A stretch of 30,830 bases of DNA from a virus: positions 1 through 30,830 of the IMG/VR virus record IMGVR_UViG_3300021961_007324. One strand, given 5' to 3'. This document shows, one piece after another, positions 1 through 30,830 of the stretch (position 1 is the stretch's first letter; each line of letters begins with the position of its first letter). Made by a program: the position numbers and the translations under genes. Under the pieces are notes generated by a model, which worked only from the letters and a program-made list of their open reading frames with translations, was not told where the DNA came from and did not search any database.

Positions 1-114
1 GCTCTAGCTTTCATTTGCTACATACTTGTCTTTGTTCCTATCTTAGGAATCTGGGCAGTCCACAAATACAACTGGCAACACTGGGCACCGTTTGACAGAG
101 GACATAAGAAGTAG
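1..114 (+). CDS. C-terminal end of a small membrane protein (partial)
   Basis: An open frame enters from the left edge and stops at TAG 112-114, giving 37 residues. The visible part has one hydrophobic segment (roughly residues 1-20, ALAFICYILVFVPILGIW) followed by a polar tail rich in His, Trp and Lys. This suggests a one-pass membrane protein with a short soluble C-terminus. I do not recognise the family, and the start lies outside the window. It ends 23 bases before the tRNA-Pro gene. Confidence 0.55.
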   Translation, partial: ALAFICYILVFVPILGIWAVHKYNWQHWAPFDRGHKK

Positions 115-137
115 TATAATTATCAGGTAAACAACAA

Positions 138-211
138 CGGGGTGTAGCTCAGCTTGGTAGAGCGCTGCTTTTGGGAAGCAGAAGTCGTAGGTTCGAATCC
201 TGTCACCCCGA
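138..211 (+). tRNA. tRNA-Pro (anticodon UGG)
   Basis: The acceptor arms CGGGGTG (138-144) and CACCCCG (204-210) pair perfectly, with discriminator A211. The anticodon stem CTGCT/AGCAG encloses TTTGGGA, placing TGG at positions 34-36. D-arm (TAGCTCAG) and T-arm (GGTTCGAATCC) signatures are present, and a 5' C1 is usual for bacterial tRNA-Pro. The 3' CCA is not encoded. It is the first of three tRNA genes. Confidence 0.95.
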
Positions 212-229
212 CTCATAAATATCACAACT

Positions 230-403
230 ATGGATTTTTATTCAGTGGAATACTGGCAAGAGAATTGGGACACTCTTCTGAACAGAGTAGAAAACGGTGA
301 GACAATAGGTGTAGAGAATATAATAACAGGCGAGAGAGCAGTAATGATACCAGCGGATGATGAACTCATACGCATATACACAGAACACAACGAAGCATCC
401 TGA
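230..403 (+). CDS. Phd/YefM-like antitoxin-type protein, 57 aa
   Basis: ATG 230 to TGA 401-403 encodes 57 residues. The pattern YWQENWDTLLNRVENGETI, then V-x-N-x-I-T-G-E-x-A-V-M-I-P-A-D, matches the Phd/YefM fold: an N-terminal helix-rich stretch, the V-x-x-GE motif, and a central strand ending V-x-I-P. Family members bind DNA as antitoxins and neutralise a partner toxin; no toxin ORF is adjacent, so a free-standing regulator or decoy antitoxin is inferred. The gene sits inside the tRNA array and its stop codon directly abuts tRNA-Ile. All six isoleucine codons are ATA, the codon read by that tRNA. There is no strong Shine-Dalgarno sequence. Confidence 0.75.
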   Translation: MDFYSVEYWQENWDTLLNRVENGETIGVENIITGERAVMIPADDELIRIYTEHNEAS

Positions 404-475
404 GGGAATGTCGCATATTGGTTAATGCGCTCTGCTTATAACGGAGTCAATCGGGTTCAATTCCCGACATTCCTA
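404..475 (+). tRNA. tRNA-Ile (anticodon UAU)
   Basis: Acceptor GGGAATG (404-410) pairs with CATTCCT (468-474; the first pair is G-U), discriminator A475. The anticodon stem CTCTG/CGGAG (one G-U) encloses CTTATAA, giving TAT at positions 34-36, which reads AUA. The T-arm is TCGGG-TTCAATT-CCCGA. All arms sum to 72 bases. The 3' CCA is encoded at 476-478, unlike the two flanking tRNAs. The gene starts immediately after the stop codon of the Phd-like ORF. Confidence 0.9.
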
Positions 476-478
476 CCA

Positions 479-551
479 GGGGGATTAGCAATCTGGTGAA
501 TGCACCGAACTCATAATTCGGCTGAGGTGGGTTCGATCCCCACATCCCCCA
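479..551 (+). tRNA. tRNA-Met-type (anticodon CAU)
   Basis: Acceptor GGGGGAT (479-485) pairs with ATCCCCC (544-550), discriminator A551. The anticodon stem CCGAA/TTCGG encloses CTCATAA, so the anticodon is CAT. The stem lacks the three consecutive G-C pairs of initiator tRNA, so it is an elongator tRNA-Met or a lysidine-modified tRNA-Ile2; sequence alone cannot separate these. No CCA is encoded. It begins one base after the encoded CCA of tRNA-Ile. Confidence 0.9.
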
Positions 552-552
552 C

Positions 553-570
553 TTGACACTTCGGTGTCAA
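553..570 (+). repeat. Perfect hairpin with TTCG loop after the tRNA array
   Basis: TTGACACTTCGGTGTCAA folds into a 7-bp stem (TTGACAC/GTGTCAA) capped by a UUCG tetraloop. It begins one base past the last tRNA, where a 3'-end processing or termination element is expected. There is no U-tract, so it is not a standard intrinsic terminator. Its left arm doubles as the -35 box of the next promoter. Confidence 0.8.
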
Positions 571-581
571 ACCCCTATAAT
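553..581 (+). promoter_or_regulatory. Consensus sigma70-type promoter
   Basis: TTGACA (553-558), 17-base spacer, TATAAT (576-581): both hexamers and the spacer are consensus. It would start transcription near 588, 16 bases before the ATG at 604. Host-type promoters of this form are expected to drive early or middle genes in T4-like cyanophages. The -35 lies in the left arm of a perfect hairpin. Confidence 0.85.
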
Positions 582-603
582 AACTGGGTAATCAATCAAA
601 ACG

Positions 604-819
604 ATGGCACTCACAATCAAATTCAAGAAAGACATTCAAACCCTTCGTGGTGCAGCAAACGGTGAATTTTTCCTTGATGTAAAGAATCCGAAACTCTACA
701 AAAAGGTTCGTCGGTACTATGAGGGAGAAGGCGTAGTTTTCTCTGGAGATCCTCTGGATGACTATGAAATTCTTATGGAATATGTTGCTTCTGATCTTGA
801 AACTGTGGAGGTTGCGTGA
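604..819 (+). CDS. Hypothetical protein, 71 aa
   Basis: A 71-residue soluble protein, mixed charge, with basic patches KFKKD and KKVRRYY and an acidic C-terminus. No family is recognised. It is the first gene behind the consensus promoter at 553-581 and its stop TGA overlaps the GTG start of the next gene (GTGA, 816-819), so the two are probably translated together. Small early genes of this kind in cyanophages are often host-takeover proteins, but nothing in the sequence shows that here. Confidence 0.7.
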   Translation: MALTIKFKKDIQTLRGAANGEFFLDVKNPKLYKKVRRYYEGEGVVFSGDPLDDYEILMEYVASDLETVEVA

Positions 820-1100
820 ACGATCTGGATCCTAAGTCTGTTGCTTCAACAAAGACTATTATTATTCATGAACGATTTCCTTATAGGTTTGTTCAAAAAG
901 GACATATTCAATTGAATGGAAATCCCGATTTCCGTATGCAAAAAGCAAATGAGTATACTAAAAAGTACTCTGATGTTTATTTGTTTGATAATGGAGATCA
1001 AATGCTTCTTGCTATTGAAGACTCTGAATATGCTAAATGGTTAGATCCTGATCGTGTTCCTTGTTATGTTAGAGATGATGAAGACATGGAGAGTCTCTAA
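816..1100 (+). CDS. Hypothetical protein, 94 aa, GTG start
   Basis: The frame starts at GTG 816 (overlapping the upstream stop as GTGA) behind GTGGAGG at 805-811, a good Shine-Dalgarno match, which decides the start. The 94-residue product is soluble with a markedly acidic C-terminus (RDDEDMESL). No domain is recognised. It is coupled to the 71-residue gene before it. Confidence 0.7.
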   Translation: MNDLDPKSVASTKTIIIHERFPYRFVQKGHIQLNGNPDFRMQKANEYTKKYSDVYLFDNGDQMLLAIEDSEYAKWLDPDRVPCYVRDDEDMESL

Positions 1101-1188
1101 AAACCCTGGTCGGTGAAGGTTCCCCTTCAATCCCGAAGTCACGGATGGACTATAACAGAACTGGTGGAGTCATAAGACCCTCTAAAAA

Positions 1189-1195
1189 CTAAATA
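1189..1195 (+). promoter_or_regulatory. Putative late promoter (CTAAATA)
   Basis: CTAAATA ends 25 bases before the ATG at 1220. T4-like late promoters use TATAAATA, and cyanophage versions vary at the first bases. The same heptamer stands 23-25 bases before the starts at 22231, 25227 and (minus strand) 30332, which supports a shared promoter role. Confidence 0.45.
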
Positions 1196-1219
1196 CTAGA
1201 AGAGTTATTTTTAAATAAA

Positions 1220-1426
1220 ATGGCAACTAAAGGAACAGCAGCAAAGACTGTAAGTAGTGCAGTGACTTCTCAACAAGATTTAAATGTTGAAGCAAGACTC
1301 AAAGCACTAGAAGCAAAGGCACATACTCCTTGTGGAGGTGGTGATGCAGACAGAATTGCAGCATTGGAGGAAAAGGTTGACTCGTTAATCAAACAGATCA
1401 ACAAAAAAATTAAAATCGACCTCTGA
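1220..1426 (+). CDS. Hypothetical coiled-coil protein, 68 aa
   Basis: Residues 20-35 and 43-66 (RIAALEEKVDSLIKQINKKI) show heptad-like hydrophobic spacing typical of a short coiled coil, separated by a Cys-Gly3 turn (TPCGGGD). This suggests a small oligomerising protein, possibly a virion component, given the putative late promoter just upstream. I do not recognise the family. It is followed by two hairpins and a strong terminator, so it ends its transcription unit. Confidence 0.65.
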   Translation: MATKGTAAKTVSSAVTSQQDLNVEARLKALEAKAHTPCGGGDADRIAALEEKVDSLIKQINKKIKIDL

Positions 1427-1431
1427 GGTTT

Positions 1432-1508
1432 CTTGCTTTTCCTAAAAGCAAGTGGTGCGGATGGGGTTTAACTCCCGCCCTGTTTCTTGCTTCAGGACAA
1501 AGAGCAAG
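1432..1508 (+). repeat. Twin CTTGCT...AGCAAG hairpins
   Basis: Two similar inverted repeats follow the 68-residue gene. CTTGCTTTT-CC-taAAAGCAAG spans 1432-1452, and CTTGCT...AGCAAG spans 1486-1508 with an 11-base loop. Both are preceded by TTT and followed by TGG, so the unit looks like an imperfect direct repeat of a hairpin with a G/C-rich 33-base spacer. No U-tract follows either. They may protect the 3' end of the mRNA. Confidence 0.6.
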
Positions 1509-1531
1509 TGGCGTGCATGTAAAGACCTTAT

Positions 1532-1561
1532 AAAGATCCTTGACAACAAGGATCTTTTTTT
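1532..1561 (+). terminator. Intrinsic terminator
   Basis: AAAGATCCTTG (1532-1542) pairs over 11 bp with CAAGGATCTTT (1547-1557) around an ACAA loop, followed by a run of T to 1561. It is the strongest terminator in the window and separates the early/hypothetical genes from the sugar cassette. Its loop carries the -35 box of the next promoter. Confidence 0.9.
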
Positions 1562-1568
1562 GTATCAT
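1540..1568 (+). promoter_or_regulatory. Sigma70-type promoter of the sugar cassette, inside the terminator
   Basis: TTGACA (1540-1545), 17 bases, TATCAT (1563-1568; five of six consensus bases). The -35 is in the loop region of the terminator at 1532-1561. Transcription would start near 1575, 19 bases before the ATG of the epimerase at 1594. Confidence 0.7.
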
Positions 1569-1593
1569 ATATAAAAGACAAACAACTATTTTT

Positions 1594-2643
1594 ATGTCTG
1601 AATATAAGAAGACAGCACTTGTGCTTGGTGCTGGTGGGTTCATTGGAAGTCACATGGTAAAAAGACTTCGTGCTGAGGGTTATTGGGTGCGTGGTGTAGA
1701 TCTCAAATATCCAGAGTTCTCTTCTACCCAAGCAAATGAGTTTGTTCAGGGAGATCTTCGTGACGTGAAGTTTGTTTCTCGTTGCATTCGTTTCACTGGA
1801 TATCTTGGTAATTTCTATCAACAGATTGTGGATAAGTTTGCAGAACCCTTTGATGAGATCTATCAGTTTGCTGCTGATATGGGTGGAGCAGGTTTTGTCT
1901 TCACTGGTGAGAATGATGCAGATATCATGCACAATTCAGTTTCTATTAACTTGAATGTTCTTGATGAACAACACAAGTTGAACGAAACCAAGGGTGTAAA
2001 TAAGACTAAGATTTTCTATTCTGGATCTGCTTGCATGTATCCAGAGCACAATCAATTAGATCCAGACAATCCAGATTGTCGTGAAGAATCCGCATATCCA
2101 GCTGCACCAGATTCCGAATATGGATGGGAAAAACTATTCTCTGAGCGACTCTATTTTGCATATAATAGGAATTATAGTATTCCTGTTCGTGTTGCCCGCT
2201 ACCATAATATCTTTGGGCCAGAGGGCACCTGGGAAGGTGGAAGAGAGAAAGCACCTGCAGCAATCTGCCGTAAAGTCGCTTACCTCCCAGAGCCGGGTGG
2301 AGCTATCGAGGTGTGGGGAGACGGTCTACAAACTCGTTCCTTCTTGTTCATTGACGAATGTATTGAAGCAACTCGAAGACTGATGGACAGTGACTTTATG
2401 GGTCCTGTTAACATTGGATCTGAAGAGATGGTCACCATCAATGAACTGGTAGAGACTGCTGCTAAGGTTGCTGGTAAAGAGGTTCAAAAGATTCATATTG
2501 ATGGTCCTCTTGGAGTTCGTGGACGTAACTCCAATAACGACCTCATTCGTGAGAAACTTGGATGGGATTATTCTCAAACTCTGGAAGAAGGTATTCGTAT
2601 TACATATAATTGGATTAAGGGGCAAATTGATGACGAAGCATAA
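1594..2643 (+). CDS. GDP-mannose 3,5-epimerase-like SDR enzyme
   Basis: A 349-residue extended short-chain dehydrogenase. The NAD-binding GAGGFIGSH motif lies near the N-terminus, with the diagnostic stretches AADMGGAGF, SACMYP, GTWEGGREKAPAA, WGDGLQTRSF and GPLGVRGRNS. Cys147, Tyr176, Lys180 and Lys219 match, with a constant offset of two, the catalytic Cys145, Tyr174, Lys178 and Lys217 of plant GDP-mannose 3,5-epimerase. That enzyme converts GDP-D-mannose to GDP-L-galactose and GDP-L-gulose. The start is the ATG at 1594, where the GxxGxxG segment begins at normal distance; an upstream ATG at 1540 lies in the terminator. It is the first gene of the cassette, followed directly by a GT10 fucosyltransferase-like gene. 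Confidence 0.9.
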   Translation: MSEYKKTALVLGAGGFIGSHMVKRLRAEGYWVRGVDLKYPEFSSTQANEFVQGDLRDVKFVSRCIRFTGYLGNFYQQIVDKFAEPFDEIYQFAADMGGAGFVFTGENDADIMHNSVSINLNVLDEQHKLNETKGVNKTKIFYSGSACMYPEHNQLDPDNPDCREESAYPAAPDSEYGWEKLFSERLYFAYNRNYSIPVRVARYHNIFGPEGTWEGGREKAPAAICRKVAYLPEPGGAIEVWGDGLQTRSFLFIDECIEATRRLMDSDFMGPVNIGSEEMVTINELVETAAKVAGKEVQKIHIDGPLGVRGRNSNNDLIREKLGWDYSQTLEEGIRITYNWIKGQIDDEA

Positions 2644-3436
2644 ATTTAATTTGGTTGGAAACACTTTCAACTATTCCGATGCCCCCAGATGCTCTGTCTG
2701 GGGTAAGGAATCTAAGTTTACCGAATGGGTAGATGAAGGAGGCGATGGTACTTTCTATATCGATGCTGCCATTGGCCTTGGATTTGATGATGAAAGGTCA
2801 GGTCCAAAGTATGCATGGATTCTTGAGTCTGCTGCGATTCTTCCACAAATTACAGACTTTGTGAAGGGTAATGGCAGACAGAGAATGCTTGATACCTATG
2901 ATATTATTTTCACACACAACCAAGAACTGATCGATATTGATCCTGAAAAATTTAAATGGGTCCCTGCTCAGGGTACATGGATCAAAGAACCTAAGATCTA
3001 TGATAAGACTAAGATGATTTCGATGATTGCATCGAATAAAAACATGTGCCAGGGACACAGAAATCGTCTTGAATGGGTAGAACGTCTTAGAGATCATGTT
3101 GATTTCTATGGTCGTGGATTTGAAACTGAGATTCTGAGAAAGGAAGAAGGTCTCTGTGATTATATGTTCTCAATCGCAATTGAGAATGCCTCATATGAAA
3201 CTTACTTCACTGAAAAGATCTTAGATTGCTTTGCAACAGGAACCATTCCTGTTTACTATGGTGCTCCCAACATTGGAGATCACTTTAACAAAGATGGCAT
3301 CATCGATTTGAGTGAAGAATTTGATGTATCAGATGAAATCTACTACAGTAAGATGGATGCAATCAAAGAAAACTTGGAGAAAACCAAGAAAATGGAAATT
3401 TTAGAAGACTTTATTTGGGAGACTTATTTCGCATGA
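2630..3436 (+). CDS. GT10 (fucosyltransferase-fold) glycosyltransferase
   Basis: A 268-residue protein starting at ATG 2630, overlapping the epimerase stop by 14 bases. The C-terminal half carries the GT10 signature: FSIAIENASYETYFTEKI, then a D-x-x-x-x-GTIPVYYGAP segment, as in alpha-1,3/4-fucosyltransferases (N-x-x-x-E-x-Y-x-TEK and VPVxxG). Such enzymes transfer L-fucose from GDP-L-fucose; GDP-L-galactose differs only at C6 and is a plausible donor, given the epimerase next door (inference). No signal peptide or membrane segment is seen, so it acts in the cytoplasm. Confidence 0.85.
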   Translation: MTKHKFNLVGNTFNYSDAPRCSVWGKESKFTEWVDEGGDGTFYIDAAIGLGFDDERSGPKYAWILESAAILPQITDFVKGNGRQRMLDTYDIIFTHNQELIDIDPEKFKWVPAQGTWIKEPKIYDKTKMISMIASNKNMCQGHRNRLEWVERLRDHVDFYGRGFETEILRKEEGLCDYMFSIAIENASYETYFTEKILDCFATGTIPVYYGAPNIGDHFNKDGIIDLSEEFDVSDEIYYSKMDAIKENLEKTKKMEILEDFIWETYFA

Positions 3437-3975
3437 GCGTAGAACTTTTCGATATTGCCGTAAGAGAAGGCAGACCCGTTTGTTATTATCTGTTCCGTGA
3501 CCTTGGAATTGGTAAAGACTGTAAGTATTTTGTAGAGACTGGAACTCACCTTGGTGGCAGTGTTCAGTTCGCACTTGACCTTGGATTTGAAGAGGCACTG
3601 AGTTGTGAAATGATGCCTGACCGATATAATCACTGCATGGAGAAGTTCAGTGAGAACGATAACGTCAGTCTGTGGCTTGGAGACTCTGATGATTGCTTCT
3701 CCGAAATGATGAATCAGGTTGATAAGAAGTCCTGCTTCTGGTTGGACGCCCATGGTGAGGGTGGTGGAGTTCCTACTTTTGAGGAACTTGATCTGATTGC
3801 TGAGAATGAAATCAAAGATCACACTATTATCATTGATGATATTCCCGTTTATTTCCTTGGTAGACAAAAACAACTTGAAGATAAACTCAAGTCTATCAAT
3901 CCAAATTATACCCTGACTTATTATAAGTCTATTGACAGAGAACAAGATTACGTTCTGGCAGCATACGTTGAGTGA
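3433..3975 (+). CDS. Class I SAM methyltransferase-like protein, 180 aa
   Basis: It starts at ATG 3433, overlapping the previous stop as ATGA. The motif YFVETGTHLGGS is a motif-I-like SAM-binding loop, followed by an acidic strand end (SCEMMPDRY), a DSDD segment, and WLDAHGEG plus TIIIDDIP, resembling FkbM/CmcI-type methyltransferases. It probably methylates a sugar or a small molecule in the cassette pathway. The exact family and substrate are not clear. Confidence 0.65.
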   Translation: MSVELFDIAVREGRPVCYYLFRDLGIGKDCKYFVETGTHLGGSVQFALDLGFEEALSCEMMPDRYNHCMEKFSENDNVSLWLGDSDDCFSEMMNQVDKKSCFWLDAHGEGGGVPTFEELDLIAENEIKDHTIIIDDIPVYFLGRQKQLEDKLKSINPNYTLTYYKSIDREQDYVLAAYVE

Positions 3976-3976
3976 C

Positions 3977-4690
3977 ATGAAACCTTGCATCATTAAACAA
4001 CCAGCAGGAGTTGGTGACGTATTTTTCCTTCAAAAGATTGCAAGTATCTATCGAGACAAAGGTCATGAGATCATCTGGCCTTTGCGCGATGATATTTTTT
4101 GGATCTCTGAGTACATTTCTGGTGTAAGTTGGTGTACTCTATCTGATTGGATGGCAGGACAAGGTGCAAGGTTGTTTGATTTTGGTGGATTTGCAGAGAC
4201 TAATGATTTCATTTACATCGATGCATCTACATCGGATAGAACCTTTAACACTGATCCAACCAGGATCATGTCTGCAAAGTTTGGTCTTGTTGGAATGGAT
4301 CATACGGACTGGGGTAAATACTTTAAGTTCAATCGAAACAAAGAAAAGGAAGATGAACTGTATTACAACGTCCTTGGACTCAAGGATGATAGTGAATATG
4401 TGTATGTAAATGATATTACCAACACAGATTTGCGTAAGACAAGTTCAATGGCAGAGAAATCTTATGATTATCCTGTAGTAGAGAATCAAATCTATCAAGG
4501 ATTTTCTCTATTTGATTGGATTAAAGTCTGGGAAAATGCAAAAGAGATTCATACTCAACCAACGGCCATGTGTTTTATCATGGACGTAATTGACACCAAT
4601 GCAAAGATCTTTTATTATCCTAAAGACGAACGTCAATATAAAGATGTAGTAGACATCTTTAACAAAGTTACTGAATATAGAAATGCTTGA
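3977..4690 (+). CDS. GT9-like glycosyltransferase-type protein, 237 aa
   Basis: The start is ATG 3977, one base after the previous stop, giving the N-terminus MKPCIIKQPAGVGDVFFLQK. The G-x-GDVFFL loop followed by a helix resembles the N-terminal Rossmann domain of heptosyltransferase-type (GT9) enzymes. The C-terminal FSLFDWIKVWENAKEIHTQPT resembles the donor-binding half. At 237 residues it is shorter than usual GT9 enzymes (about 320-350). A related gene lies at 7531. The assignment is by pattern only. Confidence 0.5.
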   Translation: MKPCIIKQPAGVGDVFFLQKIASIYRDKGHEIIWPLRDDIFWISEYISGVSWCTLSDWMAGQGARLFDFGGFAETNDFIYIDASTSDRTFNTDPTRIMSAKFGLVGMDHTDWGKYFKFNRNKEKEDELYYNVLGLKDDSEYVYVNDITNTDLRKTSSMAEKSYDYPVVENQIYQGFSLFDWIKVWENAKEIHTQPTAMCFIMDVIDTNAKIFYYPKDERQYKDVVDIFNKVTEYRNA

Positions 4691-5312
4691 GAATTATTCA
4701 ACGAATGTTGATGGAGTTGTCTACCAAGTAGATAAAAATCACATTGGATACGATAAAGAGTATGTAAATACTCGATATGTAAAGTATGGAGAACTTCCAA
4801 CTTACATGGGATATCTTCGTTTGGGTAACATTATCGGATCTTTGGGTAGAGTTCCCAAGAGTATTCTTGATGTTGGGTATGGAGATGGATCATTTTTGAA
4901 AGTCTGTAGCAATATTATTCCTGATTGTTATGGATATGACATCTCAACATATCCAGTTCCTGACGGATGTACTCAAGTAAAAGATTTTATGAATGACTTT
5001 TATGATGTAATTACATTCTTTGATTCTCTTGAACACTTTGAAGACATTGAGTTTGTTCAGGACCTAAAGTGTAGTGCGATATGTATTTCTGTACCACATT
5101 GTCACTACAAAGGTGATGAATGGTTTGAGAATTGGAAGCACCGTCGTCCAAATGAACACCTCTGGCACTTTGATAAAAGAACTTTGAGGACTTTTATGCA
5201 TCGAATGGGGTATGTATTAATCTCTTCGAGCAATGTAGAAGATACTATTCGTAAGAATAAAGAAGAAGAATCCAACATTTTGACTTGTGTATTTAAAAAA
5301 GTAAGAGTATGA
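4683..5312 (+). CDS. SAM-dependent methyltransferase, 209 aa
   Basis: ILDVGYGDGSFLKVC (near residue 60) is a clear motif I of class I methyltransferases, followed by YGYDIS (motif II acidic end), DVITFFDSLEHFED (motif IV/post-II) and ICISVPHCHY. The C-terminal segment EHLWHFDKRTLRTFMHRMGY is typical of the Methyltransf_23-like group acting on sugars or sugar lipids. It overlaps the upstream gene by 8 bases and the next by 4. Confidence 0.75.
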   Translation: MLENYSTNVDGVVYQVDKNHIGYDKEYVNTRYVKYGELPTYMGYLRLGNIIGSLGRVPKSILDVGYGDGSFLKVCSNIIPDCYGYDISTYPVPDGCTQVKDFMNDFYDVITFFDSLEHFEDIEFVQDLKCSAICISVPHCHYKGDEWFENWKHRRPNEHLWHFDKRTLRTFMHRMGYVLISSSNVEDTIRKNKEEESNILTCVFKKVRV

Positions 5313-6319
5313 AAGCTGCTGTATTAGAAAAAATTGATGCCCCTCTTGCAATTAGAGATGTAGAACTGACTGAGTTGAAAGTTGGACAAGTGCTTGTCAA
5401 AATTTTGGTGAGTGGATTGTGTGGAGCACAACTTCATGAAATTCGTGGTCACAAGGGCAATGCAAAGTTTCTGCCTCACCTGATGGGTCATGAAGGTTGT
5501 GGAATTGTAGAAGAAGTTGGTCCTGGTGTTACTACCGTAAAGGTTGGTGATAAGGTTGTAATGCACTGGAGACCTGGAACTGGTATCGAAGCACCATTTC
5601 CTTCCTATGTTCTTGATGGAAAGTCCATGAGTAGTGGTAAAGTTACTACTCTCAGTGAGTATTCTATTGTTTCTGAGAACAGACTGACTACCGTTCCTCA
5701 AGACACTCCAGAAGACTTGTGTGCAATTCTTGGTTGTGCTCTGACAACTGCAATGGGAATCATCGACAATGAAGTTGATCTGAAGTTTGGTGAGAGTGTT
5801 GCTGTTGTTGGTTGTGGTGGAGTTGGACTGAATCTGATTCAGGCAGCTGCACTCAAAAGTGCTTGTCCAATCTATGCAATCGACAATAATGTAACCAAGC
5901 GAGACCTCTGTTTTACTGCTGGAGCATCACTTTTTACTAATTCGGTCACTAATCTTGATGAGAAAGTTGATGTGATCATTGATACTACAGGTATTCCTGA
6001 GGTGATTAGTGAGTGTGTGTCAAAACTCTCAGGTAAAGGACGCATGATCTTGGTTGGCCAACCTGCACCTGGACGTGGTGTAGAGGTTATGAACGCAGTG
6101 AATCTGTTCAGTGGTATGGGTCAGACTATCAAAGCAACTCAAGGTGGTAAGACTAATCCTACAGAAGATATTCCTCGTTATGTTCGTATGCATCAAGAAG
6201 GAATCCTTGACGTTAAACAATTTGTGACCCATAGATTTAAATTAGATCAAGTAAATGAAGCATTTGACTTGCTTAAGTCGGGAGATGCTGGTAGAATTAT
6301 CATCGAAATAGGAGTATAA
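5309..6319 (+). CDS. Zinc-type medium-chain (sugar/alcohol) dehydrogenase
   Basis: A 336-residue MDR-family enzyme. The N-terminal GroES-like domain has SGLCGAQLHEIRG (catalytic-zinc Cys position) and GHEGCGIVEEVG; the NAD(P)-binding domain has VAVVGCGGVGLN. It keeps the GHE signature but lacks the cluster of four Cys that binds the structural zinc. It overlaps the methyltransferase as ATGA and is followed after 3 bases by a thiamine-diphosphate enzyme. The pair likely acts in one short pathway, reducing or oxidising a keto or aldehyde compound; the substrate is unknown. Confidence 0.8.
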   Translation: MKAAVLEKIDAPLAIRDVELTELKVGQVLVKILVSGLCGAQLHEIRGHKGNAKFLPHLMGHEGCGIVEEVGPGVTTVKVGDKVVMHWRPGTGIEAPFPSYVLDGKSMSSGKVTTLSEYSIVSENRLTTVPQDTPEDLCAILGCALTTAMGIIDNEVDLKFGESVAVVGCGGVGLNLIQAAALKSACPIYAIDNNVTKRDLCFTAGASLFTNSVTNLDEKVDVIIDTTGIPEVISECVSKLSGKGRMILVGQPAPGRGVEVMNAVNLFSGMGQTIKATQGGKTNPTEDIPRYVRMHQEGILDVKQFVTHRFKLDQVNEAFDLLKSGDAGRIIIEIGV

Positions 6320-6322
6320 TAA

Positions 6323-7531
6323 ATGAGAGGAACTGATTGGACGCCTGAAGGTCTTCGTTCTTTTGTAGATAAGATTGCAGAACACCATGATGCTGGTCGT
6401 CTGCCATTTGCATTGCACCTTCCTGGTGGCAATGAAGAGCAGTTAATTGATATTTTCTCAAACATTAATGAGGGAGATTACGTTCTCTCTACACACCGTA
6501 ACATGTACCATGCTTTGCTTCATGGTCTTCCTCCAGAAGAAGTGGAGAACAAGATCCTGAATGGTCGAAGCATGTTTATGTTTGATCGTGAGCGTAACTT
6601 CTATGTTTCTGCCATCATTGGTGGTCCTGTTGCCATTGCAGTGGGTATTGCCTGGGCCCTGAAGCGTAAGGGATCCGATCAAAAGGTCTGGTGTTTCTTG
6701 GGTGATGGTACTGAAGACACAGGACACTTTGCTGAAGCAGTCCGCTATGTGGATGGATTTGACCTTCCTTGCACCTTTGTGATCGAAGATGACCGTATGG
6801 CAGTCGAAGCACCTAAGGAGCGTCGTTGGGGCACTGATAAGGACCTGGAGTGGCCTTCTTGCGTTGTCCGCTACCACTACACCAAGACTCGTCCTCACAT
6901 CCGCACTGGTAACTTTGCTGATCTGAAGGTAATGAAAGAAGTCATGAAGACGGATGAGGAATACTTCCCCCTTCTTCCTAAGCGTGAGTATGCAAAACCA
7001 ATTGATTATCATCCCCTTGATATGAAGTTTAAGGATGCCGTCACTCAAGGTATGACAGAACTTGGTGAAGATGGTGCGATCTTCATTGGATATAGTCTGA
7101 TTCCTGGTGATGCCATGGGAACTCTGAAGAATGTTTCTGACGATCAGAAGATTGAGACTCCTGTTGCAGAGAACCTGATGGTTGGTCTTGCAATTGGTAT
7201 GTCATTCGAAGGATTTAAACCAGTTGTATATTTTGAGCGGCATGACTTTATGTTGGTTGCTGCTGATGCAATTGGTAACCATGTCGATAAGATTGAGCGT
7301 ATCTCTCATGGAGAATTTAAAGTTCCCATCATTCTGAAGACAGTTGTTGATGACGGTGGATTGTTCTATTCTGGTCCTACTCACTCTCAAGACTTTACCA
7401 AAGTATTCCAAGAGTTGGTAGATTTCCCTGTCCTTGATCCACAAACTCCAGAGGAAGCTTTGGATATGTATAGATATGCCAAGGACAGTGATGGTCCTGT
7501 GATGATTGTAGAGCACAAGAAATTCCACTGA
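6323..7531 (+). CDS. Thiamine-diphosphate enzyme, fused E1 alpha/beta or transketolase-like
   Basis: 402 residues. The first half resembles the E1-alpha (TPP-binding) domain: IIGGPVAIAVGIAWAL, then GDG at 127-129 starting the GDG...N Mg-TPP motif, here GDGTEDTGHF and later FVIEDDRM. The second half resembles the E1-beta/transketolase pyrimidine-binding domain, with Glu283 in PVAENLMVGLAIGM at the place of the TPP-activating Glu. Normal single-chain E1 enzymes are much longer, and no E2/E3 gene is nearby. So it probably makes or moves a two-carbon or acyl unit for sugar building rather than feeding a dehydrogenase complex (inference). GGAG at 6311-6314 precedes the ATG at 6323. Confidence 0.75.
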   Translation: MRGTDWTPEGLRSFVDKIAEHHDAGRLPFALHLPGGNEEQLIDIFSNINEGDYVLSTHRNMYHALLHGLPPEEVENKILNGRSMFMFDRERNFYVSAIIGGPVAIAVGIAWALKRKGSDQKVWCFLGDGTEDTGHFAEAVRYVDGFDLPCTFVIEDDRMAVEAPKERRWGTDKDLEWPSCVVRYHYTKTRPHIRTGNFADLKVMKEVMKTDEEYFPLLPKREYAKPIDYHPLDMKFKDAVTQGMTELGEDGAIFIGYSLIPGDAMGTLKNVSDDQKIETPVAENLMVGLAIGMSFEGFKPVVYFERHDFMLVAADAIGNHVDKIERISHGEFKVPIILKTVVDDGGLFYSGPTHSQDFTKVFQELVDFPVLDPQTPEEALDMYRYAKDSDGPVMIVEHKKFH

Positions 7532-8343
7532 TGAAAACATATGTATCACTTGGAATCGGGGATTTATTTTTCCTTGATTCCATCCTCACGAAAGAGGAGA
7601 AAGAAAGTATTTCTGAAATCTACTGGGCGTGTAGGTTTGGATATGTGATGAAGGATTTGATGGAGAATAACCCTTCATATCCTAATCTTACTGCTCAACA
7701 TACAATTGATGAAAGGATTGGTAGAGAGGCGATGGCAACACTTGATCCTGTTGCTATCCCTTTTTGGCATTTTCGACCAGACTTTCAACCCAATTTTCAG
7801 GTTGGTTTGAAGTTATTTGGTATCGAAGATGAATGGGACAATCTAAATCTGCAGATCGTAGATGCTGTAAGTATGTTCCAAGATCCAGAAAGACCATTCC
7901 AAGAGTCTTCTTTTGTTAAACATGCAAATACGATTGATGAGGACTACATCGTATTCCACTACCCAACATCAACCAGACCTCGTAGTGACATTGCACAAAT
8001 TACTGATGATGATGTGAAATTTGTGAATGAGTTATCTCAAGAAACTGGGTATCCAGTGTATGTAATCTCTGATCATGAGGTAGATCTTGCTATTGATAAT
8101 CAAAAACTACTTGTCAACATTCCTATTACTCAGGTAAAGGACTATGTTGTCGGGTGTAAATACTATGCAGGGTGTGATTCTTTCTGTAGTATTCTTGCAG
8201 CTAAGGCACTCCCCAAAGAGAATCTTTTCATTAAGACATCTCCCAACTTTACTGGTTGGAATAACTGGTTGTTTAGGGCATTTTTACCCCACTCTCCAGA
8301 AGAAGTCAAGCAGTTTTATAAACCATACATCGGTAGACCATGA
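7531..8343 (+). CDS. GT9-like glycosyltransferase-type protein, 270 aa
   Basis: The N-terminus MKTYVSLGIGDLFFLDS has the same G-x-GD-x-FFL loop as the gene at 3977. A second Rossmann-like half contains DYIVFHYPTSTRPRSDIAQ and the YYAGCDSFCSILAAKAL segment, resembling GT9 donor-binding loops. The ATG shares its A with the preceding TGA stop. Likely a cytoplasmic glycosyltransferase that may use the NDP-heptose made by nearby genes (inference); no specific family hit is claimed. Confidence 0.5.
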   Translation: MKTYVSLGIGDLFFLDSILTKEEKESISEIYWACRFGYVMKDLMENNPSYPNLTAQHTIDERIGREAMATLDPVAIPFWHFRPDFQPNFQVGLKLFGIEDEWDNLNLQIVDAVSMFQDPERPFQESSFVKHANTIDEDYIVFHYPTSTRPRSDIAQITDDDVKFVNELSQETGYPVYVISDHEVDLAIDNQKLLVNIPITQVKDYVVGCKYYAGCDSFCSILAAKALPKENLFIKTSPNFTGWNNWLFRAFLPHSPEEVKQFYKPYIGRP

Positions 8344-9071
8344 GTGAAATCTTAGTCATTGGTGAGACTTGCAGGGACGTATTTGTCTACTGCGATTCGA
8401 ATAGATTATGTCCTGAGGCACCTGTTCCTGTCTTAAACATTGTAGATCAGAGGGAAAATCCTGGCATGGCTGGTAATGTTCGTAGGAACATTGAGAGTCT
8501 CTCTGGTAAGGTAATCAATATTGCCACCAATTCTAACTGGTATGAGATTGCGAAAACCAGGTATGTACATAGAGAGAGCAATCATATGTTCTTTCGTGTA
8601 GATACAACTCAATCGATTCCAAGAATTGATGTAAAAAGTATCGACTTTGACTATGATTTGATTGTCATTTCTGATTATAATAAGGGATTCTTATCAAAAG
8701 AGGACATTAAGTACATCTGTTCTAATCATAATAATGTCTTCATTGACACTAAGAAAATTCTTGGGGACTGGGCAAAAGAAGCACGATTCATCAAGATCAA
8801 TGATTATGAGTATCGTAATTCTGAATCATATTTGACTGATGAGATTAAGAAGAAGATCATTCACACTATGGGAGGCCTTGGATGTGAGTATAATGGAAAG
8901 AGATACCCAACTAAAAAAGTAGAAGTTAAAGATCTGTCTGGTGCTGGTGATACTTTTATGGCAGCATTAGTAGTAAAATTTATAGAAACTGATGACATTG
9001 ATAAGAGTATTAAATATGCTAACGAATGTGCATCTAAAGTAGTAACCCAGAAAGGAGTAGCAGTATTATGA
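8340..9071 (+). CDS. HldE-N-like PfkB sugar (heptose) kinase
   Basis: 243 residues of the ribokinase/PfkB fold. ILVIGETCRDVFVYC, then LCPEAPVPVLNIV and PGMAGNVRRNI, align with the kinase domain of HldE (RfaE). DLSGAGDTFMAAL carries the catalytic Asp204. The protein is shorter than the roughly 315-residue HldE kinase domain; a lid segment after the NxxxNI region appears reduced. In the known pathway the kinase phosphorylates D-glycero-D-manno-heptose 7-phosphate at C1. It overlaps its neighbours by 4 bases on each side. The matching nucleotidyltransferase is a separate gene at 10584. Confidence 0.8.
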   Translation: MSEILVIGETCRDVFVYCDSNRLCPEAPVPVLNIVDQRENPGMAGNVRRNIESLSGKVINIATNSNWYEIAKTRYVHRESNHMFFRVDTTQSIPRIDVKSIDFDYDLIVISDYNKGFLSKEDIKYICSNHNNVFIDTKKILGDWAKEARFIKINDYEYRNSESYLTDEIKKKIIHTMGGLGCEYNGKRYPTKKVEVKDLSGAGDTFMAALVVKFIETDDIDKSIKYANECASKVVTQKGVAVL

Positions 9072-9811
9072 GACTTGATTATTCGATGGTCCATCCAGAT
9101 TGGACTCAAAATGTTAGACCGTTAGGTAGATCTCAGAAGGGGGAAGATGTAAGTCTGAAATGGACCTTTGATAACATCGGCACTACTAACAAATACTACG
9201 TTGAGTTCGGTGCTATTGATGGTTTTGAGGATTGTAATACCCTTTATTTCAGAGAGCATGAAGGTTGGAATGGTCTTCTTTTAGAATCTGGTAAATGGTT
9301 TCCTGTTGCTCCAAATGATGAGATCAATCTGAGAATTGAAACTGTATCGAAAGAAAATATCTGTGACGTATTTAAGAAGTATGATGTTCCCAAAGAGTTT
9401 GATCTACTCTCTGTAGACATTGATTCTTTTGATTACTGGGTGACAAAACAAATCTTGACAGAATATTCTCCACGTTGCGTTATGGTGGAAGTAAATGTAA
9501 GATTTGAACCTGAGGAAAGTTGGAGACTCAAAGATGATCCTAACTGGGATTGGGATGGAACTAAGTGGTATGGTGCATCTCCTATGGCCTACAAGAAAAT
9601 GTTTAATGAAGCAGGATACACTCCTGTATATGTTCATGTTGATGATATGATTGCCATTCGTAATGATGTTCTTGAGGAGAAAGGATTCTCTGAACCAGAA
9701 TGGAATCATGTTTATCCACATTCAAACGTTCCTCTCTACAGAACTCATAACATGGGAGGAACTCAACCACTTGTAACCGAACTCAATCTTTCTGAATGGG
9801 AGGAAGTATGA
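9068..9811 (+). CDS. FkbM-like methyltransferase, 247 aa
   Basis: KYYVEFGAIDGFEDCNTLYF is the FkbM-type motif I, followed by GWNGLLLES (acidic strand end) and FDLLSVDIDSFDYW, the usual catalytic-core pattern of FkbM methyltransferases, which O-methylate sugars or polyketides. It lies between the heptose kinase and the heptose epimerase, suggesting the sugar is methylated. ATGA overlap with the kinase gene. Confidence 0.75.
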   Translation: MRLDYSMVHPDWTQNVRPLGRSQKGEDVSLKWTFDNIGTTNKYYVEFGAIDGFEDCNTLYFREHEGWNGLLLESGKWFPVAPNDEINLRIETVSKENICDVFKKYDVPKEFDLLSVDIDSFDYWVTKQILTEYSPRCVMVEVNVRFEPEESWRLKDDPNWDWDGTKWYGASPMAYKKMFNEAGYTPVYVHVDDMIAIRNDVLEEKGFSEPEWNHVYPHSNVPLYRTHNMGGTQPLVTELNLSEWEEV

Positions 9812-10587
9812 TCATAGTAACAGGGTATGATGGATTTATTGGAAGAGCATTTTGTAAAGAGATTGACCCAGAAAACATATACAGGGTAGGAGTTGATGGT
9901 GCCTTTCCTTTCCTTGAGGAATATAAAGACTGGGATAAAGTAGAACTCATCTTACATCAAGGAGCAATTTCAAGCACAGTCGAAACTGACATAAACAAAA
10001 TTCATAAGTACAATGTTGATTTCACTCTTCGATTATTTGAAAAAGCAATAGAGTATCAGATTCCTGTAAAATATGCATCCTCTGCATCAGTGTATGGAGG
10101 AAAGGTTCATGAGATTAATCCATTGAACTACTACGCAATTTCAAAACTGCAAGTTGATTATTGGGTTCAAGATCATATTGATGACTTCCCTTTAATTCAA
10201 GGATTTAGATACTTCAATGTCTATGGAGATGGTGAAGAGAACAAAGGAGATCAAGCAAGTCCAGTGAGTAAGTTTACAAAACAAATTAAAGAAACTGGTA
10301 AGTTAAAACTATTTGAAGGATCAGGAAATTTTTATAGAGACTTTATTTGTGTGAATGATGTTGTTGATGTTGTTCTTAATAACACCAACAAGTCTGGAAT
10401 ATATGATCTGGGAACAAGCAAACCAGTAAGTTTCCAACACGTTGCAGAATGCGTGAGGGACAAGTATAATGGAAAGATTGAGTACGTTAAATTTCCAGAA
10501 CATCTAAGAGGAAAATATCAAACATACACAAAGGCAAAGGAAGAGTGGGACCATAGGTTTATGACTATTGAGGATTACTTGAAATGA
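9808..10587 (+). CDS. hldD: ADP-heptose 6-epimerase-like SDR enzyme (HldD)
   Basis: The start is ATG 9808, with GGGAGGA at 9798-9804 as ribosome-binding site and an ATGA overlap with the previous stop; the ATG at 9796 has no such site. The 259-residue protein has an N-terminal VTGYDGFIG (NAD site), LHQGAISSTVETD, YASSASVYGG, NPLNYYAISK (Tyr-x3-Lys pair), GFRYFNVYG, KLFEGSGNFYRDFICVNDV and GIYDLGT. These blocks follow HldD (RfaD) in order. HldD converts ADP-D-glycero-D-manno-heptose to the L-glycero form. It is about 50 residues shorter than the enterobacterial enzyme. Confidence 0.85.
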   Translation: MIIVTGYDGFIGRAFCKEIDPENIYRVGVDGAFPFLEEYKDWDKVELILHQGAISSTVETDINKIHKYNVDFTLRLFEKAIEYQIPVKYASSASVYGGKVHEINPLNYYAISKLQVDYWVQDHIDDFPLIQGFRYFNVYGDGEENKGDQASPVSKFTKQIKETGKLKLFEGSGNFYRDFICVNDVVDVVLNNTNKSGIYDLGTSKPVSFQHVAECVRDKYNGKIEYVKFPEHLRGKYQTYTKAKEEWDHRFMTIEDYLK

Positions 10588-11006
10588 AGACTGTATGGAC
10601 TAACGGATGTTTTGATATCCTACATCCAGGACATATGGAACTTTTTAAGATTGCCAAGTCTCTTGGTGATCGTCTCATCGTAGGCATTGATGATGACAAA
10701 AAAGTTTATATGGACAAAGGCCCAAATCGTCCAATTAATCCGCTTACTTTTCGCAAGGCGATGCTTGAAGCAAACAAGCACATTGATATTGTGATTCCTT
10801 TTGGTTCTCGACAAGAACTTGAACAACTCATCGAACTCTATTCTCCCGATATTCTTTTGGTTGGTGGGGACTGGAGAGATGGCGATGTTGTTGGTCGTCA
10901 ATATGCAAAAGAAGTGAGGTTCTTTAATCGTGTGGGTGGGTATTCATCTACCAACGTGATCGATAGTATTGCAAATAAATACATCAACGCAGGTGGATAT
11001 TTGTGA
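10584..11006 (+). CDS. HldE-C-like cytidylyltransferase-fold nucleotidyltransferase
   Basis: 140 residues. TNGCFDILHPGHMELF holds the HxGH motif of the cytidylyltransferase fold; GDRLIVGIDDDKKV, RPINPLTFRKAML, PDILLVGGDW and VGGYSSTNVID follow the C-terminal (RfaE2) domain of HldE closely. It would activate a sugar 1-phosphate to an NDP-sugar (ADP-heptose in the classical pathway). ATGA overlap with hldD. The kinase half of HldE is encoded separately at 8340. Confidence 0.85.
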   Translation: MKTVWTNGCFDILHPGHMELFKIAKSLGDRLIVGIDDDKKVYMDKGPNRPINPLTFRKAMLEANKHIDIVIPFGSRQELEQLIELYSPDILLVGGDWRDGDVVGRQYAKEVRFFNRVGGYSSTNVIDSIANKYINAGGYL

Positions 11007-12568
11007 AAGTAGTTATTCCGATGTCTGGTCTCAGCAGTAGGTTCACCTCTGCTGGGTATACAACACCAAAACATCTCATTGAAATTGATGGAAAGAAAGT
11101 CATCGAACATATCGTTGAACTTTATCCAAAGGACAGTGAGTTTGTTTTTATTATCAATGACAAGCATGAACAAGAGACTAACATTGTTGAAGTCTTGTGT
11201 GATCTTGTACCTGATGGAATTGTGTTGACGATTGATTCTCATAAGAAGGGCCCAGTTCATAGTGTCTTGCAAGCAAGTCAATATATTGAAGATGATGAAC
11301 CAGTCATAGTAAACTACTGTGACTTCTCAATGTATTGGAACTATGAAGACTTCAAAAGTTTTGTAGAAGAAACTGAGTGTGATGGTTGCGTAGTTTGCTA
11401 CACTGGATTTCATCCTCACATGTTGGGTAGTGATAACTATGCTTTCTGCAAGACTAAAGAAAAGAATGAGATTGTAGAGATCAGAGAGAAGCAACCTTTT
11501 ACTGACGATAAGATGTCAGAATTTGCTTCTACTGGAACATACTACTTTAGAAAAGGAAGTCACGTCAAAAAATATTTTCAACAGTTGATTGATGAAGACA
11601 TCAATATCAACGGTGAATACTATGTAAGTTTGGTACATAATCTGCTGATTAGAGATAACTTACCAAACGCTGTATATGAGGTCCCAGTCATGCTTCAGTG
11701 GGGAACACCACTGGATGTGGATATGTATCTGCAATGGTCAAACTACTACAAGGCAGCACTTAAAGGTAATAAACCTTTGAAGATTAAGAACTGTGTGACT
11801 GCTTTACCGATGGCAGGTGCTGGCAGTAGATTTTCTAAAGAAGGATTTGGCATACCAAAACCATTTCTTGAAGTTAATGGTCAGTACATGGTAGATCAAG
11901 CATTGTATTGTCTACCACAAACCGATGAAACAATCTATGCTGCCCTTAAAGAACACACGGGTATGTTACCTTTAGATGATTATAGAAATGTCGTTTGGAT
12001 TGATAATGTTCTGGAAGGTCAAGCTTGCACCACAGAGAAGATTGTCAATTCAGTAGAGGATGATACTTCTATTCTTTTGACTGCATGTGACAATGGTGTA
12101 TTGTATGATGCAGACAAATTTGCAGATCTGATCGAGAATACTGATAATGATATTGTTGTTTGGAGTTACAGAAACAATTATACATCACACCGTAATCCTG
12201 ATATGTATTCGTGGTTAGATATTGATGGTGATGATGTCAAAGGAGTATCAGTCAAAAAGTTTACTGGACAGAATCCAGTAAATGAATATGCCATTGTTGG
12301 TACAATGTTCTTCCGCAACAAAGATGTATATCTTAAATCTTTGAAGCAAACTTATGAGAAAAATGTCAGGACTAATGGTGAGTTCTATGTTGATAGTATC
12401 CTGAACGAGGCAATTGATCTTGGATATAATGTGAAAAACTTTGAGGTTGATCATTATATTTGTTGGGGTACACCTAACGATTTAAAAACATATCGATATT
12501 GGCAAAATTTCTTTAATGCAGTGAGTTGGCATCATTATGACTACAAACAAGATTACCTTACCTATTGA
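11003..12568 (+). CDS. Tandem nucleotidyltransferase (two NTP-transferase domains), 521 aa
   Basis: GTG start (GTGA overlap). Two similar domains lie in one chain. Residues 1-255 begin VIPMSGLSSRFTSAGYTTPKHLIE; residues about 268-521 begin ALPMAGAGSRFSKEGFGIPKPFLE. Each has the G-x-x-SRF...PK signature of the NTP_transferase (GT-A-like sugar-phosphate nucleotidyltransferase) family. Later blocks also repeat: NGEYYVS...WGTPLDVDMYLQW versus NGEFYVDS...WGTPNDLKTYRYW. This is an internal duplication. Whether both halves are active is not decidable by eye; domain 2 keeps the fuller GAGSRF form. Confidence 0.8.
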   Translation: MKVVIPMSGLSSRFTSAGYTTPKHLIEIDGKKVIEHIVELYPKDSEFVFIINDKHEQETNIVEVLCDLVPDGIVLTIDSHKKGPVHSVLQASQYIEDDEPVIVNYCDFSMYWNYEDFKSFVEETECDGCVVCYTGFHPHMLGSDNYAFCKTKEKNEIVEIREKQPFTDDKMSEFASTGTYYFRKGSHVKKYFQQLIDEDININGEYYVSLVHNLLIRDNLPNAVYEVPVMLQWGTPLDVDMYLQWSNYYKAALKGNKPLKIKNCVTALPMAGAGSRFSKEGFGIPKPFLEVNGQYMVDQALYCLPQTDETIYAALKEHTGMLPLDDYRNVVWIDNVLEGQACTTEKIVNSVEDDTSILLTACDNGVLYDADKFADLIENTDNDIVVWSYRNNYTSHRNPDMYSWLDIDGDDVKGVSVKKFTGQNPVNEYAIVGTMFFRNKDVYLKSLKQTYEKNVRTNGEFYVDSILNEAIDLGYNVKNFEVDHYICWGTPNDLKTYRYWQNFFNAVSWHHYDYKQDYLTY

Positions 12569-13646
12569 GTATTGGAATGAAGGTAGAACTAAAGTTCTCT
12601 GTCCTGAAGATGAAAACGGCCGAGTCCTTGAGTGTGCATACTTTTTCTTAGTCCAATTTACAGGACACTCCAAACATTATCCTCAACCATTGATGTATTC
12701 GCATCGGGATGGTAAGTTGCGTCTCCCAACCATAGAGCGGTTTATGTCTCTTGGTAGAGGAACAGTCTATGAGGAGACCATGGAATATGATATGCAACTT
12801 GACCCCTCAGAGAAATGTTGTGATATTCCAGTATTCTACTTTGCCTATAACATGGCAAACTATTTTCACTTCATCTATGATACTCTCCCATATCTTTATA
12901 CCTACTTTGAAGAGAAGAAGGTACACTCTGATCTAAAATTACTTGTCAGCCCTGCTGAGGGAAAGGATGATCTGTATCCTTTTGTGTGGGAGACATTAGA
13001 ACTCTTTGGTATTGATCGTAATGATGTAGTATTCTTAGACAGAAATACAATTTACAATTGTGTATTAGTTGGTTCTTCTTTGACTCATGGAGGACTCTCA
13101 GAGAAACCACCACACAAGTCTACCTTTGATATTATCAACCGTCTCAGGGGCACCTACAAGGGTCCTGAGAAGATCTATATCTCACGTCGCACATGGATGC
13201 ACAATAACCTTGATAATATTGGTACAAACTACACTGAGCGTCGTAAGTGTATGAATGAAGATGAAGTCGCACAGATGTTCATCGATCAGGGTTTTGAGGA
13301 AGTGTTCTGTGAGAACTTGACAATGGAAGAAAAGATTGGTATCTTTAGTTCTGCCAAGTATGTTGCTGGTCCGATTGGTGGTGGAATGGCTAACATATTG
13401 TTCTGTCCCAATGACACTAAAGTCCTATCAATAAACAGTCCACTCTTTTTTGAAGTTAATGATAGACTGAGACATGCGATGGAACATACTCAACTATCTC
13501 ATTTTGATCACACTCAATTCACCGATAAAAAAGAAGAGACAGTTGATGATGTGGGATCACTATCAATTTCTGGTGGCATGAACTCTCCTTGGGAAGTAAA
13601 TCTAAATAAACTATCTAAATTTTTAGAAGCATGGATGATCTATTAG
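12537..13646 (+). CDS. GT61-family glycosyltransferase, 369 aa
   Basis: VFYFAYNMANYFHFIYDTLPYL (N-terminal GT61 block), then KIYISRRTWMHN, RKCMNEDEVAQMFIDQGFEEV and SSAKYVAGPIGGGMANILFCP, the usual GT61 (DUF563) sequence of R-R, NE and G-x-GGGMxN motifs. It transfers a sugar to a glycan in the cytoplasm, with no signal peptide or membrane helix. It overlaps the preceding gene by 32 bases, unusually long here, but no later in-frame start would keep the N-terminal domain. Confidence 0.8.
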   Translation: MTTNKITLPIEYWNEGRTKVLCPEDENGRVLECAYFFLVQFTGHSKHYPQPLMYSHRDGKLRLPTIERFMSLGRGTVYEETMEYDMQLDPSEKCCDIPVFYFAYNMANYFHFIYDTLPYLYTYFEEKKVHSDLKLLVSPAEGKDDLYPFVWETLELFGIDRNDVVFLDRNTIYNCVLVGSSLTHGGLSEKPPHKSTFDIINRLRGTYKGPEKIYISRRTWMHNNLDNIGTNYTERRKCMNEDEVAQMFIDQGFEEVFCENLTMEEKIGIFSSAKYVAGPIGGGMANILFCPNDTKVLSINSPLFFEVNDRLRHAMEHTQLSHFDHTQFTDKKEETVDDVGSLSISGGMNSPWEVNLNKLSKFLEAWMIY

Positions 13647-14296
13647 AATTAGCACATCTTGTCAGCCCCTACACTATTTGTGGTGAGGGGAATGTATCTA
13701 AGCGAGATGGTGATAATCTATTCTATATTAAAGCAAGTGGAACTTCTCTTCATACATTGTCTGAGCAAGATTTAGTTCCTTGCAGAATGAATGCTGTTCC
13801 TTTAGATTCTCTTGGACTTAAACCAAGCATTGAGACATTATTTCATGCTTGGATTTTTGATAACTTTCCTGAGATCAATTTTATCTCACATACTCATCCA
13901 ACTAATACGGTAAAGATTTTGTGTTCGGATCAGATTGAACATTTTGCAAATCGTAGATTGTTTCCTGATCAGATTGTGAGAATTGGTAAAAAGTCTTGCA
14001 TTGTTCCTTATGCATCTCCAGGAAAAGATGCACTTGAAAAGATAAAGGAAAGTGTTTCTAAGTTTGTAGAAGAGGAAGGATACTTTCCTAAGTTGATTCT
14101 GCTTGAGAATCATGGTATAATCTCAGCATCAGCAACACAAAAAGAATGCGTTGCATCTACTTTGATGTGTGAAAAATCTGCTGAGATCTTCATCGGTGCA
14201 AGACTACTTGGTCAAACTAAGTTTCTTACAGAAGAAGAAGTATTGGCAGTTGATAAATGCCCGAATGAGAACTACAGGAGAAAACTTTATCAATGA
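13631..14296 (+). CDS. Class II (zinc) aldolase-type enzyme
   Basis: 221 residues. GEGNVSKRDGDNLFYIKASGTSL is the phosphate-binding block of the class II aldolase/adducin family; SHTHPTNT and LLENHGIISA supply the His zinc ligands. Relatives cleave or form fuculose- or rhamnulose-1-phosphate, or act as epimerases or dehydratases (AraD, MtnB). In this setting it may build or split a deoxy or higher-carbon sugar phosphate. It overlaps GT61 by 16 bases and the next gene as ATGA. Confidence 0.8.
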   Translation: MDDLLELAHLVSPYTICGEGNVSKRDGDNLFYIKASGTSLHTLSEQDLVPCRMNAVPLDSLGLKPSIETLFHAWIFDNFPEINFISHTHPTNTVKILCSDQIEHFANRRLFPDQIVRIGKKSCIVPYASPGKDALEKIKESVSKFVEEEGYFPKLILLENHGIISASATQKECVASTLMCEKSAEIFIGARLLGQTKFLTEEEVLAVDKCPNENYRRKLYQ

Positions 14297-14604
14297 AAGT
14301 AATCTATGTTGATATTGATGAAACGATCTGTCATCGTGAAACATCAACTGACTTTGGTGTAACCCACGATTATACCAAAGCACTACCAATTCAAGAGAAC
14401 ATTGATAAAATCAATAAACTCTATGATGAAGGAAATACCATTGTTTATTGGACTGCAAGAGGTAGCCGCAAACAAATTGACTGGACTAATCTAACAGAAC
14501 AGCAACTTAGCGATTGGGGATGCAAATACCATGAACTTCGTGCAGACAAACCGTTTTACGATCTCTTCATTGAAGATAAGTCATTGCGTATTGAGGAAGT
14601 ATGA
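14293..14604 (+). CDS. Small HAD-like phosphatase, 103 aa
   Basis: VDIDETICHR gives the HAD motif I (DxD), VYWTARGSRKQ gives motif II (T-A-R), and WGCKYHEL...KPFYDLFIEDKSLR gives motifs III and IV (Lys and acidic pair). It is a minimal, capless HAD domain, closely similar to the gene at 15937. Such proteins occur beside sugar nucleotidyltransferase genes and probably dephosphorylate a sugar phosphate. Overlaps both neighbours by 4 bases. Confidence 0.7.
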   Translation: MKVIYVDIDETICHRETSTDFGVTHDYTKALPIQENIDKINKLYDEGNTIVYWTARGSRKQIDWTNLTEQQLSDWGCKYHELRADKPFYDLFIEDKSLRIEEV

Positions 14605-15047
14605 AAATCATATCACATCGTGGTAATATTCGTGGGAGAGTTCCTGGTAGGGAAAATGCTCCCAGTTATATTGACTGTGCTCTTGGCAATGGTTATGATG
14701 TAGAGATTGATGTTTGGTCAATCAATGGTGAATTGTGGTTGGGTCATGATGAACCACAATATAAGATTGATCACAACTGGTTAGATAAGCGTAGGTATTA
14801 TCTGTGGTTGCACTGTAAGAACGCACAAGCAGCAAAAGATTGTGCAGTGTTTCAATCTTTCTGTCATACTGGTGATCCATATTCTTACACATCAAATGGA
14901 AAGATTTGGTTGCATGATACCGAACAAACTTTTGATGACAAAACTATCATTCCTCTTTTAGAGTGGGATCTTGTCGATAGTTTTAAACATAATATTGATG
15001 AAGTTCCATATGGGATTTGCACTGATTACCCCTACATGTTACCATAA
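14601..15047 (+). CDS. Glycerophosphodiesterase-like protein, 148 aa
   Basis: ISHRGNIRG...REN at the N-terminus and YDVEIDVWSINGELWLGHDEP match the HRG, ExD and GHD catalytic blocks of GDPD/PI-PLC-like phosphodiesterases. It is about half the length of full GDPD enzymes (about 240 residues), keeping the active-site strands but a shortened barrel. The substrate could be a phosphodiester-linked substituent or a phosphoglycerol group on the glycan. It is cytoplasmic, without a signal peptide. Confidence 0.7.
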   Translation: MKIISHRGNIRGRVPGRENAPSYIDCALGNGYDVEIDVWSINGELWLGHDEPQYKIDHNWLDKRRYYLWLHCKNAQAAKDCAVFQSFCHTGDPYSYTSNGKIWLHDTEQTFDDKTIIPLLEWDLVDSFKHNIDEVPYGICTDYPYMLP

Positions 15048-15937
15048 TGAGAATTGCCCTTTGTTACTCTGGAAGACCCCGACACTTTAGTGAGTGTTTA
15101 AAAAATCATCAAGAGACCTTCGGATTGGGTGGAGATAACGTTGATGTTTTTGCTCATCTCTGGTTTGATGAAGATTTAGTTGGTCAACCTTTTAGACCTG
15201 ATGCTCCTCAGCAGGGGTGTTGGCCTGGAAGCAATCTTAAAAAGTGGGTTGAGAAAAACTGGAACCCTAAGAAAGTTGTATACGAAAAGCAAACGGACGA
15301 TAAGTTCAGAGATATGTACTCTGATGTCTGGAATACTGCTCATGAAAAACTGAATCCTGTTCCACGGATGCATCCAAAGGATCATCAACTGTCTATGTTC
15401 TATGGCATCAAGCAAGTCATGGAAATGAAGCAGGAGTATGAGAGGGAGAACAATTTCAAGTATGATTTTGTTGTCCGTCTTCGCACAGACTTTGTTGCGG
15501 TTGCAAACTTTGGAGATCTTGAACAGTATGACAAAGACAAACTGCATGTCAGTCATTACAATGCTGCAGCTCTGATTGATCAATATCGTCCAGGAACATG
15601 GGTTCAAGATCTTGGTATTGATGAAAGATACATCGTGGACATCTTTGCCATGGGTGGGTCTGATGCTATGGATAAGTTTGCAAAGGTATACGATAACGTA
15701 CCTCTTATGATAGAATCTGGATACCCTATGCATTCTTCTGATGTTCTCATTGGATACAATACTTTCTTGATTGAAAAGATTCCTACCAAGCGACATCAAA
15801 GTTGGGTATACAAAATCTACCCTCAGGCAGAGGTCTACTATGAAGACCCTCAAGGTAATCATGCCTTACATGGAGGTAGGTATCCTGGAAACTATGGATT
15901 GATGCAGTGGAATGAAAGACTTTGGAATGATTATTGA
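15047..15937 (+). CDS. Putative glycosyltransferase-like protein, 296 aa
   Basis: The N-terminal MRIALCYSGRPRHFSECL, an internal YDFVVRLRTDFVAVANF (an R-x-RTD block reminiscent of the nucleotide-sugar-binding DxD area), and FAMGGSDAMDKFAKVYDN are features seen in small uncharacterised glycosyltransferase-like proteins of polysaccharide clusters. The family is not securely recognised. The start overlaps the previous stop as TAATG. Position within the cassette supports a sugar-transfer role. Confidence 0.45.
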   Translation: MRIALCYSGRPRHFSECLKNHQETFGLGGDNVDVFAHLWFDEDLVGQPFRPDAPQQGCWPGSNLKKWVEKNWNPKKVVYEKQTDDKFRDMYSDVWNTAHEKLNPVPRMHPKDHQLSMFYGIKQVMEMKQEYERENNFKYDFVVRLRTDFVAVANFGDLEQYDKDKLHVSHYNAAALIDQYRPGTWVQDLGIDERYIVDIFAMGGSDAMDKFAKVYDNVPLMIESGYPMHSSDVLIGYNTFLIEKIPTKRHQSWVYKIYPQAEVYYEDPQGNHALHGGRYPGNYGLMQWNERLWNDY

Positions 15938-16266
15938 TGAGATATGTTGTAGATATTGATGGCACTATCTGTACTCCTGGGCCAACGGATGACACAAGAT
16001 ATACGGGTGCCACACCAATCCAGGATCGGATTGATAAAATAAATAAGTTGTACGATGATGGTCACTACATCGTATACCTAACTGCCAGAGGAATGGGCAG
16101 GTTCAAAAATTCAAGAAATCTTGCATATAAAGAGTTTCACGATTTTACTTTTGATCAATTAAAATCTTGGAATTGTAAGTTTCATGAACTTCATTTAGGT
16201 AAACCCTCTGGTGACTATTACGTAGATGATAAAGGTATTAACTCTGATGAATTCTTCGGTAATTAA
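15937..16266 (+). CDS. Small HAD-like phosphatase, 109 aa
   Basis: The ATG at 15937 shares one base with the previous TGA stop. VDIDGTICTPG (motif I), IVYLTARGMGR (motif II) and WNCKFHELHLGKPSGDYYVDDKGI (motifs III and IV) show an intact, capless HAD domain. It is a paralogue of the protein at 14293: ALPIQENIDKINKLYDEG versus ATPIQDRIDKINKLYDDG. Probably a sugar-phosphate phosphatase. Confidence 0.75.
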   Translation: MRYVVDIDGTICTPGPTDDTRYTGATPIQDRIDKINKLYDDGHYIVYLTARGMGRFKNSRNLAYKEFHDFTFDQLKSWNCKFHELHLGKPSGDYYVDDKGINSDEFFGN

Positions 16267-16603
16267 AATAGTTCCAAAGGGTTGGGGATACGAAAAATGG
16301 ATCGTCAACACTGAAGAATATTGTGGTAAACTTCTTTTCTTCAATGAAGGGAAGAGATGCTCATGGCATTACCACAAACAAAAAGACGAAACATTTTATC
16401 TACAGTCAGGAAAGATTCTTTTGTATTATGGAGACTCTGATAGTCTTGATGACGCAGAGGATATTGTCCTGGAAGCAGGGGATAAATTTCACATTTATCG
16501 TGGCCTGAGACATCAAATGGTTGCTATTGAGGACTCTGAATTGTTTGAGTTCTCGACGGAACATTTTGATGAAGATAGTTATAGAGTTATTAAAGGAGAT
16601 TGA
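16247..16603 (+). CDS. Cupin-domain protein, 118 aa
   Basis: VPKGWGYEKWIVNTEEYCGKLL resembles the start of type II mannose-6-phosphate isomerase/cupin proteins; CSWHYHKQKDETFYLQSG is cupin motif 1 (two His, one Glu) and HIYRGLRHQMVAIED is motif 2. Cupins of this kind isomerise sugar phosphates or NDP-keto-sugars. The start is taken as ATG 16247, overlapping the preceding gene by 20 bases; earlier in-frame starts add an unrelated tail. Confidence 0.75.
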   Translation: MNSSVIKIVPKGWGYEKWIVNTEEYCGKLLFFNEGKRCSWHYHKQKDETFYLQSGKILLYYGDSDSLDDAEDIVLEAGDKFHIYRGLRHQMVAIEDSELFEFSTEHFDEDSYRVIKGD

Positions 16604-16605
16604 TT

Positions 16606-17460
16606 ATGATTGGTATGAACAAGTTGGGCCAAAAAGGCAGACTGGGCAATCAACTATTCCAGTATGCTGCTTTGGTTGGAATCGCAAAAAATAAAGGATA
16701 TGACTTTTGCATTCCTGATCATTCTCAAGCACCTTGGTTTGATCAACAAGTTAATGGCAATACTGTAACTGTTTATCATCAACTTCAACATCTCTTTGAG
16801 ATGAATTATCTGAATGGTAGATTTGGTGAGATTGATGGGTATGAAATTGATGTTCATCAAGCAGAATTTTGCGAAGAACTTTTTGATGAATGTCCTGATA
16901 ATGCAAGTCTTCTTGGACACTTTGAATCATATCATTACTTTGAGAATGCCGAAGAAGAACTTCGTAAAGACTTTGTTGTTCGTGAGCATTTAATTGAGGC
17001 AGCAACAAAGTTCCATCAGGATAAAGGAACTGAGAATCCTGTATGTGTAAGCGTTCGTCGTGGTGATTATATCAAGTTCCAAGATCATCATCCTCCATGT
17101 ACAGAATCATATTACAGAGAGTGTATGGAGAAACTTGGAAAGGACCGTCAGTATGTGATTACTTCTGATGACATTGAGTGGTGTAAAACTATTTTTGTCG
17201 GAGATAATTTTGTATTCAATGATGTGATTCCCGATGGTGTTTATAAACCACACTTTGATTTTGCTGTAGGAACTTTGTGTGATGATTTTATCATTGCAAA
17301 TTCAACTTTCTCATGGTGGATTGCTTGGGTTGGTGGAAAGAAAGATAAGCAAATCTTCATTCCAAAACCATGGTTTGGCCCTGCTCTTTCACATATTGAT
17401 ACTGAAGGATATTATACTCCAGGTATGACTGCTGTTGAACGTGAGATTGTGAGATTGTGA
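16606..17460 (+). CDS. GT11 (alpha-1,2-fucosyltransferase-fold) glycosyltransferase, copy 1
   Basis: The start is ATG 16606, eight bases after AAAGGAG (16592-16598), and aligns with the second copy (MIGMNKLG versus MIGFNALG); the ATG at 16600 is too close to that site. KGRLGNQLFQYAAL, SVRRGDYIK (the R-R-x-D donor motif) and DFIIANSTFSWW are the GT11 motifs in order. Family members use GDP-L-fucose; GDP-L-galactose is a possible donor here (inference). Cytoplasmic, 284 residues. Confidence 0.9.
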   Translation: MIGMNKLGQKGRLGNQLFQYAALVGIAKNKGYDFCIPDHSQAPWFDQQVNGNTVTVYHQLQHLFEMNYLNGRFGEIDGYEIDVHQAEFCEELFDECPDNASLLGHFESYHYFENAEEELRKDFVVREHLIEAATKFHQDKGTENPVCVSVRRGDYIKFQDHHPPCTESYYRECMEKLGKDRQYVITSDDIEWCKTIFVGDNFVFNDVIPDGVYKPHFDFAVGTLCDDFIIANSTFSWWIAWVGGKKDKQIFIPKPWFGPALSHIDTEGYYTPGMTAVEREIVRL

Positions 17461-17464
17461 GAGT

Positions 17465-18274
17465 ATGATGGATTTAACTTTTCTCATTCCTACAAGGATT
17501 GAGACTGAAGATCGATTGAGAAATATTATTGCATCTGTTTCTTATTTGTTGAGGCATGTCCCCGCAAAGGTAATCGTCAAGGAGGTATCTGGACGTAATA
17601 CTTTTCTGTATAGGGCTTTGCCTGAAATCAAGAAGTATGCAGACACAGATAACCTGACTCATCTCTATGAGGAGAATAATGATCCACTTTTCTGTAAGAG
17701 TAAAGTTCTCAACGATCTAATTGTCGCAGCAAAGACAAAGGTCGTTGCTAATTATGATACGGATTGTATTCTTCCAATCTCTTCATATCAAAGTGCATAC
17801 ACTGCTATCAATGATGACCAAGTTGATGTGGTTTATCCATATGGTTGTGGCATCTATCAGTGGAAGGCAGACTTTGGTATGGATATCTATGAAGAGTTTG
17901 TGAAGTCTTGGAATGGAACTTCTGTTCTGGATAAGAATAAAACTCTTTCAAACTCTACGATTGGTTGGTGTCAATTCATCAACCGTCAAAAGTATATTGA
18001 TTCTTACATGATGAATGAAAACTTTGTATCATGGGGATGTGAGGATGATGAGTTCTACTTCCGCATGAGCACACTTGGTAATCGCATTGCAAGAATCGAT
18101 GATTACGTCTACCATCTTGAGCATGGTAGAACACATAACTCTTGGTTCAGTAATCCAAACTTTAATAATAATTGGCAACTCTGGAATACAATTAAAACAT
18201 TTGACAGAGATCAATTAGTAAGTTATTATGAGAATCAGGACTATCTGAAAACACGCAAAGCACAACTGAAATGA
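17465..18274 (+). CDS. GT2/GT27-like glycosyltransferase, 269 aa
   Basis: LTFLIPTRIETEDRLRNI (GT-A N-terminus), VVANYDTDCILP (DxD-like metal site) and FVSWGCEDDEFYFRMSTLG...YHLEHGRTH (the WGxEDxE galactosyltransferase-C-type block) define a GT-A enzyme resembling the catalytic part of GT27/GT7 families. It lies between the two GT11 genes, so the three probably act on the same glycan. The start could be 17465 or 17468. Confidence 0.75.
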   Translation: MMDLTFLIPTRIETEDRLRNIIASVSYLLRHVPAKVIVKEVSGRNTFLYRALPEIKKYADTDNLTHLYEENNDPLFCKSKVLNDLIVAAKTKVVANYDTDCILPISSYQSAYTAINDDQVDVVYPYGCGIYQWKADFGMDIYEEFVKSWNGTSVLDKNKTLSNSTIGWCQFINRQKYIDSYMMNENFVSWGCEDDEFYFRMSTLGNRIARIDDYVYHLEHGRTHNSWFSNPNFNNNWQLWNTIKTFDRDQLVSYYENQDYLKTRKAQLK

Positions 18275-19074
18275 TAGGATTTAATGCGCTGGGACGAATG
18301 GGTCGTCTTGGAAATCAGATGTTCCAATATGCTGCTCTAAAAGGACTGGCACGAAATATTGGAGCAGACATCACTATCCCATACTATCAGGATGCAGTGA
18401 ATGATGGTATTGGAAATATGCTTCGGACAGAGTTGTTTGACTCTTTTGATCTGAAAGTAAATGTAGGTCTGTTAAATAATGGACATGCACCAGTTGTGCA
18501 GGAAAGACATTTTCATTTTGATGAGGAATTGTTTCGTTTATGTCCAGATCATGTAGATCTTCGTGGATATTTTCAGACGGAAAAGTATTTCAAGCACATT
18601 GAAGATGAAATTCGTGAGGACTTCACTTTCAAGGATGAGATTCTGATTCCTTGTAAAGAGATGATGGAGTCTGTGGATAATCCTATTGCACTTCATGTTC
18701 GTCGCACTGATTATGTGACTAATAGTGATAACCATCCTCCATGTACTCTTGAGTATTATGAGGAGGCACTGAAGCACTTTGATGAAGATCGTAATGTGAT
18801 TGTGTTTTCAGATGATCCTGCATGGTGCAATGAGCAAGAGTTATTCTCTGGAGATCGTTTTCTGATCTCTGAGAATGAAGATAACCGAGTGGATCTTTGC
18901 CTGATGACACTCTGCAGTGATTTTATTATTGCAAACTCTTCATTCTCCTGGTGGGGAGCATGGATTGCAAATACAGGTAAAGTCATTGCTCCTACCAGAT
19001 GGTTTGGCACTGATGGATATACTAAAGATCACGATACAAAGGATGTAGTACCCGATGGATGGACACGAATTTAG
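18271..19074 (+). CDS. GT11 (alpha-1,2-fucosyltransferase-fold) glycosyltransferase, copy 2
   Basis: 267 residues with MGRLGNQMFQYAALKGLA, LHVRRTDYVTNSDNHPPCT and SDFIIANSSFSWWGAW, again the GT11 motifs in order. It is a clear paralogue of copy 1 (shared HHPPCT/NHPPCT block after the RRxDY motif), but diverged enough to suggest different acceptors. ATGA overlap with the GT2-like gene. Confidence 0.9.
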   Translation: MIGFNALGRMGRLGNQMFQYAALKGLARNIGADITIPYYQDAVNDGIGNMLRTELFDSFDLKVNVGLLNNGHAPVVQERHFHFDEELFRLCPDHVDLRGYFQTEKYFKHIEDEIREDFTFKDEILIPCKEMMESVDNPIALHVRRTDYVTNSDNHPPCTLEYYEEALKHFDEDRNVIVFSDDPAWCNEQELFSGDRFLISENEDNRVDLCLMTLCSDFIIANSSFSWWGAWIANTGKVIAPTRWFGTDGYTKDHDTKDVVPDGWTRI

Positions 19075-19894
19075 TAAGATGGACAAGAACAAGTCCACCC
19101 ACAAACTGAAAGGTCTTCCTGCAATCTATTGGTTGAACTTAGATGCTGATACTGATAGACGGTTCTACATGGAGGAGCAATTTAAGTATTGGCAAGTAGA
19201 AAATCATACTCGTATCTCTGGATATGATGGTAGAGAAGATGATGTGTCTTCGCATTTGAAGGGTAGAATTCCTGATAATGTGAGTCAGAATGAACTGGGG
19301 TGCTGTATGTCGCATCTTAAAGCAATTAAACACTTCTATGAAGAGACTACCGATGATTACTGCATGATCCTTGAGGATGATGTGGACTTCTCTCCTGTTA
19401 AGTATTGGAACTTTACTTGGCAAGAGTTCTCTGGTCTTCTTCCATATGATTGGGATTGTATTCAGATGACCGCAATTACAACAGGAGACATTCATGTTAA
19501 GTTGCATCTAAAATTTATTAATGATTTTTCTGCTGCTGCTTATTTGATCTCTCGTCATCATGCTGCTAAAATCATGAAGCATCACATTCGTGGTGACAAA
19601 TACAAACTGGATAATGGTGTAAAACCCAGAGCAGTATCTGAAGACACAATCTTAGAAACTGGTAAGACCTACACCATTCCTTTGTTCTTGTATAATATTG
19701 CATTAGGATCGACCATTCATGCGGAGCACATTGGGGTATTCCATCAAGGTCCTCACACTGCTCTCACAAACTATTGGCAACAACAGGGTGCTGGGGTTGA
19801 CATTCGTGAGTGGATGAACTATGATCCTTATCTTGGTCGGATTGCCCACAACTCTGCTGCCCAGCAACAGAATTCGGAAAACCCACCAACTTGA
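19055..19894 (+). CDS. GT25-family glycosyltransferase, last gene of the cassette
   Basis: AIYWLNLDADTDRR (GT25 N-terminus), NELGCCMSHLKAIKHF and YCMILEDDVDFSP (the SHL and EDD signatures of LPS-type GT25 enzymes), then a C-terminal part with FHQGPHTALTNY. Such enzymes add galactose or glucose to LOS or LPS. The start is either ATG 19055 (20-base overlap with GT11) or ATG 19079 (MDKNKS, 5 bases after the stop); neither has a strong ribosome-binding site. A promoter region for the next unit begins at its 3' end. Confidence 0.8.
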   Translation: MDGHEFSKMDKNKSTHKLKGLPAIYWLNLDADTDRRFYMEEQFKYWQVENHTRISGYDGREDDVSSHLKGRIPDNVSQNELGCCMSHLKAIKHFYEETTDDYCMILEDDVDFSPVKYWNFTWQEFSGLLPYDWDCIQMTAITTGDIHVKLHLKFINDFSAAAYLISRHHAAKIMKHHIRGDKYKLDNGVKPRAVSEDTILETGKTYTIPLFLYNIALGSTIHAEHIGVFHQGPHTALTNYWQQQGAGVDIREWMNYDPYLGRIAHNSAAQQQNSENPPT

Positions 19895-19919
19895 CAGAAG
19901 TTTAAAAATCTGTTAAGAT
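19891..19919 (+). promoter_or_regulatory. Sigma70-like promoter overlapping the GT25 stop codon
   Basis: TTGACA (19891-19896), 17 bases, TAAGAT (19914-19919, four of six consensus bases). TTGACAG also pairs with CTGTTAA (19910-19916) in a 7-bp stem with one G-U. A late-type octamer overlaps the -10. It would drive the beta-barrel-like gene at 20068. Confidence 0.45.
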
Positions 19920-19924
19920 AAATA
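19917..19924 (+). promoter_or_regulatory. T4-type late promoter GATAAATA
   Basis: GATAAATA fits the NATAAATA form of late promoters in T4-like cyanophages, seven of eight bases of TATAAATA. It directs a long leader (about 135 bases) before ATG 20068. The leader holds a perfect palindrome and short G/C-rich inverted repeats. Confidence 0.65.
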
Positions 19925-19928
19925 ACAA

Positions 19929-19944
19929 TTGGCACATGTGCCAA
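19929..19944. repeat. Perfect 16-bp palindrome TTGGCACATGTGCCAA
   Basis: A perfect dyad of two 8-base halves located just downstream of the late promoter octamer at 19917-19924, at the expected transcription start. It may be a protein operator site or form a 5'-end hairpin in the mRNA. No other copy was noticed in the window. Confidence 0.7.
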
Positions 19945-20067
19945 TCCACTAACCAATGCCTCAATTACTCGCAACGGTTCTGTGTTAAAATGTTCGAGCG
20001 GGGAAAGTCGAAATCCCCCTTCATCTGTGGGTAACCATTCCACAAGTAAAAATTACGAGGTATTAAA

Positions 20068-20433
20068 ATGATCAAATCCGCATTCGCAGCTCTGGCTGCT
20101 GCTCCCCTTTTCGCTGGTGCTGCAATGGCAGGACCCTACGTGAACGTTGAAGCCAACTCTGGTTTCACTGGTAGTGACTATGCTGGCACCACCACCGACC
20201 TGCACGTAGGTTACGAAGGTTCGACTGGTGCTCTGGGTTACTACGTTCAGGGCGGTCCTTCGATCGTTGCTCCTGACGGTGCTGCTTCTGCTACTGTCTT
20301 CTCTGGTAAGGTTGGCGGTTCTGTCGCTGCTACCGAGAACCTGGGTGTCTACGGCGAGTTTGCTCTGGCAACTGGTGCTAATGGTGGCACCAACTCCTAC
20401 GGCACCAAGGCTGGTGTTAAGTTCACCTTCTGA
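20068..20433 (+). CDS. Secreted outer-membrane-protein-like beta-strand protein, 121 aa
   Basis: Residues 1-21 (MIKSAFAALAAAPLFAGAAMA) form a classic Sec signal peptide with an A-M-A cleavage site. The mature part alternates polar and hydrophobic residues with Gly/Thr/Ser turns (YVQGG, GKVGGSVAATENLGVYGEF) and ends in KFTF, an aromatic C-terminus as in outer-membrane barrels. At about 100 residues it could form only a small barrel or part of one. Codon choice is more G/C-ending than the sugar genes, as in highly expressed genes. GAGG (20057-20060) precedes the ATG. It sits in its own unit between late promoter and terminator. Confidence 0.65.
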   Translation: MIKSAFAALAAAPLFAGAAMAGPYVNVEANSGFTGSDYAGTTTDLHVGYEGSTGALGYYVQGGPSIVAPDGAASATVFSGKVGGSVAATENLGVYGEFALATGANGGTNSYGTKAGVKFTF

Positions 20434-20454
20434 TAACTTAATCAGATAAAACTG

Positions 20455-20479
20455 AGGGACTCTTCGGAGTCCCTTTTTT
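20455..20479 (+). terminator. Intrinsic terminator with TTCG loop
   Basis: AGGGACTC (20455-20462) and GAGTCCCT (20467-20474) form an 8-bp stem around TTCG, followed by six T. It ends the unit of the beta-barrel-like gene. Confidence 0.9.
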
Positions 20480-20485
20480 ATTGGT

Positions 20486-20680
20486 ATGAGTAAATTAAAT
20501 CCAAAGAAAAAATTTAGTATTAAGAAACTTGCTAATGAATTGTGGTTGATTCCAACTATTCTATTGGCAGCACTTATTTTGATTGAAGGAATTCACCTTC
20601 ATGCACATTATAAAATGGATACTGATGTCAATTCTTATGTGAGAAATTTTCTTAGAAAAAATCCAGATTTCAAAGATTAA
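20486..20680 (+). CDS. Small single-pass membrane protein, 64 aa
   Basis: A basic N-terminus (SKLNPKKKFSIKK) precedes one hydrophobic segment (about residues 20-38, LWLIPTILLAALILIEGI) and a polar, charged C-terminus. By the positive-inside rule the N-terminus is cytoplasmic. No family is recognised. It starts only 7 bases after the preceding terminator, so it depends on read-through or on an unseen promoter; a terminator-like hairpin follows. Confidence 0.6.
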   Translation: MSKLNPKKKFSIKKLANELWLIPTILLAALILIEGIHLHAHYKMDTDVNSYVRNFLRKNPDFKD

Positions 20681-20716
20681 TTTAATCTGGTAAACAATTT
20701 GTCGGGAAACCGTAAC

Positions 20717-20745
20717 AGGAGGGGCTTGACCCCTCTTTATTTTTC
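20717..20745 (+). terminator. Terminator-like hairpin upstream of hli
   Basis: GAGGGG (20719-20724) and CCCCTC (20730-20735) pair around CTTGA (8 bp with the flanking G-U and A-T pairs), followed by TTTATTTTT. The loop and right arm hold the -35 TTGACC of the hli promoter. Confidence 0.7.
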
Positions 20746-20754
20746 CTATATAAT
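20726..20754 (+). promoter_or_regulatory. Sigma70-type promoter of the hli block
   Basis: TTGACC (20726-20731), 17 bases, TATAAT (20749-20754). The -35 is embedded in the terminator-like hairpin at 20717-20745. The decamer GGGGCTTGAC spanning the -35 also occurs at the psbA promoter (30370-30379). TATAAATC at 20760-20767 differs by one base from the T4 late octamer. Confidence 0.75.
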
Positions 20755-20780
20755 TGTGTTATAAATCTTTACAAAAGACA

Positions 20781-20984
20781 ATGACTGTAACAACTAATGA
20801 GTACGGGCAACAAAATATGTTTGCCAAAGAGCCTCAAATGGTTATTGAAGATTACCACAGCAAGGGTCTTCTGACACCTATGGAAGGTATTGAGCGTTAT
20901 AATGGACGCTGGGCAATGATGGGCATCATTTCTGGATTCCTTTCATATGCAATCACTGGAAAGTTCTTCTTCGGTATCTTCTGA
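20781..20984 (+). CDS. hli: High-light-inducible protein (Hli), 67 aa
   Basis: The ATG at 20781 gives MTVTTNEYGQQ. The C-terminal half carries the Hli/chlorophyll-binding signature ERYNGRWAMMGIISGF (Glu and Asn ligands) in one membrane helix and ends YAITGKFFFGIF. Hli proteins sit in the thylakoid membrane and help dissipate excess light energy or protect photosystem II; cyanophages commonly carry them with psbA. The N-terminus adds about 30 residues, including an SKGLLTPMEGIERY approach to the motif. Its stop overlaps the next small ORF as ATGA. Confidence 0.92.
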   Translation: MTVTTNEYGQQNMFAKEPQMVIEDYHSKGLLTPMEGIERYNGRWAMMGIISGFLSYAITGKFFFGIF

Positions 20985-21070
20985 TGACTGAGGTAATCTT
21001 TACAGTTACCAGTATTGCATTTTTTGTCCTCTTAGGATATTCTGTACAACAACTTTCGGAGACTTATTAA
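20984..21070 (+). CDS. Tiny single-helix membrane protein, 28 aa
   Basis: ATG 20984 (overlapping the hli TGA) to TAA 21070 encodes 28 residues: short acidic start, one hydrophobic stretch (VIFTVTSIAFFVLLGY) and a polar end. Size and form resemble the small one-helix subunits of photosystems or cytochrome b6f, but I cannot match it to any of them. The tight ATGA coupling between two hli genes makes it likely to be translated. Confidence 0.55.
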   Translation: MTEVIFTVTSIAFFVLLGYSVQQLSETY

Positions 21071-21071
21071 A

Positions 21072-21182
21072 ATGTTTAATGACAAAGCAGAAAAACTGAA
21101 TGGTCGTGCAGCAATGATTGGTTTCGTTGCAGCAGTTGCATCTTACTTTGCAACTGGTCAAGTCATTCCTGGAGTATGGTGA
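21072..21182 (+). CDS. hli: Minimal high-light-inducible protein, 36 aa
   Basis: MFNDKAEKLNGRAAMIGFVAAV contains the E-K-L-NGRAAMIGF chlorophyll-binding motif, followed by the hydrophobic stretch and TGQVIPGVW end typical of the shortest Hli proteins. It consists of little more than the one membrane helix. It starts one base after the previous stop and shares one base with the next ATG (TGATG). Confidence 0.9.
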   Translation: MFNDKAEKLNGRAAMIGFVAAVASYFATGQVIPGVW

Positions 21183-21310
21183 TGTTATTGTTAGCATCAA
21201 TGTTACTGGGAATGTGGATACTCATCAGTACCCTTGGCAGTAATGATGCTGACGATGATGATGACTTTGGTGGGGGTATGATGATCCCCGCCTATAATCC
21301 TACTAATTAA
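21182..21310 (+). CDS. Small membrane-anchored acidic protein, 42 aa
   Basis: The ATG at 21182 overlaps the hli stop. Residues 1-18 are hydrophobic (LLLASMLLGMWILIS), followed by an acidic run DADDDDD, a Gly3 turn and a short tail. One membrane helix with an acidic C-terminus is all that can be said. It is probably co-expressed with the hli genes and the peroxiredoxin gene, which begins at the very next base after its stop. Confidence 0.55.
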   Translation: MLLLASMLLGMWILISTLGSNDADDDDDFGGGMMIPAYNPTN

Positions 21311-21853
21311 ATGATAGAAGTAAAAATGCGTAAAGAAGATTATCAAGTCCCTCAAGTAGAATTTGTATTCCGTGAGAATGGAGAGTTTGTTACTACACCA
21401 TCCTTGGATCTCTTCACTGGTAAGCGTGTGGTTATTTTTAGTCTACCTGGTGCATTTACTCCTACTTGCAGTGCTTATCAACTCCCTGGATTTGAAGAGC
21501 AGTATGAAGAGTTTATTCAACTTGGTATCGATGCTATTTACTGCATCTCTGTTAATGATGGCTTTGTGATGAATGCCTGGGCAAAAGATCAGGGTATTGA
21601 GAAAGTAAAACTCATTCCTGATGGTAATGCTCACTTCACCCGTTCTATGGGACAATTAGTTCGCAAATCTAATCTTGGTTTTGGTGAGCGTTCCTGGCGT
21701 TATGCTGCTGTGGTTGATAACGGTATCATTGAGAAACTGTTTGAAGAACCTGGCAGATCTGATAATGCTGCTGACGATCCCTATGGAGAAACCACTCCTG
21801 AAGCAGTCCTGGAATATGTGAAGTCTAACGTTAGAGAAACTGTTCCTGCATGA
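21311..21853 (+). CDS. Peroxiredoxin, Prx5 type
   Basis: 180 residues. VVIFSLPGAFTPTCSAYQLPGF contains the Prx5-type active site PGAFTPTC with peroxidatic Cys53, plus the conserved Thr three residues before it and an Arg in GERSWRYAAVVDNG. The enzyme reduces hydrogen or alkyl peroxides using glutathione or thioredoxin-type donors. Its place directly after the hli genes fits defence against photo-oxidative stress. A second in-frame ATG (Met6, 21326) could also be the start. Confidence 0.88.
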   Translation: MIEVKMRKEDYQVPQVEFVFRENGEFVTTPSLDLFTGKRVVIFSLPGAFTPTCSAYQLPGFEEQYEEFIQLGIDAIYCISVNDGFVMNAWAKDQGIEKVKLIPDGNAHFTRSMGQLVRKSNLGFGERSWRYAAVVDNGIIEKLFEEPGRSDNAADDPYGETTPEAVLEYVKSNVRETVPA

Positions 21854-22203
21854 TTAGGTATCTCTTTTCAACGGTGATGGCTGCTGCACTTATTCCAACT
21901 CAGGTAAGTGCAGCAACCTGTGGTTATGCTTCTTACTATGGAGTTGGTGATGGGTTTCATGGTAACATGACTGCCAATGGGGAATACTTTAATGCTTATG
22001 GTAGAACTGTTGCACATCGTTGGTTACCTTTTGGAACTAAACTTAAAGTAACCAATCAACGAAATGGTGCTTCTGTAGTTGTTCGTGTGAATGATAGGGG
22101 TCCTTATCACGGTGGTAGAGTTCTAGATCTTTCCTATGGGGCTTTCAATCAGATTGCTCCTCCTTCTCAGGGAGAAGCAAAAATTTGCTATAGTGTAATC
22201 TAA
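21850..22203 (+). CDS. RlpA-like (double-psi beta-barrel) secreted protein
   Basis: Residues 1-21 (ending QVSA/A) form a signal peptide without a lipobox Cys. The mature domain CGYASYYGVGDGFHG...TANGEYFNAYGRTVAHRWLPFGTKLKVTN...VVVRVNDRGPYHGGRVLDLS is an RlpA-type double-psi barrel with the NDRGP block holding the catalytic Asp. RlpA proteins are septal lytic transglycosylases acting on stripped glycan strands. This copy lacks the SPOR domain, so it is a bare catalytic domain of 117 residues. ATGA overlap with peroxiredoxin. Confidence 0.85.
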   Translation: MIRYLFSTVMAAALIPTQVSAATCGYASYYGVGDGFHGNMTANGEYFNAYGRTVAHRWLPFGTKLKVTNQRNGASVVVRVNDRGPYHGGRVLDLSYGAFNQIAPPSQGEAKICYSVI

Positions 22204-22206
22204 ATA
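22200..22206 (+). promoter_or_regulatory. Putative late promoter (CTAAATA)
   Basis: CTAAATA overlaps the TAA stop of the RlpA-like gene and ends 25 bases before ATG 22231, the same spacing as at 1189-1195. The leader contains a short hairpin, GTGCC (22209-22213) with GGCAC (22223-22227). Confidence 0.45.
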
Positions 22207-22230
22207 TTGTGCCACTTTTATCGGCACTAT

Positions 22231-22902
22231 ATGACCGTCGATTTGCACAATTTCTTCAAGTATTACAAAGAAGAAAACAAACAGCACGTTGCTGCTGTTC
22301 AATGGTTGGAAGATAATCTACCTGCTGAGTTTCTTGATGACAATGCAGAATGGGTAGACATTTTTAGAACCAAAGTAAAGTCATCTGTATTAGAAGTTCC
22401 TTACTTCCCTCAGACTGATAACTACAGGGACGGAGAACGCACCTGTAACTCATCTTCCTGTGCTATGGTTCTTGAGTTCTTCAAACCAGGCACCCTCAAA
22501 GGAGCAAAGGGTGATGATGCTTATGTAGAGAAAGTATTTAATGTTGGTGATACTACCGATCACGCAGTTCAAACCAAAGTATTGAATATGTATGGTTTGA
22601 AATCATCATTCCATTATGATCTATCATTCAAAGATCTGGATACTGAATTAGGATTGGGTCGTCCAGTAATTATTGGTATCCTACATCGTGGTCCTATCTC
22701 TGCTCCAAGAGGCGGACATATGTGCGTTGTGATTGGTAAGAAGGGGGAAGACTATGTTGTGAATGATCCTTACGGATCTCTTAACGATGGGTATTCTTCT
22801 GACGTGTATAATGGAAGAGGTGCTGTCTACAAGAAGTCAGAACTCCAAGCACGTTGGTGTCCAAACGGAAACGATGGCTGGGGTCGTGTCTTTACTCCCT
22901 GA
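22231..22902 (+). CDS. C39-like papain-fold peptidase, 223 aa
   Basis: Start at ATG 22231. The block CNSSSCAMVLEFF (Cys72, Cys77) resembles the active-site Cys region of peptidase C39-like proteins, RGGHMCVVIG supplies His163, and YVVNDPYGS supplies Asp179. The papain-like Cys-His-Asp order is kept. An N-terminal 60 residues (HNFFKYYKEENKQHVAAVQWLEDNL) resemble a helical binding domain. No signal peptide. It may cleave peptide cross-links of peptidoglycan or process a phage protein; the neighbouring lysozyme favours the first. Confidence 0.7.
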   Translation: MTVDLHNFFKYYKEENKQHVAAVQWLEDNLPAEFLDDNAEWVDIFRTKVKSSVLEVPYFPQTDNYRDGERTCNSSSCAMVLEFFKPGTLKGAKGDDAYVEKVFNVGDTTDHAVQTKVLNMYGLKSSFHYDLSFKDLDTELGLGRPVIIGILHRGPISAPRGGHMCVVIGKKGEDYVVNDPYGSLNDGYSSDVYNGRGAVYKKSELQARWCPNGNDGWGRVFTP

Positions 22903-22910
22903 CAAAACAT

Positions 22911-22939
22911 TTGACAAAATATAAATATCCCAGTATTAT
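22911..22939 (+). promoter_or_regulatory. Sigma70-type promoter
   Basis: TTGACA (22911-22916), 17 bases, TATTAT (22934-22939; five of six). The predicted start, about 22946, coincides with the first base of the terminator-like hairpin. It overlaps a perfect late octamer. Confidence 0.65.
22920..22927 (+). promoter_or_regulatory. T4-type late promoter TATAAATA
   Basis: An exact match to the T4 late promoter octamer, lying in the spacer of the sigma70-like promoter at 22911-22939. It probably drives the lysozyme-to-membrane-protein run from 23071. Confidence 0.8.
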
Positions 22940-22945
22940 GGGTAG

Positions 22946-22968
22946 ACCCACTTCAAAGTGGGTTTTTT
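22946..22968 (+). terminator. Intrinsic terminator at the start of the new transcript
   Basis: ACCCACTT (22946-22953) pairs with AAGTGGGT (22956-22963), in practice a 7-bp stem with a 4-base loop, then six T (22963-22968). It would stop transcription arriving from the C39-like gene. RNA started at the promoter just upstream begins with this hairpin. Confidence 0.8.
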
Positions 22969-23070
22969 ATTATAAGACTTTGGTGTGACATTTAGAGCCC
23001 AGGAAGGTGCCCCCCGAGAGGGTTGTGGTATACCCCCCTTCTATTGGGATGTAGAGTTCAATTAGTATTA

Positions 23071-23694
23071 GTGCAATTAAAAAAAATCGGAGCTGTTGCG
23101 GCAGTTTCACTTGCAGTGTTTGGTATTAGTAGTACCCATGCTGAAATGAGAACTGGACTGCCTATTGCGGTTCTTGATGTTAAGATTGATAAGGGACCAC
23201 CACCAAAGGCAATCCCTATTGAAGTAGAAGAGAGATCATGGAAGCTTCCTGGAGGTACTGCAAATGAGCAGTATGTTCTAAAGGAACTTCAAGAAAAAAC
23301 AAATATTTCTGACAAAAATGCCCTTGCAACAATCTTGGGCAATATTAAATCCGAGTCCAACTTTACTCCCAACATCTGCGAAGGTGGTGCTAGAGTTTCC
23401 TACAAGAATTGCCTTCGTGGTGGTTATGGACTTATTCAATGGACTTCCACAGGTCGTTATAATGGATTGGGTAAGTTTGCAAAGCGTTATGGATGCGACC
23501 CCAGCACACTTGCATGTCAAACCCGTTACATGATTAACGAACCACAGTTCCAAAAAATTCTTCCAGAGTTTGAAGGACACGGACAACCAATTCATCAATA
23601 TATGGTAGGTGCCTATTATTGGTTGGGTTGGGGTATCAAAGGATACCGAGAACAATACGCATACAATTACGCCAAAAGACTGGTTTACTCATGA
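23071..23694 (+). CDS. Secreted phage lysozyme (tail-lysozyme/Phage_lysozyme2 type)
   Basis: The start is proposed as GTG 23071, which gives a clean signal peptide (MQLKKIGAVAAVSLAVFGISSTHA); an upstream TTG at 23023 in the same frame would bury it. The catalytic region LATILGNIKSESNFTPNICEGG...GGYGLIQWTSTGRYNGL carries the Glu of the ESN block and the GYGLIQWTS motif typical of this lysozyme group. Two Cys pairs (NICE/NCL and YGCD/LACQ) suggest disulphides in an exported protein. It would hydrolyse peptidoglycan in the periplasm. Possible export through the host Sec system sets it apart from holin-dependent endolysins. Confidence 0.8.
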   Translation: MQLKKIGAVAAVSLAVFGISSTHAEMRTGLPIAVLDVKIDKGPPPKAIPIEVEERSWKLPGGTANEQYVLKELQEKTNISDKNALATILGNIKSESNFTPNICEGGARVSYKNCLRGGYGLIQWTSTGRYNGLGKFAKRYGCDPSTLACQTRYMINEPQFQKILPEFEGHGQPIHQYMVGAYYWLGWGIKGYREQYAYNYAKRLVYS

Positions 23695-24101
23695 TCCACA
23701 CTGTTGCAAAATTTATAAAAAAAGTATTCATCCCCAGAAGTGAGTTTCTTGTGGATGAGATTGAGTGTACAATCAACGAAGAAAAAGTTGATCGTGAAGA
23801 ACTGGAACCACCCTATTTGGGCGTTCCTGCTCCAGCATATCTCCCAGAAGATGATTGGTTTTCTACTCCTATTCTCTCTGAAAAACAATTGACTGTTAAA
23901 GAATCTTACGAGCAAGCAGTGATTGATCAACAGATTTTAGATGAATCGGAGTCTAAGGAGTCTGCTGACATTCATCAAAAAATTTATGAAATTGCAACTA
24001 AGTCTTGGGGTTCATGGCAAGAAACTCTTGGAGGATCTGAAAACTTTCATGAAGGTCCTGGAGAGTGGCAATCTGGTACAGGTTTAGGGCAGTTTCGATG
24101 A
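23691..24101 (+). CDS. Hypothetical acidic protein, 136 aa
   Basis: The ATG at 23691 overlaps the lysozyme stop as ATGA. A basic first 16 residues (VAKFIKKVFIPR) are followed by a strongly acidic body with EEKVDREELEPPYLGVPAPAYLP and an ESESKESAD run, and a Gly/Trp-rich end (GSWQETLGGSENFHEGPGEWQSG). Probably disordered in part. No family recognised; possibly a virion protein, given the late-type promoter upstream. Confidence 0.65.
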   Translation: MIHTVAKFIKKVFIPRSEFLVDEIECTINEEKVDREELEPPYLGVPAPAYLPEDDWFSTPILSEKQLTVKESYEQAVIDQQILDESESKESADIHQKIYEIATKSWGSWQETLGGSENFHEGPGEWQSGTGLGQFR

Positions 24102-24319
24102 CACTTGATGACTGGCGTTACAGTAGTGAAAAATTAAAAGTGAGAGATCAATCACTTAAAATTTTGCTATCAAAGTTCGGTCATCAAATGGAAGGAGTTG
24201 TTCCTAAATATTCAAACCAATCCATTTACGAGTGTGCTCATGATTGGGTTTCCCAAGGCAATATGCACACATCGGGGATTGTAAAGTATTACGAGGCATA
24301 CTATGCAAAAAGTAATTAA
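24098..24319 (+). CDS. Hypothetical protein, 73 aa
   Basis: Starts at ATG 24098 (ATGA with the previous stop). A soluble, probably helical protein with a WRYSSEKLKVRDQSLKILL amphipathic start and an ECAHDWVSQGN centre. No family recognised. It overlaps the next gene by 17 bases. Confidence 0.65.
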   Translation: MTLDDWRYSSEKLKVRDQSLKILLSKFGHQMEGVVPKYSNQSIYECAHDWVSQGNMHTSGIVKYYEAYYAKSN

Positions 24320-24539
24320 CGTAATTGCACTACTCTCAGGTCTGACCTCTTTAGGTCTTATCGGAGGAAGTGCTTATGTTCTCCTGAACAAAGATGCATT
24401 GATTGAATCTGCTAAAGAACAGGTTGTTAAAGCAGCAACAGATGCAGCTGCTCAAGCACTTCCTGGTATGATTCAAGGTTCTATGCCAAAAATGCCATCA
24501 AAAACTGGTGGTGCTATTCCTTCTATTCCTGGACTATGA
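24303..24539 (+). CDS. Single-pass membrane protein with Pro/Gly tail, 78 aa
   Basis: Residues 5-28 (INVIALLSGLTSLGLIGGSAYVLL) form one membrane helix or uncleaved signal; an Ala-rich helix follows (KEQVVKAATDAAAQALPGM) and the end is a repeat-like Pro/Met/Lys tail (GSMPKMPSKTGGAIPSIPGL). Small proteins of this kind occur in T4-like cyanophages, but I cannot give a function. Coupled on both sides by overlaps. Confidence 0.6.
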   Translation: MQKVINVIALLSGLTSLGLIGGSAYVLLNKDALIESAKEQVVKAATDAAAQALPGMIQGSMPKMPSKTGGAIPSIPGL

Positions 24540-25201
24540 AAAAATTTACTTTGTCTATGCTAGCAGCAATGTCCTTTGCGACACCTGCTTTTGCTGAATC
24601 TAAACTTAAAAAAGGATTCTATAGTATGGATGCTTTGGGTTGCATGATCACACGAGAATGCTCCAAGGATGTCAAACAAATCAAGAGTATCGACGATATT
24701 CGTAAAGTGTATCCTGATACTAATTTTGATCTTGTTGCCGATGAGTTTAACTCGATGTTGGTATCCCTTGATAAGATCGGAGTTATGGTTTTTCTAGGGA
24801 ATGAGAAGTATTTCCCTCCTGGTCACCGTGGTGTCTATCACACAGTATCAAATAACTTTTATTTGAATGAACGATTCATGCATCGTCCTCATGTACTGAT
24901 GACAGTGATGCGTCATGAAGGGTGGCACGCCGCACAGGATTGTATGGCAGGAACTATCAAGAATAGTTTGATTGCTCTTATCTATCCAGAGAAAAAGGTT
25001 CCTCAAGTCTGGCGTGATATTGTAGAAAAAACTTATCCAAAGTCTGCTGTTCCTTTTGAATCAGAAGCAAAGTGGGCAGGCATGACTCAGGGTATGACTG
25101 CTAAAGCACTTGATGCTTGTACTACTGGTAAGATGTGGGAAATCTATGAACCAACACCTTTGACTGAAAAATGGCTGCGTGAAGAAGGTTTTGTTAACTA
25201 A
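24536..25201 (+). CDS. Secreted HEGWH zinc-metallopeptidase-like protein, 221 aa
   Basis: Residues 1-20 (MKKFTLSMLAAMSFATPAFA) form a Sec signal peptide. TVMRHEGWHAAQDC contains the HExxH zinc motif (His127, Glu128, His131); downstream FESEAKWA provides Glu175 or Glu177 as a possible third ligand, the arrangement of a gluzincin-type enzyme. Two Cys (GCMITRECS) near the N-terminus fit an exported fold. It may cleave proteins in the periplasm or process an exported phage protein. Family not named with certainty. Confidence 0.7.
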   Translation: MKKFTLSMLAAMSFATPAFAESKLKKGFYSMDALGCMITRECSKDVKQIKSIDDIRKVYPDTNFDLVADEFNSMLVSLDKIGVMVFLGNEKYFPPGHRGVYHTVSNNFYLNERFMHRPHVLMTVMRHEGWHAAQDCMAGTIKNSLIALIYPEKKVPQVWRDIVEKTYPKSAVPFESEAKWAGMTQGMTAKALDACTTGKMWEIYEPTPLTEKWLREEGFVN

Positions 25202-25204
25202 ATA
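25198..25204 (+). promoter_or_regulatory. Putative late promoter (CTAAATA)
   Basis: CTAAATA(GG) overlaps the stop codon of the metallopeptidase gene and ends 23 bases before ATG 25227. CTAAATAGG recurs exactly at the psbA promoter (30402-30410). Confidence 0.45.
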
Positions 25205-25226
25205 GGAGTGCGCTGTCTCCAATTTC

Positions 25227-25700
25227 ATGGCTGAAGAAGTTAAAGAATCTCCCAAAGCTGAAGTAAAGGAAGAAGAAAAGAAGAAAGGTCCATTTGCTAA
25301 ACTAAAGGATGCTGCTGCTGATCATGAAGGTCAGTTAGAAGCAATCAGCACAATGGTTAGACTTGGTATCCTCGTCTGGTCTGGTGGTATTCTGACTCTT
25401 GCTTATATTAAACTTCCTGCTGCACTTGGTATTCCTGAGCAGAAACTTGATCCTACTTTCATCGCATCGGTGTTCACTGGAGTTTTAGCTACCTTCGGTG
25501 TTCAGACAGCAAAGAAACAAACAGACGGTACATATAAGTCCCCTGGTGGTGGTGTTTCCAAATCAGATCTTGAGAAACTGATTGCTGCGGCCGCCGCAAC
25601 TGCTCCTGCTCAAACGATTCGTATTGAACAAGCACCTCTTCAGATCTCATCTGTTGCTCCTAAGAAGGACGGCGAACCACCTGTGATGCCTACGGTATAG
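25227..25700 (+). CDS. Two-helix membrane protein, holin candidate, 157 aa
   Basis: A highly charged N-terminus (EEVKESPKAEVKEEEKKKGPFAKL) is followed by two hydrophobic segments, about residues 43-64 (MVRLGILVWSGGILTLAYI) and 78-95 (FIASVFTGVLATFGVQTA), then a Gly/Ala/Pro-rich soluble tail. Two helices with a short loop fit a class II holin-like topology, but the long tail is unusual. It follows lysozyme and metallopeptidase genes, the place where a holin would be useful. Structural roles are equally possible. Confidence 0.5.
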   Translation: MAEEVKESPKAEVKEEEKKKGPFAKLKDAAADHEGQLEAISTMVRLGILVWSGGILTLAYIKLPAALGIPEQKLDPTFIASVFTGVLATFGVQTAKKQTDGTYKSPGGGVSKSDLEKLIAAAAATAPAQTIRIEQAPLQISSVAPKKDGEPPVMPTV

Positions 25701-25704
25701 AACA

Positions 25705-25863
25705 ATGATGCTACTCACTTTGTTTATTGTTGGACATATGGAAATCGGTAATGGGTATTGCCGAACTGATATGATGATTTATGACGAACCAGTTGCTATG
25801 GAGTATCCTTGTGAATATTATTCTGAGTTAAAAAATTTAGATAAACAATTGCAAGGTCAGTAA
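25705..25863 (+). CDS. Small hypothetical protein, 52 aa
   Basis: ATG 25705 (or 25708) to TAA 25861-25863. A short hydrophobic start (MLLTLFIVG) is followed by a soluble part with two Cys and several Tyr (MEYPCEYYSEL). It may be an exported or anchored microprotein. It lies between two longer genes with 4 and 1 base gaps. No family recognised. Confidence 0.5.
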   Translation: MMLLTLFIVGHMEIGNGYCRTDMMIYDEPVAMEYPCEYYSELKNLDKQLQGQ

Positions 25864-25864
25864 A

Positions 25865-26485
25865 ATGGCATTCAATAAAAAGACTGATGTTCCAGAAGTA
25901 ATACCACCCACACCATCAAAGAGATTCTCTACAAAGAATATTGCTATTGGATTAGGTGTGGTATTTGGTATTGCTCATATTGGTGTGCTCGGTCATCTAC
26001 TGAATGCTGTGCGACCACAGTATCCAGTAATCAATTTCCCTGGTGGTGACTACTCTTCATATAAGGTAGAAGCAACTAGAGATGGGTATAAGATTGAATA
26101 TAAAGCAAACGATCCTGCTATTCTAAATTCTGAGAGATCATTGAACCTCAATCAGAAGAGAGGTGGATTGTTTGGTGGTGGTGGAACTGAACTCAGAAGA
26201 GAGTATCGCACTGATCAATATACGATGGACGGAGCTAGAAACTTAGGAGGTGCCGTTGACGGCGAGGGAAAGTCTGCAAAAGAAGTAGAGTGCATCGTGG
26301 CGGACGCTGGAGCACGGAGTCAAGGTGCAATGGCAGGTAGTGCTCTTGCTGCTGGTGTTGCTGTCCCTGCTATGATGAATATACCTTATGTTGGTTGGTT
26401 AGCATCTGGTTGGGCACTGTTACTTGGGCAGAAGGTAGGTTCAGAAGCAGGTTCACGAGTTGGTAAAGTATTTAATGACTGCTGA
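25865..26485 (+). CDS. Membrane protein with glycine-zipper-like C-terminus, 206 aa
   Basis: One membrane helix at about residues 27-48 (IAIGLGVVFGIAHIGVLGHLL) separates a short basic N-terminus from a larger domain containing GGLFGGGGTELRREY. The C-terminal 60 residues are Gly/Ala-rich with spaced glycines (GSALAAGVAVPAMMNIPYVG...GQKVGSEAGSRVG), like glycine-zipper membrane segments. Function unknown. Starts one base after the previous stop. Confidence 0.65.
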   Translation: MAFNKKTDVPEVIPPTPSKRFSTKNIAIGLGVVFGIAHIGVLGHLLNAVRPQYPVINFPGGDYSSYKVEATRDGYKIEYKANDPAILNSERSLNLNQKRGGLFGGGGTELRREYRTDQYTMDGARNLGGAVDGEGKSAKEVECIVADAGARSQGAMAGSALAAGVAVPAMMNIPYVGWLASGWALLLGQKVGSEAGSRVGKVFNDC

Positions 26486-26798
26486 TCCTAAAATAGAACA
26501 TAAGTTCGAACACCACTGGGGTGGTGAAGATATGTGGTATCACAAAGCAGAACGATGGGCAAAGAAGCAGAAGTTTCCCATCAATCATCTTGCTTTGGGA
26601 TTTATCACTTGGTTGAAAGAGAAGTGGATAGAAGGTAAAGTTGAAATGGAAATGACTTCTGTTGATAAGCAAGTGAGAGAAATAGGTGCGGTTTGGGACG
26701 AAGAAGATAAGAAAAACCAAGAACCTATTATTGAGACAAAGGCATCAGAAGTAGAAGGTCTTGATGATATTAGTATTCGTGCTCCTTGGTTGAAATGA
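26475..26798 (+). CDS. Hypothetical protein, 107 aa
   Basis: Starts at ATG 26475, overlapping the previous gene by 11 bases. The protein is charged and rich in Trp (HHWGGEDMWYHKAERWAKKQKF and ALGFITWLKEKW), predicted helical, with an acidic linker and a conserved-looking end, ISIRAPWLK. No family recognised. ATGA overlap with the next gene. Confidence 0.65.
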   Translation: MTADPKIEHKFEHHWGGEDMWYHKAERWAKKQKFPINHLALGFITWLKEKWIEGKVEMEMTSVDKQVREIGAVWDEEDKKNQEPIIETKASEVEGLDDISIRAPWLK

Positions 26799-27019
26799 GA
26801 GATATAAACGATCCTGTTTGGAGTGTAATTATTCTTCTTCTGTGTGGACTTGCATTTACCGCATATTGTGTCATATATATTTTACTCCTATCATTTAAGG
26901 AACTAGAAGAAGATGGCCAAGTCCGCAAACAAGGGCAAGAAGGGGTCAGCGGGATCTGCGAACAACAAGAAGCAGAACTCGGGAAACGCAACTGCGAAGA
27001 AAGCCAAGAATGGGGGTAA
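26795..27019 (+). CDS. Small membrane protein with overlapped C-terminus, 74 aa
   Basis: ATG 26795 overlaps the previous stop. Residues 10-37 form one membrane helix (VIILLLCGLAFTAYCVIYILLL), followed by a charged tail. From about residue 40 the tail is encoded by bases that also encode a Lys-rich protein in another frame (26913-27029), which explains its odd composition (GQEGVSGICEQQEAELG). The membrane part is the credible functional piece. Confidence 0.55.
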   Translation: MRDINDPVWSVIILLLCGLAFTAYCVIYILLLSFKELEEDGQVRKQGQEGVSGICEQQEAELGKRNCEESQEWG

Positions 27020-27029
27020 GAAAAAATAA
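26913..27029 (+). CDS. Lys-rich basic microprotein, 38 aa, overlapping gene
   Basis: ATG 26913 to TAA 27027-27029 encodes 38 residues with twelve Lys, no acidic residue, and only Ala, Ser, Gly, Asn, Gln and Thr otherwise (AKSANKGKKGSAGSANNKK). The composition resembles histone-H1-like tails, suggesting nucleic acid binding. About two thirds of its codons end in G or C, unlike its neighbours, which argues that this frame is under selection. GAAGAAG precedes the ATG. It overlaps the 26795 gene by 107 bases in a different frame. Confidence 0.6.
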   Translation: MAKSANKGKKGSAGSANNKKQNSGNATAKKAKNGGKKK

Positions 27030-27032
27030 TAT

Positions 27033-27263
27033 ATGCCGAGAGAATGGAATACTTCTTTTAGGGAACCCTGGAACCCTGTGATAAAGAAGTGCTTAGATGG
27101 AGCTGATCTTCATACTAAGTTGTATCTTGAAAGTCAGGATACCTTTCATCTGAACCAGGCAGATTTGCTAAGGATATACGTCTCAAGATTAAAAGATTGG
27201 ATACATAAGACAGAACCAGAAGGATTTCATAGGGAAGAAAGTAATGAAATGGTGGAACCCTGA
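27033..27263 (+). CDS. Hypothetical protein, 76 aa
   Basis: Soluble, starting MPREWNTSFREPWNPVIKK, with a helical centre (HTKLYLESQDTFHLNQADLLRIYVSRLKDWIHK). Three bases after the preceding stop and overlapping the next gene by 20 bases. No family recognised. Confidence 0.6.
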   Translation: MPREWNTSFREPWNPVIKKCLDGADLHTKLYLESQDTFHLNQADLLRIYVSRLKDWIHKTEPEGFHREESNEMVEP

Positions 27264-27414
27264 TAGAATTAATAAAGCACAACCTTGGATTATCGGCATG
27301 AATCTTGTGATTTCATCAGTAACTCTCATGAAAATATTTTGGTTCCCCCAAGAAGTTTTTACCTGTGGTCTAAATACCTACAATCCATCACAGATTATTT
27401 GCATTAAGGAGTAA
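27244..27414 (+). CDS. Small single-pass membrane protein, 56 aa
   Basis: ATG 27244 to TAA 27412-27414. N-terminus MKWWNPDRINKAQPW, one hydrophobic helix (about residues 16-33, IIGMNLVISSVTLMKIFWF) and a short tail with two Cys. Its last codons carry AAGGAG (27406-27411), the ribosome-binding site of the nuclease gene at 27418. No family recognised. Confidence 0.55.
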   Translation: MKWWNPDRINKAQPWIIGMNLVISSVTLMKIFWFPQEVFTCGLNTYNPSQIICIKE

Positions 27415-27417
27415 GGT

Positions 27418-27876
27418 ATGGGAGCAATGACACCACCCAGCAGAAAGTCCTGCTATAACTTTAGGGTTGTTGAAATTGATAGGGTAGTTGATGGTGATAC
27501 CATTGATGTTACCATCGACCTAGGTTTCGATCTTTACAAGAAAGAAAGAGTTAGAGTAGCAGGAGTTGATACTCCTGAGAAGAGGACGAAAGATGATGAA
27601 GAAAAAGCACTGGGTTACGATGCTACTCACTGGCTTGAAGAAAGACTTCAAGGCGCTATTGAAGGGGATGATGATCTCGTTATCCGCACTGAGCTTGTTG
27701 GTGGTGTTGGAAAGTATGGGCGCCTTCTCGGCTGGCTCTACATCGGAGACTCCGACGTGTCCCTCAACGAACAAATGATTACTGAAGGATATGCCTGGGC
27801 ATACGACGGTGGAACCAAACAAAAGAACTTTGAGGAACTCAAAGAGATTCGCAGAGCACACGGTACTTTAGTATGA
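27418..27876 (+). CDS. Staphylococcal-nuclease-type (SNase) nuclease, 152 aa
   Basis: VVEIDRVVDGDTIDVTIDLGFDLYKKERVRVAGVDTPE is the SNase fold start; Arg46, Glu54 (in DTPE) and Arg102 (GKYGRLLGWLY) match the catalytic Arg35, Glu43 and Arg87 of staphylococcal nuclease, with the same spacing between Arg and Glu. Asp25 (VDGD) and Asp51 would bind calcium. It cleaves DNA or RNA. No signal peptide, so it acts in the host cytoplasm, perhaps in host genome breakdown. Behind AAGGAG. Confidence 0.85.
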   Translation: MGAMTPPSRKSCYNFRVVEIDRVVDGDTIDVTIDLGFDLYKKERVRVAGVDTPEKRTKDDEEKALGYDATHWLEERLQGAIEGDDDLVIRTELVGGVGKYGRLLGWLYIGDSDVSLNEQMITEGYAWAYDGGTKQKNFEELKEIRRAHGTLV

Positions 27877-27989
27877 CAACGACTAGAAGAAAAAAGAAAG
27901 ATGATGGAAAGAGTGAGTTCTTTCTATATGTCGCATTTCATTCTGTGTTTACTGCGATAATAAATTTGTTTAACGATGGAGATTCCTAA
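27873..27989 (+). CDS. Small basic/hydrophobic protein, 38 aa
   Basis: ATG 27873 overlaps the nuclease stop as ATGA. A very basic start (TTTRRKKKDDGK) is followed by a hydrophobic stretch (FFLYVAFHSVFTAIINLF), so it is probably a one-helix membrane protein. It overlaps the next gene by 14 bases. No family recognised. Confidence 0.5.
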   Translation: MTTTRRKKKDDGKSEFFLYVAFHSVFTAIINLFNDGDS

Positions 27990-28779
27990 TATTACTTCCA
28001 GGGATATTAATATTCGTGGAATTGAAATACCTCAAGTAGTAACATCGTCAGAAAACTACATACAAACACCACTAGCACCTCCTGTAGTGGTAAATATTGG
28101 TGTGCCTATCGTTGACGTACCAGGATGCGTAGAAGCTCATGAGGCAAATTCAAAGTCCAATACGATTGCTGGGGATGACCCCAAAGGATTGGTTACTTAC
28201 TGTGATGGTAATCTCCCCAGTTTTAATCCTATTACTTTTGAACCGAACCAATTAGTTCCTACACCAGTACCAAAAGTAGATACAAGACAGAAAGAAGATA
28301 AACCAGATCCACCAGGACAAGTTGATATTCCAAAAGCAGCAGCACCTGCTACTGCTAAGGTAGATTGTCCCACACCAGGACAGAATGCTAAAGAACCTGT
28401 AGGAACATTCGTAGAAGGTTTCAGAAAGAAGGTTACTGAATACAAACTCATAGGTAATGAATGTGTTCAGATAACAGAAGCAGTTCCTATTCCTCAACAG
28501 ATTATTGCTGGACTTCCCAGTGGAGGACAAGTGATGCAGGTTGGTGGTGTTGCTGTGATTGCTACAGCATCAGCACTATTAGCAAAACCGTTGGCAGACA
28601 TACTTTTGAAAGCAGTCAAACCAACGGTTAAGAAAGTGATGAAAAAGATTGCTATGATTCGTAAGAAACCTATTCCGATTTTGTCGATAGGGGAGCGCCG
28701 AGCAGAGCAGCGTCAGATGAATCATGCTGTTCGGGAGCTTCGTTCTGTGTTCCCGAGGAAGAAGAAACGGAAGGGATAG
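27976..28779 (+). CDS. Proline-rich protein with membrane segment and basic tail, 267 aa
   Basis: The N-terminal 150 residues are rich in Pro and Val (PLAPPVVVNIGVPIVDVPG, QLVPTPVPKVDTRQKEDKPDPPGQ) with paired Cys; residues about 185-205 are hydrophobic (GGVAVIATASALLAKPLADILL), and the end is very basic (KKVMKKIAMIRKK, PRKKKRKG). This order suggests an anchored structural or envelope-linked protein. I do not recognise the family. Its last 110 bases overlap the minus-strand gene ending at 28670. Confidence 0.6.
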   Translation: MEIPNITSRDINIRGIEIPQVVTSSENYIQTPLAPPVVVNIGVPIVDVPGCVEAHEANSKSNTIAGDDPKGLVTYCDGNLPSFNPITFEPNQLVPTPVPKVDTRQKEDKPDPPGQVDIPKAAAPATAKVDCPTPGQNAKEPVGTFVEGFRKKVTEYKLIGNECVQITEAVPIPQQIIAGLPSGGQVMQVGGVAVIATASALLAKPLADILLKAVKPTVKKVMKKIAMIRKKPIPILSIGERRAEQRQMNHAVRELRSVFPRKKKRKG

Positions 28780-29572
28780 TGTGATAGTGTGGGTGAGTAT
28801 GTCCTGGAGGATTATTCACAACCACATCCGCACACACTTTATAATATGGAGACTTGGGATGAAACTGGATTCCTTGCTTCATTAACTCACCACAGTTTTT
28901 GAGTCTAGCAATCTCAAAATCTAATCTCTTGTTAGCAGTTTGTTGTTGCATCAATGCGATGTTAGCAGCAGCTGCTTCTTTACATTGGTCCTGCAACTTC
29001 TTATCGAGAGGACGAGACCAAGTAGCAGAGAAACCTACACCTAGATTGTAGTTATCTTTCTGTCCTGTCCTTACAGGAACACGATACAAAACAGACCCAG
29101 GATTGTCTGGTGCTCCATCATCATCCATATCCCTCATATCATAGACAGGATCCATATAATAAGGTTCATATGGTTTGGTAGCAGAAGCACTCCCCGTTAC
29201 ATAGGGAGTGATGTTCATTGTCGGCCCTTGACACTGGATTCCACCACCGTAGGTATTGGTGATGTATGGACCTTGGAGGACTTGGATTGCTTGGTTTGTA
29301 ACTGAACCAGAGGAATTAGCCACAGGAGCAGCAGTGGCACTAACGCCACCAATAGTCTCAGCAAGAACTCTTTGTTGGACCAGTGCTGGGGAGAGGACAC
29401 TTAGGATTACTGCGAGAAAATACTTGTGGTGTCGGTTATGCTTGTGACTTCTGTGACTCTTTGAATTATTGTTTGTGTGCTTAAACCCGGTCCCTGATAC
29501 GTTTCTGTGAATTGAAACGCACCACCCGGAGTCGTCTGCGTAAAGTTTGGTCTGCTTGTTAATCCTGTCCAT
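28670..29572 (-). CDS. Secreted or membrane-anchored protein, up to 300 aa, start uncertain
   Basis: The frame opens at ATG 29572, but its first 49 residues overlap the upstream gene by 166 bases and are polar and His-rich (HRSHKHNRHHKY). A signal-like hydrophobic stretch follows (YFLAVILSVLSPALVQQRVLAE), then a mature domain with GGVSATAAPVANSSGS, DMDDDGAPDNPGS and a helical part (LMQQQTANKRLDFEIARLKN) ahead of a Cys- and His-containing end. No ATG, GTG or TTG lies just before the hydrophobic stretch, so the true start is open. Family unrecognised; likely a virion or exported protein. Confidence 0.55.
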   Translation of the reverse strand: MDRINKQTKLYADDSGWCVSIHRNVSGTGFKHTNNNSKSHRSHKHNRHHKYFLAVILSVLSPALVQQRVLAETIGGVSATAAPVANSSGSVTNQAIQVLQGPYITNTYGGGIQCQGPTMNITPYVTGSASATKPYEPYYMDPVYDMRDMDDDGAPDNPGSVLYRVPVRTGQKDNYNLGVGFSATWSRPLDKKLQDQCKEAAAANIALMQQQTANKRLDFEIARLKNCGELMKQGIQFHPKSPYYKVCADVVVNNPPGHTHPHYHTIPSVSSSSGTQNEAPEQHDSSDAALLGAPLSTKSE

Positions 29573-29841
29573 GATGAAGTCACTCCATCTATTGTTACAT
29601 TGTTACTACCTGTTCCTGGTTGTAAGTTACCAGAAGCAGTGATTCCACTCCCAGTTACTGAATATTGATATCCAGTATTGTAGTCCATCGAGTTGATGGT
29701 TTCTGTTATTTTCTGTGTTGTCTCTGTATGTGATGTCATGGAGCCCTGTGTAAAATTAGGGACTACAGGGACTGCCTGAGCAGCCCCATGTAAAGCACCA
29801 AGAATCAATCCGAGACTGATTGCTTCTCTTAAATTAGACAT
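29407..29841 (-). CDS. Secreted beta-rich protein, 144 aa (paralogue of the next gene)
   Basis: Signal peptide at residues 1-23 (MSNLREAISLGLILGALHGAAQA). The mature part is Thr/Ser/Gly-rich with alternating beta pattern: YQYSVTGSGITASGNL and NFTQTTPGGAFQFTETY. Both blocks recur in the protein encoded at 29844-30332 (TYSVSGNNVSATLGG and TYTQTTAGSAFSFSESF). Probably an extracellular or virion-surface protein. It begins 2 bases after the stop of its paralogue. Confidence 0.65.
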   Translation of the reverse strand: MSNLREAISLGLILGALHGAAQAVPVVPNFTQGSMTSHTETTQKITETINSMDYNTGYQYSVTGSGITASGNLQPGTGSNNVTIDGVTSSWTGLTSRPNFTQTTPGGAFQFTETYQGPGLSTQTIIQRVTEVTSITDTTSIFSQ

Positions 29842-29843
29842 TC

Positions 29844-30332
29844 TTATTTAATGGTAATCTCAGTAACAAGTTGTCCTGTTGCCGAAGTACCAGCACCACC
29901 AGCAGTCAACGACATTGTGCCAGCAGAATCGACGCTACCAGCGAGAGAACCAGCCACACCACCAGCAGTGGTTGTGACACTTCCAAATGCGGGTAGGGTT
30001 CCAACGACACCGCTACTAACGGTTGTTCCTGTTGGGATTGCGTCTCCGCTGTTGAATGACTCACTAAATGAAAAGGCACTACCTGCTGTTGTCTGAGTGT
30101 AAGTACCTGAGTTCATTGTTGCCGCAGCAGTTGCCGAAGCAGGAGCAGTAAGACCACCAAGAGTAGCAGAGACATTATTACCACTTACCGAATAGGTAGA
30201 ACCAAGACGAGTTGCCTGAGAAGCAGAAGCATCAACAGTCAACTGAACTGAGGTTGAGATTTTATGAGTAAGATCGGCATGTGCTGGTGCCGCCATCAGT
30301 AGCATTCCGAAAAGCAATGCTGCTTTTTTCAT
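29844..30332 (-). CDS. Secreted beta-rich protein, 162 aa
   Basis: The start is taken as ATG 30332, giving the signal peptide MKKAALLFGMLLMAAPAHA; an in-frame GTG at 30350 adds six residues. The mature part is almost free of charged residues and rich in Ala, Gly, Ser and Thr, with repeated TTAGG/GTLPAFGSVTTTAGG-like strands, resembling secreted fibre or adhesin-type repeats. It is paralogous to the gene at 29407. A late-type CTAAATA lies 25 bases upstream of the ATG. Confidence 0.65.
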   Translation of the reverse strand: MKKAALLFGMLLMAAPAHADLTHKISTSVQLTVDASASQATRLGSTYSVSGNNVSATLGGLTAPASATAAATMNSGTYTQTTAGSAFSFSESFNSGDAIPTGTTVSSGVVGTLPAFGSVTTTAGGVAGSLAGSVDSAGTMSLTAGGAGTSATGQLVTEITIK

Positions 30333-30356
30333 TCTTCGAGATTTGAACACTGCAAT

Positions 30357-30363
30357 TATTTAG
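30357..30363 (-). promoter_or_regulatory. Putative late promoter (CTAAATA), minus strand
   Basis: CTAAATA reading leftward from 30363 to 30357 ends 25 bases before ATG 30332. It would drive the three minus-strand genes and stands back to back with the psbA promoter, 11 bases away. Confidence 0.45.
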
Positions 30364-30374
30364 GAGAAAGGGGC

Positions 30375-30403
30375 TTGACGACCGACCAAGATCGTACTAT
30401 ACT
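30375..30403 (+). promoter_or_regulatory. psbA sigma70-type promoter
   Basis: TTGACG (30375-30380), 17 bases, TATACT (30398-30403). Preceded by GGGG to form GGGGCTTGAC, shared with the hli promoter. The predicted start is near 30410, leaving a leader of about 168 bases before psbA. Confidence 0.75.
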
Positions 30404-30408
30404 AAATA
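30402..30408 (+). promoter_or_regulatory. Putative late promoter overlapping the psbA -10
   Basis: CTAAATA (followed by GG) overlaps the last two bases of the psbA -10 hexamer. The same CTAAATAGG occurs before the gene at 25227. If functional, psbA would be transcribed both early and late. Confidence 0.4.
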
Positions 30409-30472
30409 GGTAAACAAATGTTACGAACCTTAAAGGATCTATTACATTGTCAGAACCCCTGCCGTTTGACCG

Positions 30473-30528
30473 AGACTAGGCTGGGTCACAAAACCGTCTC
30501 TCATATCCTAGTCTGAGGGTGACTAGGA
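30473..30528 (+). promoter_or_regulatory. psbA leader with two mutually exclusive hairpins
   Basis: CCTAGTC (30507-30513) can pair either backward with GACTAGG (30474-30480, 8 bp with the flanking A-T) or forward with GACTAGG (30521-30527, 8 bp with the flanking T-A, loop TGAGGGT). Both pairings cannot form at once. GAGAC (30472-30476) can also pair with GTCTC (30496-30500). This looks like a switching 5' leader; the ligand or trigger is unknown. Confidence 0.45.
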
Positions 30529-30577
30529 AATAGTATCTCCACCATTCCCTGATGGACCTACTAACTTTTTCAAAACA

Positions 30578-30830
30578 ATGACTGCTACACTTTCACGTCA
30601 AAAACAATCGAATACTTGGGAACAGTTCTGCAACTGGGTAACTTCAACCGATAACCGCCTTTATGTTGGTTGGTTTGGTGTTCTGATGATTCCTTGCTTG
30701 CTCGCTGCAACCATTTGCTTCATCATCGCCTTCGTTGGTGCTCCCCCTGTGGACATCGACGGTATCCGTGAACCCGTTGCTGGTTCACTCATGTACGGAA
30801 ACAACATCATCTCTGGTGCTGTTATTCCTT
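30578..30830 (+). CDS. psbA: Photosystem II D1 protein PsbA (N-terminal 84 residues, partial)
   Basis: From ATG 30578 the product reads [20 protein letters not shown], then [22 protein letters not shown], the D1 N-terminus and first membrane helix, and [20 protein letters not shown] in the lumenal loop. D1 binds the cofactors of the photosystem II reaction centre and turns over fast in light; phage copies keep photosynthesis running during infection. The reading frame is intact to the edge of the window. No Shine-Dalgarno sequence is seen before the ATG. The residue that distinguishes D1 isoforms (near 130) lies outside the window. Confidence 0.97.

Follow-up and report, generated by a model that had tools for sequence, protein, structure and literature searches.

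The locus described here raises a simple question: why should a small phage gene spell all of its isoleucines with ATA and end directly against the gene of a tRNA that reads this codon? The DNA analyzed, all of which is referred to as the window, is a cyanophage-type virus record from IMG/VR with a length of 30,830 bases. All features of the locus lie on the plus strand. A tRNA-Pro(UGG) gene at 138–212, recognized by ARAGORN and Rfam, forms the upstream border of the cassette and is followed by a late-promoter-like box, CATAAATA (214–221), which has one mismatch to the T4 late core TATAAATA and ends 8 nt short of the ATG of the ORF. The ORF itself (230–403) encodes 57 amino acids and has been assigned to the Phd/YefM fold from its sequence, a profile, and a predicted structure; its six isoleucine codons are all ATA. 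Codons 42–48 carry an inverted repeat, GCGGATGATGAACTCATACGC (353–373), which includes rare, conserved codons. The gene of the AUA-reading tRNA-Ile(UAU), with its anticodon TAT at 437–439 and its CCA end encoded, occupies 404–478, and a tRNA gene with a CAU anticodon follows at 479–552; both were found by Rfam and by ARAGORN, which called the latter a Met tRNA. The TGA of the ORF is at 401–403 and the very next base, 404, is the first of tRNA-Ile(UAU), so the contact between stop codon and tRNA noticed in a first-pass annotation is borne out by both programs. That annotation gave the interval as 230–475, which has the abutment right but leaves out the encoded CCA, the ARAGORN end of the tRNA being 478. 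Elsewhere in the window, Rfam detected a wcaG RNA (1424–1522) 5′ of a nucleotide-sugar epimerase gene and a PhotoRC-II RNA (30442–30541) 5′ of a psbA-like gene.

Outside the ORF, ATA accounts for 40 of the 598 isoleucine codons (6.7%) of the other ORFs in the window when these are pooled, and it is missing altogether from the three ORFs that follow (604–819, 816–1100, and 1220–1426), as the first-pass annotation had counted. The naive probability of six ATA codons out of six at the window rate is 9e-8. Another small ORF, at 27033–27263, uses ATA for all three of its isoleucines and lies far from any detected tRNA. The pattern recurs across cyanophages and is larger than was first reported: in 79 distinct Phd ORFs, 258 of 303 isoleucine codons (85%) are ATA, compared with 340 of 3,828 (8.9%) in phage genes, for which the genes of at least 100 aa from the window and from S-SM2 were taken. 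This corresponds to an odds ratio of 59; for 11 other amino acids, the ratios of the A-ending codons are 0.5–2.7. ATA prevails in alignment columns I26 (67/77), I28 (36/39), I40 (23/26), I47 (62/65), and I49 (34/41), and at some of the ATA columns other ORFs have Val, Leu, or Met codons instead; the exception is column 17, which is mostly ATT. ORF 230–403 also leans toward purine endings in its 4-fold families (0.73 versus 0.44 in the window), but isoleucine stands far out, and a general A3 or purine-ending bias was rejected as the sole cause. The general rule that an ORF matches its codons to the tRNA it abuts was also rejected: where the abutted tRNA is one for Ser, Arg, Val, Thr, Pro, Gly, or Leu, the frequency of the cognate codon in the ORF is close to background, the Ala sample of 8 codons being too small for comparison. 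Non-Phd ORFs adjoining tRNA-Ile(UAU) have a raised ATA content (42/140), which is, however, far below that of the Phd ORFs.

Relatives come from 19 phage records and from over 500 stretches in IMG/VR. The order of tRNA-Pro(UGG), late-like box, Phd ORF, tRNA-Ile(UAU), and CAU tRNA recurs in marine and freshwater cyanophages, and tRNA-Pro(UGG) is kept about 18–22 nt 5′ of the ORF in most relatives. Within 130 nt past the ORF, the next tRNA in the 79 distinct relatives is Ile(UAU) in 58 and the CAU tRNA in 10; the other 11 have none, and tRNAs of other types do not occur at this distance. A reverse search, in which IMG/VR was scanned for the UAU tRNA without regard to the ORF, yielded 113 usable loci, and the Phd ORF was located upstream of the tRNA in 74 of them (71 as first scored and 3 in which the ORF overlaps the first 22 nt of the tRNA). 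In the freshwater phages DSL-LC03 and DSL-LC02 the cassette order is kept and the Phd proteins are strongly diverged. A MazE-like ORF is inserted in the DSL-LC02 cassette, and such ORFs, which represent a second antitoxin-type family, lie directly 5′ of tRNA-Ile(UAU) both there (L322:733–894) and at locus L141. In some phages, the UAU tRNA at the same spot is built on another tRNA body, one whose variable arm is long and type-II-like (L004:1678–1772, L005 downstream of 1674, L031 downstream of 3174, and L322:901–995), which indicates that the position was kept although the tRNA was replaced. An ORF-independent DNA motif 5′ of the tRNA, ATACGNATA, was considered and rejected; it is present at 22 of 63 Phd loci and 0 of 42 loci then classed as Phd-less and, being seen at Phd loci only, is most simply Phd coding sequence.

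It had been suggested that the ORF and the tRNA came in together. They are found together in most relatives, but each also occurs alone: S-SSM7, P-SSM7, P-RSM6, S-SCSM1, and S-PM2 have tRNA-Ile(UAU) without the Phd ORF, and the complete phages S-BM3 and S-SCSM2R have the Phd ORF without any detected Ile tRNA. The spacing varies as well. Of the 104 Phd ORFs that neighbor tRNA-Ile(UAU), 61 abut it exactly, 4 overlap it by 1 nt, and 3 overlap it by 22 nt; the remaining 36 stop 1–12 nt short of it, so exact abutment is not required. In S-B43 and S-B05, the tRNA shares one base with the stop codon, and every isoleucine of the ORF is ATA. The idea that processing of the tRNA 5′ end would cut the message at the stop codon thus agrees with the geometry of the 61 abutting pairs but not with that of the 36 ORFs that end earlier. 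In L327, L340, and L429, where the overlap is 22 nt, the stop of the ORF lies in the D-loop of the tRNA gene, and 5′ processing would strip the stop codon from the message. In the record of S-SM2 (L002, NC_015279.1), the deposited tRNA coordinates near 142269–142683 are about 55 nt downstream of the ARAGORN/BLAST placement, a shift by which the abutment of ORF and tRNA-Ile is hidden. The cassette varies in other ways: a 125-aa HNH endonuclease ORF is inserted between tRNA-Ile and the CAU tRNA in L016, and a different, cysteine-rich ORF lies there in L031 and L081, the L031 protein having no Pfam HNH match. In L014 the cassette is duplicated, with a second tRNA-Pro, Phd ORF, tRNA-Ile(UAU), and CAU tRNA about 270 nt past the first ORF.

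The link between the ORF and the tRNA is graded and not strict. With one sequence taken per 85%-identity cluster, which corrects only partly for relatedness, the ATA fraction is 0.84 in the 19 clusters with tRNA-Ile(UAU) and 0.48 in the 7 without it (p = 0.003). When homologous isoleucine codons were compared with those of the nearest tRNA-carrying relative, likewise with only partial correction, 14 differences favored ATA in the carrier and 3 were in the opposite direction. Mixed isoleucine codons occur in S-BM3 (1/5 ATA), DSL-LC03 (2/4), and S-TIM5 (1/3), and S-SCSM2R, in which no Ile tRNA was detected, has ATA at 2 of 3 positions in its Phd ORF. In phages without Ile tRNA, ATA makes up 6–7% of isoleucine codons genome-wide and about half in the Phd ORF (group mean); ATA-richness outlasts the tRNA, as S-BM3 and S-SCSM2R have kept the ORF with ATA above the genome level. 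The first-pass annotation had proposed that the protein is made efficiently only when the phage tRNA is present. In its strong form, with no protein made unless that tRNA is there, this fails the tests that the annotation itself had named: these two phages carry the ORF without an Ile tRNA, and the codons of S-BM3, DSL-LC03, and S-TIM5 are mixed. Codon compensation on a genome-wide scale was also rejected, the ATA level differing only slightly between phages without (6–7%) and with (8–10%) Ile tRNAs.

In most bacteria, UAU anticodons are missing and AUA is decoded by a CAU tRNA that carries lysidine (PMC8007984). For the cyanophage S-CREM1 and its host CB0101, the published account (PMC9964418) gives a relative synonymous codon usage of ATA of 0.3 in the host and 0.8 in the phage, and names the UAU tRNA as the phage tRNA type without a counterpart in CB0101. 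A Cyanobium genome encodes three CAU tRNAs, to one of which the CAU tRNA of the window is 81% identical. In relatives it has been annotated variously as tRNA-Ile2 (Sf-FS3), tRNA-Ile (S-TIM4), and tRNA-Met (others), and its overall identity to approximate reference sequences from E. coli, B. subtilis, and chloroplasts is ambiguous. It is possibly a tRNA-Ile2, that is, a lysidine-CAU reader of AUA, in which case both tRNAs downstream of the Phd ORF would read AUA.

The Phd/YefM-like label that had been given to the ORF product held up. In profile searches, the window protein hits PHROG 375, annotated as "Phd-like antitoxin" (E of 5e-8); it has no Pfam match itself, but 20 of 27 relatives match PF02604 at E ≤ 1, the best at 3e-6, and the DSL-LC02 homolog is above the Pfam cutoff. 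VapB46 is the best PDB sequence match of the family profile (9e-4). The AlphaFold2 model of the window protein has a pLDDT of 83, and its top PDB matches in Foldseek are the N-terminal domains of P1 Phd, VapB46, and YefM (probability of 1.00, TM by query of about 0.63–0.68, E of 2e-3 and above). After residue 43, the model contains only a short low-confidence helix (block pLDDT of 64 and 51), so that the putative toxin-binding tail is short and poorly predicted. The neighbors of the ORF are tRNAs and ORFs without assigned function, among which Pfam and PADLOC recognized no toxin gene. Considering this tail and the lack of a recognized toxin gene next to the ORF, we regard the product as a Phd-fold protein, a label that the profiles and the predicted structure support well, and as a putative antitoxin. 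It would most likely act as a DNA-binding antitoxin mimic or repressor against a host toxin-antitoxin system. A cellular origin of the ORF was considered and rejected; a scan of GTDB genomes confirmed no relative.

The best-supported account of these observations, to which we give about an even chance, is that the locus is a conserved cyanophage cassette, probably co-transcribed, in which the isoleucine codons of a solitary Phd-fold ORF have become co-adapted to the adjoining AUA-reading tRNA. Host cyanobacteria have no UAU tRNA and seldom use AUA; the phage supplies the UAU tRNA in cis, next to an ORF spelled in AUA. The late-like box would drive a transcript of the Phd ORF, then tRNA-Ile(UAU), then the CAU tRNA, and the protein output would benefit from the tRNA of the same transcript without an absolute need for it. 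A box with at most one mismatch lies within 30 nt upstream of 46 of the 79 relatives versus 49 of 543 control ORFs (p = 3e-22, uncorrected for relatedness), and in 43 of the 79 the best match ends 8 nt before the ATG, the commonest position. A Shine-Dalgarno-like site was found upstream of only 1 of the 79 relatives and not upstream of ORF 230–403. If the box acts as a T4 late promoter, its transcript would have almost no leader and would continue into the tRNAs. Judging from these sequence signals, the Phd ORF is probably co-transcribed with the tRNAs from the box.

Co-adaptation is supported by the isoleucine-specific bias over many columns, by the drop of ATA where tRNA-Ile(UAU) is absent, and by a next tRNA that, where there is one within 130 nt, is always Ile(UAU) or CAU; further support comes from the 74 of 113 loci in the reverse search, from the varied UAU bodies at one spot, and from the background use of cognate codons at other tRNAs. 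The enrichment of the late box, the figures given for S-CREM1 and CB0101, and the rarity of UAU anticodons in bacteria point in the same direction. It is weakened by the ATA content of the ORF in phages without Ile tRNA, which is well above the genome level, by column 17 and the mixed codons of divergent tRNA carriers, by the raised, though far lower, ATA content of non-Phd ORFs next to tRNA-Ile(UAU), and by the common descent of the 79 ORFs. On balance, the data suggest that a small gene and a neighboring AUA tRNA have been selected to work together in many cyanobacterial viruses.

The main rival is an account by history only, according to which a small, weakly expressed, oddly coded ORF entered a tRNA array and was inherited with it as a block, its ATA codons having no functional tie to the tRNA. 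Inheritance of the cassette is indeed linked, further rare codons (GCG, CTC, CGC, and GTG) are conserved too, and the purine-ending shift of the 4-fold families and the persistence of ATA in phages without Ile tRNAs fit this account. However, the bias is specific to isoleucine, synonymous sites have been free to vary at many other columns while most isoleucine columns stay ATA, and UAU tRNA bodies have been swapped at an unchanged position, with much of the codon match retained; we consider history as the sole cause rather unlikely. The same specificity could also mean that the ORF shuns AUU and AUC, the codons of the host tRNA-Ile(GAU), so that its protein is still made if a toxin or nuclease disables that tRNA, AUA being the isoleucine codon that would be left to the phage tRNA. 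An antitoxin-like ORF written in AUA only, with a tRNA from the same transcript, would then be a counter-defense gene with immunity at the codon level, surviving attack on or depletion of tRNA-Ile(GAU). The predicted antitoxin fold and the MazE-like ORFs against the UAU tRNA in DSL-LC02 and L141 are in agreement with such avoidance, as is the finding that phage tRNAs rescue phages from tRNA-cutting defenses (PMC11555353), but no host toxin that acts on tRNA-Ile is known for this system, the putative toxin-binding tail of the protein is short, and much ATA is kept in phages without the UAU tRNA. Avoidance, and with it codon-level immunity, therefore seems improbable to us.

Some of the ATA codons might be fixed by a DNA- or RNA-level element within the ORF, namely the inverted repeat at 353–373, a possible operator or hairpin. 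Codons 42–48 show synonymous conservation (permutation p = 0.04), and the repeat is intact in 45 of 58 relatives with tRNA-Ile downstream versus 2 of 11 without Ile or CAU tRNA downstream. However, the RNA fold of the repeat region, or across ORF and tRNA, is no better than that of shuffles (z = +1.0), and the repeat accounts for no more than one or two of the ATA codons out of six, which makes it a very unlikely explanation of the bias. The least probable account is the strict switch of the first-pass annotation, in which no protein is made in the absence of the phage tRNA and the message is limited by tRNA 5′ processing at the stop codon. The six ATA codons and the abutment in the window agree with it, as do the 68 of 104 relatives in which the ORF abuts or overlaps the tRNA start. 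It is contradicted by ORFs without any Ile tRNA, by the mixed codons and variable spacing of relatives, and by the presence in the hosts of CAU tRNAs, of which one is expected to read AUA.

The purpose of phage tRNAs is an old open question, and the arguments have usually drawn on averages over whole genomes. In this cassette, position and a strong isoleucine-specific bias, seen in dozens of phages, tie a single tRNA to a single small gene, so that codon compensation, or protection from attack on tRNAs, becomes testable on a single gene of 57 codons. The cassette also draws attention to the UAU phage tRNA type, which is absent from most bacteria, and to a family of Phd-fold proteins encoded by solitary genes. 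Within the open-access literature searched, no description of the cassette or its codon bias was found.

Compared with known systems, the ORF product resembles the N-terminal domain of Phd, YefM, and VapB46 (PF02604, PHROG 375) in its predicted fold and in the succession of its helices and strands, as seen in both sequence and structure matches. Unlike these proteins, it has only 57 aa with a short tail, is encoded without a recognized toxin gene next door, and sits among tRNA genes with its isoleucines spelled AUA. S-CREM1 also carries solitary antitoxin genes (YefM, TacA, and MazE), which have been proposed to blunt host toxin-antitoxin systems; the available part of that account (PMC9964418) connects these genes with neither codon usage nor any tRNA gene. 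The tRNAs that serve phages in codon compensation or in rescue from defense (PMC10264068, PMC11555353) are likewise phage-borne and can supplement or replace host tRNAs in their function. In contrast to those systems, the cyanophage tRNA-Ile(UAU) is tied to one specific ORF, both by its position and by the choice of isoleucine codons.
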